A stretch of DNA of 64,000 bases, from contig NZ_JAERQF010000009.1 of the NCBI RefSeq assembly GCF_016734815.1, positions 62,001-126,000 of the forward strand, in the 5' to 3' direction. Below the pieces are notes generated by a model. That model searched no databases and was not told where the DNA came from. It saw only the letters and a list, made by a program, of their open reading frames with translations. Of this stretch, positions 1 through 64,000 are shown piece by piece. A program made the translations under genes and the position numbers. Source of the stretch: Hymenobacter rubidus. Lineage in GTDB: Bacteria; Bacteroidota; Bacteroidia; Cytophagales; Hymenobacteraceae. How positions within the stretch are numbered: the first letter of the stretch is position 1; each line of letters starts with the position of its first letter.

Positions 1-367
1 CGGCCTTCATGGGGCCGGTGTGCACTTTGGTGGTTTTGCTCGATTTATTTTCCGAGTACCGCATGTCGGGCGTGCCATCGGCCTTCATTTTGGTGCTGGT
101 CGAGGTTTTGGTCATGCCCGAGGGCGTGGTCATGGTGCTCGACTTGCTCATCGTGCCCGAGCTTTTGCTCATGGTGCTCGATTTGGTCATGCCCGCCGGG
201 TTCTGCATCGTGCTCGACTTCACGGTAGTTTTGGTGGCCGGCGCTTGCACGGAGCGGGTGGTCATTTTCGACGAGTTGCTGCTCGTAGTCGTCGTGGCTG
301 GCGTTTGAGCCGCGGCAGCGCCACCGAGCAGGCTCAGGGAAAGGAGGAAACCAACGATGCGTTTCAT
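1..367 (-). CDS. Secreted Ser/Thr/Met-rich low-complexity protein (3' end outside window)
   Basis: The reading frame starts at the ATG at 365-367 and stays open to the left edge, so the C-terminus is missing. The first ~21 residues (MKRIVGFLLSLSLLGG, then AAAAQ) form a clear Sec signal peptide. The rest is low-complexity, rich in Ser, Thr, Lys and Met, with a loose repeat built on TMSKSS, GMTKSS and SSTMT between about residues 35 and 95. No enzyme motif is visible. The product is probably periplasmic or surface-exposed. No function can be assigned. The signal peptide and consistent codon use make it a believable gene. Confidence 0.7.
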   Translation of the reverse strand, partial: MKRIVGFLLSLSLLGGAAAAQTPATTTTSSNSSKMTTRSVQAPATKTTVKSSTMQNPAGMTKSSTMSKSSGTMSKSSTMTTPSGMTKTSTSTKMKADGTPDMRYSENKSSKTTKVHTGPMKA

Positions 368-594
368 GGAATGGGAATTTTGATGAAGGGTTAAAGATGC
401 AACTCCTACGCAGTCTACGGCCGAGTAGTTGGGGGCCAATGTAGCTATTTTTTGTCCGTCGCCGCCCTTCCTACTGCACCCATCAGCAAACGGTTAAATC
501 TCAGTCACTGGAAGCCCTCCAACCGGTGTCTTTTCACCGCATGCGTTGCGCCCGCTACTGGCCAAAGCCGTTCCGGGGCCGCTGAAAGACAAGC

Positions 595-628
595 AAAAAA
601 GCCCTTGCCGGTGAAGCAAGGGCTTTTT
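595..628 (-). terminator. Intrinsic terminator downstream of trxA
   Basis: The arms aagcccttgc and gcaagggctt enclose a short loop (cggtgaa) and are flanked by an A-run on the left and a T-run on the right, so the structure could work in both directions. It lies just beyond the trxA stop codon. The 289-bp gap between trxA and the leftmost gene holds nothing else I recognise. Confidence 0.8.
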
Positions 629-656
629 CTATATTCTATTCTGGCAAGCAACGGGA

Positions 657-986
657 TTAAGCTGTTACCTGAGCTTCCAGCTTCTGGGCGAGTACGTGCT
701 TGGGCACGGCGCCTACTTGTTTATCAACGATTTGGCCATTTTTGAAGACCAGCAGCGTGGGGATGCTGCGGATACCGAACTTCATCGAGGTTTGGGGGTT
801 GGCGTCTACGTCAACTTTGCCCACCACGACTTTGCCTTCGTATTCGCCGGCCAGCTCCTCTACCACGGGGCCTACCATGCGGCAGGGGCCGCACCATTCG
901 GCCCAGAAGTCAACCAGTACGGGTTTGTCGCCGCCGATGATTTCTTCGAAATTGGCGTCGGTTATTTCAATTGCTTTGTGTCCCAT
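657..986 (-). CDS. trxA: Thioredoxin
   Basis: A 109-residue cytoplasmic thioredoxin, the usual length for the family. The active site WCGPC places the redox cysteines at residues 32 and 35, inside the fold signature [11 protein letters not shown]. The cis-Pro loop ([12 protein letters not shown]) and the C-terminal helix are present. It reduces protein disulfides using thioredoxin reductase, which is not in this window. I chose the start at 986 ([10 protein letters not shown]) because the frame extends 15 codons further upstream but those residues do not match thioredoxins. It is a single-gene unit followed by a strong terminator. Confidence 0.95.
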
Positions 987-1141
987 TTCAATTTGGGTTG
1001 GGGTTAATGAAAGTCTGGCGTATACGGCCAACGGGGTCGCAAGGTAGCAGATTGGATGAGTAAACAGTGAGGGCAGTGGAAAGTTCAGCGCGGCCGGATT
1101 GGCACGGTGAACGGATGGTTTTTCTATCTGAACGCTGAAAA

Positions 1142-1242
1142 GAACGTCATGCTGAGCGCAGCCGAAGCATCTCGCGTGTGGTAGTAACTCAATCGTTCAA
1201 CGATGCGAGCGAGATGCTTCGGCTGCGCTCAGCATGACGTTC
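1142..1242. repeat. Inverted-repeat element, family A, copy 1
   Basis: The 34-bp arms at 1142-1175 and 1209-1242 are perfectly complementary. They contain the core catgctgagcgcagccgaag. The 33-bp loop includes gtagtaactcaatcg, which recurs with small changes in the other copies (27452-27550, 34838-34942, 60661-60767). The element sits just beyond the dnaE stop codon. It encodes nothing and resembles a MITE or REP-like dispersed repeat. Confidence 0.85.
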
Positions 1243-1260
1243 CGTTTGTTTACATTACAC

Positions 1261-4200
1261 CTAAATCAGCGTGCAAACTTCCATATCCAGCTCCTTCATC
1301 TTCTCGATGAAAGCCTTGGGCTCAATCTGAAAGCGGCGCGAGAACATATCCACGGCCAAATGCTCGTGCGGCTCCACGAACTGAATTTCAAGGCGCTTGC
1401 CGCCGGGCGCGTGCTCGATGGCTTCTTCTAGCCGGTCGAGCATGGGGGCGGTCACGGTGCGCAGGTCGAGGCGCACGCGGACGCCTTTGCTGCGCTTTTC
1501 GGCCACGTCGGCCAGCGGCTCCATGGTCAGGATGCGCAGGTCCCACTGGTCCTGGGTGTGGCGGCGCAGCTCCTGCTTGAGCTTCACGTACATGGGCGGC
1601 ACCTGCTCGTTGGGGTAGTTGCGCGGGTTGATGAGGGGCGCGAATTTGGTGTAGTCGTCGCGGAACAGGGCCGGGTTGATGCTCGTCTCGTAGTCCTCCA
1701 GGGTGAAGGTGCAGAATGGCTGGCCGGTTTTGGTGGTCTTGAATAAAACGTTGGTAATGAGGCCGGCTACGGCCATTTCCTTGTTCTTGATTTCGTCGAC
1801 TTTCTCCAGTCCGCAGGTGCAGTAGGCGTCCAGCTCCAGCTTGTAGCTGTCGAGCGGGTGGCCGGATAGGTAGAAGCCCACGACTTCCTTTTCGCGGCGC
1901 AGCTGCTCGGTTTTGCTCCAAGGCTCCATCTCGTGAATTTTGGGCATGGGCGCGGCCACCGCGCCGAATGCGCCCGCGCCAAACAGGCTGTGCTGGGCCG
2001 ATTCCTTGGCCGCGGCGTGCTGCTGGCCCACGCGCATGGCCTTTTCAATCAGGTTTTGGTCGCCGGCCGGGGCATCGAGATACAGGCGGCGGTGCTTGCC
2101 GAAACCGTCGAAGGCGCCGGCCTGGGCCAGGCTTTCGAAGGTTTTCTTGTTCACGGTGCGCAGGTTCACGCGCTTGGCGAAATCAAAAATATCGGAGTAT
2201 TCGCCGGTTTTTTCGCGCTCCTGCACCATGCTTTCCACCGCGAGTTCGCCGGCCCCTTTCACCGCGCCCATGCCGAAACGGATGGCGCCCTCCTGGTTCA
2301 CGTTGAATTTCAGCAGGCTTTCGTTCACGTCAGGGCCCAGCACGGGCACGCCCTGCTTGCGGGCCTCCTCAATGAAGAAGGTCACCTTCTTAATGTCGCC
2401 CATGTTGTTGGTGAGCACGGCGGCCATGTACTCGGCCGGGTAGTTAGCCTTCAGGTAACCAGTCTGATAAGCTACTACCGAGTAAGCGGCCGAGTGCGAA
2501 CGGTTGAAGCCGTACTCGGCAAATTTCTCCATCACGTCGAACACGTCGTTGGCCTTCTTGGCCGGAATACCGTGGATGGTTTTGGCGCCTTCGATGAATT
2601 TCTCCCGCTCCAGAGCCATCTTTTTCATGTCCTTCTTACCCATGGCGCGGCGCAGCAAGTCGGCGCCGCCGAGGGAGTAGCCGGCCAGAATCTGGGCCGT
2701 CTGCATGATTTGCTCCTGGTACACCATGATGCCCTGGCTGTATTCCAGGATGGGTTTCAGCAGCTCGTGCGGGTATTCTACTTCCTCGCGGCCGTGCTTG
2801 CGGTTGATGAAGTTCGGGATGAACTGCATCGGGCCCGGGCGGTAGAGGGCGTTCATGGCAATCAAGTCCTCGATGTTGGTCGGCTTCAAGTCCTTGAGGT
2901 ACTGACGCATCCCTTCGGATTCAAACTGGAATGTGCCGATGGTATCGCCGCGCTGGTAGAGTGCGTAGGTCTTCTCGTCGTCGAGCGGAATGTTGTCGAT
3001 GTCGATTTTCACGCCGTGGTTGCGCTCAATCAGGTTCATGGCGTCCACGATGACGGTCAGGGTTTTAAGCCCCAGAAAGTCCATCTTCAGCATACCTGCC
3101 GATTCAATCACCTTGCCGTCGAACTGCGTGATGAGCAGGTCGGAGTCCTTAGAGGTCGAAACCGGGATGTACTTCGTGATATCGTCGGGCGCGATGATGA
3201 CGCCAGCCGCGTGGATGCCCGTGTTGCGCACCGAGCCTTCGAGCTGGGTGGCGAGGCGCAGAATCTGGCCCTTGAGGTTATCCGGCGATTCGTCGCGCCG
3301 AATCATGTCCAGTTCCTGATTTTCGGCGAAGGCGCCGGCCAGGGTGGTGCCGGGTTTTTCGGGCACCATCTTGGTCAGGTCGTTGGTTTGCGGCAGGGGC
3401 AATTCCATGGCGCGGGCCACGTCTTTGATAGACGATTTGGCGGCCATGGTACCGAAGGTGATAATTTGGGCCACCTGCGTCTTGCCGTATTTATTCACCA
3501 CGTAGTCAATGACTTTCTGACGGTTCACGTCGTCAAAGTCAATGTCGATATCGGGCATCGACACGCGCTCGGGGTTTAGGAAACGCTCGAACAGCAACGA
3601 GTACTTGATGGGGTCGATGTTGGTAATGCCCACGCAGTAGGCCACGGCCGAGCCGGCGGCCGAACCCCGGCCCGGGCCCACGGCCACGCCAATGTTGCGG
3701 CCGTGGTTGATGAAGTCCTGCGTGATGAGGAAGTAGCCCGCGAAACCCATCGTCTGGATGATGCGGAGCTCGTAATCAAGCCGTTCCTCCACCTCGGGGG
3801 TGCGCTCAGAGTAGCGCGGCGGCTTGCTCATCGTCACGACGCCCTTGCCGGCGCTGGGGCCGAACGCGCCCACGTAGGTCAGCTCGCGCAGGAATTCGTC
3901 GGCGTTGGCGAAGGGCGCGGGAATGGGGAAGTTGGGCAACAGAATGTCGCGCGCCAGCTTGGGCGGCGTGATTTTGTCGACAATCTCATTGGTGTTGTCC
4001 ACGCTCTCGGGCACGTCGGCGAACAGCTCGTTCATCTGCGCCTGGGTTTTGAAGAAGAACTGGTCGTTGGCGAAGCCGAAGCGGGTGTGCGGCTTGGGCT
4101 TCTGCAGCTCCTCGTCGATGCGGCGCAGCTGGCGCTGGGCGTTTTCGTCGCGGCTGTGGTCGCGGCGCAGGTTGTCGAGCAGGTCGTATTTCACCTCGCC

Positions 4201-4974
4201 CTTGCCCGTCATCAGGGTGTAGTAGTTGGTGCGGATGTCGCCGACGGGGATGCTGTGCTCCTCGCCGGTGTTCACGCACAGCAGCAGGTCGTGGGCGGCG
4301 TAATCGGTCTGGTCAACGTAGTGCGAGTCGTTGGTGCAGATGACTTTAACGTTGTATTTCCTCGCAAAGCCCAGCAATATCTGGTTCACGTCTTCCTGGC
4401 TTTTGCCGGTGCCGTCGAAATTCATCAGGCCGTGGCGCTGGATTTCGATATAATAGTCCTCACCAAACAAATCGAGCCACCACTTCAGCTTTTCCTCGGC
4501 CTGGGCCTCGGTGCCGAAGAGAATAGTTTGGGGAATCTCGGCGCCGATGCAGCACGAGGTGGCAATCAGGCCCTCGTGGTATTTTACCAGCAGCTCCTTG
4601 TCGATGCGCGGGAACTTGGAGTACACGCCCTCGATAAAGCTCATGGAGCAGAGCTTACTCAGGTTGTGGTAGCCGGCCTGGTCCTTGGCCAGCAGCAGCT
4701 GGTGGTGGCGGGTGTCGCGCTCGCCTTTCTCGCGGCTGAAGGCTTTTTTGTGGCGGTCTTCCACCAGGTAGAACTCGCAGCCCACAATGGGCTTCACGTT
4801 GTACTTGTTGGCCTCGGCCACGAAGTTGAACGCACCGAACATGTTGCCGTGGTCGGTGAGGGCCACGGCGGGCATGCCGTCCTTCTGGGCCTTCTTCATC
4901 AGGGCTCCGATGCTGGCCTGGCCATCAAGAAGCGAATACTGCGTGTGCGAGTGAAGGTGTGAGAACGTGGGCAT
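1261..4974 (-). CDS. dnaE: DNA polymerase III alpha subunit (replicative polymerase)
   Basis: This is the catalytic subunit of the replicative polymerase, 1237 residues, within the usual size for DnaE1. An N-terminal PHP domain begins at once (HLHSHTQYSLLDG, then ALTDHGNMFG), with its metal-ligand histidines present. The palm domain has PGRGSAAGS and the catalytic aspartates in PDIDIDFDD near residue 475. The third aspartate lies in KMDFLGLKTLT near residue 630. A C-terminal OB-fold (VAGLITNVLFKTTKTGQPF) follows. No intein or frameshift is visible. The gene is monocistronic and flanked on both sides by inverted-repeat elements (1142-1242 and 4982-5055). Confidence 0.97.
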   Translation of the reverse strand: MPTFSHLHSHTQYSLLDGQASIGALMKKAQKDGMPAVALTDHGNMFGAFNFVAEANKYNVKPIVGCEFYLVEDRHKKAFSREKGERDTRHHQLLLAKDQAGYHNLSKLCSMSFIEGVYSKFPRIDKELLVKYHEGLIATSCCIGAEIPQTILFGTEAQAEEKLKWWLDLFGEDYYIEIQRHGLMNFDGTGKSQEDVNQILLGFARKYNVKVICTNDSHYVDQTDYAAHDLLLCVNTGEEHSIPVGDIRTNYYTLMTGKGEVKYDLLDNLRRDHSRDENAQRQLRRIDEELQKPKPHTRFGFANDQFFFKTQAQMNELFADVPESVDNTNEIVDKITPPKLARDILLPNFPIPAPFANADEFLRELTYVGAFGPSAGKGVVTMSKPPRYSERTPEVEERLDYELRIIQTMGFAGYFLITQDFINHGRNIGVAVGPGRGSAAGSAVAYCVGITNIDPIKYSLLFERFLNPERVSMPDIDIDFDDVNRQKVIDYVVNKYGKTQVAQIITFGTMAAKSSIKDVARAMELPLPQTNDLTKMVPEKPGTTLAGAFAENQELDMIRRDESPDNLKGQILRLATQLEGSVRNTGIHAAGVIIAPDDITKYIPVSTSKDSDLLITQFDGKVIESAGMLKMDFLGLKTLTVIVDAMNLIERNHGVKIDIDNIPLDDEKTYALYQRGDTIGTFQFESEGMRQYLKDLKPTNIEDLIAMNALYRPGPMQFIPNFINRKHGREEVEYPHELLKPILEYSQGIMVYQEQIMQTAQILAGYSLGGADLLRRAMGKKDMKKMALEREKFIEGAKTIHGIPAKKANDVFDVMEKFAEYGFNRSHSAAYSVVAYQTGYLKANYPAEYMAAVLTNNMGDIKKVTFFIEEARKQGVPVLGPDVNESLLKFNVNQEGAIRFGMGAVKGAGELAVESMVQEREKTGEYSDIFDFAKRVNLRTVNKKTFESLAQAGAFDGFGKHRRLYLDAPAGDQNLIEKAMRVGQQHAAAKESAQHSLFGAGAFGAVAAPMPKIHEMEPWSKTEQLRREKEVVGFYLSGHPLDSYKLELDAYCTCGLEKVDEIKNKEMAVAGLITNVLFKTTKTGQPFCTFTLEDYETSINPALFRDDYTKFAPLINPRNYPNEQVPPMYVKLKQELRRHTQDQWDLRILTMEPLADVAEKRSKGVRVRLDLRTVTAPMLDRLEEAIEHAPGGKRLEIQFVEPHEHLAVDMFSRRFQIEPKAFIEKMKELDMEVCTLI

Positions 4975-4981
4975 CAGGCGC

Positions 4982-5055
4982 TGCGCTTAATGAGGAATGA
5001 GGAATGAGGAATGAGGAATTGTCGTTTGAGAATTCCTCATTCCTCATTCCTCATT
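4982..5055. repeat. Inverted-repeat element, family B (aatgagg type), copy 1
   Basis: The left arm is a run of aatgagg-type 7-bp units preceded by ctgcgctt. The right arm (5031-5055) is the complementary run of attcctc units. The ten-base loop is gtcgtttgag. The same element, with the same ctgcgcttaatga left end, recurs at 16173-16257 and 16802-16889. It lies between the dnaE start and the lytic transglycosylase stop. Confidence 0.85.
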
Positions 5056-5136
5056 TTAGTAAAGATACCCCCGGCGGGGGAGCTTTGCCAAACGCCATTT
5101 CCCTGCTGCCTGATTCCCTGAGCGCTGCGTTTTTGC

Positions 5137-7605
5137 TTACTTAGCTGGGGCCGATACGCGCAGCACCTCTCCTATTTTCACGGCACCGTCCGGCTTGTTG
5201 TTCCAGGCTTGCAGGTCGGCCACGCTCACTTTGTAGAGACGGGCAATGCTGTATAAAGTCTCGCCCTTCGCTACGGTATGCTGAGCATCCGTCGTGACCG
5301 AAGCTGGCGCGGGCGCTGAGGCAGTACCGGGTGAACCAGTAGCCGAAGCGCCTTTTTTGGGCACGTATAGTAAGGCAGGGTTAATGTGGCCGGTCGCACG
5401 GCCAGACGGGGACGGCACGGGAGCAGGCGCTTGGGTAGCTTGGGCCGCGGGCGCCGTTGGCTTGGCTACGGCGCCCGCGGCCGGAGCAGGCTGGGTGTCC
5501 GTAGCCGTTAACGTCAGCACTTGGCCCACATTCAGTCCATAGGGCGGCTGCAGGTGGTTGGCGGCAATGAGCGTAGCGGGCGGCATGCTGTAGAGACGGC
5601 TCACCGAGTACACTGTCTCGTGCGCCTCGACCACATGCGTGCCGGTGTTGGGGACGGTGCGAGGCCCCGGAGTCGTTGGCTTGGGCGTGGCTACAGCATT
5701 AGACGGCGCGGGCACAGAAACAGCCTTAGGCGCTACAACCGGAGCAACCGCCGCGGGAATTACTTCCTTTGCTGGCCTGGGCACCGGGCTGGGGGCGACT
5801 GGCAAAGGCTTAGCCGCAGCCGGCGGACGCTTGACAGCAGGCTCGGCAACGGCCACATCGGCCGGGCGTGGTTCATCAGCCAGGGGCGCGGGGGCTGGCA
5901 CGGCAACGGGCGGCGGCAAATAAGTAGCCTTGGCGGAGGAGGGACGAAGGGGCGCGGGCACCGGGCGAGCCGGCGCCGAGGCGGGCATGGGCACCGCGGG
6001 TGCTACGGCTGCTGGCGCAGGAGCGGGCGTCGGCGTGGCTGCCGGCACCACGGCTACCGGCGCAGGCGCAGGAGCAGGTGCTGGAGCCGCTGCAGCGGTG
6101 GTGGCAGTAGAAAGCGTTTCGCCCCAGCCATCGGCATCTTCGGTGGTGACGCGCTTGGTTTTACCGGCGTCGCTCTTGACTTTAATTTTTACCTTCACCT
6201 GGCCGCTTTCGGTAGCCACGTCGCGGCGAATAGCTACTGGGGCATTGGCCTGATTTAGCAATACATCCGTTTCAGTTTCGGCGGCCGTGGCGGCCACGAT
6301 GGGCCGCTCCAGAGCGGCGCCTTCGGGCAGGGTACGGTACTCAATAGCTGTTTCGCGGGGGCGGGTGTGCTGCAGCCACAGCACCCGGCCGGGGCGCAGC
6401 TCCTCCACGCGGGCCATGCGGTTTTTGCTCAGCACGGCTTTTTTGCGCATGCCGTACTTCTGGGCCACGTCAAAAATGGATTCGCCGGGCTGCAGCACGT
6501 GGTATTCCACGGCGGCGAGGTCGCGCTTTTTTTCCAGAAAATACGGCCGGCCGGTCACGGCGACATCGAAACCGGATATTTCGTTGTGATGCAAAAACTC
6601 ACCCAGGCGCTGGTGGCCGCGGCGGGCCAGGTCGGCGGTAGATTCGCCGGGCAGGGCAATGAGGGCGCGCAGGTTGTTGACCCGCACTTCGGCCGAGCTG
6701 GCCGCGAGCGTGGGCATGGCCAACAGCTCTTTGCTGCTTTGCAGGCGCTGGTTGGCGGCAATGCCGGCGGCCTGGGTCACGTCGCCCACGGGCACGATGA
6801 GCGTATAGGTCTTGTCGGTGGGCACGGCGGCGGCTAGCAGCCAACGGTTGTGGGCGGCCAGCGCGGCCGGCTCCACGTGCAGGGCCAGGGCCTGGCTTTG
6901 AATGGTTTGGCCGGCCACGGCGGGAAATTCCTGGAGGCGCAGTGCCGGACTGGGGTTGAGGCCACAGGCGGGCTCAAACGCAATTTTCTGGGCCAGAAAC
7001 ATCAGCACGTAGGGCGCCGTGGCCTCCGTGATGGCCATTTCGGTGGCGTCGAAATCGGTGGGCAGGGTGTAGGGCTTCACGCCGCCCAGGCCCGTGTAAT
7101 AGCTCAGCAGGGCATTGAGCCAATTGTGGAGGCTGGTGTTGCTGCGGGTGAGGTAGCGGGCGGCGGCGCGGGTGCTGGCCGTGAGGTGCTGCCGCTCATC
7201 CACGGCTCCGTTCACGAGCAGGCCCAGGTCGGTAGCGGTTTCCTGCTTGAGCTGCCAGTAGCCCACGGCTTCGTGGTTGCTGCGGGCGTCGCCTTGCAGG
7301 GCGCTTTCCTGCAAGGCCAGGTAGCGGAAATCGAGCGGCACGCCTTCTTCCTTCAGCACCCGGTCGATGATGGGAAACGAGGCATCGGCCAAATCGACGC
7401 GGGCCTGGAACGACGGCTGGTGGCGGCACAGGCCGTCGGCTTTCTGCTGCACCAGGCGCTGGGCTTCTTCGTTCAGCACCAAGTGGATGCCAGCAACGTT
7501 CATCGCGGCGGGCACGTCGGGGTGCAGGCGCGGGGCCAGGGGTTGGGCGGCCAGCGGGCCGGTCAGACTGACAAGTATGAGGAGAAAAGCAACGGGATTT
7601 CGCAT
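5137..7605 (-). CDS. LysM-containing lytic murein transglycosylase (MltD-like)
   Basis: An 822-residue periplasmic or outer-membrane-associated enzyme that cleaves peptidoglycan between MurNAc and GlcNAc. After the signal peptide (MRNPVAFLLILVSLTG, then PLAAQ) comes an SLT domain with the catalytic Glu in YLALQESAL near residue 100, and the AVGYWQLK and YLTRS motifs of MltD relatives. One LysM follows (VLQPGESIFDVAQKYGM). A long Ala/Pro-rich linker of about 200 residues comes next, then two C-terminal LysM repeats (VEAHETVYSVSRLY; VAKGETLYSIARLY) that bind glycan. The start at 7605 is preferred to an upstream in-frame Met because it begins the signal peptide. The Ala/Pro linker is long for the family. 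Confidence 0.92.
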   Translation of the reverse strand: MRNPVAFLLILVSLTGPLAAQPLAPRLHPDVPAAMNVAGIHLVLNEEAQRLVQQKADGLCRHQPSFQARVDLADASFPIIDRVLKEEGVPLDFRYLALQESALQGDARSNHEAVGYWQLKQETATDLGLLVNGAVDERQHLTASTRAAARYLTRSNTSLHNWLNALLSYYTGLGGVKPYTLPTDFDATEMAITEATAPYVLMFLAQKIAFEPACGLNPSPALRLQEFPAVAGQTIQSQALALHVEPAALAAHNRWLLAAAVPTDKTYTLIVPVGDVTQAAGIAANQRLQSSKELLAMPTLAASSAEVRVNNLRALIALPGESTADLARRGHQRLGEFLHHNEISGFDVAVTGRPYFLEKKRDLAAVEYHVLQPGESIFDVAQKYGMRKKAVLSKNRMARVEELRPGRVLWLQHTRPRETAIEYRTLPEGAALERPIVAATAAETETDVLLNQANAPVAIRRDVATESGQVKVKIKVKSDAGKTKRVTTEDADGWGETLSTATTAAAAPAPAPAPAPVAVVPAATPTPAPAPAAVAPAVPMPASAPARPVPAPLRPSSAKATYLPPPVAVPAPAPLADEPRPADVAVAEPAVKRPPAAAKPLPVAPSPVPRPAKEVIPAAVAPVVAPKAVSVPAPSNAVATPKPTTPGPRTVPNTGTHVVEAHETVYSVSRLYSMPPATLIAANHLQPPYGLNVGQVLTLTATDTQPAPAAGAVAKPTAPAAQATQAPAPVPSPSGRATGHINPALLYVPKKGASATGSPGTASAPAPASVTTDAQHTVAKGETLYSIARLYKVSVADLQAWNNKPDGAVKIGEVLRVSAPAK

Positions 7606-7734
7606 AGGCAACGCGGGCAGGCAGTCGCCACAGCGGCGGCTTTCGGCCCGGAAGCTACAAAGAACCTGAATTTTGAGCAATTTGGGCGAAAGGTGCGCGC
7701 TAGGTCACTTCAGAACCGGTGCGCAGGGTCGGAC

Positions 7735-7742
7735 TATATTTG
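7735..7742 (+). promoter_or_regulatory. Bacteroidota -7 promoter element (TATATTTG)
   Basis: It matches TAnnTTTG exactly and lies 27 bp before the ATG of the T9SS gene at 7770. I see no convincing -33 TTG at the right spacing. Confidence 0.5.
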
Positions 7743-7769
7743 ATAACACTTATTCTTTTCCCTTCTTCC

Positions 7770-9506
7770 ATGAAATCTTTCTACTCCCTGTTTCCCGTGG
7801 GCCTGCTGGCTCTGCTACTCCTCGCCAGTTGCCTGCCAGTGGCAGCCCAGGCACCGGCCTGGCAGTCGGCGCAGGCCGTGGCGGTGGCCTCAGGGGCGGC
7901 TACCAACCCCTACTCGGTAGTAACGGCCACGGCTGTCGATGCTGCGGGCAATGTATTCCTAGCCGGGCAGTTCACGAATACAGTGGCACTTGGCGGCACC
8001 ACGCTGACCAGCCTCGGCAGCTATGACGTGTTCGTGGCCAAATTTAACCCGGCCAGCAACCAGTTCGTGTGGGCGCAACGGGCCGGCGGCACGGGCACAG
8101 ACTATGTCAGGGCGCTGGCCGTGAGCGGCGCCAGCCTATACGTAGCGGGGGCTTTTGCCAGTGCCACGGCGGGCTTTGGTCCCACCACGCTAACCAACGC
8201 AAGCGCCAGCAGCTCTGGTGATGTGTTCGTGGCTAAGCTCACCGATGCGGGCCCTACTGGCAGCTTCGCCTGGGCACAGCGAGCCGGCAGCACAGGCGAC
8301 GATATAGCGTACGCGCTGGCCCTGAGCGGCACCAGCATATACGTAGCGGGGGCTTTTGCCGGTGCCACGGCGAGCTTTGGCCCCACCACGCTGACCAACG
8401 CGGGACCCAGCAACTCTAGTGACGTATTCTTGGCTAAGCTCATCGATGCGGGCGCTACCAGCAGCTTCGCCTGGGCGCAGCGGGCCGGCGGCACGGACAT
8501 TGATTATGCCAATGCGCTGGCCATAAGTGGAAACAACGTGTATCTGGCTGGCACTTTTGCTGGCGCTACGGCCGGCTTTGGCTCCATTACGCTGACCAAC
8601 GCGGGCGCCGGCGCAGGCACTCCCGACGTATTTGTGGCCAAGCTCACCGATGCAGGCCCCACCAGTAGCTTCGCCTGGGCGCAGCGGGCCGGCGGCACGG
8701 ACTACGATGTTATCAACGCGTTGGCCGTGAGTGGTACCAGCGTGTACGTGGCCGGCGGTTTTGGCAGTTCCATAGCAGACTTTGGGCCTGCCACCTTGGC
8801 CAGTACAGGCTTTTTGGACGTATTTGTGGCCAAAATCACGGATGCGGGCAGCACCGGTAGCTTCGTGTGGGCGCGACGGGCCGGCGGTACGCAATTCGAC
8901 ACTGCTTACGCGCTGGCCGTGAGTGGCACCGGCGTGTACTTAACAGGCACTTTCGGCAGCCCCACGGCCGGCTTCGGCTCCACCACCCTGACCAACGCGG
9001 ACGCTACTACCGGCTTCGCCGACACATTCGTGGCCAAACTCACTGACGTAGGCAGCACGGGCAATTTCGTATGGGCGCAGCGGGCCGGTGGTATGGGAAG
9101 CGACGTGGCAACCACGATGGCCGTGAGCGGCAGCAGTGTGTATGCAGCGGGATACCTTGACAGTCCCACGGCCAGCTTCGGCCCTGCCATCATTACCAAG
9201 CCGACTGCCAACTCCTTCCTCGGCTTCCTGGCCTCCCTCACCGACCCCACCCTGACGGCCACCACGGCCGCTGGGCCTCGCGAGCCGGCCGCCCTCTTCC
9301 CCAACCCGGCCCGCCACGCGGCCACCCTGCGCCTGCCCGTCGGCACTGCCCCCGCCCCGCTCACGCTGAGCGACGCGCTGGGCCGGGCCGTGCGCCGCTA
9401 CCCCGCCCCGACCGGCCCCGAGGCCGTGCTCGACCTGCGCGGGCTGCCCGCCGGCCTCTACCTGCTGCACGGCGCCGGCTCGGCTCAGCGCCTGGCAGTG
9501 GAGTAG
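7770..9506 (+). CDS. Secreted repeat protein with T9SS type A sorting domain
   Basis: A 578-residue exported protein. The N-terminus (MKSFYSLFPVGLLALLLLAS, then CLPVAAQA) is a signal peptide. The LASC could also be read as a lipobox. The body is about seven repeats of roughly 65 residues with the pattern FAWAQRAGGT, ALAVSGTSVYVAG, FGPTTLTNA, DVFVAKLTDAG, resembling SBBP/beta-propeller repeats. The last ~75 residues are a T9SS type A sorting domain (ALFPNPARHAATLRLP, GLPAGLYLLHG). It is therefore expected to cross the outer membrane by the T9SS and be attached or released at the surface. The substrate is unknown. Confidence 0.9.
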   Translation: MKSFYSLFPVGLLALLLLASCLPVAAQAPAWQSAQAVAVASGAATNPYSVVTATAVDAAGNVFLAGQFTNTVALGGTTLTSLGSYDVFVAKFNPASNQFVWAQRAGGTGTDYVRALAVSGASLYVAGAFASATAGFGPTTLTNASASSSGDVFVAKLTDAGPTGSFAWAQRAGSTGDDIAYALALSGTSIYVAGAFAGATASFGPTTLTNAGPSNSSDVFLAKLIDAGATSSFAWAQRAGGTDIDYANALAISGNNVYLAGTFAGATAGFGSITLTNAGAGAGTPDVFVAKLTDAGPTSSFAWAQRAGGTDYDVINALAVSGTSVYVAGGFGSSIADFGPATLASTGFLDVFVAKITDAGSTGSFVWARRAGGTQFDTAYALAVSGTGVYLTGTFGSPTAGFGSTTLTNADATTGFADTFVAKLTDVGSTGNFVWAQRAGGMGSDVATTMAVSGSSVYAAGYLDSPTASFGPAIITKPTANSFLGFLASLTDPTLTATTAAGPREPAALFPNPARHAATLRLPVGTAPAPLTLSDALGRAVRRYPAPTGPEAVLDLRGLPAGLYLLHGAGSAQRLAVE

Positions 9507-9537
9507 CGCGGAGGGCGCAAACCAAGTGGCGGATTGG

Positions 9538-9686
9538 CCGCGTAGCGGCGGCAGGTTTGCCGTATCGATTCAACGCGAAAGGAAAAGCCGCGTAGGGGTG
9601 ACAGAACGTCTCGCGCCTCTGCCACCGCTACGCGGCTTTTCCAATCTTCATAAACTGGTTGCTACAAACCTGCCGCCGCTATGCGG
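9538..9686. repeat. Nested double inverted repeat
   Basis: The outer arms 9538-9559 and 9665-9686 are complementary over 22 bp with one mismatch. The inner arms 9581-9595 (ggaaaagccgcgtag) and 9628-9642 are perfectly complementary. Both arm pairs contain the core gccgcgtag. The element fills the space between convergent genes and may act as a bidirectional terminator. Confidence 0.8.
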
Positions 9687-9714
9687 CTAGCGCAGTACGT
9701 TGCAACTTGGGTTT

Positions 9715-12630
9715 CTACTGCGGACCGCCGCCACCTTGGCCGCCTCCGCCGCCGGGGCCACCTCCCCCACCCGGCCCGCCACCGTCGGGACGGCCGAAGC
9801 CACCACGACCTTCGCCGCGCCCGCCGCCTTCGCCTGGCTGCGGGGCTATCACGTTGCCGCTGCGGATGTTGTAGGTGAACATCAGCATGAAGTAGCGCTG
9901 CAGAATGGTGGTGCTCACGTCCTCGTAGTAGGTGCTGTTCACGTTGCGCGAGATGCTGCGGTTCTGCCCCAGAATGTCGAACACGTACACCTTGATTTCG
10001 CCGCGCTGGCCGGGAAACAGCTTCTTGCCGAGGCTGGCGTTCCAGAGCGCATACGGCTGGTTGTAGCCGGCCGAGAGGCCCGCGTAGTACTGGTGCACGA
10101 GGTCGGTGGAGAAGTTGATGCCGGGCCCGATAATCCAGCCCAGGCGCAAGCGCGACACCTGCGAGAAGTAGTTGGTATTGAGCTTGGTTTGCAGGGTGTT
10201 GATGACGTAGTTCTGGTTCGAAGTCGTAGAGGCCGTGAAGTCCAGCTCGGGGCTGATGTTGGAGCTGAGCGTGAGGCCGGCCCCGAACGAGGGCGAACGG
10301 GCGTAGTTCAGGCCGCCGTTTATCAGGCCCGGCGACTGACTGTAGCTGCCGTTGGCGCTCAGGTTCACATTGGTTTTGATGGCTTTGATGGGGCGGCCGT
10401 AGCTTATCAGCGTACGTACTGAGTACTCGTGGTCGAGGTTGGTGGGCTGGGTGAGTTGGGCGCCGGCCGGCAGGCGCACGGGGGGCGCGCCCTCGGGCGT
10501 CACCGTGGTGTCGCGGATGGCCACCTGCGTGCGGTTCGAAATCGGGTTCATGTTGAACGAGCCCGACAGCACGGCGAAAAAGTTGCTCGATACTTCGGGG
10601 TTTGAAGACGAGTAGCGCATGTTGAGCGACTGCTGGAACTCCTGCCGCAGCGTGGGGTTGCCGATGGTGAGCTGCAAAGGGTTGGAGTTGTTCACCACGG
10701 CCTGCAACTGACTCACGCTCGGTGGGTTGGTGTTGGTGCGGTAAAACAGGCGCAGGTTTTTCTGGCGCGTGAAGCGCACGTTCAGGTTGGCGTTGGGCAG
10801 CACGTTCACGAAGTAGTAGCGCCCGATGCCGGGGCGCGGAAATTTCGCGTCGCTGTACAGCTCCGAGTATTGGCCCGACAGGCCCACCCCGGCCTGCACC
10901 TTGGGCGTAATGTGCCGGTAGGTAACACCGCCGGAATTCGTAAAGTAATAATTATCAAATACGTTGCTCAGGGCATTGTTAGGCAAGCGGCTATTGTCGC
11001 CCTGCACGTCGTAGGTGTATTTCTCCGAATTGTTGGGCGCGTAGTTGATGGTGTAGTTGGCCTGCACCTGGTCTTTGCGCGTGATGGCCTCGGTCACGGC
11101 CAGGTTGGCCGTAATGTTGCCGCCGTGCTGGGTCAGGTCGCTGGCCTGGTTCAGGTTGTTCAGGGCCGAGCCTGTGTCGACGGTGCGCAGCGTGGTTTCG
11201 GCCGTTTTCTGGTTATAAGAGCCCCCAATGCTGAGGCTGGCCGTGCGGCCCACCTTGCGGAAACGGTGGCGCAGCAGCAGGTCGCCGCCGGTATTCAGGC
11301 CGCTGTTGTTGGCGGCGTAGGTGCTGTTGATGCGGCTTTGCTCTTCGCCGCTCCGGCGCGTCACGCCATTCACCAGGCTGCTGGCGTCGTTGCTCTGCGA
11401 GCTGAAGCGCGGCCGGAACAACAGCGAATTGGCCGAGTCAATCTTCTGCTCCAGGCGCAGGTTGAAGCGGTTGTTCATGTTCAGGCTGTTGCCGGTGGCG
11501 TCCTGCGTGTAAGTAGTATTGGCCTGCGAGGGCAGCACGTAGTAGCGCTGCGTGCTGCTTTTCAGCGCGTTGTTGGCCCGGTTGAAGAAGTAGCTGCTCG
11601 ACAGCTCGGTTTTCTTGTTCCAGTTGTTGGAATAGTTCAGGCCGGCCGCGTTGGTGGTTGTGATGCCGCCGTTCTGGTTCACCAGGAAGTCGCCGGCGTT
11701 GCCGCCGTTGCCGCCCCCGCCGCGGTTGCCGCCGCCCCCGCGGCCCCCGCCACCGGTATTGGAGTTGCCCACCACGCCCAGCAGGTCTTCGGTGCCGAAG
11801 TTCTGCTCGTTCACGTTGTTGCTCTGCGCCAGCACCGACATGCGCTGGTCGCCCTTGAACTTGTTGATGTTGCCGCTGGCTTTGTAGCGGTCAGGCCCGG
11901 CGCCGCCCACCACGCGCCCAAAAGTGCCGTTGCGGAATTCAATCTTGGTCACGATGTTCACCGTCTTCGTCGTGTTGCCATCATCGAATCCCGAAAAGCG
12001 GCTCTGCTCGCTGCGTTGGTCAAATACTTCGACTTTGTCCACCATTTCGGCGGGCAGGTTTTTGAGCACGGCGTCGGGGTCGGTGCCGAAGAAAGGCTTG
12101 CCATCGACCAGCACCTGGGTCACGGTTTCGCCCTGGGCCTGGATTTTGCCGTCGGCCCCACGGCTTACGCCGGGCATCTTCTCAATGAGGTCGCCGCTGG
12201 TCGCATCAGGGTTGGTTTTGAAGGCGCGGGCGTTGTACTGGGTGGTATCGCCCTTCTGGATGCTCTGGGCAGCCTGGCCGGTCACCACCACACCTTTAAG
12301 CTGCACGCCCCCGGCCTGCAGCGCCAACGCCCCCACCTGCACGGGCGCACCGGCCACGGTCACGCTTTGGCTCAGCCTTTGGTAGCCCACAAAGGAGGCA
12401 TCGAGCACATAGCGCCCGGCGGCCACGTTATCGAACTGGAATTTGCCATCCGTATCCACGGCGGTACCGCGCTTCACCGAGTCGGGCAGGTGGATGAGCA
12501 GCACGTTGGCCCCGATGAGGGCCGATTGGTCCTTGCCATCGGTCACGCGCCCGCTCACCGTGGTGGGCGCCTGCGCGCGGGCCGTAACGAGGCCAAATAA
12601 CAAAAAAACAAGCAGGGTAAAATGCCGCAT
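9715..12630 (-). CDS. TonB-dependent receptor-like outer-membrane beta-barrel protein
   Basis: A 971-residue outer-membrane protein. After the signal peptide (MRHFTLLVFLLFGLVTARAQ) comes a carboxypeptidase-regulatory-like beta-sandwich (VSGRVTDGKDQSALIGANV). A plug domain follows (GVVVTGQ, EKMPGVS, VLVDGKPFFGTDPDAVLKNL), then a large barrel. The barrel carries a glycine/asparagine-rich loop near residues 290-315. The last typical strand is YFMLMFTYNIR. Beyond it is an unusual ~40-residue Gly-rich tail with several GGGGG runs. No SusD partner is adjacent, so the substrate cannot be guessed. It most resembles the OMP_b-brl_3 type of receptor-like proteins. Confidence 0.9.
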   Translation of the reverse strand: MRHFTLLVFLLFGLVTARAQAPTTVSGRVTDGKDQSALIGANVLLIHLPDSVKRGTAVDTDGKFQFDNVAAGRYVLDASFVGYQRLSQSVTVAGAPVQVGALALQAGGVQLKGVVVTGQAAQSIQKGDTTQYNARAFKTNPDATSGDLIEKMPGVSRGADGKIQAQGETVTQVLVDGKPFFGTDPDAVLKNLPAEMVDKVEVFDQRSEQSRFSGFDDGNTTKTVNIVTKIEFRNGTFGRVVGGAGPDRYKASGNINKFKGDQRMSVLAQSNNVNEQNFGTEDLLGVVGNSNTGGGGRGGGGNRGGGGNGGNAGDFLVNQNGGITTTNAAGLNYSNNWNKKTELSSSYFFNRANNALKSSTQRYYVLPSQANTTYTQDATGNSLNMNNRFNLRLEQKIDSANSLLFRPRFSSQSNDASSLVNGVTRRSGEEQSRINSTYAANNSGLNTGGDLLLRHRFRKVGRTASLSIGGSYNQKTAETTLRTVDTGSALNNLNQASDLTQHGGNITANLAVTEAITRKDQVQANYTINYAPNNSEKYTYDVQGDNSRLPNNALSNVFDNYYFTNSGGVTYRHITPKVQAGVGLSGQYSELYSDAKFPRPGIGRYYFVNVLPNANLNVRFTRQKNLRLFYRTNTNPPSVSQLQAVVNNSNPLQLTIGNPTLRQEFQQSLNMRYSSSNPEVSSNFFAVLSGSFNMNPISNRTQVAIRDTTVTPEGAPPVRLPAGAQLTQPTNLDHEYSVRTLISYGRPIKAIKTNVNLSANGSYSQSPGLINGGLNYARSPSFGAGLTLSSNISPELDFTASTTSNQNYVINTLQTKLNTNYFSQVSRLRLGWIIGPGINFSTDLVHQYYAGLSAGYNQPYALWNASLGKKLFPGQRGEIKVYVFDILGQNRSISRNVNSTYYEDVSTTILQRYFMLMFTYNIRSGNVIAPQPGEGGGRGEGRGGFGRPDGGGPGGGGGPGGGGGQGGGGPQ

Positions 12631-12716
12631 AGAAAGGGAAAATAGGCAGTCGAAACTTATCTGACGGTAGTTGTCCGCCTAAGGTTTGTTATTCACTCAA
12701 TCGATTGTGTAGGCTG

Positions 12717-13367
12717 CTACTTCTTCCGCAGCAGCAGCAGCCCATCGCGCAGAGGCAAAAAAACCGGCTCTACCCGCGCATCCTGGGCCATTTTGTCGTT
12801 GAAGGCGCGCACCAGCGGCGTGTCCTTATCGCCGGTTTTTACCTCGTGCGCGGGCAGCACCTTGCCGCTCCAGAGCACGTTGTCGACGATGAGCAACCCG
12901 CCGGGCCGCACCTGTTCAATAACTGCTTCAAAGTACGCCTCATTGTTACGCTTGTCGGCGTCAATAAAGACCAAATCCCATACTTCATCGACCAGGCCCG
13001 GCAAAACATCGAGCGCAGCACCAATAGTTAGCCGCACCTGCTCGGTGAAGCCGCCGGCCGCTACGTAGCGCCGGATGCGGGCTTCCCGCTCGGGGTCTAT
13101 TTCAATGGTATGAATCAGGCCCTTATCGGCCAGTCCCTCGGCCAGACACAGCGTGGCGTACCCGCAGAATGTGCCGATTTCGAGAACGCGCCGGGGCCGC
13201 ATCAGGTGGCTCAGCATGCTCAGGAAGCGGCCCTGTACGTGCCCGCTGCTCATGCGCGGCATCAGTAGCTGCAGGTGCGTTTCGCGGGTGAGCTGGGCCA
13301 ATAGCGGCGGCTCGGGGGTGGTGTGCAGGGCCGCGTATTGTTCGATGGGGTCGTCGTTGGAAGACAT
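12717..13367 (-). CDS. SAM-dependent O-methyltransferase (caffeoyl-CoA OMT family)
   Basis: A 216-residue cytoplasmic class I methyltransferase. The SAM-binding loop is VLEIGTFCGYATLCLAEGL, followed by the acidic TIEIDPE after strand 2. The metal-binding DADK motif (LVFIDADKRNNEAYFE) and LLIVDNVLWSGKV are typical of divalent-cation-dependent catechol/caffeoyl-CoA O-methyltransferases. The acceptor is unknown. The start at 13367 (MSSNDDPIEQY) is preferred, because the longer frame upstream would translate the inverted repeat at 13384-13500 and has no family similarity. Confidence 0.93.
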   Translation of the reverse strand: MSSNDDPIEQYAALHTTPEPPLLAQLTRETHLQLLMPRMSSGHVQGRFLSMLSHLMRPRRVLEIGTFCGYATLCLAEGLADKGLIHTIEIDPEREARIRRYVAAGGFTEQVRLTIGAALDVLPGLVDEVWDLVFIDADKRNNEAYFEAVIEQVRPGGLLIVDNVLWSGKVLPAHEVKTGDKDTPLVRAFNDKMAQDARVEPVFLPLRDGLLLLRKK

Positions 13368-13383
13368 TGTGGCGCGAAATAGT

Positions 13384-13500
13384 GTAGAGACGCAATATTT
13401 TGCGTCTCGTCGTTGCTGATGTTGTTTAGTTGGTGCAGTTCGTGCAGTTCGGCGTGGTTCCGGTCGTTCAACTACGAGACGCAAAATATTGCGTCTCTAC
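13384..13500. repeat. Inverted-repeat element, family C (gtagagacgc type)
   Basis: The 27-bp arms at 13384-13410 and 13474-13500 are perfectly complementary, separated by 63 bp. Each arm is itself near-palindromic around aatatt. The right arm contains the TAG stop codon of the SRA gene (13497-13499). The element lies between that gene's end and the methyltransferase start. Confidence 0.85.
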
Positions 13501-13973
13501 GCCGTTCTGAACGGCTGCAGCCGGAACACATACACTTGGAAGCCCGATTTCCCCGGCCCGTAAGTAGAGCCCACCACTCGGTACAGCCCCTCGTAGCGGT
13601 ACACCTCCAGCCCGCCGTCTTCGGCGGGTACTTTGCGCAGCACGCGCACCGGCAGGCCGGTTTCGACGCTCCGCAGCAACGCCAGGATGCCGGTAGTCGG
13701 CACCTGGTCCATGATTTGGCGGCCGGTTTTGGGGTCGCGCCCGCCGTTGCCGGAATACAGAATTTCTTCTTCGCTGAAATCATCCTCCTCGTACTGCCCG
13801 GCCAGCACGATACTTTCGGCCCCGAGTAGCGGGGTACCGCACACGCCGGCCCGGCGCGGCCGGTGCACACCGCTCAACGCCAAGTCGATGCGGTTCTGGA
13901 AGGTGTCGCCCGGCCGGTAGGTGCCGACGTGGCCGAATTGCCTACTTAATCCAGTGCGCTCAATCTTATTCAC
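13497..13973 (-). CDS. Stand-alone SRA/YDG domain protein
   Basis: A 158-residue protein made almost wholly of one SRA (SET- and RING-associated, YDG) domain, a fold that flips out and reads modified cytosine in DNA. Visible family features are FGHVGTYRPGDTF, the SGVHRPRRAGV segment, AESIVLAGQYEEDD, ILYSGNGGRD and YEGLYRVV. It has no nuclease domain. It is clearly paralogous to the N-terminal half of the next gene upstream, whose stop overlaps its start by 8 bp, so the two are probably translated together. It could be a recognition partner or decoy. Its TAG stop lies inside the inverted repeat at 13384-13500. Confidence 0.88.
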   Translation of the reverse strand: MNKIERTGLSRQFGHVGTYRPGDTFQNRIDLALSGVHRPRRAGVCGTPLLGAESIVLAGQYEEDDFSEEEILYSGNGGRDPKTGRQIMDQVPTTGILALLRSVETGLPVRVLRKVPAEDGGLEVYRYEGLYRVVGSTYGPGKSGFQVYVFRLQPFRTA

Positions 13974-14904
13974 CTCTCACCTCTGCATTGGGTTGATAGA
14001 AATGGAGGCGCTGATAAGCCAGAAACGCAGGATTTAGTAGGTGCTTTTTGTGTAGTCGCAGCCTGCCGGATAGCCCGAGTAGCTGCCCGTCATCGGCCAC
14101 ACTAAAACTACCCAAGTCAAACAGCACATGATGGTTTGGGCACAGACATAGCACATTTTCCAACACATCGGGCCCATGATGCGGCGCACCTAACGGCCGG
14201 ATGTGCGCCGCCTCGGCGTAGGGCCCGGCAGCGCCGTGAAGCCGAACGCCACAAACTTGGCAGCAGTAGTTATGAAGCAGCTTCACGCGGCGCGTCACGG
14301 CGGTGTCGCGCACAATGCGCAAGGTTGTAACCTCTTGGCGCGGGGCGGGGCCATAGCTGGCAGTTGGCTCAGCCATCGCCTGACCAGCCAAATCAAAAAG
14401 GGCCGTCTGACCTGTCGTAACTGAAGAAGGCGCTTGCTCCACAGCCGCTGCTTCCGGAAGCAATTCTAGTCGAAAACGCCATACACGGTGGCCCGATTTA
14501 CCATTTTCGGCCCAATGACTTACCACGCGGTAGAGGCCGGCGTAACGATAGAAGCTGCTGTGCCCGGTGGTCACTTTCCGGGTCACTCGCAGCGGCAAGC
14601 CGAGTTGCTCATTACGCACCAGTTCCAGGTTGGCGCCGGTAAGTGTCTGGTCGGCTACTTGCTGGGCTGTTTCGGTACTGCGCCCACCCCGTCCTGTATA
14701 GATGATAACAGCACCTAAGTCTTCATCATCTTCATAGCCCCCTGATAATACGATGGATTCCGCTCCCCTATCCTGCCGGGCACTGATACCTGCCTGTGTT
14801 TGGCGATGCACGCCTGCGCTCCACAACTCCAGCCGGTTGGCGAACTCATGGCCTGGCGCAATGCCATCAATTGGCCCAAAGACGGGTGGAGAGGACTTCG
14901 GCAC
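13966..14904 (-). CDS. SRA-HNH modification-dependent endonuclease
   Basis: 312 residues. Residues ~8-148 are an SRA/YDG domain (FGPIDGIAPGHEF, SAGVHRQTQAGI, AESIVLSGGYEDD, YAGLYRVV). After a linker, residues ~205-265 form an HNH nuclease: C215 and C218 (CCQVCGV), the first His in EAAHIRPLG (~H234), N250, and CLCPNHHVLFD. It should recognise modified cytosine and cut, as McrA-like type IV restriction enzymes do; this is inferred from domains. It starts 7 bp after the M16 peptidase stop and overlaps the stand-alone SRA gene, giving a compact three-gene block. No methyltransferase is adjacent, which fits a modification-dependent enzyme. Confidence 0.9.
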   Translation of the reverse strand: MPKSSPPVFGPIDGIAPGHEFANRLELWSAGVHRQTQAGISARQDRGAESIVLSGGYEDDEDLGAVIIYTGRGGRSTETAQQVADQTLTGANLELVRNEQLGLPLRVTRKVTTGHSSFYRYAGLYRVVSHWAENGKSGHRVWRFRLELLPEAAAVEQAPSSVTTGQTALFDLAGQAMAEPTASYGPAPRQEVTTLRIVRDTAVTRRVKLLHNYCCQVCGVRLHGAAGPYAEAAHIRPLGAPHHGPDVLENVLCLCPNHHVLFDLGSFSVADDGQLLGLSGRLRLHKKHLLNPAFLAYQRLHFYQPNAEVRGE

Positions 14905-14911
14905 AGTGTGG

Positions 14912-16150
14912 TTATTTCCCTTCTGGCACGTATTGCAGCACGCTTAGGTGGTCCTCGGTCAGCACCTCATTGGCCATCTCGCGCAGTTCAGCAGCCGAAA
15001 TCCGCTCGATTTTCTCGAAAATTTCGCTCAACGGCTCCACGCGCCCCAGGTCCAGGGTGCTTTTGCCCAGGAGCTGCATCATGCCGCCGTTGCTTTCCTC
15101 GCTCATCGCGAGCTGGCCCATGAGCTGGTGCTTGGCCGTGTGCAGCTGATTGGTGGTCAACACTTTTTCGCGCAGCAACTTCAACTCCTTCTGCACCAAG
15201 CCCAGGGTGCGTTTCACCTGCTTGCCCTCAGTGCCGAAGTAAATGCCGAACAAGCCCGTGTCGGTGTAGGGCGAATACGTGCTGTCGATGGTGTACACGA
15301 GGCCGTATTTCTCGCGCACCGCCAGGTTGAGGCGCGAGTTCATGCCCGGCCCACCGAGAATGTTGTTCAGCATGAAAAACGGGATGCGGCGCGGGTCGTT
15401 CAGCGAATAGGCGGGGCCGCCCACCAGGCAATGCGCCTGGGTGATGGGCCGGGTTTCGACCTGGGTTTTGCGCGCATACGCGCCCACCGGGCGGCGTACC
15501 CGCGGGCCCAGCCGGGCCGGCAGCGGCGCCAGAAACTTGTCGGCCAACTTCTTCACGGCCTCAAACGATAGGTTGCTCACCGAGCTGAACACCAGCCGGT
15601 CGGTCCGCATCTGCTCCTGCAAAAAGGCGTGGAAGTCGGCCGTCTGGAAGCGACTCACGCTTTCGCGGGTGCCCAGGATATTCACGCCCAGCGGGTGGTC
15701 GCCAAACACCACCGTATCGAAGTCGTCGATGATGGCGTCTTCCGGGGCATCCTGGTACATGCTCATTTCTTCCAGAATCACGCCCCGCTCCTTCTCCACC
15801 TCGCGGCCGGGAAACACGGAGTGAAACGTGAGGTCGGTGAGCAGCTCAAACGCCCGCTCGAAGTGCGTGCTCAGCAGCGAGGCATAAAAGCAGATTTTTT
15901 CCTTGGTGGTGTAGGCGTTCAGCTCGCCGCCCACGGTTTCGAGGCGGTTGAGGATGTGAAACGACTTGCGCTTCTCGGTGCCCTTAAAGGCCATGTGCTC
16001 CCAGAAATGGGCCAGCCCCTGCTGGTGCGGCGCCTCATCGCGCGAGCCAATGTCAAGCAAAAAGCCGCAATGCGCTATTTTAGTGTGCAGTACCTGCTTG
16101 TGTAAGAGGCGGATACCGTTAGGATATTCGTGAATGTGATAATCGAGCAT
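14912..16150 (-). CDS. M16 family zinc metallopeptidase
   Basis: A 412-residue insulinase/processing-peptidase homologue. The inverted zinc-binding motif HxxEH is intact: H48, E51 and H52 in LAHFWEHMAFKGTEKR. The downstream acidic ligand region is EKERGVILEEMSMYQ. The second, inactive half (LNNILGGPGMNSRLN, REKYGLVYTIDS) completes the ~45-kDa clam-shell unit. There is no signal peptide, so it is probably cytoplasmic. A TACCTTTG element ends 7 bp before the ATG, suggesting a very short or absent leader. It heads the block that continues into the SRA-HNH gene. A functional link to restriction is not evident. Confidence 0.93.
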   Translation of the reverse strand: MLDYHIHEYPNGIRLLHKQVLHTKIAHCGFLLDIGSRDEAPHQQGLAHFWEHMAFKGTEKRKSFHILNRLETVGGELNAYTTKEKICFYASLLSTHFERAFELLTDLTFHSVFPGREVEKERGVILEEMSMYQDAPEDAIIDDFDTVVFGDHPLGVNILGTRESVSRFQTADFHAFLQEQMRTDRLVFSSVSNLSFEAVKKLADKFLAPLPARLGPRVRRPVGAYARKTQVETRPITQAHCLVGGPAYSLNDPRRIPFFMLNNILGGPGMNSRLNLAVREKYGLVYTIDSTYSPYTDTGLFGIYFGTEGKQVKRTLGLVQKELKLLREKVLTTNQLHTAKHQLMGQLAMSEESNGGMMQLLGKSTLDLGRVEPLSEIFEKIERISAAELREMANEVLTEDHLSVLQYVPEGK

Positions 16151-16157
16151 AAGTGTA

Positions 16158-16165
16158 CAAAGGTA
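16158..16165 (-). promoter_or_regulatory. -7 promoter element (TACCTTTG) for the M16/SRA block
   Basis: Read on the minus strand this is an exact TAnnTTTG match, ending 7 bp before the peptidase ATG. Transcription would start at or next to the start codon. Confidence 0.55.
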
Positions 16166-16172
16166 CCGGACG

Positions 16173-16257
16173 CTGCGCTTAATGAAGAATTAAGAATGAG
16201 GAATGGAGAATTACCGGGTGTCCCTCATTCTTCATTCATCATTCTTAATTCTTCATT
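16173..16257. repeat. Inverted-repeat element, family B, copy 2
   Basis: It begins with ctgcgcttaatga, like copies 1 and 3, then runs through aagaattaagaatgagg and returns through the complementary attcttaattcttcatt. It overlaps the 3' end of the glycosyltransferase gene: the last three codons (Met-Lys-Asn) and the TAA stop at 16245-16247 lie inside its right arm. Confidence 0.85.
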
Positions 16258-17318
16258 GATAAAAGGAGTTGCCCCACCTCAATGCCATACGCACAGCGAA
16301 AGTGCCCCAGCGGACAGGCGCCGTGCCCGTGCAGCCCGCAGGGCCGGCAGGCCAATGCTTCCTTCGTTTCGACCACGAACGAAACCGGCGCCAGCGGCCC
16401 AAACCCAAAAGCCGGTACCGTACTGCAAAAAATAGCCGTAACCGGCGCGCCCACCGCCGAGCACAAGTGCATGGGCGCCGAGTCGTTTACGTAGTTCATC
16501 ACGGCCCCGCGCATGAGCGCCGCCGAGGCCAGCAACCCGATTTTTCCGGCAATGCTCACCACGTTTCCCCGGCCGGCGGCAGCGGCCAGGCGCTCACAGG
16601 CGGCCACATCGGGCGGACCGCCCAGCAGGTACACGCGCAAGCCGGCCGGCAGCGCGGCCAGTAACTCCAGCCACTTCGCTTCCGGATACTGCTTGGTGAA
16701 CCAGACCGAAGTGGGCGCCAGGCAGATGTAGGGGCCGGCCGCAGCGTATGGGGCCACGGCAGCTTCATCGGCGGCCGAGGGATAGAGCCGGGGGGGGTAC
16801 GCTGCGCTTAATGAGGAATGAGGAATGAGGAATGAGGAATCATCCCGCGTCCTCAATTCTGCATTCCTCATTCCTAATTCCTCATTAAGCAACCGCAGGT
16901 TGCGCGTGACCTCGTGGGTGCCGTCGCCAATGGTGTGCGGAACGCGCCGCGTGAAAAACCGGCTCAGCGGGTTCTTGGCAAAGCCCACCCGCTGCGGCGC
17001 CCGCGAAAACGCCGTGAGAAAGCCCGTGCTGGCGAAGCGCTGCAAGGTGACGACCCGGCCGTAATGGGCCGCCCGAATCTGACGCAGCAACTGCCACAGC
17101 GCGGCGTATTTGCGGTGTTTCTTGTCCCAAATCAGCACCTGGCGCACGTAGGGGTGGCCGGCCAGCAGGCCTTCGTTGCCGCGCCGCACCAGCACATCCA
17201 CGGGCGTGGCGGGCTCCGTCTGGTGCAGGTATTCCAGCAGCGCTGTCATCAGAATCACGTCGCCAATGAAGGCGGTTTGGATGAGCAGCGTAGCGGGTGA
17301 AGCAGAATTCGTGGGCAC
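16245..17318 (-). CDS. Glycosyltransferase family 9 (heptosyltransferase-like) with in-frame repeat insertion
   Basis: 357 residues. It resembles ADP-heptose:LPS heptosyltransferases: N-terminal LLIQTAFIGDVILMTALLEYL, then the C-terminal nucleotide-sugar domain with APTSVWFTKQYPEAKW, VYLLGGPPDV, and YVNDSAPMHLCSAVGAPVTAIF. It should add a sugar to lipopolysaccharide core or a similar glycan at the inner membrane. Residues ~143-172 (LNEELGMRNAEL to FLIPHSSLS) are the translation of a family B inverted repeat (16802-16889), inserted between the two Rossmann domains without breaking the frame. The C-terminal MKN and stop come from a second copy. The GTG start lies 4 bp after a TAATTTTG element. 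Confidence 0.9.
   Translation of the reverse strand: MPTNSASPATLLIQTAFIGDVILMTALLEYLHQTEPATPVDVLVRRGNEGLLAGHPYVRQVLIWDKKHRKYAALWQLLRQIRAAHYGRVVTLQRFASTGFLTAFSRAPQRVGFAKNPLSRFFTRRVPHTIGDGTHEVTRNLRLLNEELGMRNAELRTRDDSSFLIPHSSLSAAYPPRLYPSAADEAAVAPYAAAGPYICLAPTSVWFTKQYPEAKWLELLAALPAGLRVYLLGGPPDVAACERLAAAAGRGNVVSIAGKIGLLASAALMRGAVMNYVNDSAPMHLCSAVGAPVTAIFCSTVPAFGFGPLAPVSFVVETKEALACRPCGLHGHGACPLGHFRCAYGIEVGQLLLSMKN
16802..16889. repeat. Inverted-repeat element, family B, copy 3, inside a coding region
   Basis: It has the same ctgcgcttaatgaggaatg left end and complementary attcctcattcct right side as the intergenic copies. It lies wholly within the GT9 gene and keeps its frame. At least one other frame of the element contains a stop, so this frame is the tolerated one. 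Confidence 0.88.
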
Positions 17319-17322
17319 GGGA

Positions 17323-17330
17323 CAAAATTA
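17323..17330 (-). promoter_or_regulatory. -7 promoter element (TAATTTTG) for the GT9 gene
   Basis: An exact TAnnTTTG on the minus strand, 4 bp before the GTG start. A possible TTTG at 17346-17349 is slightly closer than the usual -33 spacing. Confidence 0.45.
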
Positions 17331-17484
17331 CAGCGCCTTAGCGGGCAAAGTAATATGCCGGTTAGAATGCTATATTTCTGCCGACAAATTAAGCTACTGA
17401 TTTACCGGCGGCTGTAATACGCAACAGCAGGTTGTCGATTCACTCACTACAAACCCTTTTTTCTGTGCTCTTTTTCTTCCCCTT

Positions 17485-19410
17485 ATGCTCCTAGCCCTTA
17501 CTGTTTCCATTTTCTACGCTTTTCTGGGGGTGCTGGTCGCCCTGTTACTGGTCATGCTGTTGGCCAAGTCGCTGCTGGGCATCGTCGTTATCGGCGAAAT
17601 GCAGGTTGGCGTGGTAGCCAAGAAATTCTCACGCCGCAACCTGGCCCCCGGCCGCCTCGTGGCGCTGGAGGGCGAGGCAGGCTTCCAGGCCGATACGCTG
17701 GCGCCGGGCTGGCATTTCTTCCTGTGGCCCTGGCAATATTCGGTCACGAAGGAATTTGTGGTCGTTGTGCCGCAGGGCGAAATCGGCCTGGTGGTGGCCA
17801 ACGGCGGCGAACCTATCCCGCCCAGCCACATTCTGGCCCGCGAAGTCGACTGCGATAACTACCAGGATGCCCGCGCCTTCCTCACCAAAGGCGGCGAGAA
17901 GGGCCGGCAAATCGGTATGCTCACGGCCGGCACCTACCGCATCAACACGGCCCTGTTCACCGTCATCACCCAGCGCAACGCGGCCAACATGGGCATGCGG
18001 CCCGAAGAATTGTTCATCTACCGCGTGGCGCCCGATGCCGTGGGCATCGTCACCACCCTCGACGGCATCCCCATCATGCCCGGCGAAATTGCCGGCCCCG
18101 TTATTCCCAACCACAATAATTTTCAGGATGCGCAGGCCTTCCTCAACGCCGGCGGCAGCCGCGGCCTGCAGGAACAAATCCTGCTTTCCGGCTCTTGGAA
18201 CCTCAACCCGTGGTTCTGCCGCGTCGAGCAGGTGCCGATGACGGAAATTCCCATTGGCCACGTCGGCGTGGTTATTTCCTTCGTGGGCAAGCCGGCCATC
18301 GACGTCAGCGGGGCCGATTTCACCCACGGCAACCTCGTCGAAGTGGGCCACAAGGGCATTTGGGCCACGCCACTCTATCCCGGCCGCCAGCCCCTGAATA
18401 CGCACATTATGAAAGTGGAGCTCATGCCCACCACCAACATTGTACTCAACTGGGCGGTGCGCACCGAAGCCCACCACTACGACGACTCCCTGAGCAGCAT
18501 CACGGTGCGCTCGCGCGACGGCTTCTCCTTCAACCTCGACGTGGCCCAGATTATCCACGTCGCTGCCCTCGATGCGCCCCGCGTCATTTCCCGCGTGGGC
18601 TCGATGAAAAACCTGGTCGACCACGTGCTGGAACCCATCGTGGGCAACTACTTCCGCAATTCCAGCCAGGAATTCACCGTGCTCGACTACCTCACCAACC
18701 GCGCCGAGCGCCAGCGCGAAGCCGCTGCCTATATCCGCAACGCCCTGCAGGAATACAACGTGCAGGCCGTTGACACGCTCATCGGCGACATTGTGCCGCC
18801 GGCCCAGCTGATGACCACCCAAACCGACCGCAAGCTGGCCGAAGAGCAGAAGAAAACCTACGAAGTGCAGCAGGCCGCCCAGACCCAGCGCCAGGCGCTG
18901 GTGCGCGAAACCAGCATCGCCGACATTCAAAACTCGCTCGTGCAAAGCGAGCAGGGCGTCAACATCGCCGAGCTCAACGCCAACGCCCAGGTGAAAAAAG
19001 TGCGCGGCGAAGCCGAAGCCGCCAAGCTCCGCGCCGGTGGCGAGGCCGAAAGCACCCGCCTCCGCGCCATTGCCGACTCCGAAGCCACCCGCCTGCGCGG
19101 CGTGGGCGAGGCCGAAGCCATTCGCGCCATCGGCAATGCCAAGGCCGAAGCCTACCGCGTGGGCGTGGAGGCCCTCGGCACCCGCGAGTTCACCGGCCTG
19201 CAGCTGATGCAGATTATCGGCGACCGGCAGGTGAAGATTGTGCCCGAGGTGCAAGCCAACGGTGGCGGCACCGGCGCAGGCGGCGGGCTGGTAGAAGCCT
19301 TGATTGGCTTATTGGCCCAGCAGCAGGCCAGCCAACTCACCAACCCGGCGCCGGCTGCTCCAGTTACTCCGGCCGCGCCCGAAAAGCCCACTCCGCCTAC
19401 GGAGGCGTAA
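17485..19410 (+). CDS. Flotillin-like SPFH/band 7 membrane scaffold protein
   Basis: 641 residues. The N-terminus is a hydrophobic anchor (LTVSIFYAFLGVLVALLLVM and following residues to about 35). Two stretches of SPFH/PHB-like sequence follow (VGVVAKKFSRRNLAPGRLV; IGHVGVVISFVGKPAIDVSG), then a long charged coiled coil with EAEA/KL heptads (GEAEAAKLRAGGEAESTRL) near residues 500-560. The tail is Pro/Ala-rich. Flotillins organise membrane microdomains and form large oligomers. The gene stands alone, divergent from GT9, and is followed by an inverted repeat and a strong terminator. The upstream 166 bp is AT-richer, with only a near-match to a -7 element (tatatttc). Confidence 0.9.
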   Translation: MLLALTVSIFYAFLGVLVALLLVMLLAKSLLGIVVIGEMQVGVVAKKFSRRNLAPGRLVALEGEAGFQADTLAPGWHFFLWPWQYSVTKEFVVVVPQGEIGLVVANGGEPIPPSHILAREVDCDNYQDARAFLTKGGEKGRQIGMLTAGTYRINTALFTVITQRNAANMGMRPEELFIYRVAPDAVGIVTTLDGIPIMPGEIAGPVIPNHNNFQDAQAFLNAGGSRGLQEQILLSGSWNLNPWFCRVEQVPMTEIPIGHVGVVISFVGKPAIDVSGADFTHGNLVEVGHKGIWATPLYPGRQPLNTHIMKVELMPTTNIVLNWAVRTEAHHYDDSLSSITVRSRDGFSFNLDVAQIIHVAALDAPRVISRVGSMKNLVDHVLEPIVGNYFRNSSQEFTVLDYLTNRAERQREAAAYIRNALQEYNVQAVDTLIGDIVPPAQLMTTQTDRKLAEEQKKTYEVQQAAQTQRQALVRETSIADIQNSLVQSEQGVNIAELNANAQVKKVRGEAEAAKLRAGGEAESTRLRAIADSEATRLRGVGEAEAIRAIGNAKAEAYRVGVEALGTREFTGLQLMQIIGDRQVKIVPEVQANGGGTGAGGGLVEALIGLLAQQQASQLTNPAPAAPVTPAAPEKPTPPTEA

Positions 19411-19442
19411 TTGAGCCTGAAAAAAGTTGTTTGAGGAAACAG

Positions 19443-19530
19443 GCGGAGTACCCCGAAATTTTATTTCGGGCCGCGCAACTACCCGTTCACCAAAGCATAC
19501 GGCCCGAAATAAAATTTCGGGGTACTCCGC
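19443..19530. repeat. Perfect 30-bp inverted repeat, family D
   Basis: The arms at 19443-19472 and 19501-19530 are perfectly complementary across a 28-bp loop. Each arm contains the internal palindrome cccgaaattttatttcggg, so each can also fold alone. Only one copy is present in the window. It follows the flotillin stop codon. Confidence 0.85.
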
Positions 19531-19533
19531 GTA

Positions 19534-19582
19534 AGCGAAAACGAGCGTCGCGCTTTCTCACAGCACGACGCTCGTTTTCGCT
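19534..19582. terminator. Terminator-like hairpin between flotillin and lrp genes
   Basis: A perfect 17-bp stem (19534-19550 with 19566-19582) around a 15-nt loop, with the arm agcgaaaacgagcgtcg. It sits between convergent genes and probably ends transcription from both sides, although the T-runs are short. Confidence 0.7.
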
Positions 19583-19603
19583 TTAGGCCGCTCCGCTACT
19601 GTG

Positions 19604-20068
19604 CTACGTCAGCTGAGTGGGGCGGTTGATAACTTCCTCCAACGATATCAGTGTCTCGGTGCGCTCGATGCCGTCGATGGGCTGAATGCGGTCGTGGAGT
19701 ACGTCGCGCAGGTGCTGGGTGTCGCGGCACATCAGCCGGGCAAACACGCCGTAGGCCCCGGTGGTGAAGTGGATGTTCACGACTTCGGGAATGTCGCGCA
19801 GCTGCTCGACCACGCTCGAATACACCGAGCTTTTGAGCAGGTAAATGCCCAGAAAAGCATTTACGCCATACCCCAGCTTGTTAAAATCGATGCGCAATGT
19901 GGCGCCCTGCACAATGCCGATTTCTTCGAGCCGCGCCATGCGGACGTGCACGGTACCGCCCGAAACATTGACTTTGCGGGCAATTTCGGTGTAGGGCATT
20001 TTGGCATCCTGAATCAGCAAGTTCAGAATGTTCCGGTCAGTGTCATCAAGTTCGTAATTTCTAGCCAT
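19604..20068 (-). CDS. Lrp/AsnC family transcriptional regulator
   Basis: A 154-residue DNA-binding regulator of standard length. The N-terminal winged helix-turn-helix is LDDTDRNILNLLIQDAKMPY, then TEIARKVNVSGGTVHVRMARLEE. The C-terminal RAM/AsnC ligand-binding domain covers LRIDFNKLGYGVNAFLGIYL through GAYGVFARLMCRD. Members sense amino acids or similar metabolites and usually regulate themselves. The upstream region has a 7+7 bp palindrome beside its -7 element (20131-20154) and a divergent promoter for a candidate RNA, so it may control both transcripts. Confidence 0.93.
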   Translation of the reverse strand: MARNYELDDTDRNILNLLIQDAKMPYTEIARKVNVSGGTVHVRMARLEEIGIVQGATLRIDFNKLGYGVNAFLGIYLLKSSVYSSVVEQLRDIPEVVNIHFTTGAYGVFARLMCRDTQHLRDVLHDRIQPIDGIERTETLISLEEVINRPTQLT

Positions 20069-20130
20069 TTTTTACAGAAAGGAATTGGAGAGATTATAAA
20101 ATTAAGTGGTGAATTTTAAATTTATAATAA

Positions 20131-20154
20131 ATTTTGCGTTATCGAGCAAAATTA
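20131..20154 (-). promoter_or_regulatory. Candidate Lrp operator palindrome overlapping the lrp -7 element
   Basis: The arms attttgc (20131-20137) and gcaaaat (20146-20152) form an inverted repeat with an 8-bp spacer. On the minus strand 20147-20154 reads TAATTTTG, an exact -7 match for the lrp gene. A repressor on the palindrome would cover that element and abut the divergent promoter. Confidence 0.45.
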
Positions 20155-20186
20155 TTTGCATCATCTCAGACGCCCTCTTACATTTG
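20155..20186 (+). promoter_or_regulatory. Canonical Bacteroidota promoter (TTTG-N20-TACATTTG)
   Basis: TTTG at 20155-20158 and TACATTTG at 20179-20186 are separated by 20 bp, an exact match to the Bacteroidota consensus in both elements and in spacing. It points away from lrp, into the intergenic space with the candidate RNA. Confidence 0.65.
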
Positions 20187-20192
20187 TTACAA

Positions 20193-20423
20193 TCCTAGGC
20201 AGAAGGCCGCGGCAACAAAGTAGTAGAGCAAAGCACGCAATAAACCCCGGATTTCCGGCTGTATTGTTCGCTAACTCTTTTATGAAAGGCAATTCCTTTC
20301 ACTACGGCTGTGGTTGGATACGGAGGAGAAGAGGGGAAAACGAGGCCGCGCATCTGGGTGGGTGCGCTCCTCACACTGGTAAGAGGCGGCCTCTGGGTGG
20401 GGGCCGCCTCTTCGTGCTTTAAA
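20193..20423 (+). ncRNA. Candidate structured non-coding RNA (novel)
   Basis: About 230 nt downstream of the promoter at 20155-20186 in an otherwise empty 405-bp gap. Visible structure: a closing stem aaagcacg (20230-20237) with cgtgcttt (20413-20420). Inside are hairpin I (caata/tattg plus ccgg-attt-ccgg, 20238-20266), hairpin II (gaaagg-caatt-cctttc, 20284-20300), hairpin III (20342-20372) and hairpin IV (11-bp perfect stem, 20381-20412). Hairpins III and IV have the identical loop tctgggtggg. It also contains a 46-codon frame (20282-20422, MKGNSFHYGCGW...), so a small peptide is an alternative. I do not recognise it as RNase P RNA, tmRNA, SRP RNA or 6S RNA. Confidence 0.5.
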
Positions 20424-20473
20424 ACGATTGCGGGAATCATTCGCTTCTACTGCCCAGCTTATCAGCGGGTTGT

Positions 20474-22690
20474 TTACCGAGCAGCCACCGGGGGACGCTG
20501 GGTGTGAAACTGTTGCACGCCGGTCCGCAAAAAGCTGCTGAACTGCGCCACATCCGGCTCGTAGGCAATGGGAGCTACCAGGGGCTTGTTGGTGGCATCG
20601 TTGGGGTCGAGCAGCACGTAATACGGCTGGGCATTCATTCCGTAGCGCGATACCTGCAGGTCGGCATTCTGCTTGCCAAGGGTGGTTTTCAGTTGCTTAT
20701 CGTAGGGCGAGGTGTACCACTCTTTTTGCGGCAGCTCGGTTTTGTCGTCTACGTACAGGGCCACCACCACGTAGTCGTTGCGCAGTTGCTCCAGCACTTG
20801 CGGGTCGCTCCATACGGTGGCTTCCATCTTGCGGCAGTTCACGCAGGCGTGGCCGGTGAAATCAATAAAAATCGGCTTGTGCTCGAGGCGGGCCACACGT
20901 TTGGCCTGTTCCAAGTCGAAATAGCCGTTGAGGTTGTGGGGCAGTTCGAGGAAATCGCCGAAGCGGGGTGCTTCGCGGGCCGTCGCCGGGCCGGTTGAGG
21001 CAGTGGCCGCACCACCGTTTTCGGCGGTTGCCAACGAGAAATCGTGCTTGCTCTGGGGCGGCAGGTAGCCGGCCAGCAGCGGCAGCGGCGCGCCAAACAG
21101 GCCCGGCACCAGGTACACGGTGAAGGAAAAGGCCAGCACCGCCATCAATAGGCGACCCACGCTGAGGTGGTCGAGGGGCGAATCGTGCGAGAGGCGGAAT
21201 CGGCCCAGCAGGTAAAAGCCCAGCAGGGCCGAAAGCACAATCCAGAGCACGATGTACACGTCGCGGCTTAGCAGGTGCCAGTGGTAAGCTAAGTCAGCCA
21301 TACTCAAAAACTTCAGCGCCAGCATCAGCTCCACAAAGCCCAGCACCACCTTCACGGTGTTGAGCCAGCCGCCGGAGCGGGGCAGATTTTTCAGCCAGGC
21401 CGGGAAAATGGCAAACAGGGTGAACGGAAGCGCAAACGCCAACGAAAACCCAAACATGCCCACCACCGGCGTGATGCGCTGCCCGTGCGCCGCCAAACTC
21501 AGAATACTGGCCACAATGGGCCCGGTGCAGGAAAACGATACCAACACCAGCGTAAAAGCCATGAAAAAAATGCCAAACCAGCCGCCTTTGTCGGCCTGCG
21601 CGTCGGCTTTGTTCACCATGCCGCTGGGCAGCGTAATCTCAAACAGCCCCAGAAACGAGAGCCCGAACACCACGAATACGACAAAGAAAATCAGATTGGG
21701 AAGCCAGTGCGTACTAATCAGGTTCAGCCCATTTTCGCCCAGTACGACGGTCACGGCCAGCCCGATTACCACGTAGATGAAGATGATGGACAGGCCGTAT
21801 ACCACTGCCTTCAGAATGCCCTCGGCCCGGCTGTTGGCACCGCTGGTAAAGTACGATACCGTCATGGGTATCAGCGGGAAAACGCAGGGCGTCAGCAAAG
21901 CCCAGAGTCCGGCAATAAAAGCCCCGAAAGCAAATGTCCACAAGCTGCCGGTAGCTGCCTCGGCAGCCGGAGCAGCCGCTACCGCACTAGCGGCTGCTGG
22001 TGCAACAGCGGCAGCGGAGGGCGCAGCAGGCGTTTCGGCCGGCGCCGGTACCGCTGCTGCGCTGGCTGGCCGCTGCAAGGCGGTATCGGCCGGGGCGGAT
22101 GGCGAAGCAGCCACCGGGGTGGCTTTTGCCGGCGGGGTGGCTACGGCTGTCTCCGTTTTGGCGGGCGCGGCCGGCGGCACGGCGCCGGTAGTTTTGGTCG
22201 GGGCGGCCCCTGCCACGGTCAGCGGACCAAATTTCAGGGTTTCGTTGCCGGGCACGCAGCGGCCGTCCACATCGGTGCAGGTTTGGTAGTCGGCGTCGGC
22301 CGAGATGGTAAGGGCACCGGGCTGGAGGACTTTGATGCGCTGCCGCATCTGGCCGGTTTTTTCCCAAAAAGCCACTTCGCCCTTAAATACCTCGTCTTGC
22401 TCGTGGTGCGATTTGATGGCTTGGAGCTTGCCCACCAGCGCGTAGGCCGGGCTGGGCTTGAACTTGAGGGTGAAGACTACAGGCCCCACGTCCTCGCTGA
22501 AATCGGAAGCGTAGAGGTGCCACTTGTCGTCGATGCGGGCATTCACGATGAGTTCCACCTCCTCGCCCACTTTGGCGGTGGGCTTGCTCAGGGCGGTGCT
22601 CAGGTGGGTAGGCACCAAAATTTGAGCGGCGGCCGGGCCGGCCAAGCCCAGCCAGAGCAGCAAAAACGCAAACATCCAGGAATTCTTCAT
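20474..22690 (-). CDS. dsbD: Thiol:disulfide interchange protein DsbD
   Basis: A 738-residue inner-membrane electron carrier. After the signal peptide (MKNSWMFAFLLLWLGLAG) comes a periplasmic alpha-like domain with a cysteine pair in YQTCTDVDGRCVPG. An Ala/Pro-rich linker of ~80 residues follows. The membrane core of about eight helices carries the redox cysteines in LLTPCVFPLIPM and VSFSCTGPIVAS. The C-terminal thioredoxin-like gamma domain has HACVNCRKME. It moves electrons from cytoplasmic thioredoxin to periplasmic thiol proteins. The linker is longer than in enterobacterial DsbD. The 266 bp upstream (22691-22956) holds no recognised element on this strand. Confidence 0.94.
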   Translation of the reverse strand: MKNSWMFAFLLLWLGLAGPAAAQILVPTHLSTALSKPTAKVGEEVELIVNARIDDKWHLYASDFSEDVGPVVFTLKFKPSPAYALVGKLQAIKSHHEQDEVFKGEVAFWEKTGQMRQRIKVLQPGALTISADADYQTCTDVDGRCVPGNETLKFGPLTVAGAAPTKTTGAVPPAAPAKTETAVATPPAKATPVAASPSAPADTALQRPASAAAVPAPAETPAAPSAAAVAPAAASAVAAAPAAEAATGSLWTFAFGAFIAGLWALLTPCVFPLIPMTVSYFTSGANSRAEGILKAVVYGLSIIFIYVVIGLAVTVVLGENGLNLISTHWLPNLIFFVVFVVFGLSFLGLFEITLPSGMVNKADAQADKGGWFGIFFMAFTLVLVSFSCTGPIVASILSLAAHGQRITPVVGMFGFSLAFALPFTLFAIFPAWLKNLPRSGGWLNTVKVVLGFVELMLALKFLSMADLAYHWHLLSRDVYIVLWIVLSALLGFYLLGRFRLSHDSPLDHLSVGRLLMAVLAFSFTVYLVPGLFGAPLPLLAGYLPPQSKHDFSLATAENGGAATASTGPATAREAPRFGDFLELPHNLNGYFDLEQAKRVARLEHKPIFIDFTGHACVNCRKMEATVWSDPQVLEQLRNDYVVVALYVDDKTELPQKEWYTSPYDKQLKTTLGKQNADLQVSRYGMNAQPYYVLLDPNDATNKPLVAPIAYEPDVAQFSSFLRTGVQQFHTQRPPVAAR

Positions 22691-22904
22691 TAGCTATAAT
22701 TATCTGGCACAGGGAACAACCTTGCGGGTTGCGGTATAATCGAAGAAGGCGGGCTCTCACAGCCGTTCCGGCAGGCACAGGGGCCGGAAAGCCGACCAGA
22801 CCAGCGTTTCCGTCCCCGCACTTCGGCCCACAAAATAAGGCTGCCCAGATGACAAACTGGTGAGCCGAAAGTTCATTATCCTAACCACCTGTGCCAAACG
22901 TGCG

Positions 22905-22912
22905 TACTTTTG
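22905..22912 (+). promoter_or_regulatory. -7 promoter element (TACTTTTG)
   Basis: An exact TAnnTTTG match 44 bp upstream of the ATG at 22957, supporting that start over an earlier in-frame ATG at 22891, which would precede the promoter element. Confidence 0.5.
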
Positions 22913-22956
22913 AAGAACAATGGCCCCCAGACCGACCGCGTCGCGGGGCCGCCGAC

Positions 22957-24291
22957 ATGGGTTTACAACTACTACTTACCGTTTTTCTGGTTCTGATAAA
23001 CGGGTTTTTCGTCGCCGCCGAGTTCTCGCTGATTCGCGTCCGCCTGTCGCAACTAGAGCTGAAAGCCAAAGAGGGTAGCCGCATGGCCGGCCAGGCCCTG
23101 GGCGTACTGCGCAAGCTCTACGACTACCTTTCGGCCACGCAGCTGGGCGTCACCATTGCCTCGCTGCTGCTGGGTGCGGTGGGCGAAGAGTTGTTTACGG
23201 AGATATTTAAGGGCCTGCTGCCCCGGCTCGGACTGCCCATCTCGGAGCTCACCGCCCACAGCATTGCGGTAGGGTTGGGCCTGATTGTGCTCACGTTTAT
23301 GCACGTTTTGTTCGGCGAGCTGTTTCCTAAGGCGCTGGCCATTCAGCGGCCCGAGGCGGTGAGCCTGGCGCTGGTGCTGCCGTTGCGCGGCTTCTACTAC
23401 ATCACCCGCCCCCTGACGTGGTTTTTGTCGAAGGCCAGCAACCTGCTGCTGGGCGCGGTGGGCATTCAGAACGTGCACGGCACGGAGGCGCATACGTCTG
23501 ATGAGCTGCGCCTGCTGATTGACCAAAGCAAGGAAAGCGGCGAGATTCAGGACTCGGAGCACGAGCTGATTGAGAACGTGTTTCAGTTCAACGACCGCAT
23601 GGTGAAGCAGATTATGGTGCCCCGCACCAAGCTCTCGGCGCTGGATTTGAACGCGCCGGCCGAGCAGATTCTGGACATGGTGTTCAGCGAAGGCTTCTCG
23701 CGGATGCCGGTGTACGAGGGCAACATCGACAACATCGTGGGTGTCCTCAACGTGAAGGACCTGCTGCCCATCATCCGGCGCGGCGAGGCCGTGGAGCTGG
23801 CCCGCATCATGCGCCCGCCCTACTTCGTGCCCGAAACCAAGAAAATAAATCGCCTGCTGCGCCAGTTTCAGCGCAAGCACATTGTGATGGCCATCGTGAG
23901 CGACGAGTTCGGCGGCGTGTCGGGCATCGTCACCATCGAGGACATTATGGAGGAGCTGGTGGGCGAAATTCAGGACGAGTACGACAACGAGGTGCCCGTG
24001 GTGGAGAAAATTGCCGAGGACGAATACCGCGTAAACCCCGCCACACCCATCCCCGACGCCAACGAGTACCTCCCCTACCCCCTGCCCGAAGGCGAGGACT
24101 ACGAAACGGTGGGCGGCCTGCTCAACGTCATCTACGGCAGCATCCCGGAAGTAGGCGACGTGGCCGTGCTCGACCCCTACGAGTTCCGCGTGCTACAACG
24201 CTCGCGCCGCGCCGTGGAACTCGTGCAGCTTCGCGTGACCACGCCCTTGGAACGCGAAGCCCCACGCGGGGAATTAGACGGCGAGTTGTAG
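22957..24291 (+). CDS. CNNM/CorC (hemolysin C) family transporter-like protein
   Basis: A 444-residue inner-membrane protein. The N-terminal DUF21/CNNM membrane domain begins LLLTVFLVLINGFFVAAEFS and includes GVTIASLLLGAVGE and FGELFPKALAIQRPE. Two CBS domains follow (IMVPRTKLSALDL; VLNVKDLLPI, then IVSDEFGGVSGIVTIEDIME). The C-terminal CorC/HlyC domain is DYETVGGLLNVIYGSIPEVGD. Relatives take part in Mg2+/Co2+ homeostasis; calling them hemolysins is historical. The gene is convergent with the TM2 gene and separated from it by a bidirectional terminator. Confidence 0.93.
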   Translation: MGLQLLLTVFLVLINGFFVAAEFSLIRVRLSQLELKAKEGSRMAGQALGVLRKLYDYLSATQLGVTIASLLLGAVGEELFTEIFKGLLPRLGLPISELTAHSIAVGLGLIVLTFMHVLFGELFPKALAIQRPEAVSLALVLPLRGFYYITRPLTWFLSKASNLLLGAVGIQNVHGTEAHTSDELRLLIDQSKESGEIQDSEHELIENVFQFNDRMVKQIMVPRTKLSALDLNAPAEQILDMVFSEGFSRMPVYEGNIDNIVGVLNVKDLLPIIRRGEAVELARIMRPPYFVPETKKINRLLRQFQRKHIVMAIVSDEFGGVSGIVTIEDIMEELVGEIQDEYDNEVPVVEKIAEDEYRVNPATPIPDANEYLPYPLPEGEDYETVGGLLNVIYGSIPEVGDVAVLDPYEFRVLQRSRRAVELVQLRVTTPLEREAPRGELDGEL

Positions 24292-24387
24292 AAAGCGCTT
24301 TTCCGGACAATTATCTGCAATAGCGGATACAGCGCCGGAAACAGCGGCTGCTACGCGACCAGCCCGCTGACGCATCCGTCAAAGCAT

Positions 24388-24424
24388 AAAAAAGCCCCTC
24401 TCCGGTTGGGAGAAGGGCTTTTTT
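24388..24424. terminator. Bidirectional intrinsic terminator
   Basis: The stem aagcccctctcc / gagaagggctt is flanked by an A-run and a T-run, between convergent genes at 24291 and 24451. Confidence 0.85.
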
Positions 24425-24450
24425 GTGCAATAATTACTCGGGCAGAAGAA

Positions 24451-25077
24451 TTACAGCTTTGAGGCGTAGTCGCCGTTCTTGGGCTTTAGACTGCCCGTCA
24501 GAATGCGAATCAAATCAATGATTACCAGAATAATGCCCAAGCCAAAGAGCAGGGTCAGGAAGATTTGCAGGATGCCTTTGCCAATGTAGCCCAGGTAGAA
24601 ATCGTGCACGCCGATACCGCCGAGGAAGAAGCACAGCAGCGCAGCCACCAGCTGGCTTTTGCCTTCAGCCGAAATGCGGCTGGGTGAGGTTGCTTTCTTT
24701 TGCTTGATGATTTGCCGCAGGGCTTGCTTCATTTCCTTGCGGTCGGCTTTGGTGACCGCGGGCCGGGCACTAACGGTTTCCGTCGAAGCCGCAGCGACAT
24801 GGGCGGGCCGGTGGGCCACCCGAACCTTAACCGGAGCCGCGAGCGCAACGGTGGCTGCCTGAACGGGCAGCGCCGCGGCCGGAGTTGCCGAAGGGGCTTC
24901 AACAGCTATTGCTTCTGCCGTGTTCGGGGCCGCAACTGGAGCAGACGCTCTTGCGTGCGTGGTGCCTAAGTACGCCGGCGCGGCGTTGTTGAAAGAATAA
25001 GTTGCCCGGCTGCACGAGGACAGCGAGGCAATGGCTACGCCAAACGATAATAGCGTGGTGAGGTACGAGTTGCGCAT
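24451..25077 (-). CDS. TM2-domain lipoprotein-like membrane protein
   Basis: 208 residues. The N-terminus MRNSYLTTLLSFGVAIASLS, then SCSRAT has a lipobox (LSSC). A 100-residue Ala-rich segment and a basic stretch (KADRKEMKQALRQIIKQKK) follow. The C-terminal TM2 domain has two hydrophobic helices around the polar motif (GIGVHDFYLGYIGKGILQIF). If both signals are used the protein would be anchored by lipid and by two helices. The function of bacterial TM2 proteins is poorly known. The start at 25077 is supported by the signal sequence and by the TTG-N19-TATATTTG promoter at 25141-25170. Confidence 0.88.
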   Translation of the reverse strand: MRNSYLTTLLSFGVAIASLSSCSRATYSFNNAAPAYLGTTHARASAPVAAPNTAEAIAVEAPSATPAAALPVQAATVALAAPVKVRVAHRPAHVAAASTETVSARPAVTKADRKEMKQALRQIIKQKKATSPSRISAEGKSQLVAALLCFFLGGIGVHDFYLGYIGKGILQIFLTLLFGLGIILVIIDLIRILTGSLKPKNGDYASKL

Positions 25078-25140
25078 AAAACGAGATGGGGTGAAAAAAT
25101 GAAAACGGCCCGAGCAAACTACCGAATGGTGGCAAGCGAA

Positions 25141-25170
25141 CAAATATATGTAGCGGCAACCCCGACACAA
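25141..25170 (-). promoter_or_regulatory. Canonical promoter for the TM2 gene (TTG-N19-TATATTTG)
   Basis: On the minus strand TTG (25168-25170) and TATATTTG (25141-25148) are 19 bp apart. Transcription would begin about 60 bp before the start codon. Confidence 0.6.
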
Positions 25171-25270
25171 CCCAACTGGAAAAGTTATTTTCAGTCAGTC
25201 CTTCGCCCTATTTTCGTTCTTTCCCGAACCACCAATCACCTCTCGGCTTTCTGCCGTCTCTTGCGCCTTT

Positions 25271-25810
25271 TCAAGCCCGTGGTTTTGCGGGGTTTTCTGC
25301 TGCCAGCCAGCTGGCATAGGTCTGATAGTTGGCGGCGGTGCGCTTCAGTCCTTCACGCTGCGCTTCCGTCACGGGCTTAATTTTTTTGGCAGGAACACCA
25401 GCATACAGAAAGCCCGGCTCGCACACCACATTTTCCAGCACTACGGCCCCGGCCGCGATGATGCAGCCCGTGCCCACCACGGCGTGGTCCATCACAATGG
25501 CGCCCATGCCGATGAGCACGTCGTCCTCCACGGTGCAGCCGTGCACCAGCGCCCGGTGCCCGATGCTGACGCGGCTACCGATGCTGAGCGGCGCTTTTTG
25601 GTAGGTGCAGTGCAGCACCGCGCCGTCCTGGATATTGGTTTCGTCGCCGATGCGAATGCGGTGCACGTCGCCGCGAATGACGGCCGTGAACCAAACGGTG
25701 CATTTATTTCCCAGCACCACATCGCCGATGATGGTGGCGTTATCGGCCACGAAGCAATCGGCCGGAATGGTGGGCATGATGCCATGAACAGGTAATATAA
25801 GGGCGGGCAT
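25271..25810 (-). CDS. Gamma-class carbonic anhydrase family protein (YrdA/PaaY-like)
   Basis: A 179-residue left-handed beta-helix protein made of hexapeptide repeats (IIGDVVLGNKCTVWFTAVIRG and onward). The three zinc-ligand histidines expected for gamma-carbonic anhydrases are at about H67, H85 and H90 (GAVLHCTY; SIGHRALVHG). Family members form trimers with the metal at subunit interfaces. Not all hydrate CO2, so the activity is likely but unproved. The ATG at 25810 is chosen because the upstream extension has no family similarity. It is divergent from the membrane protein at 25879. Confidence 0.92.
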   Translation of the reverse strand: MPALILPVHGIMPTIPADCFVADNATIIGDVVLGNKCTVWFTAVIRGDVHRIRIGDETNIQDGAVLHCTYQKAPLSIGSRVSIGHRALVHGCTVEDDVLIGMGAIVMDHAVVGTGCIIAAGAVVLENVVCEPGFLYAGVPAKKIKPVTEAQREGLKRTAANYQTYASWLAAENPAKPRA

Positions 25811-25878
25811 GGCGATACAAGGATTGGTTCGGCCGTAAATATGCGGCGGTTTGTGGTTCACCTGTTTTTTATCGACTC

Positions 25879-26370
25879 ATGCTGTTTCAGGAACGTCAGG
25901 TTTTCATCCGCCGCTGGTGGCCGCTGCTGCTGGCGCCAATTATCGTGGTGGGCACGCTGGTCTGGCTGGTGCCGGCCAAACCCTTTCGCGCTGATTGGGC
26001 CGCCGTGGTGGCTGGCGTCGCGGTGGCCCTTAGTATCGTCTTGCTGCTCACGCTTCGGCTCGAAACCCGCCTAGATGACGCCGGGATGCATTACCGCCTT
26101 TTCCCGCTGCAATGGAACTGGCAGTCTCGCCCCTGGACGGAAATTTCCCAAGCCTACGTGCGCGCCTACGACCCGCTGGGCGAGTACGGCGGCTGGGGCC
26201 TGAAGGGTCGGCGCAGCAACCGCGCCCTCAACATCTCCGGCGACCAAGGCCTGCAGCTCGTGCTGCGAGACGGCACTCGCCTGCTGTTGGGCACCCAGCG
26301 ACCCGCTGAGATAAAGGAGGCTCTTGAGCAACTGGCAGTGCCAAGACCAGACGCCTCTGGCACGATGTAG
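25879..26370 (+). CDS. Small membrane protein with PH-like domain
   Basis: 163 residues. Two hydrophobic helices lie at ~13-30 (WWPLLLAPIIVVGTLVWLV) and ~40-60. A cytoplasmic portion with beta-strands follows (TRLDDAGMHYRLFPLQWNWQ, WTEISQAYVRAYDPLG, LQLVLRDGTRLLLGTQRP), resembling the short bacterial PH (YdbS/YdbT-type) domains. No catalytic residues are evident and the role is unknown. The TAG stop at 26368-26370 forms the first three bases of the inverted repeat at 26368-26457. Confidence 0.8.
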   Translation: MLFQERQVFIRRWWPLLLAPIIVVGTLVWLVPAKPFRADWAAVVAGVAVALSIVLLLTLRLETRLDDAGMHYRLFPLQWNWQSRPWTEISQAYVRAYDPLGEYGGWGLKGRRSNRALNISGDQGLQLVLRDGTRLLLGTQRPAEIKEALEQLAVPRPDASGTM

Positions 26371-26457
26371 GGGCGGGGCCTGCCCCCGCCCGGACGTTGA
26401 ATAAAATCGTTGTTTCGGCGCGTAGGGGCGGGGGGCAGGCCCCGCCCCTACGCGCCG
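26368..26457. repeat. Inverted-repeat element, family E (taggggcgggg type)
   Basis: The arm taggggcggggcctgccccc at 26368-26387 is perfectly complementary to 26431-26450. The right side also folds alone as an 18-bp perfect stem (26416-26433 with 26440-26457). It lies between convergent genes and both of their TAG stop codons are part of it (26368-26370 on plus; 26448-26450 on minus). Confidence 0.85.
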
Positions 26458-27431
26458 ATGAGCCGTTTCCACGTCCCCTTTTCCCAGTTATACTTGAGCG
26501 TGCTGGGCAAAGCCTGCCAGAAGTACTTGCTGGTTTCGACCGCGAAGCTGGGCTGCATGTAGCAGTTGATGGTGCAGCCCTCGCAGGCAGGCAAGCGGCC
26601 TTCCAGCACGGCCAGGCGTTGAGTTTCAGGCGCGTGGTAGAGGTCGAACAGATGGCCGTCGATGGGGAATTTCTGCTCGCCGAGGTGGTAGCAGGGCAGC
26701 ACCAGCTCGTTGCTGGGCGAGATGACCAGCGTGGTGCTGGCGGCCCGGCACACGGGCGCGGCCACGTGGTTGCCACCATCGCGCCGCAGCTGAATGAATG
26801 CCTCGTTCAGGTACACGCCCTTGCGCTTGCCGAAGGCGGAGAGGTAGTCCAGCTCCTCGGGCGTGAGCTGCTCGCCGGTTTCCACGTCGCCGTACTCGAA
26901 AGCGGGGTTGAGGATGAGCACGAGGCCGTTGGGCTGGGTAATGTCGCGGTACACGGCCTCCAGGTCCGCCAGGTTTTTGCGGAACACGGTGAAGAGAATG
27001 TCCGGCCGCTCGCCCAGCTCTTTGGCCACCCGAATGCTTTCGAGCACAAAATCGTAGCAGGCCACACCACGGCCCAGGTCGTGGGTGTCGCGGTCGGCCG
27101 AATCCAGCGAAAAGTGCAGCATGTCGACTTTGCCGCGCAGCTTCTCCGCGTTTTTGGGGTAAAGCAGGCCGTTAGTCGTGACGGTCGTGATAAAACCCAT
27201 TTCCCGCGCCAGGCCCAGAAACTCGGGCAGCTGCCGATGCAGCAGCGGCTCGCCGCCCGTGAAGTCAATGACGGACACGCCCAGCCGCTTCAAGTCGCGC
27301 AGGTTCTGCGTCACGTCTTCGAGCGTGATGTAGGGCGAGGGCTTCTCCCAGATGTCGCAAAACGCGCACTTCGCATTGCAGCGGTACGTGACGTAGTAAT
27401 TGCAGAGGACGGGGTGCTTGACAAGGCGCAT
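26448..27431 (-). CDS. Radical SAM protein with SPASM-like C-terminus
   Basis: A 327-residue radical S-adenosylmethionine enzyme. The iron-sulfur motif CxxxCxxC is C18, C22 and C25 (YRCNAKCAFCDIW). The GGE motif is IDFTGGEPLLHR, and FSLDSADRDTHD follows the usual pattern. The C-terminal cysteines (VCRAA; LPCYHLGEQ; CEGCTINCYMQP) suggest an auxiliary cluster of the SPASM type. The substrate is unknown, and no precursor peptide is adjacent. The start at 27431 is preferred over 27461 because a TACCTTTA element lies just before it and the longer version would begin inside a dispersed repeat. Its stop codon lies in the family E repeat. Confidence 0.9.
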   Translation of the reverse strand: MRLVKHPVLCNYYVTYRCNAKCAFCDIWEKPSPYITLEDVTQNLRDLKRLGVSVIDFTGGEPLLHRQLPEFLGLAREMGFITTVTTNGLLYPKNAEKLRGKVDMLHFSLDSADRDTHDLGRGVACYDFVLESIRVAKELGERPDILFTVFRKNLADLEAVYRDITQPNGLVLILNPAFEYGDVETGEQLTPEELDYLSAFGKRKGVYLNEAFIQLRRDGGNHVAAPVCRAASTTLVISPSNELVLPCYHLGEQKFPIDGHLFDLYHAPETQRLAVLEGRLPACEGCTINCYMQPSFAVETSKYFWQALPSTLKYNWEKGTWKRLIGA

Positions 27432-27435
27432 GGCG

Positions 27436-27443
27436 TAAAGGTA
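27436..27443 (-). promoter_or_regulatory. Near-consensus -7 element (TACCTTTA)
   Basis: Seven of eight positions match TAnnTTTG. It ends 4 bp before the ATG at 27431, implying a leaderless or nearly leaderless transcript. Confidence 0.4.
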
Positions 27444-27451
27444 CACCCCTC

Positions 27452-27550
27452 TGAACGTCATGCTGAGCTTGTCGAAGCATCTCTACCGCCATAGTAAATT
27501 GAATTACTCACACGGGAGAGATGCTTCGACTGCGCTCAGCATGACGTTCA
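27452..27550. repeat. Inverted-repeat element, family A, copy 2
   Basis: The arms 27452-27484 and 27517-27550 carry the family A core (gtcatgctgag...gaagcatctc and its complement) with a few mismatches. The loop, read on the minus strand, contains gagtaattcaat as in the other copies, so this copy is inverted relative to them. Confidence 0.85.
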
Positions 27551-27561
27551 GATAATCGTTA

Positions 27562-28335
27562 TTAATGCGGCAGCTTGCCCCAGGCGGCAGCATCCCACCT
27601 ATCGGGCGTGGCGGCCAGCGCCTCGGCCGTAGCTTCTCCAAAATGCTCTTGGTAGTAGTTGCAAAAGCCTTTCAGTGGGCAGCGGGCACAGTTCGGCTTC
27701 AGGAAAAAGCAAATCTGCTGCCCGTGCCAGTAGTTGTGCTTGTGGAAGTTGAATAGCGTTTCGGCATCGGCTGGGAGCAGGGCCAGCAGCACGCTGTGCG
27801 CCTTCTCTACCGATACTTTTGGGCCAAGAAAACCCACCCGCTGCGCCACCCGATGGACGTGCGTATCGACGGGCAAAACGGGCTTGTGGTAGTTGAAAAG
27901 CAGCAGCAACGACGCAGTTTTCAAGCCGATGCCGGGCATATCCGTGAGCCAGGCCATTCCTTTTTCCGTGGGCCAGTCAGCCAGAAAATCCAGGTCGAAC
28001 GGCCCGCCCGTTTCGGCCCGGATGCGCCGCAGAATTTCCTGAATGCGTGGGGCCTGCGTATCGGGCCAGCGCGTGGTGCGGATAGCTTGGGCCAGTTCTT
28101 GGGTGGGGGCAGCCTCCACCCCGGCCCAGTCGCCAAAAGCTTCCAGCATGCGGTCGTAGGCCAGCTCCTCGTCGGCGTGGGTGGTGCGGTGCGAGAGGAC
28201 GGTGGAAACCAGCTCGCGCATGGGCGTGCGGCGGGGCTCAGGCGGCAAGTGGCCGTAGAAATGGTCGAGAATCTGGTGGTCGGCCCAGGCTTTTTCGGCG
28301 GCGGGCGAGGTATAGGTGGCGTCGGGAGAAGGCAT
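27562..28335 (-). CDS. Endonuclease III-family DNA glycosylase/lyase
   Basis: A 257-residue HhH-GPD base-excision repair protein. The helix-hairpin-helix is LTDMPGIGLKTASLLL, with the catalytic Lys at ~139. The conserved Asp is ~157 in LPVDTHVHRVAQRVG. The [4Fe-4S] motif C-X6-C-X2-C-X5-C is exact (C209, C216, C219, C225: CFFLKPNCARCPLKGFC). It should remove oxidised pyrimidines and nick the backbone. The sequence is longer and more diverged than E. coli Nth, with extra residues at both ends, so substrate range is uncertain. Confidence 0.92.
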   Translation of the reverse strand: MPSPDATYTSPAAEKAWADHQILDHFYGHLPPEPRRTPMRELVSTVLSHRTTHADEELAYDRMLEAFGDWAGVEAAPTQELAQAIRTTRWPDTQAPRIQEILRRIRAETGGPFDLDFLADWPTEKGMAWLTDMPGIGLKTASLLLLFNYHKPVLPVDTHVHRVAQRVGFLGPKVSVEKAHSVLLALLPADAETLFNFHKHNYWHGQQICFFLKPNCARCPLKGFCNYYQEHFGEATAEALAATPDRWDAAAWGKLPH

Positions 28336-28412
28336 GGCCGGTTGTACCGTTTAGCCCCAGGCAAAGTTGTCCGGCCGCTGCCTCTCGGCATTCGTTCCGT
28401 GTTTTACAGCAT

Positions 28413-28444
28413 AAAAAAAGGCGGCCAAACCGGCCGCCTTTTTT
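28413..28444. terminator. Intrinsic terminator (OmpA gene)
   Basis: The arms ggcggcc and ggccgcc with flanking A- and T-runs lie downstream of the leftward gene ending at 28483. Confidence 0.85.
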
Positions 28445-28482
28445 AGTTGAATACCGGCGGCTCTTACACCGCCGGCTTTGGC

Positions 28483-29199
28483 TTACAGCTGGCCTTTTTT
28501 GGCAGCCTTCTGCATCTTCTCGTTGGCGAAGATGGCCACCTCTACGCGACGGTTGGCGGCTTTGCCAGCGGCGGTGCTGTTGTCGCCCACGGGCTGGGTC
28601 GAGCCGTAGCCTTTGGCCGTGATGCGGGCGGCATCAACGCCCTGGCCCTGAATTTCATTCGACACAGCCTGCGCGCGACGCTCCGAGAGGGGCTGGTTGA
28701 TGGCATCCGAGCCGGAGCTGTCGGTGTGGCCTTCAATCACGACGTTGGTGTCGGCGTATTTCTTCAGGGTCGTGGCCAGCTGGTCGATGTTGCCGGCCGC
28801 TTCCGGGGTCAGGCTCGACGAGTTGGTGCCGAACAGGATGCCCGAAGCAAAGGTGATTTTGATGCCTTCGCCGACGCGCTCCACGGTAGCGCCTTCCAGG
28901 TCGCGGCGCAATTCAGCGGCGGCTTTGTCCATTTTGCGACCGATGAGCGCACCGGCGGTACCACCCACCACGGCGCCAATGATAGCGCCTTTGGCCGTGC
29001 CCGACTTGCCGCCAATCAAACGGCCGGCCACGCCACCCGCTACCGCGCCACCCAGGCCGCCAATGATGCCGCCCTTCAGGGTTTTGCTCATGCCTTTCGG
29101 CTTATCCGTCGAAACGGTGGTGGTTTGGGCCTGCGCAAAGTTGTTTACCAACAGCAGCAGGGCCAGGAGAAATGTGAGGGATGAACGAAGAAATTTCAT
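28483..29199 (-). CDS. OmpA-family protein with glycine-zipper segment
   Basis: 238 residues. The signal peptide is MKFLRSSLTFLLALLLLVNN, then FAQAQ. A glycine-zipper region follows (GGIIGGLGGAVAGGVAGRLI, GAIIGAVVGGTAGALIGRKM), which can insert in or span a membrane. The C-terminal OmpA/MotB domain carries the peptidoglycan-binding signature VIEGHTDSSGSDAINQPLS and RVEVAIFANE. It likely links the envelope to peptidoglycan. It is closely similar to the gene at 29910-30656, and both flank a small glycine-zipper gene, pointing to a local duplication. The ATG at 29199 begins the signal peptide, so longer versions are rejected. Confidence 0.92.
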   Translation of the reverse strand: MKFLRSSLTFLLALLLLVNNFAQAQTTTVSTDKPKGMSKTLKGGIIGGLGGAVAGGVAGRLIGGKSGTAKGAIIGAVVGGTAGALIGRKMDKAAAELRRDLEGATVERVGEGIKITFASGILFGTNSSSLTPEAAGNIDQLATTLKKYADTNVVIEGHTDSSGSDAINQPLSERRAQAVSNEIQGQGVDAARITAKGYGSTQPVGDNSTAAGKAANRRVEVAIFANEKMQKAAKKGQL

Positions 29200-29350
29200 G
29201 TTTAAAAAGGGGTTTGGATAAAAGATGCCGACGAAAAGCCTCGGCGAGTGCAATTGGCCGGCAAGTACGCTATTTGCAACCACCTTGCCAAACTCTCCAA
29301 GCTCAACACGAGCCCCCACCCGTTTAACCAAGTGGGTATGGCGTTCAACC

Positions 29351-29389
29351 AAAAAAACGGCCCCACCGCAAGGGCAGGGCCGTTTTTTT
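29351..29389. terminator. Intrinsic terminator (glycine-zipper gene)
   Basis: The arms aaaaaaacggccc and gggccgttttttt are complementary, with a 13-nt loop. It is downstream of the leftward gene ending at 29418. Confidence 0.85.
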
Positions 29390-29417
29390 GTATTAGCTGT
29401 TCGCTGATAAGTTCGGG

Positions 29418-29696
29418 CTATTTCTTGCCCTTGTAGGCGTTGTAGCGCGCAGGGTCTTTTTTCTTGTCCTTATTACGCCCAATCAGGCCCCCGCCTACCA
29501 CGCCGGCTGCGGCACCAATCACGGCCCCTTTGCCACCGCCCAGCACGGCCCCAGTCACGGCACCAGCGCCGCCGCCAATGGCCGCGCCTTTGGCCTTATT
29601 GCTCCAGCCTTTTTTGGGCGTCTGGGCCTGAGCAGCGCCGCCAGCCAGCATGAGGAACGAGAGCAACAGCAGGAAATATATCTTGAAAGTTTTCAT
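29418..29696 (-). CDS. Small secreted glycine-zipper protein
   Basis: 92 residues. The signal peptide is MKTFKIYFLLLLSFLMLAGG, then AAQAQ. A glycine-zipper segment follows (GAAIGGGAGAVTGAVLGGGK; GAVIGAAAGVVGGGLIGRN) with a basic C-terminus (KDKKKDPARYNAYKGKK). It is essentially the zipper part of the two neighbouring OmpA proteins without the peptidoglycan-binding domain. The role is unknown; zipper segments can self-associate within membranes. It has its own terminator, so it is probably transcribed separately. Confidence 0.85.
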   Translation of the reverse strand: MKTFKIYFLLLLSFLMLAGGAAQAQTPKKGWSNKAKGAAIGGGAGAVTGAVLGGGKGAVIGAAAGVVGGGLIGRNKDKKKDPARYNAYKGKK

Positions 29697-29818
29697 GATG
29701 AACAAGGATAAAAGTGGAGGTTGGAAAATGCCAACGGGGCTTAAACGCGGCCTAATTCGCCGAGGTTGTGTTCGGACCAGCAATTCTGGAAGCGGCACCC
29801 AGCGGCGGCGTTGAGCAC

Positions 29819-29849
29819 AAAAAAAGCCACCCATCGGGGTGGCCTTTTC
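29819..29849. terminator. Intrinsic terminator (OmpA lipoprotein gene)
   Basis: The stem agccacccc/ggggtggcc with flanking A- and T-runs is downstream of the leftward gene ending at 29910. Confidence 0.75.
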
Positions 29850-29909
29850 TGGTAATCTGAGTAATTCGTAGCGCTTAAGCGAGCAGTGAAAATTACGCAG
29901 TGAGTGGCT

Positions 29910-30656
29910 TTACAAGGTGCCGTTTTCAGCAGCCTTTTTCATCTTCTCGTTGGCGTAGATGGCAATTTCTACGCGGCGGTTGGCCTGCTTACCTTCGGGC
30001 GTGGTGTTATCGCCCACGGGCTGCGTCGAACCGTAGCCTTGGGTAGTGATGCGGCTCGAAGCCACGCCTTTGGCAATGGTGGAGTTGGCCACGGCCTGGG
30101 CCCGACGCTCGGAAAGCGGCTGGTTGATGGCGTCGCTACCCGAGTTGTCGGTGTGGCCTTCAATCAGCACGTTGGTATCGGGGTATTTCTGCAAAATGGC
30201 GGCCATCTTGGTGATGTCCGTTTCCGAAGCCGGACGCAGCGTAGCCGAGTTGGTATCGAAGAGGATGCCCGAGTCGAAGGTGATTTTGATGCCTTCGCCC
30301 ACGCGCTCTACCTTGGCGTTCTGCATGTCTTTCTGCAGGTCAGCGGCCTGTTTGTCCATTTTCCGACCAATAATGGCGCCGGTGGTGCCACCTGCCGCGG
30401 CGCCCACAATGGCGCCAATGGCCGTGCCCTTGCCGCCGCCCAGCAGCCCGCCTACCACGCCCCCAATCACGGCTCCACCACCGGCGCCCAACAGGCCGCC
30501 TTTGGTGGTTTTGCTCATGCCGGTTTTACGGGCGCCGGTGCCGTTATTGGTCGAGAGGTCGGGCTGGGTAGTGCTGGCTTGCTGCGAAGTGGCGCACGAG
30601 CTGAACAGCAGCACGAAAGCCATCAATACGGAAAGAAAAGATTTGGAAGTGTTCAT
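29910..30656 (-). CDS. OmpA-family lipoprotein with glycine-zipper segment
   Basis: 248 residues. The N-terminus MNTSKSFLSVLMAFVLLFSS, then CATSQQ has a lipobox (FSSC), so the protein is probably lipid-anchored, unlike its paralogue at 28483-29199. The zipper (LLGAGGGAVIGGVVGGLLGG; AIVGAAAGGTTGAIIGRKM) and the OmpA domain (LIEGHTDNSGSDAINQPLS, RRVEIAIYANEKM) are well conserved between the two. The likely role is an envelope-peptidoglycan link. The ATG at 30656 starts the signal sequence. Confidence 0.92.
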   Translation of the reverse strand: MNTSKSFLSVLMAFVLLFSSCATSQQASTTQPDLSTNNGTGARKTGMSKTTKGGLLGAGGGAVIGGVVGGLLGGGKGTAIGAIVGAAAGGTTGAIIGRKMDKQAADLQKDMQNAKVERVGEGIKITFDSGILFDTNSATLRPASETDITKMAAILQKYPDTNVLIEGHTDNSGSDAINQPLSERRAQAVANSTIAKGVASSRITTQGYGSTQPVGDNTTPEGKQANRRVEIAIYANEKMKKAAENGTL

Positions 30657-30700
30657 GTGAAAATGAAAAGTGGGTGAAGATATTCCGGAGCTTATACGGG

Positions 30701-30733
30701 AAAAACCCACTCCGGTACCGGAAATGGGTTTTT
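30701..30733. terminator. Intrinsic terminator (accD)
   Basis: The arms aaaaaccca and tgggttttt (30725-30733) bracket an inner ccggtaccgg palindrome. It is downstream of accD. Confidence 0.8.
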
Positions 30734-30774
30734 CAAGAAGTGTGCCGAAATAAAAAAACCTGCTTTTCAGCGTT

Positions 30775-31677
30775 CTAATGCGCTTTTGCGGAGGAACGGC
30801 GCGGCTCCTTACCCGCCGGGGCAGCCACCGAATCGGGCCGGAGCATGCCCAGCAGGTCGGCCAGCCGCTGCTTCAGCTCGCGGCGGTCCACTATGAAATC
30901 GAGGAAGCCATGCTCGAGCACAAACTCCGCGCTTTGGAAGCCCTTGGGTAGGTCTTTGCCAATGGTTTCCTTGATGACGCGGGGGCCGGCAAAGCCGATG
31001 AGCGCGCCCGGCTCGGCAATGTTAAAGTCGCCCAGCATGGCAAACGACGCCGTGACGCCGCCCGTGGTAGGGTCCGTGAGCAGGCTCACGTAGGGCACGC
31101 CGGCGGCAGACAGCAGCGCCAGCTTGGCCGAGGTTTTGGCCATTTGCATCAGCGAGTAGCCGGCCTCCATCATGCGGGCGCCCCCGGAGCGCGAAATCAT
31201 GAGGAAGGGGATGTGGTTCTGGCGGGCGAAGTCGATGGCGCGGGCAATTTTTTCGCCCACCACCGAGCCCATCGAGCCGCCGATGAACTTGAAGTCCATG
31301 GCCGCCACCACCAGCGGCTGGCCGGCACTCAGGCCGTGGGCGGTACGCACGGCATCTTTCAGACCGGTATTGCGCTCGGTGGCCACAATGCGCTGCGGAT
31401 AGGCCTTGGTGTCGACAAAATGCAGCGGGTCGCCGGAGGTCAGGTCGGCATCGAGTTCGGTAAACTCGTTATTATCGAACAGAAACTCGAAGTAGTCGGC
31501 CGCGTCGATGCGGTCGTGGTGGCCGCAATTGCCGCACACGTACAGCAGGCGCTTGTGCTCGGCCATGGTGGCCACGGTTTTACACTCCGGACACTTGTAC
31601 CAGAGGCCGTCGGGGGTCTCTTTTTTCTGCTCAGTAGGGGTAACGATGCCCTTCTCTACGCGCTTAAACCAGGCCAT
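30775..31677 (-). CDS. accD: Acetyl-CoA carboxylase carboxyltransferase subunit beta
   Basis: A 300-residue cytoplasmic subunit that, with AccA, transfers the carboxyl group from biotin to acetyl-CoA to make malonyl-CoA for fatty-acid synthesis. The N-terminal zinc ribbon has cysteines at 29, 32, 48 and 51 ([17 protein letters not shown]). The crotonase-fold body includes [38 protein letters not shown] and [17 protein letters not shown]. The length is normal. The leader (31678-31785) contains a hairpin and an A-rich run. Confidence 0.96.
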
Positions 31678-32210
31678 TTTATGTTCGCTTTCGGCTGTTA
31701 GCGGGAAGGCTAGCAGCTTTTATTTTTTTAGGGAGTGCCGCAAGCTTCGGGCTTGCCGTGACTGATAAACAGGGCGTCAAAGATAAGTCATGGGCTCTGC
31801 CTTACACTACTGCCGGCAAGCAGCTCATGCCCCATTGAGGTTTACGCCAGCGTGATGGTTGGGTTAAGGTACACATCATTGGACGGGATGCAATAATTCG
31901 ACGCCCTCCGTGGGCAGCTGCCGGGCGGATGGGGCTGGTCTTTGCTCACCCTGGCCGCGTGGGCACACAAAGCCTCGTTTTAGGGGTTTGGGGTTAGCAA
32001 AAAAGTCATCATGCAAGAACGGAGCAGGTGGCGCGGGCAAGGCAGGCGCCTATAGAAAGGAGGTGAACAAATATAGCCCGAAAACGAAACGCCCGGCAGC
32101 AACTGGCTGGCCCGGATGCGCCCCCAATGCCCTTCCGGCGCTACCTTGCCACGCCAACGCGGCCGGACAGTCCGGTTGCCGAAGGCCCGGCTTACTGCCT
32201 CGTCCATTCT
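31678..32210. other. 533-bp divergent intergenic region, accD / OmpA lipoprotein
   Basis: No gene is visible. On the minus strand 31778-31785 reads TATCTTTG, a -7 match for accD. At 31694-31717 an imperfect 9-bp stem (gctgttagc/gctagcagc) is followed on the plus strand by ttttattttttt, which looks like a terminator pointing toward accD's start or a leader hairpin in the accD mRNA. The arms agggcgtc (31771-31778) and gacgccct (31900-31907) are complementary over 8 bp. Nothing is recognised in 31910-32210. Confidence 0.4.
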
Positions 32211-33248
32211 GTGAAACGCTTCTCCCCTGCCCTGCTGGCCCTGTCGCTCCTCGCCGCCCCCGTCCTCCACAGCTGCGTGACGGCCAAGCGCTACGACGAC
32301 CTGAGCGCCCGCCAGCGCGCCGACGCCGAAGGCAAAGCCGCCGCTGAGCGCCAGTTGCGCAACGCCACCACTGAGCTGCAAAAGGCCTCCGACGAACTCG
32401 CCCAGCTGCGCCTCAGCCAAAAGCGCCTCGTGGTGGACTCGACCGAAACCGGCAACGCCTACCGCAAAACCCGGATGCTGTATAACGAGCTGAACAACAG
32501 CTACGACAAGCTGCTCAAAAATAGCGACCGGGAGCTGGCCAATAAGTCGTCCGACTACAACAAAGTGGCCAGAGACCTGGCCCGCCGCGAAGCCGAGCTG
32601 GGCGAGCTGGAAACCACCCTGCAAAAAAGCAAGGCTGCCAACGACCGCCTCGCCGCCGACCTGCAAACCCGCGAGGCCCGCCTCACCGAGCTCACCAAAG
32701 CCCTGGCCGATAAGGACCAAGCCGTGGCCGACCTAAAGGCCCGCGTGAGCAAGGCCCTGCTCAGCTTCAACAGCAGCGACCTGCAGGTGAAGCTGAAAGA
32801 CGGCAAGGTGTACGTGTCGCTTTCGGAGCAGCTGCTGTTCAAATCGGGTTCTACCAAAGTGGACCCTAAGGGCCAGGAGGCGCTGAAAAAGCTGGCCGCC
32901 GTGCTGCAGGAGCAGAAGGACGTGAACGTGGTGGTGGAAGGCCACACCGACAACGTGCCCATTCTGCGCGGCACCGCCGGCATGACCGATAACTGGGACC
33001 TGAGCGCCCTGCGCGCCACCGAAATTGCGCGCCTGCTCACCACGGCCGGGGTTTCGCCGGAGCGCGTTACGGCGTCGGGCCGGGGCCAGTACGTGCCGGT
33101 AGCGGCCAATGACACGCCTCAGAACAAGGCCATGAACCGCCGCACCGAAATCATTCTCACGCCCAAGCTCAACGAGCTGTTTCAGATTCTGGACAGCAAC
33201 TCCAGCACGCCGGCCGCGCCGGTGGCCCCGGCCGCGCCGGGCAAATAA
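32211..33248 (+). CDS. OmpA-family lipoprotein with long coiled coil
   Basis: 345 residues from a GTG start at 32211 that begins a lipoprotein signal (KRFSPALLALSLLAAPVLHS, then C). Residues ~35-190 are heptad-rich coiled coil (QLRNATTELQKASDELAQL; LARREAELGELETTLQKSK). The C-terminal OmpA/MotB domain carries VVVEGHTDNVPILRG and ASGRGQYVPVA. It probably spans periplasmic distance between the outer membrane and peptidoglycan. An upstream frame extension from 32127 is rejected because it lacks a signal sequence and has non-protein-like composition. Confidence 0.88.
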   Translation: MKRFSPALLALSLLAAPVLHSCVTAKRYDDLSARQRADAEGKAAAERQLRNATTELQKASDELAQLRLSQKRLVVDSTETGNAYRKTRMLYNELNNSYDKLLKNSDRELANKSSDYNKVARDLARREAELGELETTLQKSKAANDRLAADLQTREARLTELTKALADKDQAVADLKARVSKALLSFNSSDLQVKLKDGKVYVSLSEQLLFKSGSTKVDPKGQEALKKLAAVLQEQKDVNVVVEGHTDNVPILRGTAGMTDNWDLSALRATEIARLLTTAGVSPERVTASGRGQYVPVAANDTPQNKAMNRRTEIILTPKLNELFQILDSNSSTPAAPVAPAAPGK

Positions 33249-33294
33249 ATTATTGCGCTCCGACAGGTCGGATTATCTTGATTATTACTATCTT

Positions 33295-33325
33295 CACCAG
33301 CCCGGCAGCCGTTGCCGGGCTGGTG
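33295..33325 (+). terminator. Intrinsic terminator (OmpA coiled-coil gene)
   Basis: The 13-bp perfect stem caccagcccggca / tgccgggctggtg has a 5-nt loop followed by a short T-run. Confidence 0.8.
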
Positions 33326-33355
33326 TTTGGTTTCTACCCTTTTCCAAGCTGAGTC

Positions 33356-34798
33356 ATGCGTTTGTCTTTCCTCTTTCGCAGCGTAGTGGGTTTCCTTTTT
33401 TGCTGGACTAGTGCGCTCATTGCTCACGCCACACACGAGTTGGGCAGCGAATTAACGTATCAGTACGTGGGCACGGTGGCCAACCCCAACCTCTACCACA
33501 TCACGGCACGCTTGTTTCGAGACCCCAACACAGTAATTCAGACTAATAATGTGATAGTGACGTGCGGACGGAACGAGTGCGGCAATACACTGCCCGGCAG
33601 CTTTACGGTCCTGCTGACCCTTACCAGTAGTGTACTGAAAACCAACGGCTGTTCGGGGAGCGTGGGGATTTCTTACCGCCTCATGACGCTGGAAGGCGAT
33701 GTTCAACTGCCACCGGCGCGCTGGACGCTAAGCATCCAGGCCACAAACCGGCGTTCCGACATCATCAACGTACCGCAGTCATCGCAGCAGAATTTTTACG
33801 TGTCTTCCGAATTGGATAACACCACCGGATTGGTCGATTCTTCGCCGCGCTTCCTTACAACCCAGCTCATTCTGCTTAGCAGCACGCAGCCGCAACTGCA
33901 CCAAAGCCTTAGTGCCTTTGACAGTGACGGGGATTCGCTGGTGTATCAACTGGTACCGTCTTTGGGCACAGCTTCCACGATTTCAGCCTGTGCCACGGGC
34001 ACCATCGGTACCGTTGCGCCGCATTTTCAATTAAACGCGGCCACGGGAGAGCTGCTCACGCTGGCAGGTCCTACCCAGCAGGGCTTCTATGACCTAGCAG
34101 CACGAGTGGACGAATACCGACGGCTGAATGGTAGCTGGCAACGGATTGGCAGTGTCACTCGCGACATTATGTATCTGGTGGCTCTGAGTAATAATCAGCT
34201 TCCTGCCTTCAACCGCGTTGCCTTGACCAGCAACCCCACCGGCCAGCTCCTCGGCCAAACCATTCGCGTAAACCCTGGCCAAACGCTTTCGCTCACCCTC
34301 ACCGCCGCCGACCCCGATGCCGGGCAAGTACTTACCTTGACTAGTGACGTAGCAGGCCTGGTACCCGGTGCGACGTTCCAGGACCAGGGCAATGGCCAGG
34401 GCCTGCTTACCTGGCAGGTGCCGGCCGCGCAGCCGCTGGGCCGCTACACCCTCACCGCCATGGCCGCCGACAATGCCTGCCCGACAGCCGGCGCCACCGC
34501 CGTTACGCTGCCGATTCTGGTGACCCAGCAGGTGCTCGCTACGCAACCCGCTCATCAGAATCTCGCCCAGCTACCGTACCCCACGCCCTTTTCGGAAGAG
34601 GTCCGGTTTCAGCTCCAGGGTGCTGGCCGCCAGCCGGTGGCCATTGTTGACGGGCTAGGTCGTACAGTAGCCCACCTCGCCACTGATGCCAGCGGCAATG
34701 TGGTGTGGCGACCAGAAGCTGGCATTGCAGCCGGCCTGTATTTCGCTCGCAACCTCGATGGAAGCCAAGTAGCGCGCCTGTCATATAGCGGCCGGTAG
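33356..34798 (+). CDS. Secreted surface protein with divergent T9SS-type C-terminus
   Basis: 480 residues. The signal peptide is MRLSFLFRSVVGFLFCWTSA. The N-terminal domain (THELGSELTYQYVGTVANPN; LYHITARLFRD) matches a segment common at the start of large Bacteroidota gliding and adhesion proteins. A cadherin-like stretch follows (LSAFDSDGDSLVYQLVPSLG; TLTAADPDAGQVLTLTSDVA). The last ~80 residues resemble a T9SS type A sorting domain (LPYPTPFSEEVRFQL, AGIAAGLYFARNLDGSQ), but the usual PNP is replaced by PTP. It is probably surface-exposed; the ligand is unknown. Confidence 0.82.
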   Translation: MRLSFLFRSVVGFLFCWTSALIAHATHELGSELTYQYVGTVANPNLYHITARLFRDPNTVIQTNNVIVTCGRNECGNTLPGSFTVLLTLTSSVLKTNGCSGSVGISYRLMTLEGDVQLPPARWTLSIQATNRRSDIINVPQSSQQNFYVSSELDNTTGLVDSSPRFLTTQLILLSSTQPQLHQSLSAFDSDGDSLVYQLVPSLGTASTISACATGTIGTVAPHFQLNAATGELLTLAGPTQQGFYDLAARVDEYRRLNGSWQRIGSVTRDIMYLVALSNNQLPAFNRVALTSNPTGQLLGQTIRVNPGQTLSLTLTAADPDAGQVLTLTSDVAGLVPGATFQDQGNGQGLLTWQVPAAQPLGRYTLTAMAADNACPTAGATAVTLPILVTQQVLATQPAHQNLAQLPYPTPFSEEVRFQLQGAGRQPVAIVDGLGRTVAHLATDASGNVVWRPEAGIAAGLYFARNLDGSQVARLSYSGR

Positions 34799-34837
34799 GT
34801 TGCTATTTGGTTCTGGATGGTATTTGTGCAGCAAGCG

Positions 34838-34942
34838 CACGGTCATGCAGCGCGCAGCGAAACATCTCGCGTGCGGTGGTAATTCAATCGTGTTGGTTAG
34901 TGGAGGCACGCGAGATGCTTCGCTGCGCTCTGCATGACCGTG
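34838..34942. repeat. Inverted-repeat element, family A, copy 3
   Basis: The arms 34838-34874 and 34906-34942 contain the family A core in a diverged form (ggtcatgcagcgcgcagcg; complement at right). The loop has gtggtaattcaatcg. It lies between two convergent genes. Confidence 0.85.
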
Positions 34943-34959
34943 TTTGACCAGATACAGGC

Positions 34960-35949
34960 TTATTTCTGCCACCACTGCGAGTTGAACGACCCGGCAGCTA
35001 CGTCGACGCGCTGGCCGGGCGCGGGCAGCAGCAGCGGCACGTCCGGGCCGGCTTCGGCAATGAGTTGCTGCACAGGGGCACGCCAGGCGTGAAACGCGAG
35101 GTTGAAGGTGCCCCAATGCAAGGGCAGCAGCGGCCCGCCGCCCAGCAGCCGATGCGCCTGGAGCGCCACAGTCGGGCCCATGTGAATATCGGCCCATTCG
35201 GCATCAGCAGCCCCGATTTCCAGCATGGTCAAATCGAAGGGACCATAGGCGGCCCCAATCTGCCGGAAGCCTTCCTCGAACGGGCCGGAGTCGCCGCCGA
35301 AAAATACTTTGTGGTGCGGCCCCAGCAGGCACCATGAAGCCCAGAGGGTCTTGTTGCGGGTGAGGCCCCGGCCCGAGAAATGCCGGGCCGGGGTGGCTAC
35401 CAGCCTAAAATCGTCGGCCAGCTTGGTCGATTCCCACCAATTCAGTTCCGTGATTTTGGCGGCCGGCACGCCCCAGCGGTGCAGGTGCGCGCCCACGCCC
35501 AACGGGCAATAAAACGGCACTCCGGTGCGGCCTAGCTGCCGGATAGCGGCTTCGTCGAGGTGGTCGTAGTGGTCGTGCGACAGCAGCACGGCGTCGAGTT
35601 GGGGCAGGCTGGCCAACGGCAGCGGAGGCGCAAAAAACCGTTTCGGCCCCACCAGTTGGGACGGCGACACCCGCTCGCTCCACACGGGGTCGGTGAGGAT
35701 GCGGCGGCCGTCTATTTCGAGCAGCGTGCTGGAATGGCCCAGCCAGGTGGCCCGCAGCGCGGTGGGCGGCACTGGCAATGCCAGCGCAGCCGCATCGGCC
35801 GGAAAAGGACCGAGCGGCGCTTTGGGCTCCCGTTCCTCCTTGCCCAGCAGGTAGCGTTTCAGCAGCGCGCCGTAGCCAGAAGGCGGATTGACGCTGGTAG
35901 GAAGGGCATTATGGTAAATTTTACCGTCGTATCGGGCCTGAAGTTGCAT
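34960..35949 (-). CDS. Metallo-beta-lactamase-fold hydrolase
   Basis: 329 residues. The metal-binding motif HxHxDH is SHDHYDH within LDAVLLSHDHYDHLDEAA. Further ligands are probably the His in TPARHFSGRG and the Asp in KVFFGGDSGPF. HWGTFNLAFH near the C-terminus gives the last His. The layout (TWLGHSSTLLEIDGRRILTD) matches the UlaG/NAPE-PLD-like branch, which hydrolyses phosphodiesters or lactones. There is no signal peptide, so it is cytoplasmic. The substrate is unknown. Confidence 0.9.
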   Translation of the reverse strand: MQLQARYDGKIYHNALPTSVNPPSGYGALLKRYLLGKEEREPKAPLGPFPADAAALALPVPPTALRATWLGHSSTLLEIDGRRILTDPVWSERVSPSQLVGPKRFFAPPLPLASLPQLDAVLLSHDHYDHLDEAAIRQLGRTGVPFYCPLGVGAHLHRWGVPAAKITELNWWESTKLADDFRLVATPARHFSGRGLTRNKTLWASWCLLGPHHKVFFGGDSGPFEEGFRQIGAAYGPFDLTMLEIGAADAEWADIHMGPTVALQAHRLLGGGPLLPLHWGTFNLAFHAWRAPVQQLIAEAGPDVPLLLPAPGQRVDVAAGSFNSQWWQK

Positions 35950-36029
35950 GCGGGAATGAGGAGGCTAAGCGCGGCCAGCCAGCGGCCGCGCTCGGGTAAG
36001 ACGCATAGCTTGTCCACATGTTTTGCGGG

Positions 36030-36755
36030 CTACCGCAGCCGGTAGGCCAGTCCCAGCCGCAAAATGCGCGAATACACCATTGGGCTTGCGCCTACCACGC
36101 CGCTCTGGTAGTTTCTGAAGCCATACGAATAGCTGGCATTTACGCCAAACCGATGGAACCATACCGTGGCATCGCCCCGCAGGCGTGGGTCCACAATCTG
36201 GCGTTCCCAACGGTCGTTGTCGATATTCCAGGCCTGGCTGCCATCGTAGGTGCCGCTGCCTTTTTCGCGAAAGTCAAACGCATAGGCCACTTCCGGGCCG
36301 GCCAGCAAGTCGATGTCGACGACAGCTGTTTTCAAGCGATAACCTAGTCCCAGGAATGCAGCCAGGTGATTGGATGCCAACGAAATAGTGCCGGTGGCTG
36401 GGCGCGCAGTATTCGAGACACCGTCGTAATAATTGAGTGCGCTAATGCCGGTGTGGGTGCGCAACCAGTCGTAGCCAAGGTCGAAAGCAAACATGCCGCC
36501 CCAGGCGCTGACCTGCTGCAGCCGCCCGGCCAGGCTGATGCCGGTGCCCAGTTGGCTGCCGTAGGGGCTGTTGGTGTAGCCGGCGGTGTAGCCGTTGTAG
36601 CTGGTATAGTTTAGTTGGGAGGTGGCCACGGCGTCCTTGCCGGCAAATTGCATCAGCCCCACGCCTACCCGCCCGATGATTTCAGTGTCTTGGGCGGCAC
36701 CCGGAACGGCCAGCGCCAGCAGGGGTAGAAAAGGGAATAGAAAGTATTTTCTCAT
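36030..36755 (-). CDS. Outer-membrane beta-barrel protein, function unknown
   Basis: 241 residues with signal peptide MRKYFLFPFLPLLALAVPG (cleaved after GAAQ). The rest alternates polar and hydrophobic residues as in small beta-barrels (FAFDLGYDWLRTHTG; LAAFLGLGYRLKTAVVDIDL) and ends YSRILRLGLAYRLR, typical of a last barrel strand. Tyr and Gly are abundant. The ATG at 36755 begins the signal peptide. No family can be named. Confidence 0.78.
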   Translation of the reverse strand: MRKYFLFPFLPLLALAVPGAAQDTEIIGRVGVGLMQFAGKDAVATSQLNYTSYNGYTAGYTNSPYGSQLGTGISLAGRLQQVSAWGGMFAFDLGYDWLRTHTGISALNYYDGVSNTARPATGTISLASNHLAAFLGLGYRLKTAVVDIDLLAGPEVAYAFDFREKGSGTYDGSQAWNIDNDRWERQIVDPRLRGDATVWFHRFGVNASYSYGFRNYQSGVVGASPMVYSRILRLGLAYRLR

Positions 36756-36858
36756 GGATGGGAAGGAACGAGCGGGCCCTGCGGACGAAAGATAGCCGCG
36801 GCCGCACATTGGCCCCTTGACCGACTGCCACCGCCTCGGGTTACATCCTGGCCGGCCC

Positions 36859-37578
36859 TTATGGCAGCAGGCCCCGTACCACCGGCAGGGCCAGCGCGGC
36901 CCAACGCTGCGTTTGGGGGCCGGAATAGTGCAGGCCGTCGCGGGCGAACTGTGCGGCGTCGCCGGCCGCCGCACGGGTCAGGGGCGTGATGTCGATGTAG
37001 GCAATGCCCGCCTGGTGGCACTCGTCCTGGGCCACGGCGTTGAAGTGGTCGATTTCGGCGCCGACTATGGATGGTTCAACACCCGACCGCCGGGCAAAAG
37101 GCGCCTGGCCCCAATCGGGAATGGAGAGCACAAACACCCGGCCCGGCCGCCCGCCGGCGAAGCGCACGGCCGTATGAAGCAAGTCCCGAAACTGCTGCCG
37201 ATAAAGCACCCCTGACTGCCCCCGGAACTGATTGTTTACCCCAATCAGCAGCGATACCAGGCCGTAGGTGCGCTGGTTGTTGGCCGCGCTGATGGCTGCT
37301 TGCAGCTCGGCCGTTGTCCAGCCGGTGCGGGCTATGATATCGGGCGCTTGCAAGGCAATGCCTTGGCGGCGCGCCAACGCGGCCAGCTGCACAGGCCAGC
37401 GCTCAGCAGGGCCCACGCCTTCGCCAATGGTGTACGAATCGCCCAGGGCCAGGTAGCTTATCTCAGCGCCACTGACTGTGCGCGGCTCAGCCGCCAGCGT
37501 GGCCGGTTGCTGAACCGCGCACCCCTGAAATACCCACAGAAAGCACGGAAATAAGAGGAGCGGTAGGCGCAGCAGCAT
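36859..37578 (-). CDS. SGNH/GDSL-family hydrolase
   Basis: 239 residues. The signal sequence MLLRLPLLLFPCFLWVFQGC may be a lipoprotein type. Block I with the nucleophile Ser is LALGDSYTIGEG. Block III is degenerate (LIGVNNQF, where GxND is usual). Block V with the catalytic Asp and His is FARDGLHYSGP. It is an exported esterase or lipase acting on acyl or acetyl esters. The start at 37578 begins the signal sequence. Confidence 0.88.
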   Translation of the reverse strand: MLLRLPLLLFPCFLWVFQGCAVQQPATLAAEPRTVSGAEISYLALGDSYTIGEGVGPAERWPVQLAALARRQGIALQAPDIIARTGWTTAELQAAISAANNQRTYGLVSLLIGVNNQFRGQSGVLYRQQFRDLLHTAVRFAGGRPGRVFVLSIPDWGQAPFARRSGVEPSIVGAEIDHFNAVAQDECHQAGIAYIDITPLTRAAAGDAAQFARDGLHYSGPQTQRWAALALPVVRGLLP

Positions 37579-37666
37579 GGGGTATCGGAAAAGCCAGCGG
37601 GATGTACGCCGCTGGTCCGCTCCCAGATTGGCTTGCGGCCCGCGTTGAGTAGGCACGCCTCTCGCC

Positions 37667-38299
37667 CTAAAAATCCATCTTCACCCCCAGCGCCAACGTC
37701 AGCAGCTGGCCAAAGCGCAAGCCGCCGTTGCGGTTGTTGAAGTAGCTGGCCAGGTACAGGTCGTTGGTGCCCAGCTCATAGTAGGCCGAAAGCTTGCGCG
37801 GCTGCCCCGTGGCGGCCACCGGCGCCCCCAGCAACGTAACGCGGCTGCCCAGCATTGGTCCGTAGCGCGTATCGGTCGAAAACCAGTAGTAGTCGCTCGC
37901 ATACTGGCCCTTCAGCTCGTCGTTGAGAGTGCCGTGGGTGTAGCTGAAATACGCCCCCACCGTGAGCGGCACCACTTGCAGCCTCTCCCCCACCGGCAGC
38001 CGGAAAGGCGAGTACATAAATTTCAACGACGCCAGGCTGAGCGTGGAGCCCGCGTAGTACCTGGGCACATAGCCCAGCAAAACGTCGGTTTCGAGGCGGC
38101 CTTTTGCGTATTCGTAGCCAGCCCCGGCGGCCACCATGCCCAGGCCACCGCCGGTTTGCAGGGCCAGATGCGCGGGGCGGTACCATGGCCGGGCCGGGCG
38201 CGGCGCAGCAGCCGGGCCGGCCGCAGCGGTATCGGGTGGCGTGGCGGCAAAAGTGCCTCCCAAGGGCAGTAACAGGGCCAATAGCAACGTTTTTTTCAT
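37667..38299 (-). CDS. Exported protein of unknown function, probably outer-membrane
   Basis: 210 residues with signal peptide MKKTLLLALLLPLGGTFA. Mature residues include amphipathic strands (LALQTGGGLGMVAAGAGYEY; LETDVLLGYVPRYYAG) and end FGQLLTLALGVKMDF with a terminal Phe, as in outer-membrane barrels. Its ATG overlaps the stop of the metallophosphoesterase gene (TGATG), so the two are translationally coupled and may work together. I do not recognise the family. Confidence 0.8.
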   Translation of the reverse strand: MKKTLLLALLLPLGGTFAATPPDTAAAGPAAAPRPARPWYRPAHLALQTGGGLGMVAAGAGYEYAKGRLETDVLLGYVPRYYAGSTLSLASLKFMYSPFRLPVGERLQVVPLTVGAYFSYTHGTLNDELKGQYASDYYWFSTDTRYGPMLGSRVTLLGAPVAATGQPRKLSAYYELGTNDLYLASYFNNRNGGLRFGQLLTLALGVKMDF

Positions 38300-39132
38300 C
38301 AGAATGCTACCCGTTTAATGCGAAACTGCCGGTCGCCCCACACGGTGACCACCATGTAGTGCCGCTCCGAAAAAGCGTCGGAATTGACGTAGGTAACCCC
38401 GTCTTCGTAGGGCTGGCCGATGCTGTAGGAATGGTTGTGGCCATTCATTTCGAACACCAGGCCGGGGGCCTCGCGCAGTGCCGCCACGTAGGGCACCCGC
38501 AAGGCCGGGTCGAAGTCGTTGTTGGTGGGCGGCACGTGGCAGATAACCACCTGCCGGCGGGCGCCGTCGAGGGTGCTGAGCTGTGGCCGCAGCCACGCCA
38601 TGTTGGGAGCCGTGCCGTCGAAGTTGTACTCGCGGCCGTTGGTGTCCACCATGGTGAACTTGGTGTCGCCGTACACAAACGAATAGTTGAAGGCGCCGAA
38701 AATATGCTCGTACGTGGGGCGGCCGTTGCCCACCAGGTCGTGGTTGCCGATGACCGTGACGTAGGGCACCGCCAGGCGGCGCAGCTTTTCATCTACCCAC
38801 TGCATTTCGCGGGCCAGGCCGAAGTCAGAAATATCGCCGGCCACCACCAGAAACGAGATGCCTGGCTGCTGATTCACGCTGGCCACCAGCGCCTCGGCTT
38901 CGTCGTAGAATTTCTGGGAATCGCCGGTAAAGACAAACCGGAGCGTGTCGCCGGCTGGCAGCGGCCGGGCCGCCAGCTTGCTGAGGTTTTTCGCGGTCAG
39001 GTTGGTAAACGCTTCCGGAACGCGGTGGTCGTTGGGACTGAATTCAATCAGTTCGCAGCCCGTCAGCCCCAGGAGTGCCACCGCGGACACCACCCCTCGC
39101 CAACGATGCCAAGCAGGAATAAAACGCATCAT
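38299..39132 (-). CDS. Calcineurin-like metallophosphoesterase lipoprotein
   Basis: 277 residues. The lipobox is LTGC after a hydrophobic stretch (GVVSAVALLGLTGC). The five metallophosphoesterase motifs are visible: FVFTGDSQ (D and a Gln replacing the usual second His), VVAGDISD, VIGNHDLVG, ICHVPP and NGHNHSYS. It is periplasmic and acts on a phosphoester of unknown identity. The overlapping exported protein downstream shares its transcript. MM at the start leaves two equivalent initiation codons. Confidence 0.9.
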   Translation of the reverse strand: MMRFIPAWHRWRGVVSAVALLGLTGCELIEFSPNDHRVPEAFTNLTAKNLSKLAARPLPAGDTLRFVFTGDSQKFYDEAEALVASVNQQPGISFLVVAGDISDFGLAREMQWVDEKLRRLAVPYVTVIGNHDLVGNGRPTYEHIFGAFNYSFVYGDTKFTMVDTNGREYNFDGTAPNMAWLRPQLSTLDGARRQVVICHVPPTNNDFDPALRVPYVAALREAPGLVFEMNGHNHSYSIGQPYEDGVTYVNSDAFSERHYMVVTVWGDRQFRIKRVAF

Positions 39133-39237
39133 AACAACACCAGCAGCTGGCCGGCCCTAAAGCATAAACAGGCCTTAAACCCCGTTTGCAAACGCTGGGT
39201 TGGGTATTAATCCGCTTTTAATGCCAGGCACCTGAGG

Positions 39238-40074
39238 CTAGCCCATCACGGCAACCAGTGCCAGCGCCGCTTCCGCCAGCCGTTCCTCGCCGCTGAGCTG
39301 CACCTGCGGCCGGGCCTCGGCCGGGCTCATGCCTTTGGTAAACAGGCGCCACGCCACATCGGGACTGAGCACGATTTCGGCAGCCGGCGCGGCCTCGGCC
39401 GGCGCAAGCTGCCAAGCGCTGGCCGTTTTCAGCAGCTGCCACACCCCGCCCGCAGCCGTGCCAATGCGGACCTGCACCCGCGTGCCTTCCGGCGCGGGCA
39501 CGGCGCGGTAGGCATGGGGCAGGCCGCGCATTATCGTGGCCAGGAAAGGCTGAAGCAGCGCCGGCATCATCAGCGCCTCGGTCTGCCCCACGGCTGCACG
39601 AATTTGCTGCTGGTGGTGCCATTTTTCGGTATAGTCGCGGGCAATGTGAAACCAGTTCAGCGACTCCGTTTCGCCGGCCCAACCCACGGCCCAGGCCGCC
39701 GGGGCCCAGGGGTCGAGGGTAGCCAGATAAGCGCAGTATTCCGGCCCCGACTGCGCCAATAGCTCGACCAGCACGACCGGGCTAAGGCGCCGCAGGGCCC
39801 GCACCCAGTCGGCGTTCAGGCCGTTGAGGTAATCCACGAGGCCGGCATAGCTAAAGTCCTCCGGTGCTTCGCCAGCATATCCGTCGCGCAGCATCGAGAG
39901 CGTCCGCAGGTTGCCGTCGAGCAGGTGCGCGGCCACGTCCTTCACCGTCCACTGCCGGGCCAGGGTGGGGCGCTGCCAGTCTTCGGGCGTGAGACCTCGC
40001 AGCAGTTCCAGCAGCAGGCGGTCCAGCTCCGGAAAGAGCGGCAGGGTTTCGATGGGAGGAGTTTGCACACGCAT
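39238..40074 (-). CDS. DinB/maleylpyruvate isomerase N-terminal-like protein
   Basis: 278 residues, no signal peptide. The four-helix DinB-like fold is suggested by LPLFPELDRLLLELLRGL, then LARQWTVKDVAAHLLDGNLR with His ~50, and NWFHIARDYTEKWHHQQQIR with His ~143, 153 and 154, forming a metal-binding triad. The C-terminal part is like MDMPI C-terminal or SCP2-type domains. Relatives in Actinobacteria use mycothiol, which Bacteroidota are not known to make, so the real thiol or substrate is open. Confidence 0.78.
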   Translation of the reverse strand: MRVQTPPIETLPLFPELDRLLLELLRGLTPEDWQRPTLARQWTVKDVAAHLLDGNLRTLSMLRDGYAGEAPEDFSYAGLVDYLNGLNADWVRALRRLSPVVLVELLAQSGPEYCAYLATLDPWAPAAWAVGWAGETESLNWFHIARDYTEKWHHQQQIRAAVGQTEALMMPALLQPFLATIMRGLPHAYRAVPAPEGTRVQVRIGTAAGGVWQLLKTASAWQLAPAEAAPAAEIVLSPDVAWRLFTKGMSPAEARPQVQLSGEERLAEAALALVAVMG

Positions 40075-40177
40075 TCCGAATAACCAGTATTCCTATTTTT
40101 CCCAGGCAGTGGCACTAGCTCCCAATGCTGCTGGGCCGCGCTGCCGACCGGAGCCGAAGCAGCGGCGCGGCCGGGGC

Positions 40178-42763
40178 TCATTCCACCACCAGCTTGCGGC
40201 TCACGCGGCCGGCGGCCGTGCGCAGACGCAGCGTGTACACGCCGGCGGCCACCTCCGCCAGCGGCAGGGCGTGGGCGGCAGGGCTGGCAGGCAGCGCGTA
40301 AGCGCGCACCACCCGGCCCAGCGCATCCACCAGCTCGGCCGTCGCGGCTTGGCCACGCAGCGCGGCGGGCAGCTCTACGGATACCGACCGGGCGGCCGGG
40401 TTGGGGTACACCGCCACCTGGGTGGCCAGCCCGGCCGGGGTGGTGCCCGTCCGGACCACGTTATTGTAAATGCCGAAGTTGGCCATCACCTTCGAGCCGT
40501 CGCCTACCGTCGTGAAGCCTCCCCCGGCATAAAGCCGGTTGGTACCCGGCGCGGCCAGCGCAAACACGCTACCATTCAGGCCCGTGCCCAGCGCGCTCCA
40601 GACCGTGCCGTTCCAACGGGCCACGCGGCTGACGGTCGCCCCCCCGGCCATGCTGAAGCTCCCCCCGGCGTACAGCTGCCCGCTACCGTCCACGGCCAGC
40701 GCTGACACGAAATTATCCAAGCCCGTGCCCAATGCGTTCCAATTCGTGCCGTTCCAGCACGCCACGAACCTGGCTGCCACGCCCCCGGCCGTAGTGAACT
40801 GCCCCCCGGCATATACGTTACCAATACCGTCCACGGCCAGCGCATTGACGGTGCCATCCACGCCCGCGCCCAGCGCGCTCGTGCCCAGTGCGCTCCAGGC
40901 CGTACCATTCCAGCGCGCCACGTAGTTGGCCACTGCTCCACCGGCCGTCCGAAAGTAGCCCCCGGCGTACACGTTGCTGCTGCCGTCCACGGCCAGCGCA
41001 TACGCAGAAGCGTTTAGGCCCGTACTCAGCGCACTCCAGCTTGTGCCGTTCCAGCGGGCCACGTAGTTAGCCGCCCTGCCCCCGGCCGTGGTGAAGTCGC
41101 CCCCAACGTACACTTGCCCGCTACCATCCACGGCCAGCGCCCACACGGTACCATTCAGGCCCGCGCCCAGCGCGTTCCAGCTTGTACCGTTCCAGCACGC
41201 CACGTAGTTGGCCGCCACGCCCCCGGCCGTGGTGAAGCTGCCTCCGGCGTAGACGTTGCCGCTGCCGTCCACGGCCAGCGCCTGAACGTTACTGTTCATT
41301 CCTGTGCCCAGTGCGCTCCAGGCCGTGCCGTTCCAGCGCGCCACAAAGTTGGCCGCCACACCCCCGGCCGTGATAAACTGGCCACCGACGTACACGTTGC
41401 CGCTACCGTCCACGGCCAGCGCTAGCACGCCACTATCCACACCCATGCCCAGCGTACTCCAGGCCGTGCCATTCCAGCGTGCCACGTAGTTGGCCGCCAC
41501 ACCCCCGGCCGTGGTGAAATAGCCACCGGCGTACACGTTGCCGCAGCTAACCACGGCCATCGCATACACGATGCCATTCATCCCCGTACTCAGCGCACTC
41601 CAGCTTGTGCCGTTCCAGCGGGCCACGCGTTTGGCTGCCATGCCCCCAGCTGTGTTGAAGAATCCCCCGGCGTAGACGTTGCCGCTCCCGTCAACCGCCA
41701 GCGTCATCACGCCACTGTCCATCCCCGTGCCCAGCGTACTCCAGTTCGTGCCGTTCCAGCGGGCCATGCGGTTGGCAGCTGTGCCTCCGGCCGTGGTGAA
41801 ATCGCCCCCGGCGTAGACGTTGCCGCTGCCATCCACGAGCAGCGTATTTACGAGATTATTCATCCCCGTGCCCAGCGTACTCCAGTTCGTGCCGTTCCAG
41901 CGGGCCATGCGGTTGGCAGCTGTGCCTCCGGCCGTAGTGAAGTCGCCCCCGGCGTAGACGTTGCCGCTGCCATCCACGGCCAACGCGCCCACGACATTAT
42001 TCATCCCCGTATCCAGCGCGCTCCAGTTCGTGCCGTTCCAGCGGGCCATGCGGTTGGCAGCTGTGCCTCCGGCCGTGGTGAAGAAGCCTCCGGCATACAT
42101 CTGCCCGTTGCCGTCCACTGCCAACGCCAGCACGGTGTTATTCATACCCGTGCCCAGGGCGCTCCAGGCCGTGCCGTTCCAGCGGGCCATGCGGTTCGCC
42201 GCCACGCCCCCAGCCGTGGTGAAGTCGCCCCCGGCGCATAGCTGCCCGTTGCCGTCCATGGCCAGCGCATTCACGGTGCCATTCATGCCCGCGCTCAACG
42301 CACTCCAGTTTGTGCCGTTCCAGCGGGCCAAGTTGTTGGCCGGTACGCCCCCGGCCGTGGTGAAAAGGCCGCCGATGTACAAATCGCCATTGGCGGCTCG
42401 AGCCATAGCATATACAGTACCATTCGTGCCCGGTAGGTCGAAGCCCTCCTGCCAGTGCTCATCGCCCGCGCCCAGTGTGCCGGCGGGGCGGAAGGTGGGC
42501 CGGCCGGTGGCCGCGTCGGTGCCCAGCGTGTAGCCGTGGGGGTCGAAGGAGCCGCGCAGGCCCGCTTGCAGGGTACCGTCGGGGTTCAGGGCTTCGGCCA
42601 GGGGCCGGCCCATCGGCAGAGCGGCGGCGGGCGGGGTGGCCAGCGGGCTGGTGGTGGGCGGCGTGGCGGCCCAGGTCGGGCCGGCTAGCAGCAAGGCCAG
42701 CGTCAGGGTGTGTAGCAGGCCGCGAAGGCTTCGCCAGGTACTTGCAGGGGTAGTTGTGCGCAT
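40178..42763 (-). CDS. Secreted tandem-repeat protein with T9SS type A sorting domain
   Basis: 861 residues. The signal peptide is MRTTTPASTWRSLRGLLHTL, continuing to about residue 32. After ~85 residues there are thirteen tandem repeats of 47 residues with the pattern ALAVDGSGNVYAGGDFTTAG, AANRMARWNGTNWSTLGTGM, a beta-propeller-like unit. The C-terminal T9SS domain contains VAVYPNPAARSVSVELP, LVDALGRVVRAYALP and EVAAGVYTLRLRTAAG. Several repeats are nearly identical at DNA level, so copy number may vary. It is likely surface-displayed. The function is unknown. The start at 42763 begins the signal sequence. Confidence 0.9.
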   Translation of the reverse strand: MRTTTPASTWRSLRGLLHTLTLALLLAGPTWAATPPTTSPLATPPAAALPMGRPLAEALNPDGTLQAGLRGSFDPHGYTLGTDAATGRPTFRPAGTLGAGDEHWQEGFDLPGTNGTVYAMARAANGDLYIGGLFTTAGGVPANNLARWNGTNWSALSAGMNGTVNALAMDGNGQLCAGGDFTTAGGVAANRMARWNGTAWSALGTGMNNTVLALAVDGNGQMYAGGFFTTAGGTAANRMARWNGTNWSALDTGMNNVVGALAVDGSGNVYAGGDFTTAGGTAANRMARWNGTNWSTLGTGMNNLVNTLLVDGSGNVYAGGDFTTAGGTAANRMARWNGTNWSTLGTGMDSGVMTLAVDGSGNVYAGGFFNTAGGMAAKRVARWNGTSWSALSTGMNGIVYAMAVVSCGNVYAGGYFTTAGGVAANYVARWNGTAWSTLGMGVDSGVLALAVDGSGNVYVGGQFITAGGVAANFVARWNGTAWSALGTGMNSNVQALAVDGSGNVYAGGSFTTAGGVAANYVACWNGTSWNALGAGLNGTVWALAVDGSGQVYVGGDFTTAGGRAANYVARWNGTSWSALSTGLNASAYALAVDGSSNVYAGGYFRTAGGAVANYVARWNGTAWSALGTSALGAGVDGTVNALAVDGIGNVYAGGQFTTAGGVAARFVACWNGTNWNALGTGLDNFVSALAVDGSGQLYAGGSFSMAGGATVSRVARWNGTVWSALGTGLNGSVFALAAPGTNRLYAGGGFTTVGDGSKVMANFGIYNNVVRTGTTPAGLATQVAVYPNPAARSVSVELPAALRGQAATAELVDALGRVVRAYALPASPAAHALPLAEVAAGVYTLRLRTAAGRVSRKLVVE
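40540..42400. repeat. Thirteen ~141-bp tandem repeats inside a T9SS gene
   Basis: Units of about 141 bp encode the 47-residue repeat. The units around 41740-42060 are almost identical over ~100 bp, including the cgtgccgttccagcgggcca segment. The outer units are more diverged and one (around 40880) carries a small in-frame addition. Confidence 0.85.
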
Positions 42764-42852
42764 AGACAGGAAAAAATTGGTAAGGAAAACCCTGTCAAAT
42801 ATAGGCCTGCCTTCCCACCCGTAACGTACCTGGGGCATTGGTCTAATCCAAG

Positions 42853-42883
42853 GTGTTGCGACGACGCGAAGCCGTCGCAACAC
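42853..42883. repeat. Short palindromic hairpin
   Basis: An 11-bp perfect stem gtgttgcgacg / cgtcgcaacac with a 9-nt loop, in the 268-bp gap before the T9SS gene start. No T-run follows, so it is not an obvious terminator. Nothing else is recognised in the gap. Confidence 0.6.
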
Positions 42884-43031
42884 TAGTCGTTGAGAGCCGC
42901 TGGCTTTTCGTGGGGTGGCAGGCAAGAGGTTGGTTTATATGCTGAACGAAGCAGAGGTAAAGCCAACCAGGTACGCCCTCGCCCCTACTCCCACTGACGC
43001 CAAAATGGCTCTAACTTTTAACTGCTCTACC

Positions 43032-44171
43032 CTACCCAATGGCCTGGGCCAAATCTGCAATCAAATCCTCGGCGTCTTCAATGCCCACGCTCAGGCGAAT
43101 GAGCGAGTCGCTGAGGCCCGACTTGCGGCGCTGCTCGGCCGGGATGCTGGCGTGCGTCATGGTGGCGGGGTGGCCCGAGAGGCTTTCCACGCCGCCCAGG
43201 CTTTCGGCTAGGGTGAAGTACTGGAACTTCTCCAGCACGGCAATGGCGTCTTCCTGCCGGTCGCCTTTGAGCACAAAGGAAATCATACCGCCGAAATCGC
43301 GCATCTGGCGGGCAGCCACGGCGTGGTTGGGGTGGTTTTCGAAGCCGGGCCAGTACACTTTTTCCACTTTGGGGTGCTGGCGCAGGTACTCGGCCACGGC
43401 GCGGCCGTTTTCGCAGTGCCGCTGCATGCGGATATGCAGCGTTTTCAGCCCGCGCAGCACCAGAAAGCAGTCCTGCGGGCCGGGCGTGCCGCCGCAGGCG
43501 TTCTGGTAGAAGCTCAGGCGCTGGTGCAGTTCGTCGTCGTTCACCACCAGCGCGCCCATCACGGTATCGGAGTGGCCGGCCATGTACTTGGTGAGCGAGT
43601 ACATCACGATGTCGGCCCCCAAATCCATGGGCGTTTGCAGGTAGGGCGTGCTGAAGGTGTTGTCCACGGCCAGCAGGGCACCCGCTTCCTTGGCAACTTG
43701 GGCGGCGGCCGCGATGTCGATGATGTTCAGCAGCGGGTTGGTGGGCGTTTCGACCCAGATGAGCTTGGTTTTCTCGCTCACCACGGCGCGCACGGCGGTC
43801 ATGTCGTGCATGGGCACGAAGTGGAATTTGATGCCGAAGGGCTCGTACACTTTCGTGAAGAGGCGGTAGCTGCCGCCGTAGAGGTCGTTGGTCGAAATCA
43901 CCTCGTCGCCGGGCTTGAGCAGCTTCATCACGCAGTCGATGGCTGCCATGCCGGAAGCGAAGGCGATGCCGTGCTTGCCGTTGTCGAGCGCGGCCACGGC
44001 GGCTTGCAGCTGCGAGCGGGTGGGGTTGTGCGTGCGCGAGTACTCAAAGCCCTGGTTCTGACCGGGCGAGGTCTGCACGTAGGTCGAGGTTTGGTAAATG
44101 GGCGTCATGATGGCCCCGGTGGCGGGGTCCGGGTGCACGCCGGCGTGAATGGCTTTGGTGGCGAATTTCAT
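43032..44171 (-). CDS. metB: Cystathionine gamma-synthase / PLP-dependent trans-sulfuration enzyme
   Basis: A 379-residue cytoplasmic enzyme of the Cys/Met metabolism PLP family. The PLP-binding lysine is K195 in MYSLTKYMAGHSDTVMGA. Other signatures are EYSRTHNPTRSQLQ, ASGMAAIDCVMKLLKPGDEV, VETPTNPLLNIIDI and LAVDNTFSTPY. The end (ESLGGVESLSGHPATMTH; RLSVGIEDAEDLIADL) is typical. Synthase (MetB) and lyase forms cannot be separated safely by eye. A TACCTTTG element lies 4 bp before the ATG. Confidence 0.92.
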   Translation of the reverse strand: MKFATKAIHAGVHPDPATGAIMTPIYQTSTYVQTSPGQNQGFEYSRTHNPTRSQLQAAVAALDNGKHGIAFASGMAAIDCVMKLLKPGDEVISTNDLYGGSYRLFTKVYEPFGIKFHFVPMHDMTAVRAVVSEKTKLIWVETPTNPLLNIIDIAAAAQVAKEAGALLAVDNTFSTPYLQTPMDLGADIVMYSLTKYMAGHSDTVMGALVVNDDELHQRLSFYQNACGGTPGPQDCFLVLRGLKTLHIRMQRHCENGRAVAEYLRQHPKVEKVYWPGFENHPNHAVAARQMRDFGGMISFVLKGDRQEDAIAVLEKFQYFTLAESLGGVESLSGHPATMTHASIPAEQRRKSGLSDSLIRLSVGIEDAEDLIADLAQAIG

Positions 44172-44175
44172 GGGG

Positions 44176-44183
44176 CAAAGGTA
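44176..44183 (-). promoter_or_regulatory. -7 promoter element (TACCTTTG) for metB
   Basis: An exact match on the minus strand, ending 4 bp upstream of the ATG, so the transcript would be almost leaderless. Confidence 0.5.
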
Positions 44184-44271
44184 GTTTTTTCGGCATAGTG
44201 AGCGGGCCCTTACGTATTAGCCGACAGCGGCCGGCCCCGTGGCAGTTAGCCGGCATCCCGGCGCTGTTCAC

Positions 44272-44279
44272 CACCTTTG
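44272..44279 (+). promoter_or_regulatory. Near-consensus -7 element (CACCTTTG)
   Basis: One mismatch to TAnnTTTG. It ends 5 bp before the ATG at 44285, supporting that start and again suggesting a leaderless mRNA. Confidence 0.35.
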
Positions 44280-44284
44280 CCTTC

Positions 44285-45007
44285 ATGAGATTCCTGCGCG
44301 AGCTTTTCCAGAAAAACTTCTCCACGCTGCTGTCGATGGTACTGCTGGTGGCCGTGCCGCTGCTGGGCAGCTCCTCGCTCACGTTTGTGCTCTACCGCAA
44401 CCAGCAATTCCTCGAAAACCTCACCACCGCCCAAAGCCTGCTCTACTTCATTATTGTAGGCATCGCCATGGCCTTTTCGCTCGTCAACACCACCGCCGTG
44501 GTGCTGATAACAGGCTTCTACCTGGGCTGGAGCGGGTTTCCGGGCATGGTAGTGGCCTATGCGCTGGCCGCGCTGCTGGGCTACCAGATAGCCACCACTC
44601 TCGACCACGGCAAGATGCTGGCTTTCCTCAGCCACTTCCCCAAGGCCGATGCCGTAATGAAGGAGCTGAAAACCGACAGCTGGCAGCTGATTTTTCTCAC
44701 CCGTGTGTCGCCCGTCACGCCCTTCGCGCTTATGACGTTTGTGCTGGCCATCATGCGGGTGCGGCGCGGGCCCTTCCTGCTGGCCTCCATTGCGGGGATG
44801 TTGCCGCGCAGCCTGTTCTTCTACTGGCTCGGCACCAAGGCCAAAGACGTTTTCACGCTTTTGAAAGACCCCGGCACCGGCACCACCGGCAAGCTGCTAC
44901 TGCTAGCGCTGGTGGTGGCCTCATTTTTCGGCATCTACTACCTTTTTAACCAGGCTTTGAAGCGGGCCCTCAACAAAGGCACCACAAACGCCTCAAAGCA
45001 AGCTTGA
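44285..45007 (+). CDS. VTT-domain (DedA/TVP38-like) membrane protein
   Basis: 240 residues with about six hydrophobic segments (STLLSMVLLVAVPLLGSSSL; LLYFIIVGIAMAFSLVNTTA; LLLLALVVASFFGIYYLF). The SNARE-associated/VTT core includes ITGFYLGWSGFPGMVVAYAL, LIFLTRVSPVTPFALMTFVL and SIAGMLPRSLFFYWLGTKA. Family members are undecaprenyl-phosphate or phospholipid flippases or scramblases; which applies here is unknown. The start at 44285 is favoured over 44198 because of the adjacent -7-like element. Confidence 0.88.
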   Translation: MRFLRELFQKNFSTLLSMVLLVAVPLLGSSSLTFVLYRNQQFLENLTTAQSLLYFIIVGIAMAFSLVNTTAVVLITGFYLGWSGFPGMVVAYALAALLGYQIATTLDHGKMLAFLSHFPKADAVMKELKTDSWQLIFLTRVSPVTPFALMTFVLAIMRVRRGPFLLASIAGMLPRSLFFYWLGTKAKDVFTLLKDPGTGTTGKLLLLALVVASFFGIYYLFNQALKRALNKGTTNASKQA

Positions 45008-45063
45008 TTGTGAGCACCTTGCGCAAAAAGCAAAAAAATGTTCTCAGAAATTACAGCACCGGC

Positions 45064-45095
45064 TTGTAAAGCCAGATTTCTCTTTCTTACCTTTG
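45064..45095 (+). promoter_or_regulatory. Promoter of tRNA-Arg (TTG-N21-TACCTTTG)
   Basis: TTG at 45064-45066 and TACCTTTG at 45088-45095, spaced 21 bp, 20 bp before the mature tRNA 5' end. Confidence 0.65.
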
Positions 45096-45114
45096 CACTC
45101 CCAACACGGGAAAT

Positions 45115-45188
45115 GGTTGTGTAGCTCAATTGGATAGAGCATCTGACTACGAATCAGAAGGTTTAAGGTTCGACTCCTTACACGACCA
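45115..45188 (+). tRNA. tRNA-Arg (anticodon ACG)
   Basis: A complete cloverleaf. The acceptor stem is ggttgtg/cacgacc. The D-arm is gctc...gagc. The anticodon stem is tctga/tcaga with loop ctACGaa (anticodon at 45149-45151). The T-arm is taagg-ttcgact-cctta. The discriminator base is A at 45188 and CCA is not encoded. The wobble A should be converted to inosine to read CGN codons. It is the only RNA gene in the window I can assign with certainty. Confidence 0.96.
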
Positions 45189-45191
45189 CAG

Positions 45192-45224
45192 AAAAGGCCC
45201 TCAGTATAATACTGAGGGCCTTTT
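45192..45224 (+). terminator. Intrinsic terminator of tRNA-Arg
   Basis: A 15-bp perfect stem (aaaaggccctcagta and complement) with a 3-nt loop followed by a T-run, 4 bp after the tRNA. Confidence 0.9.
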
Positions 45225-45238
45225 TTATTTATTCCGTG

Positions 45239-45313
45239 TCATTTCATGTACTTGGCCACCGTGCTGGGAGGTATTTTTAGGGCGCGGGCAATGTAGCCGT
45301 TGGAATTGCCCTC
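45239..45313 (-). pseudogene. Fragment encoding a C-terminal helix-turn-helix (transposase- or resolvase-like relic)
   Basis: The minus-strand frame ends with GNSNGYIARALKIPPSTVAK, then YMK and a stop, which reads as a helix-turn-helix of the kind found in transposases and resolvases. Upstream sequence in the same frame is Arg/Gly-rich and does not look like protein, so this is probably a remnant. It lies directly behind the tRNA-Arg terminator. Confidence 0.4.
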
Positions 45314-45331
45314 CCCTTCAGGGGCCGCGCT

Positions 45332-45610
45332 TGCTCTACCGCCACCGGGGCCAGCACCCTGCCCGTGGAGCTGACGGCCTTCACGGCTACGCCCGCTGGC
45401 CCCGCCACTTCTCCGGTCATTAATGCATGCCCTAAGTGTAACTCGCCGCCAGGCTGCCAGGCAGCGGCAAAGCCCGTGTGGCAAGCTCAACTGTTAGAGA
45501 AACCCGGAGCTAGGCCCTTGAACATGCGCAAATCCCTGCCAAAATGCAGTACAAATGCTCGTTTGTGCAAAATTGGCAGAAATGCGCACATGCTTTGTTG
45601 TGGGAATTAG
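45332..45610 (+). pseudogene. Fragment of a T9SS-type secreted protein gene
   Basis: The frame reads STATGASTLPVELTAFTATP. LPVEL(V/T)AFTAT is the standard lead-in to the fibronectin-like and sorting region of T9SS proteins, as in the intact genes at 53653 and 57153. After about 35 codons the similarity ends and the sequence passes into a dyad (45536-45579). No start codon, signal peptide or sorting domain remains. Confidence 0.5.
45536..45579. promoter_or_regulatory. 44-bp dyad-symmetric element, copy 1
   Basis: The arms ctgccaaaatgca and tgcaaaattggcag are separated by 17 bp. The same 44-bp structure with near-identical arms is at 49874-49917. Similarity extends outward to catgcgca/tgcgcacatg. 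It could be an operator for the adjacent hybrid regulator or a small dispersed repeat. Confidence 0.5.
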
Positions 45611-45807
45611 GAGCTTTATGTAAGCAGGAGCTAGCGGCTGTCGGCACATGCCTGACTCCCCTGGAGGCAGGGCCAACGATGGAATCTGGGCGAGATAGTA
45701 CCCTGCGTAAAAGCCCGGGCGAAACGGCTTCGTTGGACCTCACCCATCCGTGAGTTTACCCACCTGCTGCCGCTAGCTTTCATTTTTTGACACTCTCGTT
45801 ATTATAA

Positions 45808-45990
45808 ATGATGAAGACCTTTTCTTCCTTGACGCCTTGCTTCTGCGAAGGCTCCAGCCAGTCTTTCTGCTCTGTCCGGGTTGCTACTGGGTACGCCGCT
45901 GCTGGCCCAGGTCCAGACCAACAACGTAGGCATCGGCACCACAGCACCCGACGTATCGGCAGTCCTCGAAATGGTGAGCGGCAGCGCAGG
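45808..45990 (+). pseudogene. Degenerate 5' end of an S74-type adhesin gene
   Basis: The first ~25 codons (MMKTFSSLTPC...) are in one frame. The continuation LLGTPLLAQVQTNNVGIGTT, APDVSAVLEMVSGS is in another, so a frameshift separates the signal-peptide start from its end. The second part closely matches the mature N-terminus of the intact S74 protein (IGTPGTPDVSAALDIVSSS). Similarity stops near 45990. It is a broken paralogue of the gene at 50221. Confidence 0.6.
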
Positions 45991-46156
45991 AAAAGCAGCA
46001 GGTGAAGGCGTTGGGAATCCGGTTTGGGCCAAAACCGCTTGCAAGCGACGCTGGTGCAGAAATCATGGCGCGCTGCATCGCAGAGCACGTAAGCCAGCCG
46101 CCGTTCTCCATTGAGCCTAACCGGTGAAAGAGGCGCGAAACAACAAGATTGAGACA

Positions 46157-46164
46157 TACTTTTG
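46157..46164 (+). promoter_or_regulatory. -7 promoter element (TACTTTTG) of the hybrid regulator gene
   Basis: An exact TAnnTTTG match 42 bp before the ATG at 46207. It overlaps an upstream in-frame TTG (46162), ruling that out as the start. Confidence 0.5.
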
Positions 46165-46206
46165 ACGCCTCTTAGGCCCGCGCACCGCGCTTGTTATGAA
46201 GCCGTT

Positions 46207-49200
46207 ATGCACTTTGTTTTAGAGCTGTTCCAGCAGTTGGCTGGTCCGGGCCGCCGAAAAAATTTGATTCGCTGGCTATTTGGCGCGTTGCTACTACCTG
46301 GGCTTGCATTCGCCAGCTCCCGCCCGGCGGCCCCCGCCCACGACCTGCGCGGTATGCCGCCCGTGCGCGTGGCCCAAGCACACGGGGATGCCCGCCACGA
46401 CTCCGTACAGCGCGCGCCGGCCAGCCGGCGCGCCGATACCCTGCGCCCGCGGCCCCGCTCCCTGGCCCTGCCACCACTCCGGCCCGCCGACCTGGCCCGC
46501 CTGCAAGCAACCCGCACCCGTTGGCCTGCCGACTCGCTGGCCCGGCTGCTGGCGTACGTTCGCTTGGCGAATGATTTTTTAGCTCTGCACCGCCCCGATT
46601 CCGCGTTCCATTACCTGGGGAGAGCCTGGCGGCTGGCCGGTGTCCGGCAAAGCAAGCAACAGCCGACGGAGGTAATAAAGTTGGCCCACACCATCGGCAT
46701 ACAGCACTATTGGCGAGGCAACTACGACAGCGCGCTTTACTACTACCAGCAGGCGGCCCGGCAGTTTCGCGTGGCGGGCTTCGACAGCAGTTCGGTGCCG
46801 TCCCCGGCCACGGCCCAGCCCGCCGCCATAAGCTGGCTGAGAGAAGCCCCGCTGGCCGGTATTCTGGCCAATACCGGCTCGGCCTACCGCGCCTTAGGCC
46901 GCTTGCCGCAGGCCCTGCGCTGCTACGAGCGGGCCCGGAACCTTTACCAGCAGCAGCGCATCTTGGCCGGTATTAGCTGGATGCAGTCCCTGATAGGCGA
47001 AACTTACGCGGCCCAGGGCAACTATTCCCAGGCCGAAGTCGCCTACGAGCACGCGTTGGCCACTGCCCGCCGCTACGAACAGCAACTCCCCGCCGGGGTC
47101 GGGGCGGGGGTGATACTGGCCGACGTGTTGCTGAACTATTACCTGCCCCTCGTGCTGGAGGGGCACAGCCGCCGGCCCGCCGCCGACGCCACCGCCCTGG
47201 TTGCCGAAGCCACGGCCCTGCTGGAGGCGGGGACCTCGCCCGCTGCCCGACGCGCCGACCCCAATGTTGCCCTGCTAATCACGGGCCTCAGCTTGGTGCC
47301 GGCGCAACTGGCGCTGCAGGCCGGAGCGCCCGCGAAGGCGGCCCCCTGGCTGGCCCGCGCCCGTGCCTGGCTGCCGCACGGGGTTTCGGCCCACACGACG
47401 ACGGCCCTTTGGCAGGGCCAAGACTTTGCCTACACGGAGACGCGGGCTTTAACGCTGGGGCTAACCGCTTGGCAGCAGCAGGCGGCGCATCCCGAACGGG
47501 CCCGCCGCCTGCTGGCCGAGGCCGTGGCCCTGCTCACCCATGAAACCCACACCACTTCCCAGCGCAAGTCCTGCCAGAAGCTGGCGGGCTTTGCCCTGGC
47601 CATGGGGGAGCCGGTCGTCGCGCTGACCTTGTTGCGGCCCCTGCGGCGGAGTTATCAGCAGCTACGCAGCTCCCTCTCCCTAAGCCAAACCACGAAACTG
47701 CTGGCACAGGCTTATGCCCGGGTTGGCCGCTACGACAGCGCTTACCTGTACGCCTGCCGCACCCAGGGCATCACCGACACGCTGCGGCAGGCCCAGCAGT
47801 TTGCGGCCCTGGCCGCGACCGAGGGCCGGTTTCGCGCCCGCGAGCAGGCCACCCAAATTGCCCACCTCACCGAGCGCGAACGCCAGCAGGCCCGCCTAGT
47901 GCGCCTGGCTGGAGCTGGCGCCGGGCTGCTGGCCTTGCTGGCGCTGGCCATTTCGCTGGCCTTCTATATTACCCGCCGCCTGAACGGGCGGCTAGCCGTC
48001 CAAACCGCCCAGCTGCACGCCCAGGCCGAGCGCCTGGGCGAGTTGGACGCGGCGAAAAACCAGTTTTTCGCCAACGCCAGCCACGAGTTGCGCACCCCGC
48101 TCACGCTGGTGCTGGCCCCGCTCGAAGGTCTGTTGAGCAACCCCGCGCACAAGCTGCCGGCCGCCGTGCGCGCGCCCGTGGCCCTGGCCCACCGCCAAGC
48201 CCGGCGCCTGCACGAGCTGGTAAACCGCATTCTGGACCTAACGCGCCTGCAAGCCGGCCGCCTGACGGTGCAGCCCGAGCCCACGGCCGTGGCGCCCTTT
48301 CTGCGGCGGGTAGTGGCGTCGTTTGCCCCGCTGGCCGCCGCCCGCGGCCTGGCCCTGCACGGCGCCGAGCCGCTGCCCGAGAAGCTGAACCTGTTTTTCG
48401 ACGCCGACAAGGTGGACCAGATTCTGACCAACCTGTTGGGCAACGCCCTGAACCACACCCCCGCCAGCGGCACCGTGCGCCTGACGGCCGCCTTGCCCGC
48501 CGCCGACGGCTACTACACCCTGACCGTGTGCGATACCGGCCCCGGCATCGCGCCGGCCGAGCAGGAGCGCGTGTTCGAGCGCTTTTACCAAAGCCCGCAA
48601 AAGCAGGCACAAGGCGGCACCGGCCTGGGCCTGGCCCTGAGCCGCGAGCTGGCCGAGCTGCTGGGCGGCACGCTCACGCTGAACAGCACGCCCGGGCAGG
48701 GCGCCGCTTTCACCCTGCGTTTTCCGGCGGAGGTGGCGACGCACGAGCAGCTGCAAGCCCAACGTGATGCCGTACAAGCGGCGCGATTTGAAGCCGGGGA
48801 AGCCGAAGTAGCAGAGCCAGCCACCGCAGTTAATGCCGTCGCTCCTTTCCCTGTTTACTTCTCCCGTCCGCGAGTGCTGGTGGTGGAAGACCAGCCCGAC
48901 CTGCGCGAGTACCTAAGCGAGCTACTGGCCCCCACCTACGAGGTGCTCACCGCCGCCGACGGCCAGGAGGCGCTGGAGCTGCTCAGCCGCGAAGCACCCG
49001 TCGACCTCATCGCCACCGACGCCATGATGCCGCGCCTGAGCGGCACGGAGCTGGTGGCTCGCCTCAAGGCCGACCCCGCGCGGGCCGGCGTGCCCGTGCT
49101 CATGCTCACGGCCCGGGCCGATAACGCCCACCGCCGGACCGCCCTCACCGTGGGCGTGGACGACTACCTGACCAAGCCATTTGCCCCGGCCGAGCTGCTG

Positions 49201-49695
49201 GCCCGGGTGCGCACGCTGCTGGCCCGCCACGAGGTGCGCCGCCAATTTGCGGCCCAGCCGGTGGAAGTGGTAGAAGAGCCGGCCGCGGCTGTCGTGGCCG
49301 CGCCAGCCGCAGCGGAGACAAGCGGGGCCGAAGTCCCAGCCCCGCCGCCAGCCGGGGCGGGCAAGCAACTGGAGCAATGGCAGGCGCGCGTGGCCGCGCA
49401 CTTGGCCGATGAGCGGTTTGGCCCGCCCGAGTTGGCCCGCCTGCTGGCCGTGAGCGAGCGCACGCTCTACCGCCGGCTCGGCGAGTTGGCCGGCCTTACG
49501 CCCGCGGCCTGGCTGCGCGAAATGCGCCTGCACCGGGCCCGGCTGCTGCTCGAAGCGGGTGGCTTCGGCACAGTGGCGGCGGTGGCCGAGGCGGTGGGCT
49601 TTGGCTCGGCCAGGAACTTTAGCGACCTCTACGTCGAGCGGTTTGGCCGCCGGCCCAGCGACTACCGTCCACCCCGTCCTGAGCGCGCCGCGTAG
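46207..49695 (+). CDS. Hybrid two-component regulator: TPR sensor, histidine kinase, receiver, AraC DNA-binding
   Basis: 1162 residues in one chain. An N-terminal signal/anchor (RWLFGALLLPGLAFASS) is followed by a periplasmic TPR-rich region (~70-550; ALYYYQQAARQFRVAGF, ALRCYERARNLYQQQ). A transmembrane helix lies at ~568-588 (GAGAGLLALLALAISLAFYI). HisKA has the phospho-His in FFANASHELRTPLTL (~625). The HATPase has NLLGNALNHTP, DTGPGIAP and GTGLGLALS. The receiver domain has the phospho-Asp in DLIATDAMMP (~937) and DDYLTKPF. The C-terminal AraC domain is LARLLAVSERTLYRRLGELA, then VAEAVGFGSARNFSDLYVER. It senses an unknown signal and controls nearby promoters; copies of a 44-bp dyad flank it. 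Confidence 0.94.
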   Translation: MHFVLELFQQLAGPGRRKNLIRWLFGALLLPGLAFASSRPAAPAHDLRGMPPVRVAQAHGDARHDSVQRAPASRRADTLRPRPRSLALPPLRPADLARLQATRTRWPADSLARLLAYVRLANDFLALHRPDSAFHYLGRAWRLAGVRQSKQQPTEVIKLAHTIGIQHYWRGNYDSALYYYQQAARQFRVAGFDSSSVPSPATAQPAAISWLREAPLAGILANTGSAYRALGRLPQALRCYERARNLYQQQRILAGISWMQSLIGETYAAQGNYSQAEVAYEHALATARRYEQQLPAGVGAGVILADVLLNYYLPLVLEGHSRRPAADATALVAEATALLEAGTSPAARRADPNVALLITGLSLVPAQLALQAGAPAKAAPWLARARAWLPHGVSAHTTTALWQGQDFAYTETRALTLGLTAWQQQAAHPERARRLLAEAVALLTHETHTTSQRKSCQKLAGFALAMGEPVVALTLLRPLRRSYQQLRSSLSLSQTTKLLAQAYARVGRYDSAYLYACRTQGITDTLRQAQQFAALAATEGRFRAREQATQIAHLTERERQQARLVRLAGAGAGLLALLALAISLAFYITRRLNGRLAVQTAQLHAQAERLGELDAAKNQFFANASHELRTPLTLVLAPLEGLLSNPAHKLPAAVRAPVALAHRQARRLHELVNRILDLTRLQAGRLTVQPEPTAVAPFLRRVVASFAPLAAARGLALHGAEPLPEKLNLFFDADKVDQILTNLLGNALNHTPASGTVRLTAALPAADGYYTLTVCDTGPGIAPAEQERVFERFYQSPQKQAQGGTGLGLALSRELAELLGGTLTLNSTPGQGAAFTLRFPAEVATHEQLQAQRDAVQAARFEAGEAEVAEPATAVNAVAPFPVYFSRPRVLVVEDQPDLREYLSELLAPTYEVLTAADGQEALELLSREAPVDLIATDAMMPRLSGTELVARLKADPARAGVPVLMLTARADNAHRRTALTVGVDDYLTKPFAPAELLARVRTLLARHEVRRQFAAQPVEVVEEPAAAVVAAPAAAETSGAEVPAPPPAGAGKQLEQWQARVAAHLADERFGPPELARLLAVSERTLYRRLGELAGLTPAAWLREMRLHRARLLLEAGGFGTVAAVAEAVGFGSARNFSDLYVERFGRRPSDYRPPRPERAA

Positions 49696-50220
49696 GCCGG
49701 CTCAGTGCGCCGTACGCCGTCACCACCGCGCCGGGCGGCGCGCCCGGGAGCGTTGTGGCGCCGCCGGGGGCTGGGTTGGGGCAGCGCGTGAGTGGGGAGA
49801 AATAAAAGCACGCGCGGGAAATCCCGACAGTGGCAGAAGCAACGAAGCAGGCACGCTGGGCATGTGCAATTTTCTGCCAAAATGCAGCGCAACCTTCAGT
49901 TTGTGCAAGATTGGCAGGGATGTGCACACGCGTTGGGCGGGAAGTGAGGAATTTTGTGTAGCAGTTGCGGCCACTGCCCCAACACCAACCCAACGACGGG
50001 CTACGGACGCGGCAAGCCCATGCGGGAAAACCTGACAGTGGTGGCTTCGCTGGCCGGGCATTGCCCCCTCTTGGCTCACCCCCCGGCCGGCGCATGCCTT
50101 GATTTTTGGGCATACCCCTCTACAAGCCAGCATGACCTCTTCCTCCGCGACGCCGCTGTTCGGCAACGCTGGCCCCCGCTACCCCACGCAGTATTCACCC
50201 ATTCGCTTTTCGCCAATCCC
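49696..50220. other. 525-bp intergenic region upstream of the S74 adhesin
   Basis: It contains the second 44-bp dyad (49874-49917) and a pair of 20-bp direct repeats (gcgggaaatcccgacagtgg at 49814-49833; gcgggaaaacctgacagtgg at 50022-50041). The frame of the adhesin gene is open from 49954 but that stretch lacks protein character. No full promoter match is evident. Confidence 0.5.
49874..49917. promoter_or_regulatory. 44-bp dyad-symmetric element, copy 2
   Basis: The arms ctgccaaaatgca and tgcaagattggcag have the same spacing as copy 1 at 45536-45579. It is 304 bp before the S74 gene start. Copy 1 precedes the broken S74-type gene by 228 bp, so position as well as sequence is conserved. Confidence 0.55.
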
Positions 50221-53200
50221 ATGTTCCGCTTTCTTATGCAGCATCTCTCCATTATTTCGGCGCCGCTGCGGCGCGGCGCGGGCCGGGGCCTGATGCTCCT
50301 GGCCGGGCTGCTGCTCGCCGCCCCCCTTGCCGCCCAGGCCCAAACCGGCGGCGTGCGCATCGGCACCCCCGGTACCCCCGACGTATCGGCGGCGCTCGAC
50401 ATCGTGAGCAGCAGCAAGGGTGCCCTGCTGCCGCGCGTGGCCGATGCCACGGCCATTGCCAGCCCGGCCAAGGGCCTTATTGTGTATCAGACCGGGGGCA
50501 CGGCCGGCTTCTACTACAACGCCGGCACCCCGGCCACCCCCAACTGGCAGCAACTTGCCACGGCGGCGGGCGCGGCCGTGACGGCCAGCAACGGCCTGAC
50601 CAAGACCGGGCCGGATGTCCGGCTCGGCGGAACGCTAACGCAGGCAACGACCGTCGACCAGGCCGGTAATTCCTTTAAACTGACCAATACGGGCAGCTCA
50701 ACGAGCGTAGACCAGCAGCAGCTAACGTCCGGCCCGGTAACGGGCGACGCAGATATGTGGCAGTCGTTCACGGCCGGCATCAGCGGCCTGCTGACGCAGC
50801 TTGATTTGTATGTGTCGTCGCCCAACGGGGCCAACGGCGCGCCCGGTACGCTGAGTGTTTACGCGGGCGAAGGCACGGGGGGTGCCCTGCTCACCACGCA
50901 GGCCATCACGTTCAACAACGTGTACGGCGTCTTCCAGCCGTTTGTGCTGACCACGCCGGTGGCCGTAGTTGCCGGTCAGCAGTACACCTACCGCCTGCAA
51001 ACCAGCGCGGCCGTGACGCATCTTTTTGTGGCGTTCGCTTCCAACGACCCCTACGCCGGCGGCCGGAACAACGTCGCGGCCACTTGGGACTTGGCGTTCA
51101 AAACCTACGTGGCCACCCCCATCACCCTGCCGGTGCTCACGGCCCTGCCGGGCGGTAACGTGGGCGTGGGCACCAGCACCCCCGGCCAAAAGCTGGAAGT
51201 GAACGGCCAGGTATTCAGCAGCGCTGGCGGGTTTCGCTTTCCTGACAATAGCGTCCAAACCACGGCTGCTTTCGACGCTCAACAGCTCAGCATCAGCGGT
51301 GCGACCATTAGCCTCACCAACGGGGGAACCGTGGCGGTGCCGGCCGATAACCTGGGCAACCACACCGCCACCCAGAACCTGAACCTGGGCACCAACCTGC
51401 TGGTGGGCAACGGCGGCAGCAGCGGCGTGGCCGTCAGCAGCAGCGGCAGCGTGGGCATCGGCACCACGCCGGCCGCCTCGGCGGCGCTGGAGGTGAGCAG
51501 CACCACGAAGGGCCTGCTCCCCCCGCGCTTGAGCACTGCCCAGCGCAATGCCATAGCCAGCCCGGCTACCGGGTTGGTTGTTTACAACACCACCACCAAC
51601 AGGCTCAACACCTGGAACGGCACCAGTTGGGATGCCGCCCTGGCTGCCACCGAGCAGCCCTACCAGAACCCGAGCCAGGCCTTCGCCTATACCGGCACGG
51701 TGCAGACCTATACGGTGCCGGAGGGGGTCACCAGCCTGCGCGTCGATGCGGTGGGCGCCTCCGGCGGTGGCCTCGACTTCAGCGGCACCCTTCAGCGGGG
51801 CGGGATTGGGGCACGGGTGCAGGCCACACTCCAGGTGACGCCGGGGCAGGTTCTGCAGATTCGCGTGGGCGGGGCCGGGGCCTTCAGCAACACGGTCAGC
51901 GGAGCCGCTGGCGGCTACAACGGCGGCGGCAGCGTGGCAACGAACGGCGGCAGCGGGGGCGGGGCCACCGACGTGCGCGTCAGCGGCGGGGCGCTGACCG
52001 ACCGCCTGCTGGTGGCCGGGGGCGGGGGTGGGGGCGGATACTCCCCTAACTATTCAGAAGGCGGTGCCGGCGGCCAGCCCAATGGCGGCAACGGCACGGC
52101 TACGTTCAACACCGGCCCCACCACAGTTAGCGCCACCGGCGGCACCCAAACGGCGGGCGGCAACAGCGGCGGCAGCCTAGGGCAAGGCGGGGGAACGTCC
52201 ACCTTCAGTGGCGGCGGCGGCGGCGGCGGTTACTACGGCGGCGGCGGCTCGTACAGCGGGGGCGGCGCCGGGGGCGGGGGCTCGTCGTGGGTGACGCCCA
52301 CGGGCAGCTCGTCCATCGTGATGTTAACGGGCAACAGCATTAATGGCAGCCTCACGATTACGCCGGCTCCGGTCTATGCGACTCCCGTGCTCGATGGCCG
52401 CAACTTTGTGAACGTGCCCGGCACCTGGAGCGTAAGCGGCCCTAATGTGTACCGCAGCACCGGCAGCGTGGGCATCGGCACCAGCGCCCCTACCCAGGCG
52501 CTGGAAGTGGCCGGGCAGGTATTCAGCAACACCGGTGGCTTCCGCTTTCCCGATAACACGGTGCAAACCACGGCCGCCGTGACCACGCCCGCCACTACGG
52601 CCAGTAATGGCCTCACCTTAACCGGGCAGAGCGTGGGGCTGGGCGGCACACTGAGCCAGGCCACTACCATCACCCAGGCGGGTAACAACTTCAGCCTGAC
52701 GGGCGGCAACGTGGGCGTTGGCACCACCAGCCCGGTTACCACCCTGGACGTGCGCACCGCCGATGCCAGCGCGGCCGTTACTGTAGGCCAAACCGATAAC
52801 ACGGCTGGGGCGGTGTACTTTGGCAACCCCAGCCACGGGGTGAAGCGCAACTACAGCAACGGCAACGACGTGGGCCTCTACACCACCGCCGCCAACCTCT
52901 ACCTCTCGGCCAACGGCACCAGCACCAGCCAGTTTGTGTTGCTCAACAACGGCAACGTGGGCATCGGCACCACGCCCGGCGCCAAGCTGCACGTGGCGGG
53001 CAACATGAAAATCGACGGCGCCAACACGCTGGAGTTCGGGGCCGGCATCAGCGGCAAAGAGGTGAGCGCGGGCAAAATCGGCTACGGCACCTTCTCCAAC
53101 GGCAGCTCGCTCGACATCGTCGGCGCGGGCACGGGTAGCAACCGCGTGGTGCGGGTGTTCGCCGAAAACGGCTTGGGCGTGAACGGCGCGGTCAACGCCC

Positions 53201-53607
53201 AGGCGTTCAACACCAACTCCGACGCCCGCTTCAAAACCCACGTGCGCCCCATCGGCGCGGCCCTGGCCTCGGTGCTGGCCCTGCGCGGGGTGCGCTACGA
53301 CTGGAACGCGCTGGGCATCCGGCGCGGCGGCAAAGCCGGCGCCGGTCAGGTGGGCGTCATCGCCCAGGAACTGGAAAAAGTGTACCCCGAGCTGGTGTCT
53401 ACCGGCGCCGACGGCTACAAGGCTGTCAACTACGCCCAGCTCACGCCCGTGCTCATCGAGGCCCTCAAGGAGCAGCAGGCCCAGATTGAAGCCCTCAAGC
53501 AGCAAAACACTGCCTTGAGAGCTGAAACCACGGCCACCACCGAAGCCTTCGAGGCGCGGCTGCGGGCGCTAGAGGCCGCCACCAGCCCCGCCCACGCCAG
53601 CCGCTAG
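50221..53607 (+). CDS. Secreted tail-fibre-like adhesin with glycine-rich domain and S74 chaperone domain
   Basis: 1128 residues. The signal peptide covers about residues 1-42 (GLMLLAGLLLAAPLAAQAQ). Repeats of GNVGVGTSTPGQKLEVNGQV type, as in phage tail fibres, appear near 312, 415, 745, 835 and 915. A glycine-rich domain (~485-720; TVPEGVTSLRVDAVGASGGG, LLVAGGGGGGGY) lies between. The C-terminal peptidase S74 intramolecular chaperone starts near 998 with NSDARFKTHVRPIG (Ser-Asp and Lys of the self-cleavage site) and includes VGVIAQELEKVYPELV. A coiled coil follows (KEQQAQIEALKQQNTALRA). It probably trimerises and releases its own C-terminus. There is no T9SS domain. Confidence 0.9.
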   Translation: MFRFLMQHLSIISAPLRRGAGRGLMLLAGLLLAAPLAAQAQTGGVRIGTPGTPDVSAALDIVSSSKGALLPRVADATAIASPAKGLIVYQTGGTAGFYYNAGTPATPNWQQLATAAGAAVTASNGLTKTGPDVRLGGTLTQATTVDQAGNSFKLTNTGSSTSVDQQQLTSGPVTGDADMWQSFTAGISGLLTQLDLYVSSPNGANGAPGTLSVYAGEGTGGALLTTQAITFNNVYGVFQPFVLTTPVAVVAGQQYTYRLQTSAAVTHLFVAFASNDPYAGGRNNVAATWDLAFKTYVATPITLPVLTALPGGNVGVGTSTPGQKLEVNGQVFSSAGGFRFPDNSVQTTAAFDAQQLSISGATISLTNGGTVAVPADNLGNHTATQNLNLGTNLLVGNGGSSGVAVSSSGSVGIGTTPAASAALEVSSTTKGLLPPRLSTAQRNAIASPATGLVVYNTTTNRLNTWNGTSWDAALAATEQPYQNPSQAFAYTGTVQTYTVPEGVTSLRVDAVGASGGGLDFSGTLQRGGIGARVQATLQVTPGQVLQIRVGGAGAFSNTVSGAAGGYNGGGSVATNGGSGGGATDVRVSGGALTDRLLVAGGGGGGGYSPNYSEGGAGGQPNGGNGTATFNTGPTTVSATGGTQTAGGNSGGSLGQGGGTSTFSGGGGGGGYYGGGGSYSGGGAGGGGSSWVTPTGSSSIVMLTGNSINGSLTITPAPVYATPVLDGRNFVNVPGTWSVSGPNVYRSTGSVGIGTSAPTQALEVAGQVFSNTGGFRFPDNTVQTTAAVTTPATTASNGLTLTGQSVGLGGTLSQATTITQAGNNFSLTGGNVGVGTTSPVTTLDVRTADASAAVTVGQTDNTAGAVYFGNPSHGVKRNYSNGNDVGLYTTAANLYLSANGTSTSQFVLLNNGNVGIGTTPGAKLHVAGNMKIDGANTLEFGAGISGKEVSAGKIGYGTFSNGSSLDIVGAGTGSNRVVRVFAENGLGVNGAVNAQAFNTNSDARFKTHVRPIGAALASVLALRGVRYDWNALGIRRGGKAGAGQVGVIAQELEKVYPELVSTGADGYKAVNYAQLTPVLIEALKEQQAQIEALKQQNTALRAETTATTEAFEARLRALEAATSPAHASR

Positions 53608-53652
53608 CCCCGGCAGCAGTATTCTTTTCGCCATGCCATTCCCATTGCTTGT

Positions 53653-56600
53653 ATGAGCCCTTTCTTCGCCCTACGCCAGTGGCTGCTGCCCGCGCTGCTG
53701 GCCGCCACCCTCCCGGCCCTGGCCCAAAACGTCACCACCTTTGGCTACACGGGTGCCCCCCAGACCTACACCGTGCCGCGAGGCATCACGGCCCTGCAAG
53801 TAGTAGCCACGGGCGGTAGCGGCGGCAACCTCGGCAACAGCAACGGTGGCGCGGCCCTGGCCCCCGGAGCGGTGGTGCAGGCGGTAGTGCCCGTGACGGC
53901 CGGCGAGGTGCTTACCGTGGTGGTGGGCGGCCAGGGGGCTTCGGGCAACACCGGCACCCCGGCGGGCGGCTACAACGGGGGCGGCAACGGCTCCCAAACG
54001 GGCGCGGGCGGCGGGGCCACCGACTTGCGGCGCACCTACAGCGCGGCCACCAGCACCGGCGACTACCTCACCACCCGCAACGCGCTGGTGGTAGCGGGTG
54101 GAGGCGGGGGCAGCGACTATGGCAATATCGTCGGCGGCGCGGGCGGCACCCCCACCGGGGGCGACGGGAGTATATTTAACGGCACCAACCCTGGCCTGGG
54201 GGCTACGCAGGCCGCGCCCGGTGGCGGCGGGGTGCCCGGCAATGGCCCCACTGGCGGCAATGGGTCAACCGCCACCAGCTACAACGCGGGCGGTGGCGGC
54301 GGCTACTACGGGGGCGGCGGGGCCGCTGGCGGCGCCGGCGGCGGCAATCACGGGGCCGCTGGCGGCGGCGGCTCGTCGTGGGCCACGGCCACGGCCACCA
54401 ATGTGCAATACAGCGTGACCACGGCCACGGCCTACGGCAACAGCAACGGCATGCTCACCATTACGCCCGTAACCAGCACTACCCCCACCACCTTCAACTA
54501 CACCGGCGGCCCCCAGTACTATACCGTGCCAGCCGGCATCTTCCGGCTGCAAGTGGTGGCCCAGGGCGGGGCCGGGGGCAGCAGCAACGTCGTTTCGCAA
54601 TATGACTCGCACGGCGGCCAGGCCACGGGCTACGTCACCGTCGTGCCCGGCGAAGTGCTCACCGTGCAGGTGGGCGGCCAGGGCCACAGCTACTATGTCG
54701 TCGGCAATAACGACGGCGGCTACAACGGGGGCGGCAGTGCCTCGCTCAACGGCGGCGGCGGCGGCGGGGCCACCGACCTGCGCCGCAACCCGGCCGTGGG
54801 CAGCACCGGCGACTACCTGGCCAGCCGCAATGCCCTGCTCGTGGCCGGGGGCGGGGGCGGCAACGTTACCCTCTTCTACAACAGCGGCACAACCAGCGGC
54901 ACGCAGCCTATTCCCGGAGGCAATGGCGGCGCACCTTCCGGGGGTAACGGTGCCTACAACCTCCATAATCTGGAAGGCGGCGGCGCCACCACTACCGCGC
55001 CCGGCTATGCCTACGCCGCCAGCAGTGTCGGCAGCAACGGCACGGGTGGCAACGGCGCGCCTAGTCTGCAAGTGGGCGGCGGCGGGGGCGGCTACTACGG
55101 CGGGGGCGGGGGCAGCTACGGCACGGGCAGTGGCAACAATGGCTCCGGCCAGGGCGGGGGGGGCGGCGGCTCGTCGTATGTGCTGCCGGCGGGCAGCACA
55201 TACGTCAGCTACGCCCGCGTGCCCACCATCGGCGATGGCTCGATGACCATCACGCCCGTGTCCATCGCCAACAACGCGCTCGACTTCGACGGGGTAGACG
55301 ACCGGGTGACAATCAGTCCATCGGCGGTGGGGGTGGCCCACCTCAACGTCGGTGCCTACACCCTGGAGGCGTGGGTGTACCTCAATCCGGGGGCGACGGC
55401 GGGGACGACGGCGGCGGCAGCCAACTCCATTATCCGCAAGGATGGCGACTACGGCCTGCTCATCCGCAACGGGCTGGTGGAGGCCCAGGTGTGGCAGGGC
55501 GGCACCACTACCCTCACCTACGCCACCGGCACCACGCCCCTGGTGGCGGGCACCTGGAACCACGTAGCGGCCACCTGGGACGGCACCAGCCTCAAAACCT
55601 ACCTCAACGGCGTGGACGTGACCGGCCTCACCGCCTCTACCACCACTAGCCCCGCCGTTAGCAGCACCAGCAACACCAGCAACCTGCGCCTCGGCCGCTC
55701 GCCTAACTTCAACGAGTACCTGGCCGGGCGGCTCGACGAGGTGCGCGTGTACAGCGCCGCCCTCACGGCGGCGCAGGTGCAGGCCGACATGTTCAATACC
55801 ACCCCAGTGGCGCAGGAGTTGACTAACCTGCAAGTCTACTTCACCTTCGACGAGGGCGCGGCCGGGGGTAACAACGCGGGCCTCACCACCCTGCCCGACC
55901 TGAGCGGGAAAGGCTACGCGGGCACGCTGACCCAATTCGGCCTCACGGGTACTACCAGCAACTACGTGCGCAGCTTCCCCACCATCGTGGCCATCGACCC
56001 GGCCAGCGGCCCGGCCGGCACGGTGGTGAGCGTGCGGGGCACCAACCTGACGGATGCCACCGGGTTCAGCTTCGGCTCGCTGGCCGGGGCCGCCTTTGCC
56101 ACGCCCGCCGATGACTACAAGGCCACCACCACGGTGCCCGCCGGGGCCAGCACCGGCCCGGTGAGCGTGGCCTCGGCCGCGCTGGCTGCGTACAACGGGC
56201 CAGTATTTACGGTGACCGGCCCGCTGCCGGTGGAGCTCGTGGCCTTCACGGCCACGGCGCAGCCGGGGGCCGTGGCGCTGGCCTGGCGCACGGCTAGCGA
56301 AATCAATAGCGCCCGCTTCGAGGTGGAGCGCAGCCCCGACGGGGCCGCCTTTACCGCCATCGGCACGGTGGCGGCGGCCGGCAGTAGCTCGGGGCCCCGC
56401 GCCTACGCTCTGGCCGATGCCCGGCTGCCGGCCAGCGCATCGCGGCTCTACTACCGGCTGCGGCAGATAGACCAGGATGGCACGTTCAGCTACTCGCCCG
56501 TGCGCTCGGTGGTGGTGGCCGGGGCGGGTCTCGTGCTGTATCCTAACCCGGCCGCTGGCGTGGCCACGCTGCGCGGGGCAGCGGCGGGGGCGGCGGTGCA

Positions 56601-56736
56601 GGTGCTGGATGCGCTGGGCCGGCTGGTGCGCACGGCCGTGGCCGATGCCGAGGGCACGACCGTGCTAGCGGGCTTGCCGGCCGGCGTGTACGCCGTGCGC
56701 TGCGGCACTACCACCGTGCGCCTGGCGGTAGAGTAA
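53653..56736 (+). CDS. Secreted glycine-rich, LamG- and IPT-containing protein with T9SS sorting domain
   Basis: 1027 residues. The signal peptide is LRQWLLPALLAATLPALAQ. Two glycine-rich domains follow (~27-275 and ~280-535; each opens FGYTGAPQTYTVPRGITAL or similar and holds NALVVAGGGGGS). A LamG/concanavalin-like domain comes next (NALDFDGVDDRVTISPSAVG; WNHVAATWDGTSLKTYLNGV). Then an IPT/TIG-like domain (IDPASGPAGTVVSVRGTNLT), a fibronectin-like segment (LPVELVAFTATAQPG) and a type A sorting domain (LVLYPNPAAGVATLRG, GLPAGVYAVRC). It starts 46 bp after the S74 gene and is probably co-transcribed. Its glycine-rich module is the same type as in that neighbour. Confidence 0.9.
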   Translation: MSPFFALRQWLLPALLAATLPALAQNVTTFGYTGAPQTYTVPRGITALQVVATGGSGGNLGNSNGGAALAPGAVVQAVVPVTAGEVLTVVVGGQGASGNTGTPAGGYNGGGNGSQTGAGGGATDLRRTYSAATSTGDYLTTRNALVVAGGGGGSDYGNIVGGAGGTPTGGDGSIFNGTNPGLGATQAAPGGGGVPGNGPTGGNGSTATSYNAGGGGGYYGGGGAAGGAGGGNHGAAGGGGSSWATATATNVQYSVTTATAYGNSNGMLTITPVTSTTPTTFNYTGGPQYYTVPAGIFRLQVVAQGGAGGSSNVVSQYDSHGGQATGYVTVVPGEVLTVQVGGQGHSYYVVGNNDGGYNGGGSASLNGGGGGGATDLRRNPAVGSTGDYLASRNALLVAGGGGGNVTLFYNSGTTSGTQPIPGGNGGAPSGGNGAYNLHNLEGGGATTTAPGYAYAASSVGSNGTGGNGAPSLQVGGGGGGYYGGGGGSYGTGSGNNGSGQGGGGGGSSYVLPAGSTYVSYARVPTIGDGSMTITPVSIANNALDFDGVDDRVTISPSAVGVAHLNVGAYTLEAWVYLNPGATAGTTAAAANSIIRKDGDYGLLIRNGLVEAQVWQGGTTTLTYATGTTPLVAGTWNHVAATWDGTSLKTYLNGVDVTGLTASTTTSPAVSSTSNTSNLRLGRSPNFNEYLAGRLDEVRVYSAALTAAQVQADMFNTTPVAQELTNLQVYFTFDEGAAGGNNAGLTTLPDLSGKGYAGTLTQFGLTGTTSNYVRSFPTIVAIDPASGPAGTVVSVRGTNLTDATGFSFGSLAGAAFATPADDYKATTTVPAGASTGPVSVASAALAAYNGPVFTVTGPLPVELVAFTATAQPGAVALAWRTASEINSARFEVERSPDGAAFTAIGTVAAAGSSSGPRAYALADARLPASASRLYYRLRQIDQDGTFSYSPVRSVVVAGAGLVLYPNPAAGVATLRGAAAGAAVQVLDALGRLVRTAVADAEGTTVLAGLPAGVYAVRCGTTTVRLAVE

Positions 56737-56809
56737 CTGCTGACCGTGGAAGGCACCCCGGTATTCGCCGAGGTGGCACTTGTGGTCGTGGGGCGTGGCC
56801 CACGGCGGG

Positions 56810-57079
56810 GTGGCCGGGGCCGGGCAGGTGGGCCTCATCGCCCAGGAGCTGGAAAAGGTGTACCCCGAACTGGTATTTACTGACGCCGACGGCTACAAGA
56901 GCGTGAACTACGCCCAGCTCACGCCCGTGCTCATCGAGGCCATCAAGGAGCAGCAGGCCCAGATTGAAGCCCTCAAGCAGCAAAATACTGCCCTAAAAGC
57001 TGAAACCACGGCCGCCACCGAAGCCTTAGAGGCCCGCCTGCGGCGGCTGGAGGCGACCGGCGCACAGGCCCGGTGGTAA
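56810..57079 (+). pseudogene. Duplicated C-terminal fragment of the S74 domain
   Basis: The product AGAGQVGLIAQELEKVYPEL, continuing through KEQQAQIEALKQQNTALKAE, is roughly 85% identical to the last ~90 residues of the S74 protein ending at 53607. The catalytic NSDARFK portion and all upstream domains are absent. No signal peptide exists. It is either a truncated relic or a spare cassette. The 74 bp before it shows no similarity. Confidence 0.7.
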
Positions 57080-57152
57080 TTGATTCATTACGTGCCGGAC
57101 CGGACCGTCTGCCCCAGCACCTTCCCCAATGTTCTTACTCTTGATTGTACCC

Positions 57153-58565
57153 ATGAAAATAGCCCTGACTCTCTCGCTGCTGCTGCCCGCGCTGGCCGGC
57201 CTGGCCCAGACCACGCTCACCAACGACGGCAGCGCCATCACCGTGGGCAGCGGGGCCGTGCTCTACGTGGGGGGCGCGGTGCAGAACAACGCCGGCAGCA
57301 CCCTGGCCAACGCCGGCACCGTGCAGCTCACCGGCGACCTGACCAACGCGGGCACGCTGGCCTCCAGCGGTACGCTGCTCTTCAACGGCGCCGCCAACCA
57401 GGTATTCACCCCCGGCGCGGCCACCGTGGCCACGCTCGTGCTCAACAACACCGGCGCCGTGGGCCAGCGTACCCTGGCCCTGCCCGCCGACCTGACGGTG
57501 GGCACCGCCCTCACGCTGCAAAGCGGCCTGTTGCGCACCGCTCCCACGGCCACCCTTACGCTGCCCGACGGAGCCACCCTGAGCGGGGAAACAACCGGCC
57601 AGTACGTGCAAGGTAACCTGCGCATCATCCGCGCCGCCGGCTCCGGCGTGCTCGACTTCGGCCACGGCCTCACGCTGGACCGCAGTGGCCTGGGCCAGGT
57701 GACGGCCACGCGCACGGCCGGCCTGCTGACGGACAACCTGAGCCGGGCCACCAGCCTGCCCAACGCCGCCGGCAAAAGCATCGACCGCATCTGGACCGTG
57801 GAAACCACCACGGCCCCCAGCGCCGCTGTGCCCGTCACGCTAAGCTGGCTGGCCGACGACGACAACGGCCTCACCAGCTTCAACCCCGCCCAGGCCTGGC
57901 GCGCCGACCTGGGCAGCAGCGCCTGGGCCGCCACGGGCAGCCCGCAGGCCGCCGCCGTGAGCGGGGCCACCCGCAGCTTCTCCTTCGCCACGGCCGCGCT
58001 GGGCCGCCTCACCCTGAGCACTGCCAGCGCCAACCCGCTGCCGGTGGAGCTGGTGCGCTTCACCGCCGAGCCGCAGGGTGCCGACGCGCTGCTGCGCTGG
58101 GCCACGGCATCGGAGAAAAACAACGACCGGTTTGAGGTGGAGGCCAGCGCCGACGGGCGTACGTTCCGCCGCATCGGCCTGGTGCCCGGCCACGGCAGCA
58201 GCGCCCAGCCCCACGACTACCAGCTGGTGGACCCCGCCATTGCCCGCTACGGCACCAGCCTGGTGTACTACCGCCTGCGCCAGGTCGATACCGATGGTAC
58301 CTTCAGCTACTCGCCGGTACGGACCGTGGCCGTAAGTGGGAAGCCGGAGCTGGCCCTGTTCCCGAACCCGACAACCCAGGCCGCCACGCTCATCGGCGCG
58401 GAGCCCGGCGCGGCCGTCACGGTGTTTGATGCCGTGGGGCGGCTGGTGCTGGCAATCCCGGCCGATGCGGCTGGCACGACTCACCTGGCCTTGCCCCATG
58501 GCTTTGCCACCGGCGTGTACCTGGTGCGCACGGGCAGCACAGCCCTGCGCCTGACCGTAGAGTAA
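57153..58565 (+). CDS. Secreted protein with T9SS type A sorting domain
   Basis: 470 residues. The signal peptide is MKIALTLSLLLPALAGLAQ. Residues 20-150 resemble short parallel-beta or autotransporter-like repeats (TLTNDGSAITVGSGAVLYVG; AGTVQLTGDLTNAGTLASSG). A middle region follows (DFGHGLTLDRSGLGQVTATR). A fibronectin-like segment is next (LPVELVRFTAEPQGADALLR; FEVEASADGRTF), with a sorting domain at the end (LALFPNPTTQAATLIG, GFATGVYLVRTGS). It is a likely surface protein of the same cluster. The ATG at 57153 begins the signal peptide. Confidence 0.9.
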   Translation: MKIALTLSLLLPALAGLAQTTLTNDGSAITVGSGAVLYVGGAVQNNAGSTLANAGTVQLTGDLTNAGTLASSGTLLFNGAANQVFTPGAATVATLVLNNTGAVGQRTLALPADLTVGTALTLQSGLLRTAPTATLTLPDGATLSGETTGQYVQGNLRIIRAAGSGVLDFGHGLTLDRSGLGQVTATRTAGLLTDNLSRATSLPNAAGKSIDRIWTVETTTAPSAAVPVTLSWLADDDNGLTSFNPAQAWRADLGSSAWAATGSPQAAAVSGATRSFSFATAALGRLTLSTASANPLPVELVRFTAEPQGADALLRWATASEKNNDRFEVEASADGRTFRRIGLVPGHGSSAQPHDYQLVDPAIARYGTSLVYYRLRQVDTDGTFSYSPVRTVAVSGKPELALFPNPTTQAATLIGAEPGAAVTVFDAVGRLVLAIPADAAGTTHLALPHGFATGVYLVRTGSTALRLTVE

Positions 58566-58695
58566 CCAGCACCATTCCCGTTGGAGCTCCACCCGAAACG
58601 TTGCGCAGAGCCCCCATCCAACAGATTGGTGGTTCAAGTTAGCTAGCCTCCGTTCAAATTAGATTTCTTCTTTGAACACTTTCCGATACCCGCTA

Positions 58696-58730
58696 AAAGG
58701 CCCCGAAAACGCAGATTTTCGAGGTCTTTT
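58696..58730. terminator. Intrinsic terminator
   Basis: The arms aaaggccccgaaaa and ttttcgaggtcttt pair over 14 positions with one mismatch and are followed by a T-run on the plus strand. It ends the adhesin cluster and could also serve the leftward gene at 58756. Confidence 0.65.
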
Positions 58731-58755
58731 TCAGGGAGTAATTTGAACACCGGAT

Positions 58756-59157
58756 TTACGCCCGGATGCCGTTCTCCAGCTGCACCTGCTTGCGCTCCGA
58801 CTGGCCCGCCTCCAGCTCCGCCAGGTTGAGGTACGCCGCCAACCGGGCCTGCCAGCTTTTGACGTCGGCCAACTGCTCGGTCTGCCGCTTGGCTTGCTCC
58901 GGTAACTGCACAAGCACGGCGCAGGTCAACTCGCCATCGGTGGTCGGGGCCGCGTTGGCCGTCGGCAGTGCGACCCCGCCGGTGGCCCCGCCCTCGGCAT
59001 AGCCGCGCAGGCACTTGGCTTCTAGCCACTGCTCCACGGCCACTATCTGCGGGTCCTGGCGCATCCACTTGGGCACCACGCATTCGTCCTCGTGCACCAC
59101 GCCGGCCACGGCAAAGCCCGAGCCGTCCATCAGTTTGTCGTTGCTGCCCACGCTCAT
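58756..59157 (-). CDS. Hypothetical protein, possibly a gene remnant
   Basis: 133 residues starting at MSVGSNDKLMDGSGFAVAGV. G/C-rich third positions like those of real genes here argue for true coding sequence. The N-terminal half is acidic with two Trp (VVPKWMRQDPQIVAVEQWLE). The C-terminal half is helical and Gln/Leu-rich (SWQARLAAYLNLAELEAGQS). No signal peptide or known motif is visible. The frame extends to 59226, but those upstream codons look non-coding. It may be the surviving part of a longer gene at the edge of the accessory zone. Confidence 0.5.
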   Translation of the reverse strand: MSVGSNDKLMDGSGFAVAGVVHEDECVVPKWMRQDPQIVAVEQWLEAKCLRGYAEGGATGGVALPTANAAPTTDGELTCAVLVQLPEQAKRQTEQLADVKSWQARLAAYLNLAELEAGQSERKQVQLENGIRA

Positions 59158-59302
59158 ACCCGCGTGGCAACGAGTGGATGAGGGCCGATGCAAAGGTCGC
59201 GAAGCCAGCGTGCGCAGGTCTTTCACGCGGTTGGACTTGCCGCTCTTGCTACGCGGCAGCTCGCCAAAGCGCGGCTTTTTCCCCTAAAATCGCCGGATGT
59301 TG

Positions 59303-60631
59303 CTAACGGCGAGCGGGCGGAAACGAGAGCAGAAAGGACGTACCCAAGCCCTCAATCGAGTTCACCTCGATGCCGATGCCGTGCAAGTCGGCAACGGTGC
59401 GGGCGATGCTCAGGCCCAGGCCGTAGCTGTCGGGGTCGGCAGTGGCGCCTTTGTCGAAGCGGTGGAACAGTTGCGGCAGCTGCGCCTTGCTGATGCCCTG
59501 GCCGGTGTCGCGCACTTCGAGCACGTAGCCGCCGCCGGTGGGCGCGGGGCGGCCCAGCACGTAAATCAGGCCGCCCTCGCGGTTGTACTTGATGGCGTTG
59601 CTCACCAGGTTGAAGAGCAGCGTGAACAGCAGGCCGCGGTTGCAATTCGTGACGATGAAATCGGGCTGCATTTCCTGGTGCAGGGTCAGGTGGCGGGCCT
59701 CCAGGCGGTCCTGCACCTCCTCGGACAGCTCGGCCACCAGCGCAGCCAGCGACACGGTTTCGGTGCGGGTGAACTGGTCGTTCTCAATCTTGGATATCAT
59801 GAGCAGGGACTTGATAATGGTGCGGAGCCGGTGCACGGTGCGCTGCGATTCGACCACCCGCAGCTGGTTTTCTTCCGACAGGCTCTCGTCGGCCAGCATG
59901 TTGTCGAAGCGGTACTGCAGGGCCGCTAGGGGCGTGAGCAGCTCGTGCGAGGCGTCGGCGATGAACTTGCGCTCCTTGCTGAACGAGGCCTGAATGGTGG
60001 CCATCATCTCGCGCAGGCTCTCGTCGAGGTAGCGGAAATCGTCGGTGCTGGTGGCTACCGGCTCAAAATCGAAGGCGGGCGGGTAGTGGCTGTTGCGCAG
60101 CCGCTGCCGGATGATGGTATAGAACGGCGCGAGCAGGTAGCGAAAAAAGGCCAGGTCGGCCAGGGTGGTCAGGGCCACGCCCACCAGCAGAAGGTAGAGG
60201 GCGTAGCGGCGGAAGTTGTGTTCGGTTTCGCCGATGCTGCCCGTGCTGCGGCCGATTTCGAGCAGGTAGTTCTGGCCATTTTGAGCGAAGGAGTAGCTCA
60301 GCACCCGGTACTCCACAATTTCGTCCTCCACGGCCCGCTTCGAGTCTTCGATGACGTCAATTTTCGGCCCCGGCACAATGGTCTCCAAAGAAATAAACTC
60401 CTCCTTCAGCAGGTTGTAGCTGCCGTACGACGACTGCCCGCCTTCGATAAAGGCCGAAATGCCGTTGCGCCGAATCAGGCGCAACACCTTCTCCTTTTTC
60501 TGGGCCAGGCGCTGGTCGGTGCTCAGCAGGGCCAGGCGGCTCATCACCGGCGGCAGCCCCACCACCAGCAGCAGCAGAATGGCCACCCGCGAAAAAGCGT
60601 TGAAAAGGGAGAATTTGGTGCTGAGCTTCAT
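59303..60631 (-). CDS. Sensor histidine kinase
   Basis: A 442-residue membrane kinase. A transmembrane helix at ~12-32 (AFSRVAILLLLVVGLPPVM), a ~130-residue periplasmic sensor region and a second helix near 167-187 (LYLLLVGVALTTLADLAFF) are followed by HisKA with FIADASHELLTPLAAL. The HATPase domain has the N-box LVSNAIKYN, DTGQGISKAQ and SYGLGLSIARTVAD. It phosphorylates the OmpR-type regulator encoded just upstream (60795-61469). The two genes are separated by 163 bp holding a family A repeat, an unusual arrangement for a two-gene operon. Confidence 0.94.
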   Translation of the reverse strand: MKLSTKFSLFNAFSRVAILLLLVVGLPPVMSRLALLSTDQRLAQKKEKVLRLIRRNGISAFIEGGQSSYGSYNLLKEEFISLETIVPGPKIDVIEDSKRAVEDEIVEYRVLSYSFAQNGQNYLLEIGRSTGSIGETEHNFRRYALYLLLVGVALTTLADLAFFRYLLAPFYTIIRQRLRNSHYPPAFDFEPVATSTDDFRYLDESLREMMATIQASFSKERKFIADASHELLTPLAALQYRFDNMLADESLSEENQLRVVESQRTVHRLRTIIKSLLMISKIENDQFTRTETVSLAALVAELSEEVQDRLEARHLTLHQEMQPDFIVTNCNRGLLFTLLFNLVSNAIKYNREGGLIYVLGRPAPTGGGYVLEVRDTGQGISKAQLPQLFHRFDKGATADPDSYGLGLSIARTVADLHGIGIEVNSIEGLGTSFLLSFPPARR

Positions 60632-60660
60632 GGGTCAAAAGAGCGTCCTGACAGGCAAGA

Positions 60661-60767
60661 ACGTCATGCCGAGCGCAGCCGAGGCATCTCGGGTGGGGTA
60701 GTAATTCAATCGAAAGGAAAGAAGTAGTGGGGCACGCGAGATGCCTCGGCTACGCTCGGCATGACGT
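60661..60767. repeat. Inverted-repeat element, family A, copy 4
   Basis: The arms 60661-60691 and 60737-60767 are complementary apart from one or two positions (acgtcatgccgagcgcagcc and partner). The loop contains gtagtaattcaatcg. It lies between the response regulator and histidine kinase genes. Confidence 0.85.
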
Positions 60768-60794
60768 GCTAATATCGCAGCGGTGCTGCCCCGC

Positions 60795-61469
60795 TCACAG
60801 CCGCACCCGGTAGCCCAGGCCGCGCACGGTTTCCAGCCAGTCGGTGTCGGCGTGCTGGCCCAGCTTCTTGCGCAGGTTTTTGATGTGGGCGTCGATGTAG
60901 TTCGAGTCAAAGCCGCCCTCAGAGAGGTTGCCCCAGATGTGCTCGGTGAGCTGCAGGCGGGTGAGCACCCGGTTTTTGTGCAGCACGAGGTAGCTCAGCA
61001 TGTCGAATTCCTTCACCGAGAGGCTCACTTCCTGGCCCTGGTGCAGCACGCGCCGGTTTTGCAAGTCCAACTCGAACGCGCCGCAGGGCACCAGCGGCTT
61101 GTGCAGGCCAAAGCGGCGGCGGGTGATGGCGTGCATGCGGGCCAGCAGCTCGGGCAGCGAAAAGGGCTTGGCCAGGTAGTCGTCGGCGCCGAGCTCCAGG
61201 CCGCCGATGCGGTCCTGCACCGCGCCGCGGGCCGTAAGGACGATAACGGCGGCCTGCAGCTCGTTCTGCTTGGCTTCGGTTAGCACGTCGAGGCCGTCGC
61301 CGTCGGGCAGGCCCAGGTCGAGGAGCACGAAGTCGAATGGCGTGTCGGCCAGCTGGGCGCGGGCGGCGGCGGCGGTGCGGGCCACGGTGCAGAGGTAGCT
61401 GTGGTTGTGCAGGAAGATGCCCAGCTCGCGGGCCAGCGTACGCTCGTCTTCGACAATGAGAACGGTCAT
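60795..61469 (-). CDS. OmpR/PhoB-family response regulator
   Basis: 224 residues. The receiver domain has acidic residues VEDE, phospho-Asp in FVLLDLGLPDGDG (~51), the Thr in VLTARG, and Lys in DDYLAKPFSLPE. The winged-helix DNA-binding domain is SLSVKEFDMLSYLVLHKNRV, then DAHIKNLRKKLGQHADTDWL and VRGLGYRVRL. Length and order are standard. It is the partner of the downstream kinase. Target genes may include the adjacent outer-membrane and small secreted proteins, from position only. Confidence 0.95.
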   Translation of the reverse strand: MTVLIVEDERTLARELGIFLHNHSYLCTVARTAAAARAQLADTPFDFVLLDLGLPDGDGLDVLTEAKQNELQAAVIVLTARGAVQDRIGGLELGADDYLAKPFSLPELLARMHAITRRRFGLHKPLVPCGAFELDLQNRRVLHQGQEVSLSVKEFDMLSYLVLHKNRVLTRLQLTEHIWGNLSEGGFDSNYIDAHIKNLRKKLGQHADTDWLETVRGLGYRVRL

Positions 61470-61488
61470 GGCGGGAAGGAATAGCGGG

Positions 61489-62385
61489 CTACAGGTTCAG
61501 CGAAAGGCTGCTGGTGAAGTAGGACCGGGCGCCGGAGGCATCCTCGGGCAGCAGGTTCACGGGGATGGAATAGCGCCAGGCCACCTGCACCGATACCTTG
61601 CCCAGCGAGTACGTCACGGGCACGCGCAGCTCGTAGTTGAGCACCTGGAAGCGGGTGGTCGTGGTGGTGGTCGTGGTGGTTTTGCCGGCGTTGCCGCTGT
61701 TGCCGTGGCCGTTGCCGCGCTGCACCTGCTGCACCAGGCTGGTTTCGGCGAAGCGCTGGGTGCCGGCCGTGGCACTGATGCGGGGCTCGATGGACACGTA
61801 GTCCTCGGCCGTGAACACCTTTTCGAACTCGAAGTTGCGGGAGTTGTCGAGCACCAGGAACCCGTCGCTCGTCTCACCAAACAGGTAGGCCGCGTTCAGG
61901 CGCGTGTACACGTAACCCCAGTCCCAGCCCAGGTAGCCATCAAAAGAGTTGTTGACGCTGGACTTCACCAGCGGGCTGTTGGGCGCGAACAGGAAGCGCG
62001 AGTAGCTCGCCGAGGCATCCACTTTCTTCGAGAGGTCGCCGTCCCAGCCCAGCGAGAGGTCGGTTTCGTCCAGGGTGCTGCCGGTGTTGAGCAGGTTGTA
62101 GCCCACGGCCGAGCCCCACACGCCAAAGCGGCTTTTGTAGGTGAGCTCGCCGGCCGTGTAGGGGTAGCGCGTGGTTTGGGTGCGGCCGAAAAACGAGGAG
62201 TTGCTGCCGTAGCTCAGGGCCGCCGTGAAGCCGCCGTGCGGGGCGGGGTTGCTGTCGGTGGCGGGGGCGGTGGGGCTGCCAGCCGACTGGCTGCTGCCCA
62301 CGTCCTGCCCGCTGGCCGAATAGCCGCCCAGGCAACTCGCCAACAGCACCATCAGCCCGAAGCCGGCACGGCGTAAAAATAGCAT
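61489..62385 (-). CDS. Probable outer-membrane beta-barrel protein
   Basis: 298 residues with an N-terminal export signal (GFGLMVLLASCLGGYSASGQ; the LASC may be a lipobox). The rest shows repeated amphipathic strands ending in aromatic residues (FTAALSYGSNSSFFGR; LDETDLSLGWDGDLSKKVDA; NAAYLFGETSDGFLVLDN) and ends SYFTSSLSLNL. A run of nine Thr follows GNGHGNSGNAGK near residue 240, probably an exposed loop. It is 19 bp upstream of the response regulator gene and in the same direction, so it may be co-transcribed. The function is unknown. Confidence 0.82.
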   Translation of the reverse strand: MLFLRRAGFGLMVLLASCLGGYSASGQDVGSSQSAGSPTAPATDSNPAPHGGFTAALSYGSNSSFFGRTQTTRYPYTAGELTYKSRFGVWGSAVGYNLLNTGSTLDETDLSLGWDGDLSKKVDASASYSRFLFAPNSPLVKSSVNNSFDGYLGWDWGYVYTRLNAAYLFGETSDGFLVLDNSRNFEFEKVFTAEDYVSIEPRISATAGTQRFAETSLVQQVQRGNGHGNSGNAGKTTTTTTTTTRFQVLNYELRVPVTYSLGKVSVQVAWRYSIPVNLLPEDASGARSYFTSSLSLNL

Positions 62386-62405
62386 AAGCGGAGGGTCGAA
62401 AGCGG

Positions 62406-62765
62406 TTAATGGCCCCGGCCCACGCCGGCGGGGCGGCCGGCCCCTACCCCACCCGCGCCGCGCGCACCGCGGCCCGCGCCCCCAGCGTCTCGGCTGCCCC
62501 GGGCCCCGCGCGCGCTACGCTCTGGCCGGCTGCCCCGGGCTGAGGGGGTTTCGGAGGTGCCGTCGTTGTCATCGTCCACGCGCTCGGGCTTGCTTTTGCG
62601 CTCGGTTTGGGGCACGGCTTTCACTGGCGGCTCGGCGCCGGGCGTGGTCTGGCTTGGGGCTTGCGCCACAGGCTGAGCGGCTTGGGCAACCCCGGGGGCA
62701 GCCTGTGCCTGCGCCCGGCCAGCCCCCAGCAGCCCCAGGGAAAGAAAGCAAATTACAGTTTTCAT
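62406..62765 (-). CDS. Small secreted Arg/Gly-rich protein
   Basis: 119 residues. The signal peptide is MKTVICFLSLGLLGAGRAQA. The middle is Ala/Gln/Pro-rich. An acidic patch (VDDDNDG) resembles a calcium-binding loop but is isolated. The C-terminal 45 residues are an RG-rich tail (SARGSRPERSARGARGSRDA, then GGAGRGARGAGG). No known family. It lies in the leftward run of genes with the outer-membrane protein and two-component system. Confidence 0.72.
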   Translation of the reverse strand: MKTVICFLSLGLLGAGRAQAQAAPGVAQAAQPVAQAPSQTTPGAEPPVKAVPQTERKSKPERVDDDNDGTSETPSARGSRPERSARGARGSRDAGGAGRGARGAGGVGAGRPAGVGRGH

Positions 62766-62905
62766 GATAATCAAACCCGGTTTCCCGGCAGGATAGAAGG
62801 AAGCAAATTACAACGCAAAAAAGCCGGGGCAGGCACTAAGCCACAAAGCCGGCCGCACTCCCGAACAACTACAGGAGGACGGCCGGCGCAAGTACGGCGG
62901 GGGGT

Positions 62906-63301
62906 TTAGTGGCCGTGGGCGTGGGTGCCGGCGTGGGAGTTGGCCACGTGGCCGCCGCCCAGGTGGCCGCTGGCATGGCTGTGCTCGCCACGGGCGCTGC
63001 GGGTGGCATGGTCGATGCCGCGCCCACTGCGGGCCACGGTGCTCACGGCCGCGCCTTTGTCGGCGCCGGTGAGGGACGTGGTTTTGGTGAAGGTGCTCAC
63101 GTTCTGGCCGTGGTTAGCCGGCTTGCCGGCTTTGTCGCCGTCGCGGTCATCGTCGCCCTCTGCGTCGTGCTGTTTGATTTTGACTTTGTGTTCACGCTCC
63201 GCTTTGGGGGCGTTGGCGGTAGCCGAGGAGGGGGCCGGTGCCTGGGCCAGGGCGGCAAACGAGCCCAGCAGGGCAACGGCTAAAGCAAGGGTTCTTTTCA
63301 T
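62906..63301 (-). CDS. Small secreted His-rich protein
   Basis: 131 residues. The signal peptide is MKRTLALAVALLGSFAALAQ. The mature protein has a charged middle (EREHKVKIKQHDAEGDDDRD). The His/Gly-rich C-terminus (GEHSHASGHLGGGHVANSHA, then GTHAHGH) could bind divalent metals. A TAAGTTTG -7 element at 63335-63342 supports this start. The role is unknown; periplasmic metal binding is a guess from composition. Confidence 0.75.
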   Translation of the reverse strand: MKRTLALAVALLGSFAALAQAPAPSSATANAPKAEREHKVKIKQHDAEGDDDRDGDKAGKPANHGQNVSTFTKTTSLTGADKGAAVSTVARSGRGIDHATRSARGEHSHASGHLGGGHVANSHAGTHAHGH

Positions 63302-63334
63302 GGGAATTGAAGTTGAATCGGTTGAAGAATGAGA

Positions 63335-63342
63335 CAAACTTA
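63335..63342 (-). promoter_or_regulatory. -7 promoter element (TAAGTTTG)
   Basis: An exact TAnnTTTG match on the minus strand, 33 bp upstream of the His-rich protein gene. No -33 partner is clear. Confidence 0.45.
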
Positions 63343-63419
63343 TTATGCCAACATGATGCGAAAATGATAGCGAAGGCGGCTGACTACTAAAGAAGCTGTT
63401 TCGGAAGGGTCTCGCTTGC

Positions 63420-63510
63420 CGGTCCGCCGCCGTAGGCGTCCGACCGGTTGTCGTCAGAACGAAATCGTTGTTGCTTCGACCGGTCGGACCGCCTAGGGCA
63501 GTCGGACCGG
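63420..63510. repeat. Imperfect inverted repeat, family G
   Basis: Left 63420-63447 (cggtccgccgccgtaggcgt and on) and right 63480-63510 (ccggtcggaccgcctagg and on) are complementary with several small gaps. Both sides repeat the ggtcgga/tccgacc core. It lies between the His-rich and YceI genes. Confidence 0.65.
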
Positions 63511-63523
63511 AGCTGGTGACCTG

Positions 63524-64000
63524 TTAGCGACCGGCCGAGGCGGGAGCGGCAAAGGGTGCCAGCGTGCCGTCCACGGTGATGGTGACGACTTCGGCAATCT
63601 TGTTGAACATGAGCGTGGGCACCTCGATGCGGTGGTCGGCCAGCTTGGCGGTGAACTTGCTGGCCACGGTGGCCACTCCGTTGCGCACCGTGACGGTGCA
63701 GGGAATGGTGCGGGGCGTGGCCACGCCGTGAATGGTGAGGTCGCCGGTGGCCGTGACGGGGTAGTCGCCGTCCTTTTTCAGGTCCAGCGGCCCTTGCAGC
63801 GTGCCCCGAAAACCGGCCGTGGGAAACTTACCGCTTTCCAGGTAATTCTCGTTGAAATGGCTCTGCATCAGCCCCGACGGGAAGACGAACGAGGTGATGG
63901 GCAGCCGAAACGCGAAGGTGTGGGCATCGGCATCGAGCACGCCCTTGAGCTCGGTGCTGCTGGCCTCAATGTTTTCGACGGGGGCCGCCGAAAAGAAGCG
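63524..64000 (-). CDS. YceI-family periplasmic protein (5' end outside window)
   Basis: The frame is open from the right edge for 158 residues, so the start and signal peptide are missing. It begins RFFSAAPVENIEASSTELKG, the usual YceI opening. It continues with FAFRLPITSFVFPSGLMQSH, FPTAGFRGTLQGPLDL, ATGDLTIHGVATPRTIPC and VPTLMFNKIAEVVTITVDG, a lipocalin-like beta-barrel. YceI proteins bind polyisoprenoid-type lipids in the periplasm. No frameshift is visible. Confidence 0.92.
   Translation of the reverse strand, partial: RFFSAAPVENIEASSTELKGVLDADAHTFAFRLPITSFVFPSGLMQSHFNENYLESGKFPTAGFRGTLQGPLDLKKDGDYPVTATGDLTIHGVATPRTIPCTVTVRNGVATVASKFTAKLADHRIEVPTLMFNKIAEVVTITVDGTLAPFAAPASAGR

Follow-up and report, generated by a model that had tools for sequence, protein, structure and literature searches.

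A conserved structured RNA beside lrp in Hymenobacter, a putative descendant of a Bacteroidota-wide tRNA-like RNA with added identical-loop hairpins

The identity set of tRNA-Asp consists of G73, G2-C71, G34, U35, C36 and C38. SerRS reads the class II shape together with G73, and allo-tRNAs and tRNA-Sec-like tRNAs are built on 8/4 or 9/3 acceptor branches (PMC7609411). In tmRNA, a tRNA-like part is joined to a longer RNA, and we find a likewise composite organisation, in which a putative tRNA-like remnant is followed by two hairpins with the same loop, in a gene located between lrp and dsbD in the 64,000-nucleotide stretch of Hymenobacter rubidus DNA analysed here (contig NZ_JAERQF010000009.1, positions 62,001 to 126,000; hereafter, the window; Table 1). 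The gene is not a tmRNA, as neither an RF00023 match nor a tag frame is found here and a normal tmRNA gene lies on another contig. The 6S RNA model (RF00013) has no match at the locus, but it has none in the rest of the genome or in a Bacteroides control either, which makes this negative uninformative. Rfam 15 gave no credible match for the region and no relevant one for the whole window or for relatives, in agreement with the initial annotation, which could assign the region to no known RNA class.

There is good support for a conserved structured RNA encoded on the plus strand between lrp and dsbD. A sequence search of the genus returned matches to positions 20155-20440 in 80 of 120 Hymenobacter genomes, and the 70 homologous loci that we read all adjoin lrp, which points away from the RNA gene in each of them, with dsbD as the next gene in many, not all, loci of the genus. 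They fall into two groups. The members of group A, to which the window belongs, have in common a leader (AATCCWAGGCAGAAGGCC), GTTGGATACGGAGGAGAAGAGGGGAAAAC and two hairpins, with a variable middle between the first two elements. Group B has the promoter, 5' end and hairpins in common with group A and carries in its middle a tRNA-like cloverleaf (TLS), which is complete in most relatives. When these homologous gaps are aligned, the two hairpins and the 5' part alike show compensatory changes, which bears out the structured RNA proposed in the initial annotation. The fold of positions 20228-20422 lies 4.5 s.d. below dinucleotide shuffles, compared with only about 2 s.d. for a longer piece and for the opposite strand. 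The promoter-like TTTG-N20-TACATTTG element that had been pointed out upstream is indeed present, with TTTG at 20155-20158, a 20-nt spacer and TACATTTG at 20179-20186. Its -7 box is conserved in the relatives, with TA(C/A)ATTTG in nearly all loci of the genus, and the -33 box is retained in group A and weaker in group B; we infer that the RNA gene is transcribed from this conserved promoter. On the other side of lrp, between it and a stomatin-like gene, the window also contains a large inverted repeat (GGAGTACCCCGAAATTTTATTTCGGGCCG and its complement, 19444-19532), perhaps a small mobile repeat.

Table 1. Features of the lrp-dsbD region, in window coordinates.
Feature	Position	Strand	Basis or remark
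lrp (Lrp/AsnC family regulator, 154 aa)	19604..20068	-	divergent from RNA gene
Promoter-like TTTG-N20-TACATTTG (Bacteroidota -33/-7 type)	20155..20186	+	sequence; boxes in genus loci
RNA gene	20192..20412	+	conservation and covariation; start estimated from promoter, end is last base of hairpin IV
Two outer helices	20192-20196/20315-20319 and 20206-20213/20307-20314	+	RNAalifold, 23 group A homologues
Putative tRNA-like remnant	20220..20305	+	R2 alignment, group A covariation, complete domain in relatives
Remnant acceptor helix	20220-20223/20302-20305	+	
Remnant variable-arm hairpin	20247-20250/20255-20258	+	
Remnant conserved GCTAAC	20270-20275	+	
Remnant T-arm	20284-20289/20295-20300	+	
Purine-rich linker, probably single-stranded	20320..20341	+	conserved in groups A and B
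Hairpin III, loop UGGGUG at 20355-20360	20342..20372	+	fold, alignment, covariation
Hairpin IV, loop UGGGUG at 20394-20399	20381..20412	+	fold, alignment, covariation
dsbD	20474..22690	-	convergent neighbour of RNA gene

The 3' module is formed by hairpins III and IV, which follow the purine-rich linker. The decamer TCTGGGTGGG occurs at 20353 and 20392, its only two copies on either strand of the window, and with 0.13 expected per strand two occurrences within 40 nt are far beyond chance. Two hairpins with identical 10-nt loops had been described here initially; both are present and conserved, but their loops hold 6 unpaired bases, not 10. Across groups A and B, every aligned sequence has UGGGUG in the loop and a C-G pair closing it, and the next pair is either U-G or U-A, so that the flanking UC and GG pair and leave UGGGUG hexaloops. 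Among 31 sequences of the two groups aligned with MAFFT, 12 of the 23 pairs of the two hairpins are changed on both sides; double-change cells number 51, compared with 14.7 in shuffled alignments and a maximum of 17 for slid partners. By contrast, the 8-bp stem proposed to close the structure (AAAGCACG/CGTGCTTT, 20230-20237/20413-20420) does exist in the window, but its complementarity is lost in homologues (e.g., L002, L004 and L010), which rules it out as a conserved helix.

Some genomes carry three UGGGUG hairpins (L045, L055, L068 and L070). In group B, hairpin IV is followed by a T run and resembles a terminator, which is less so in the window. In group B, a possible pairing of the linker GAGGAGGG with CCCTCCTC of the TLS anticodon arm is also seen by eye, although unevenly so (e.g., L069). 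With a model of the module (R1), we found it in 94 of 120 Hymenobacter genomes and in all eight genomes of a sister genus (g6); it is absent from the other four genera of the family, and elsewhere in the order R1 matches occur at chance level only. Within this genome, exact CATCTGGGTGGGTG is confined to the window site and inexact matches are scattered, and the 18 matches to paired TCTGGGTGGG in viral contigs are direct repeats, none of them matching R1.

The 5' half of the RNA appears to be tRNA-like in origin, a descendant of the TLS whose ancestry is read from sequence comparison. A second model (R2), built from 20 group B sequences, aligns with filters off end-to-end and in register over 20218-20308, the D and anticodon arms appearing as deletions, at 6.5 bits, a score that is weak alone and leans on the relatives. 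RNAalifold, run without a tRNA model on 23 distinct group A homologues, likewise yields an acceptor helix, a variable-arm hairpin and a T-arm enclosed by the two outer helices, and no D or anticodon arm; the group A 5' part has 43 double-change cells against 16.2 when shuffled, a value reached in none of 300 shuffles. Two close relatives (L125 and L126) have the complete TLS and the 3' module together, and thus represent a transition form to the window RNA. In the sister genus, the lrp-side TLS copy is also degenerate (L121-L124), and G198, a genome among these, carries a complete TLS on a different contig (L115). R2 finds no TLS in the H. rubidus genome at E ≤ 1e-15. A decoding tRNA can be rejected for the window copy: the arms required for the full cloverleaf, which is present in the TLS relatives with D, anticodon and T arms, are gone, and both ARAGORN and the Rfam tRNA model miss it.

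At the same threshold (E ≤ 1e-15), R2 detects the TLS in 212 of the 291 genomes that represent the order, covering 87 of 115 genera. A sample of the phylum gave 38 carriers among 395 genomes, and these include members of additional families in the class and of one family that lies outside the class. Carriers in an exact-pattern scan include Pontibacter, Algoriphagus, Cyclobacterium, Echinicola, Belliella, Flammeovirga, Sporocytophaga, Spirosoma, Saprospiraceae and Chitinophagaceae; none were found in phage and plasmid records. TLS genes have their own promoter and terminator and often occur in tandem, with up to six copies per stretch. Many distant copies share a conserved motif, GGGTTGACCAC, in the variable arm (L148, L149, L151, L155, L159, L162 and L166), which in tandem pairs is often found in the second copy only, and a boxA-like GTTCTTTAACAA, as in rRNA leaders, precedes the TLS at L147 and L150. 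Besides the copy at lrp, some Hymenobacter genomes contain another TLS that is nearly identical but lies elsewhere, with an ordinary terminator and no UGGGUG hairpins (L101-L105). This genome encodes a short, 77-nt TLS paralogue (C40:37714-37791, L314) upstream of a dinB-like gene; near-identical across the genus (L317-L321), it has its own promoter and terminator and shares the UGU/ACA-G acceptor and a CUAUCUC loop with TLS copies. It is the only TLS-type copy called by tRNA callers, ARAGORN labelling it a tRNA-Asp with an odd anticodon, AUC; ARAGORN calls none of the long copies, and Rfam misses the long form too. R2 scores the tRNA-Ser pair and tRNA-Pro of this genome at 24-29 bits, against 77-146 for long TLS copies.

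The TLS cloverleaf comprises a 7-bp acceptor, a 5-bp T stem, a 5-bp anticodon stem with a 7-base loop, and an enlarged variable region, of 32-114 nt between the anticodon and T-arms. All six of its helices are supported in 89 copies, where 98.6% of cells are paired, both sides have changed at 20 of the 30 pairs, and 308 double-change cells are seen versus 79 in shuffled and 43 in slid controls, counts that lean towards the model to which the alignment was fitted. U1-A72, G2-C71, U3-A70, G73, U8, G18-G19, purine 26 and the T-loop UUCRANY are invariant or nearly so, and A14 is also conserved. U35, C36 and C38 are likewise near invariant in the anticodon loop, most commonly CUGUCUC; position 34 is G in 64 of the 89 copies and C in most Hymenobacter ones. 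U33 is found in 75 of the 89 copies and a purine at 37 in only 4, which makes ordinary decoding look unlikely, and no CCA is encoded in the copies read.

The association with lrp extends well beyond Hymenobacter. Outside the family, an lrp homologue lies within ∼1.5 kb in 24 of 37 TLS loci sampled, and TLS and lrp are divergent in all 33 loci measured across the phylum, the distance between the lrp start codon and the start of the TLS being 121-213 nt; the corresponding distance to the acceptor helix of the window is ∼151 nt. Only one lrp homologue was found in this genome at the search sensitivity applied, so that adjacency by chance would be well under 1%. The link is not obligatory, since 13 of the 37 sampled loci and the Pontibacter-type copies have no lrp nearby. 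Several of the latter (among L106, L108, L109 and L112) lie, by eye, within a few kb of a gene for a DUF2911-like secreted protein. Regulators of the Lrp family commonly act on the intergenic region next to their own gene, so the divergent Lrp probably controls the RNA gene.

Our favoured reading, to which we assign a probability of roughly 60%, is that of a free, ∼220-nt non-coding RNA gene (20192-∼20412, plus strand), divergent from lrp and descended from the TLS, whose identical loops bind one common partner. Its ancestor would have been a Bacteroidota-wide TLS gene in the corresponding position next to lrp. In Hymenobacter and its sister genus, the simple terminator of the TLS would have been replaced by the purine-rich linker and two, sometimes three, UGGGUG hairpins, and in the clade of the window the D and anticodon arms would then have been lost, with the acceptor helix, variable-arm hairpin and T-arm retained and the 3' module left nearly unchanged. 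Invariant loops on changing stems fit a binding function, and their constancy along with a varying number of hairpins is more in keeping with titration or binding at several sites than with one kissing pair. Each molecule could thus offer two or three copies of the site to a protein titrated in the manner of CsrB, or, through pairing of the loops, to RNA targets rich in C (CACCCA). The retention of the acceptor helix and T-arm suits a role in stability or in processing by tRNA enzymes (RNase P, RNase Z), and the remnant may alternatively recruit a tRNA-binding protein.

An unlikely but substantial alternative is that the RNA still acts as a tRNA-like molecule, non-decoding, processed, CCA-tailed and perhaps charged, serving amino-acid signalling together with Lrp, with the hairpins as nothing but a modified 3' end. 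The fixed place beside lrp speaks for it, as do the full cloverleaf and tRNA tertiary signature of relatives, in which the acceptor end does not vary (U1-A72, G2-C71, U3-A70 and G73), and the acceptor helix and T-arm that the window clade retains; however, the window copy has dispensed with the two other arms and the hairpin module is its best-kept part. The hairpins could also be merely a strong double terminator serving a tRNA-like transcript and the convergent dsbD, with the common loop as a by-product. Hairpin IV of group B with its T run does resemble a good terminator, but the first hairpin has no T run, that of the window is poor, and termination does not need an invariant loop kept in two or three hairpins over ∼100 genomes, all of which makes this account improbable.

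Readings of the region as something other than a hairpin-bearing RNA fare worse still. A G-quadruplex assembled from the four GGGTGGG-type G runs across the two loops is very improbable, given that several homologues have GGGTGGA instead, which breaks the run and turns the U-G pair into U-A. Hardly any credence is left for a small peptide from a 46-codon frame, the alternative offered in the initial annotation: the frame is open in the window but kept in only 7 of 25 close (group A) homologues, the loop-to-loop spacing is 38, 39 or 40 nt, and changes track base pairs.

Returning to the TLS-descended RNA with partner-binding loops, we tentatively place it within a broader picture, about which we are less than evenly convinced: stand-alone tRNA-like RNAs whose variable arms are enlarged would form an uncatalogued, Bacteroidota-wide class, with an ancestral pairing with Lrp and control by it, and would have a non-translational role in amino-acid signalling. 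In Hymenobacter, one of these RNAs would have become a chimeric regulatory RNA, first gaining the hairpins with identical loops and afterwards shedding its decoding arms. A widespread, lrp-divergent cloverleaf RNA raises the question of whether it is charged and reports the amino-acid state. The decay of the tRNA-like body in the window clade, where the two-loop module is kept, amounts to a natural dissection that makes the parts separable for experiment.

Among known RNAs, the TLS relatives are like class II tRNAs (tRNA-Leu and tRNA-Ser) in their 7/5 cloverleaf, T-loop UUCRANY, U8, A14, G18-G19 and purine 26, and their D-arm resembles that of tRNA-Leu. With tRNA-Asp they share G73, G2-C71, U35, C36, C38 and often G34, all but position 34 of this set being near invariant. 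They differ from ordinary tRNAs in the 32-114 nt gap between arms, the rare purine 37, the variable position 34, the lack of an encoded CCA, and the possession of their own promoter and terminator. Allo-tRNAs and tRNA-Sec-like tRNAs are likewise non-canonical tRNA-like genes with a long variable arm, sometimes polycistronic (PMC7609411), but the 7/5 branch of the TLS, rather than 8/4 or 9/3, sets it apart from them. A literature search whose coverage excluded preprints, most subscription journals and tRNAscan-SE annotations found no description of the TLS, which we regard as an uncatalogued tRNA-like RNA that may have been noticed earlier; its chimeric Hymenobacter form could be placed in no known class. 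In carrying repeated hairpins with one invariant loop in variable copy number, the window RNA is like CsrB/RsmZ. However, CsrA sites have a GGA core, whereas the UGGGUG loop is without GGA in all aligned sequences, and the repeats of the window RNA number only two or three and are fused to a putatively tRNA-derived part.
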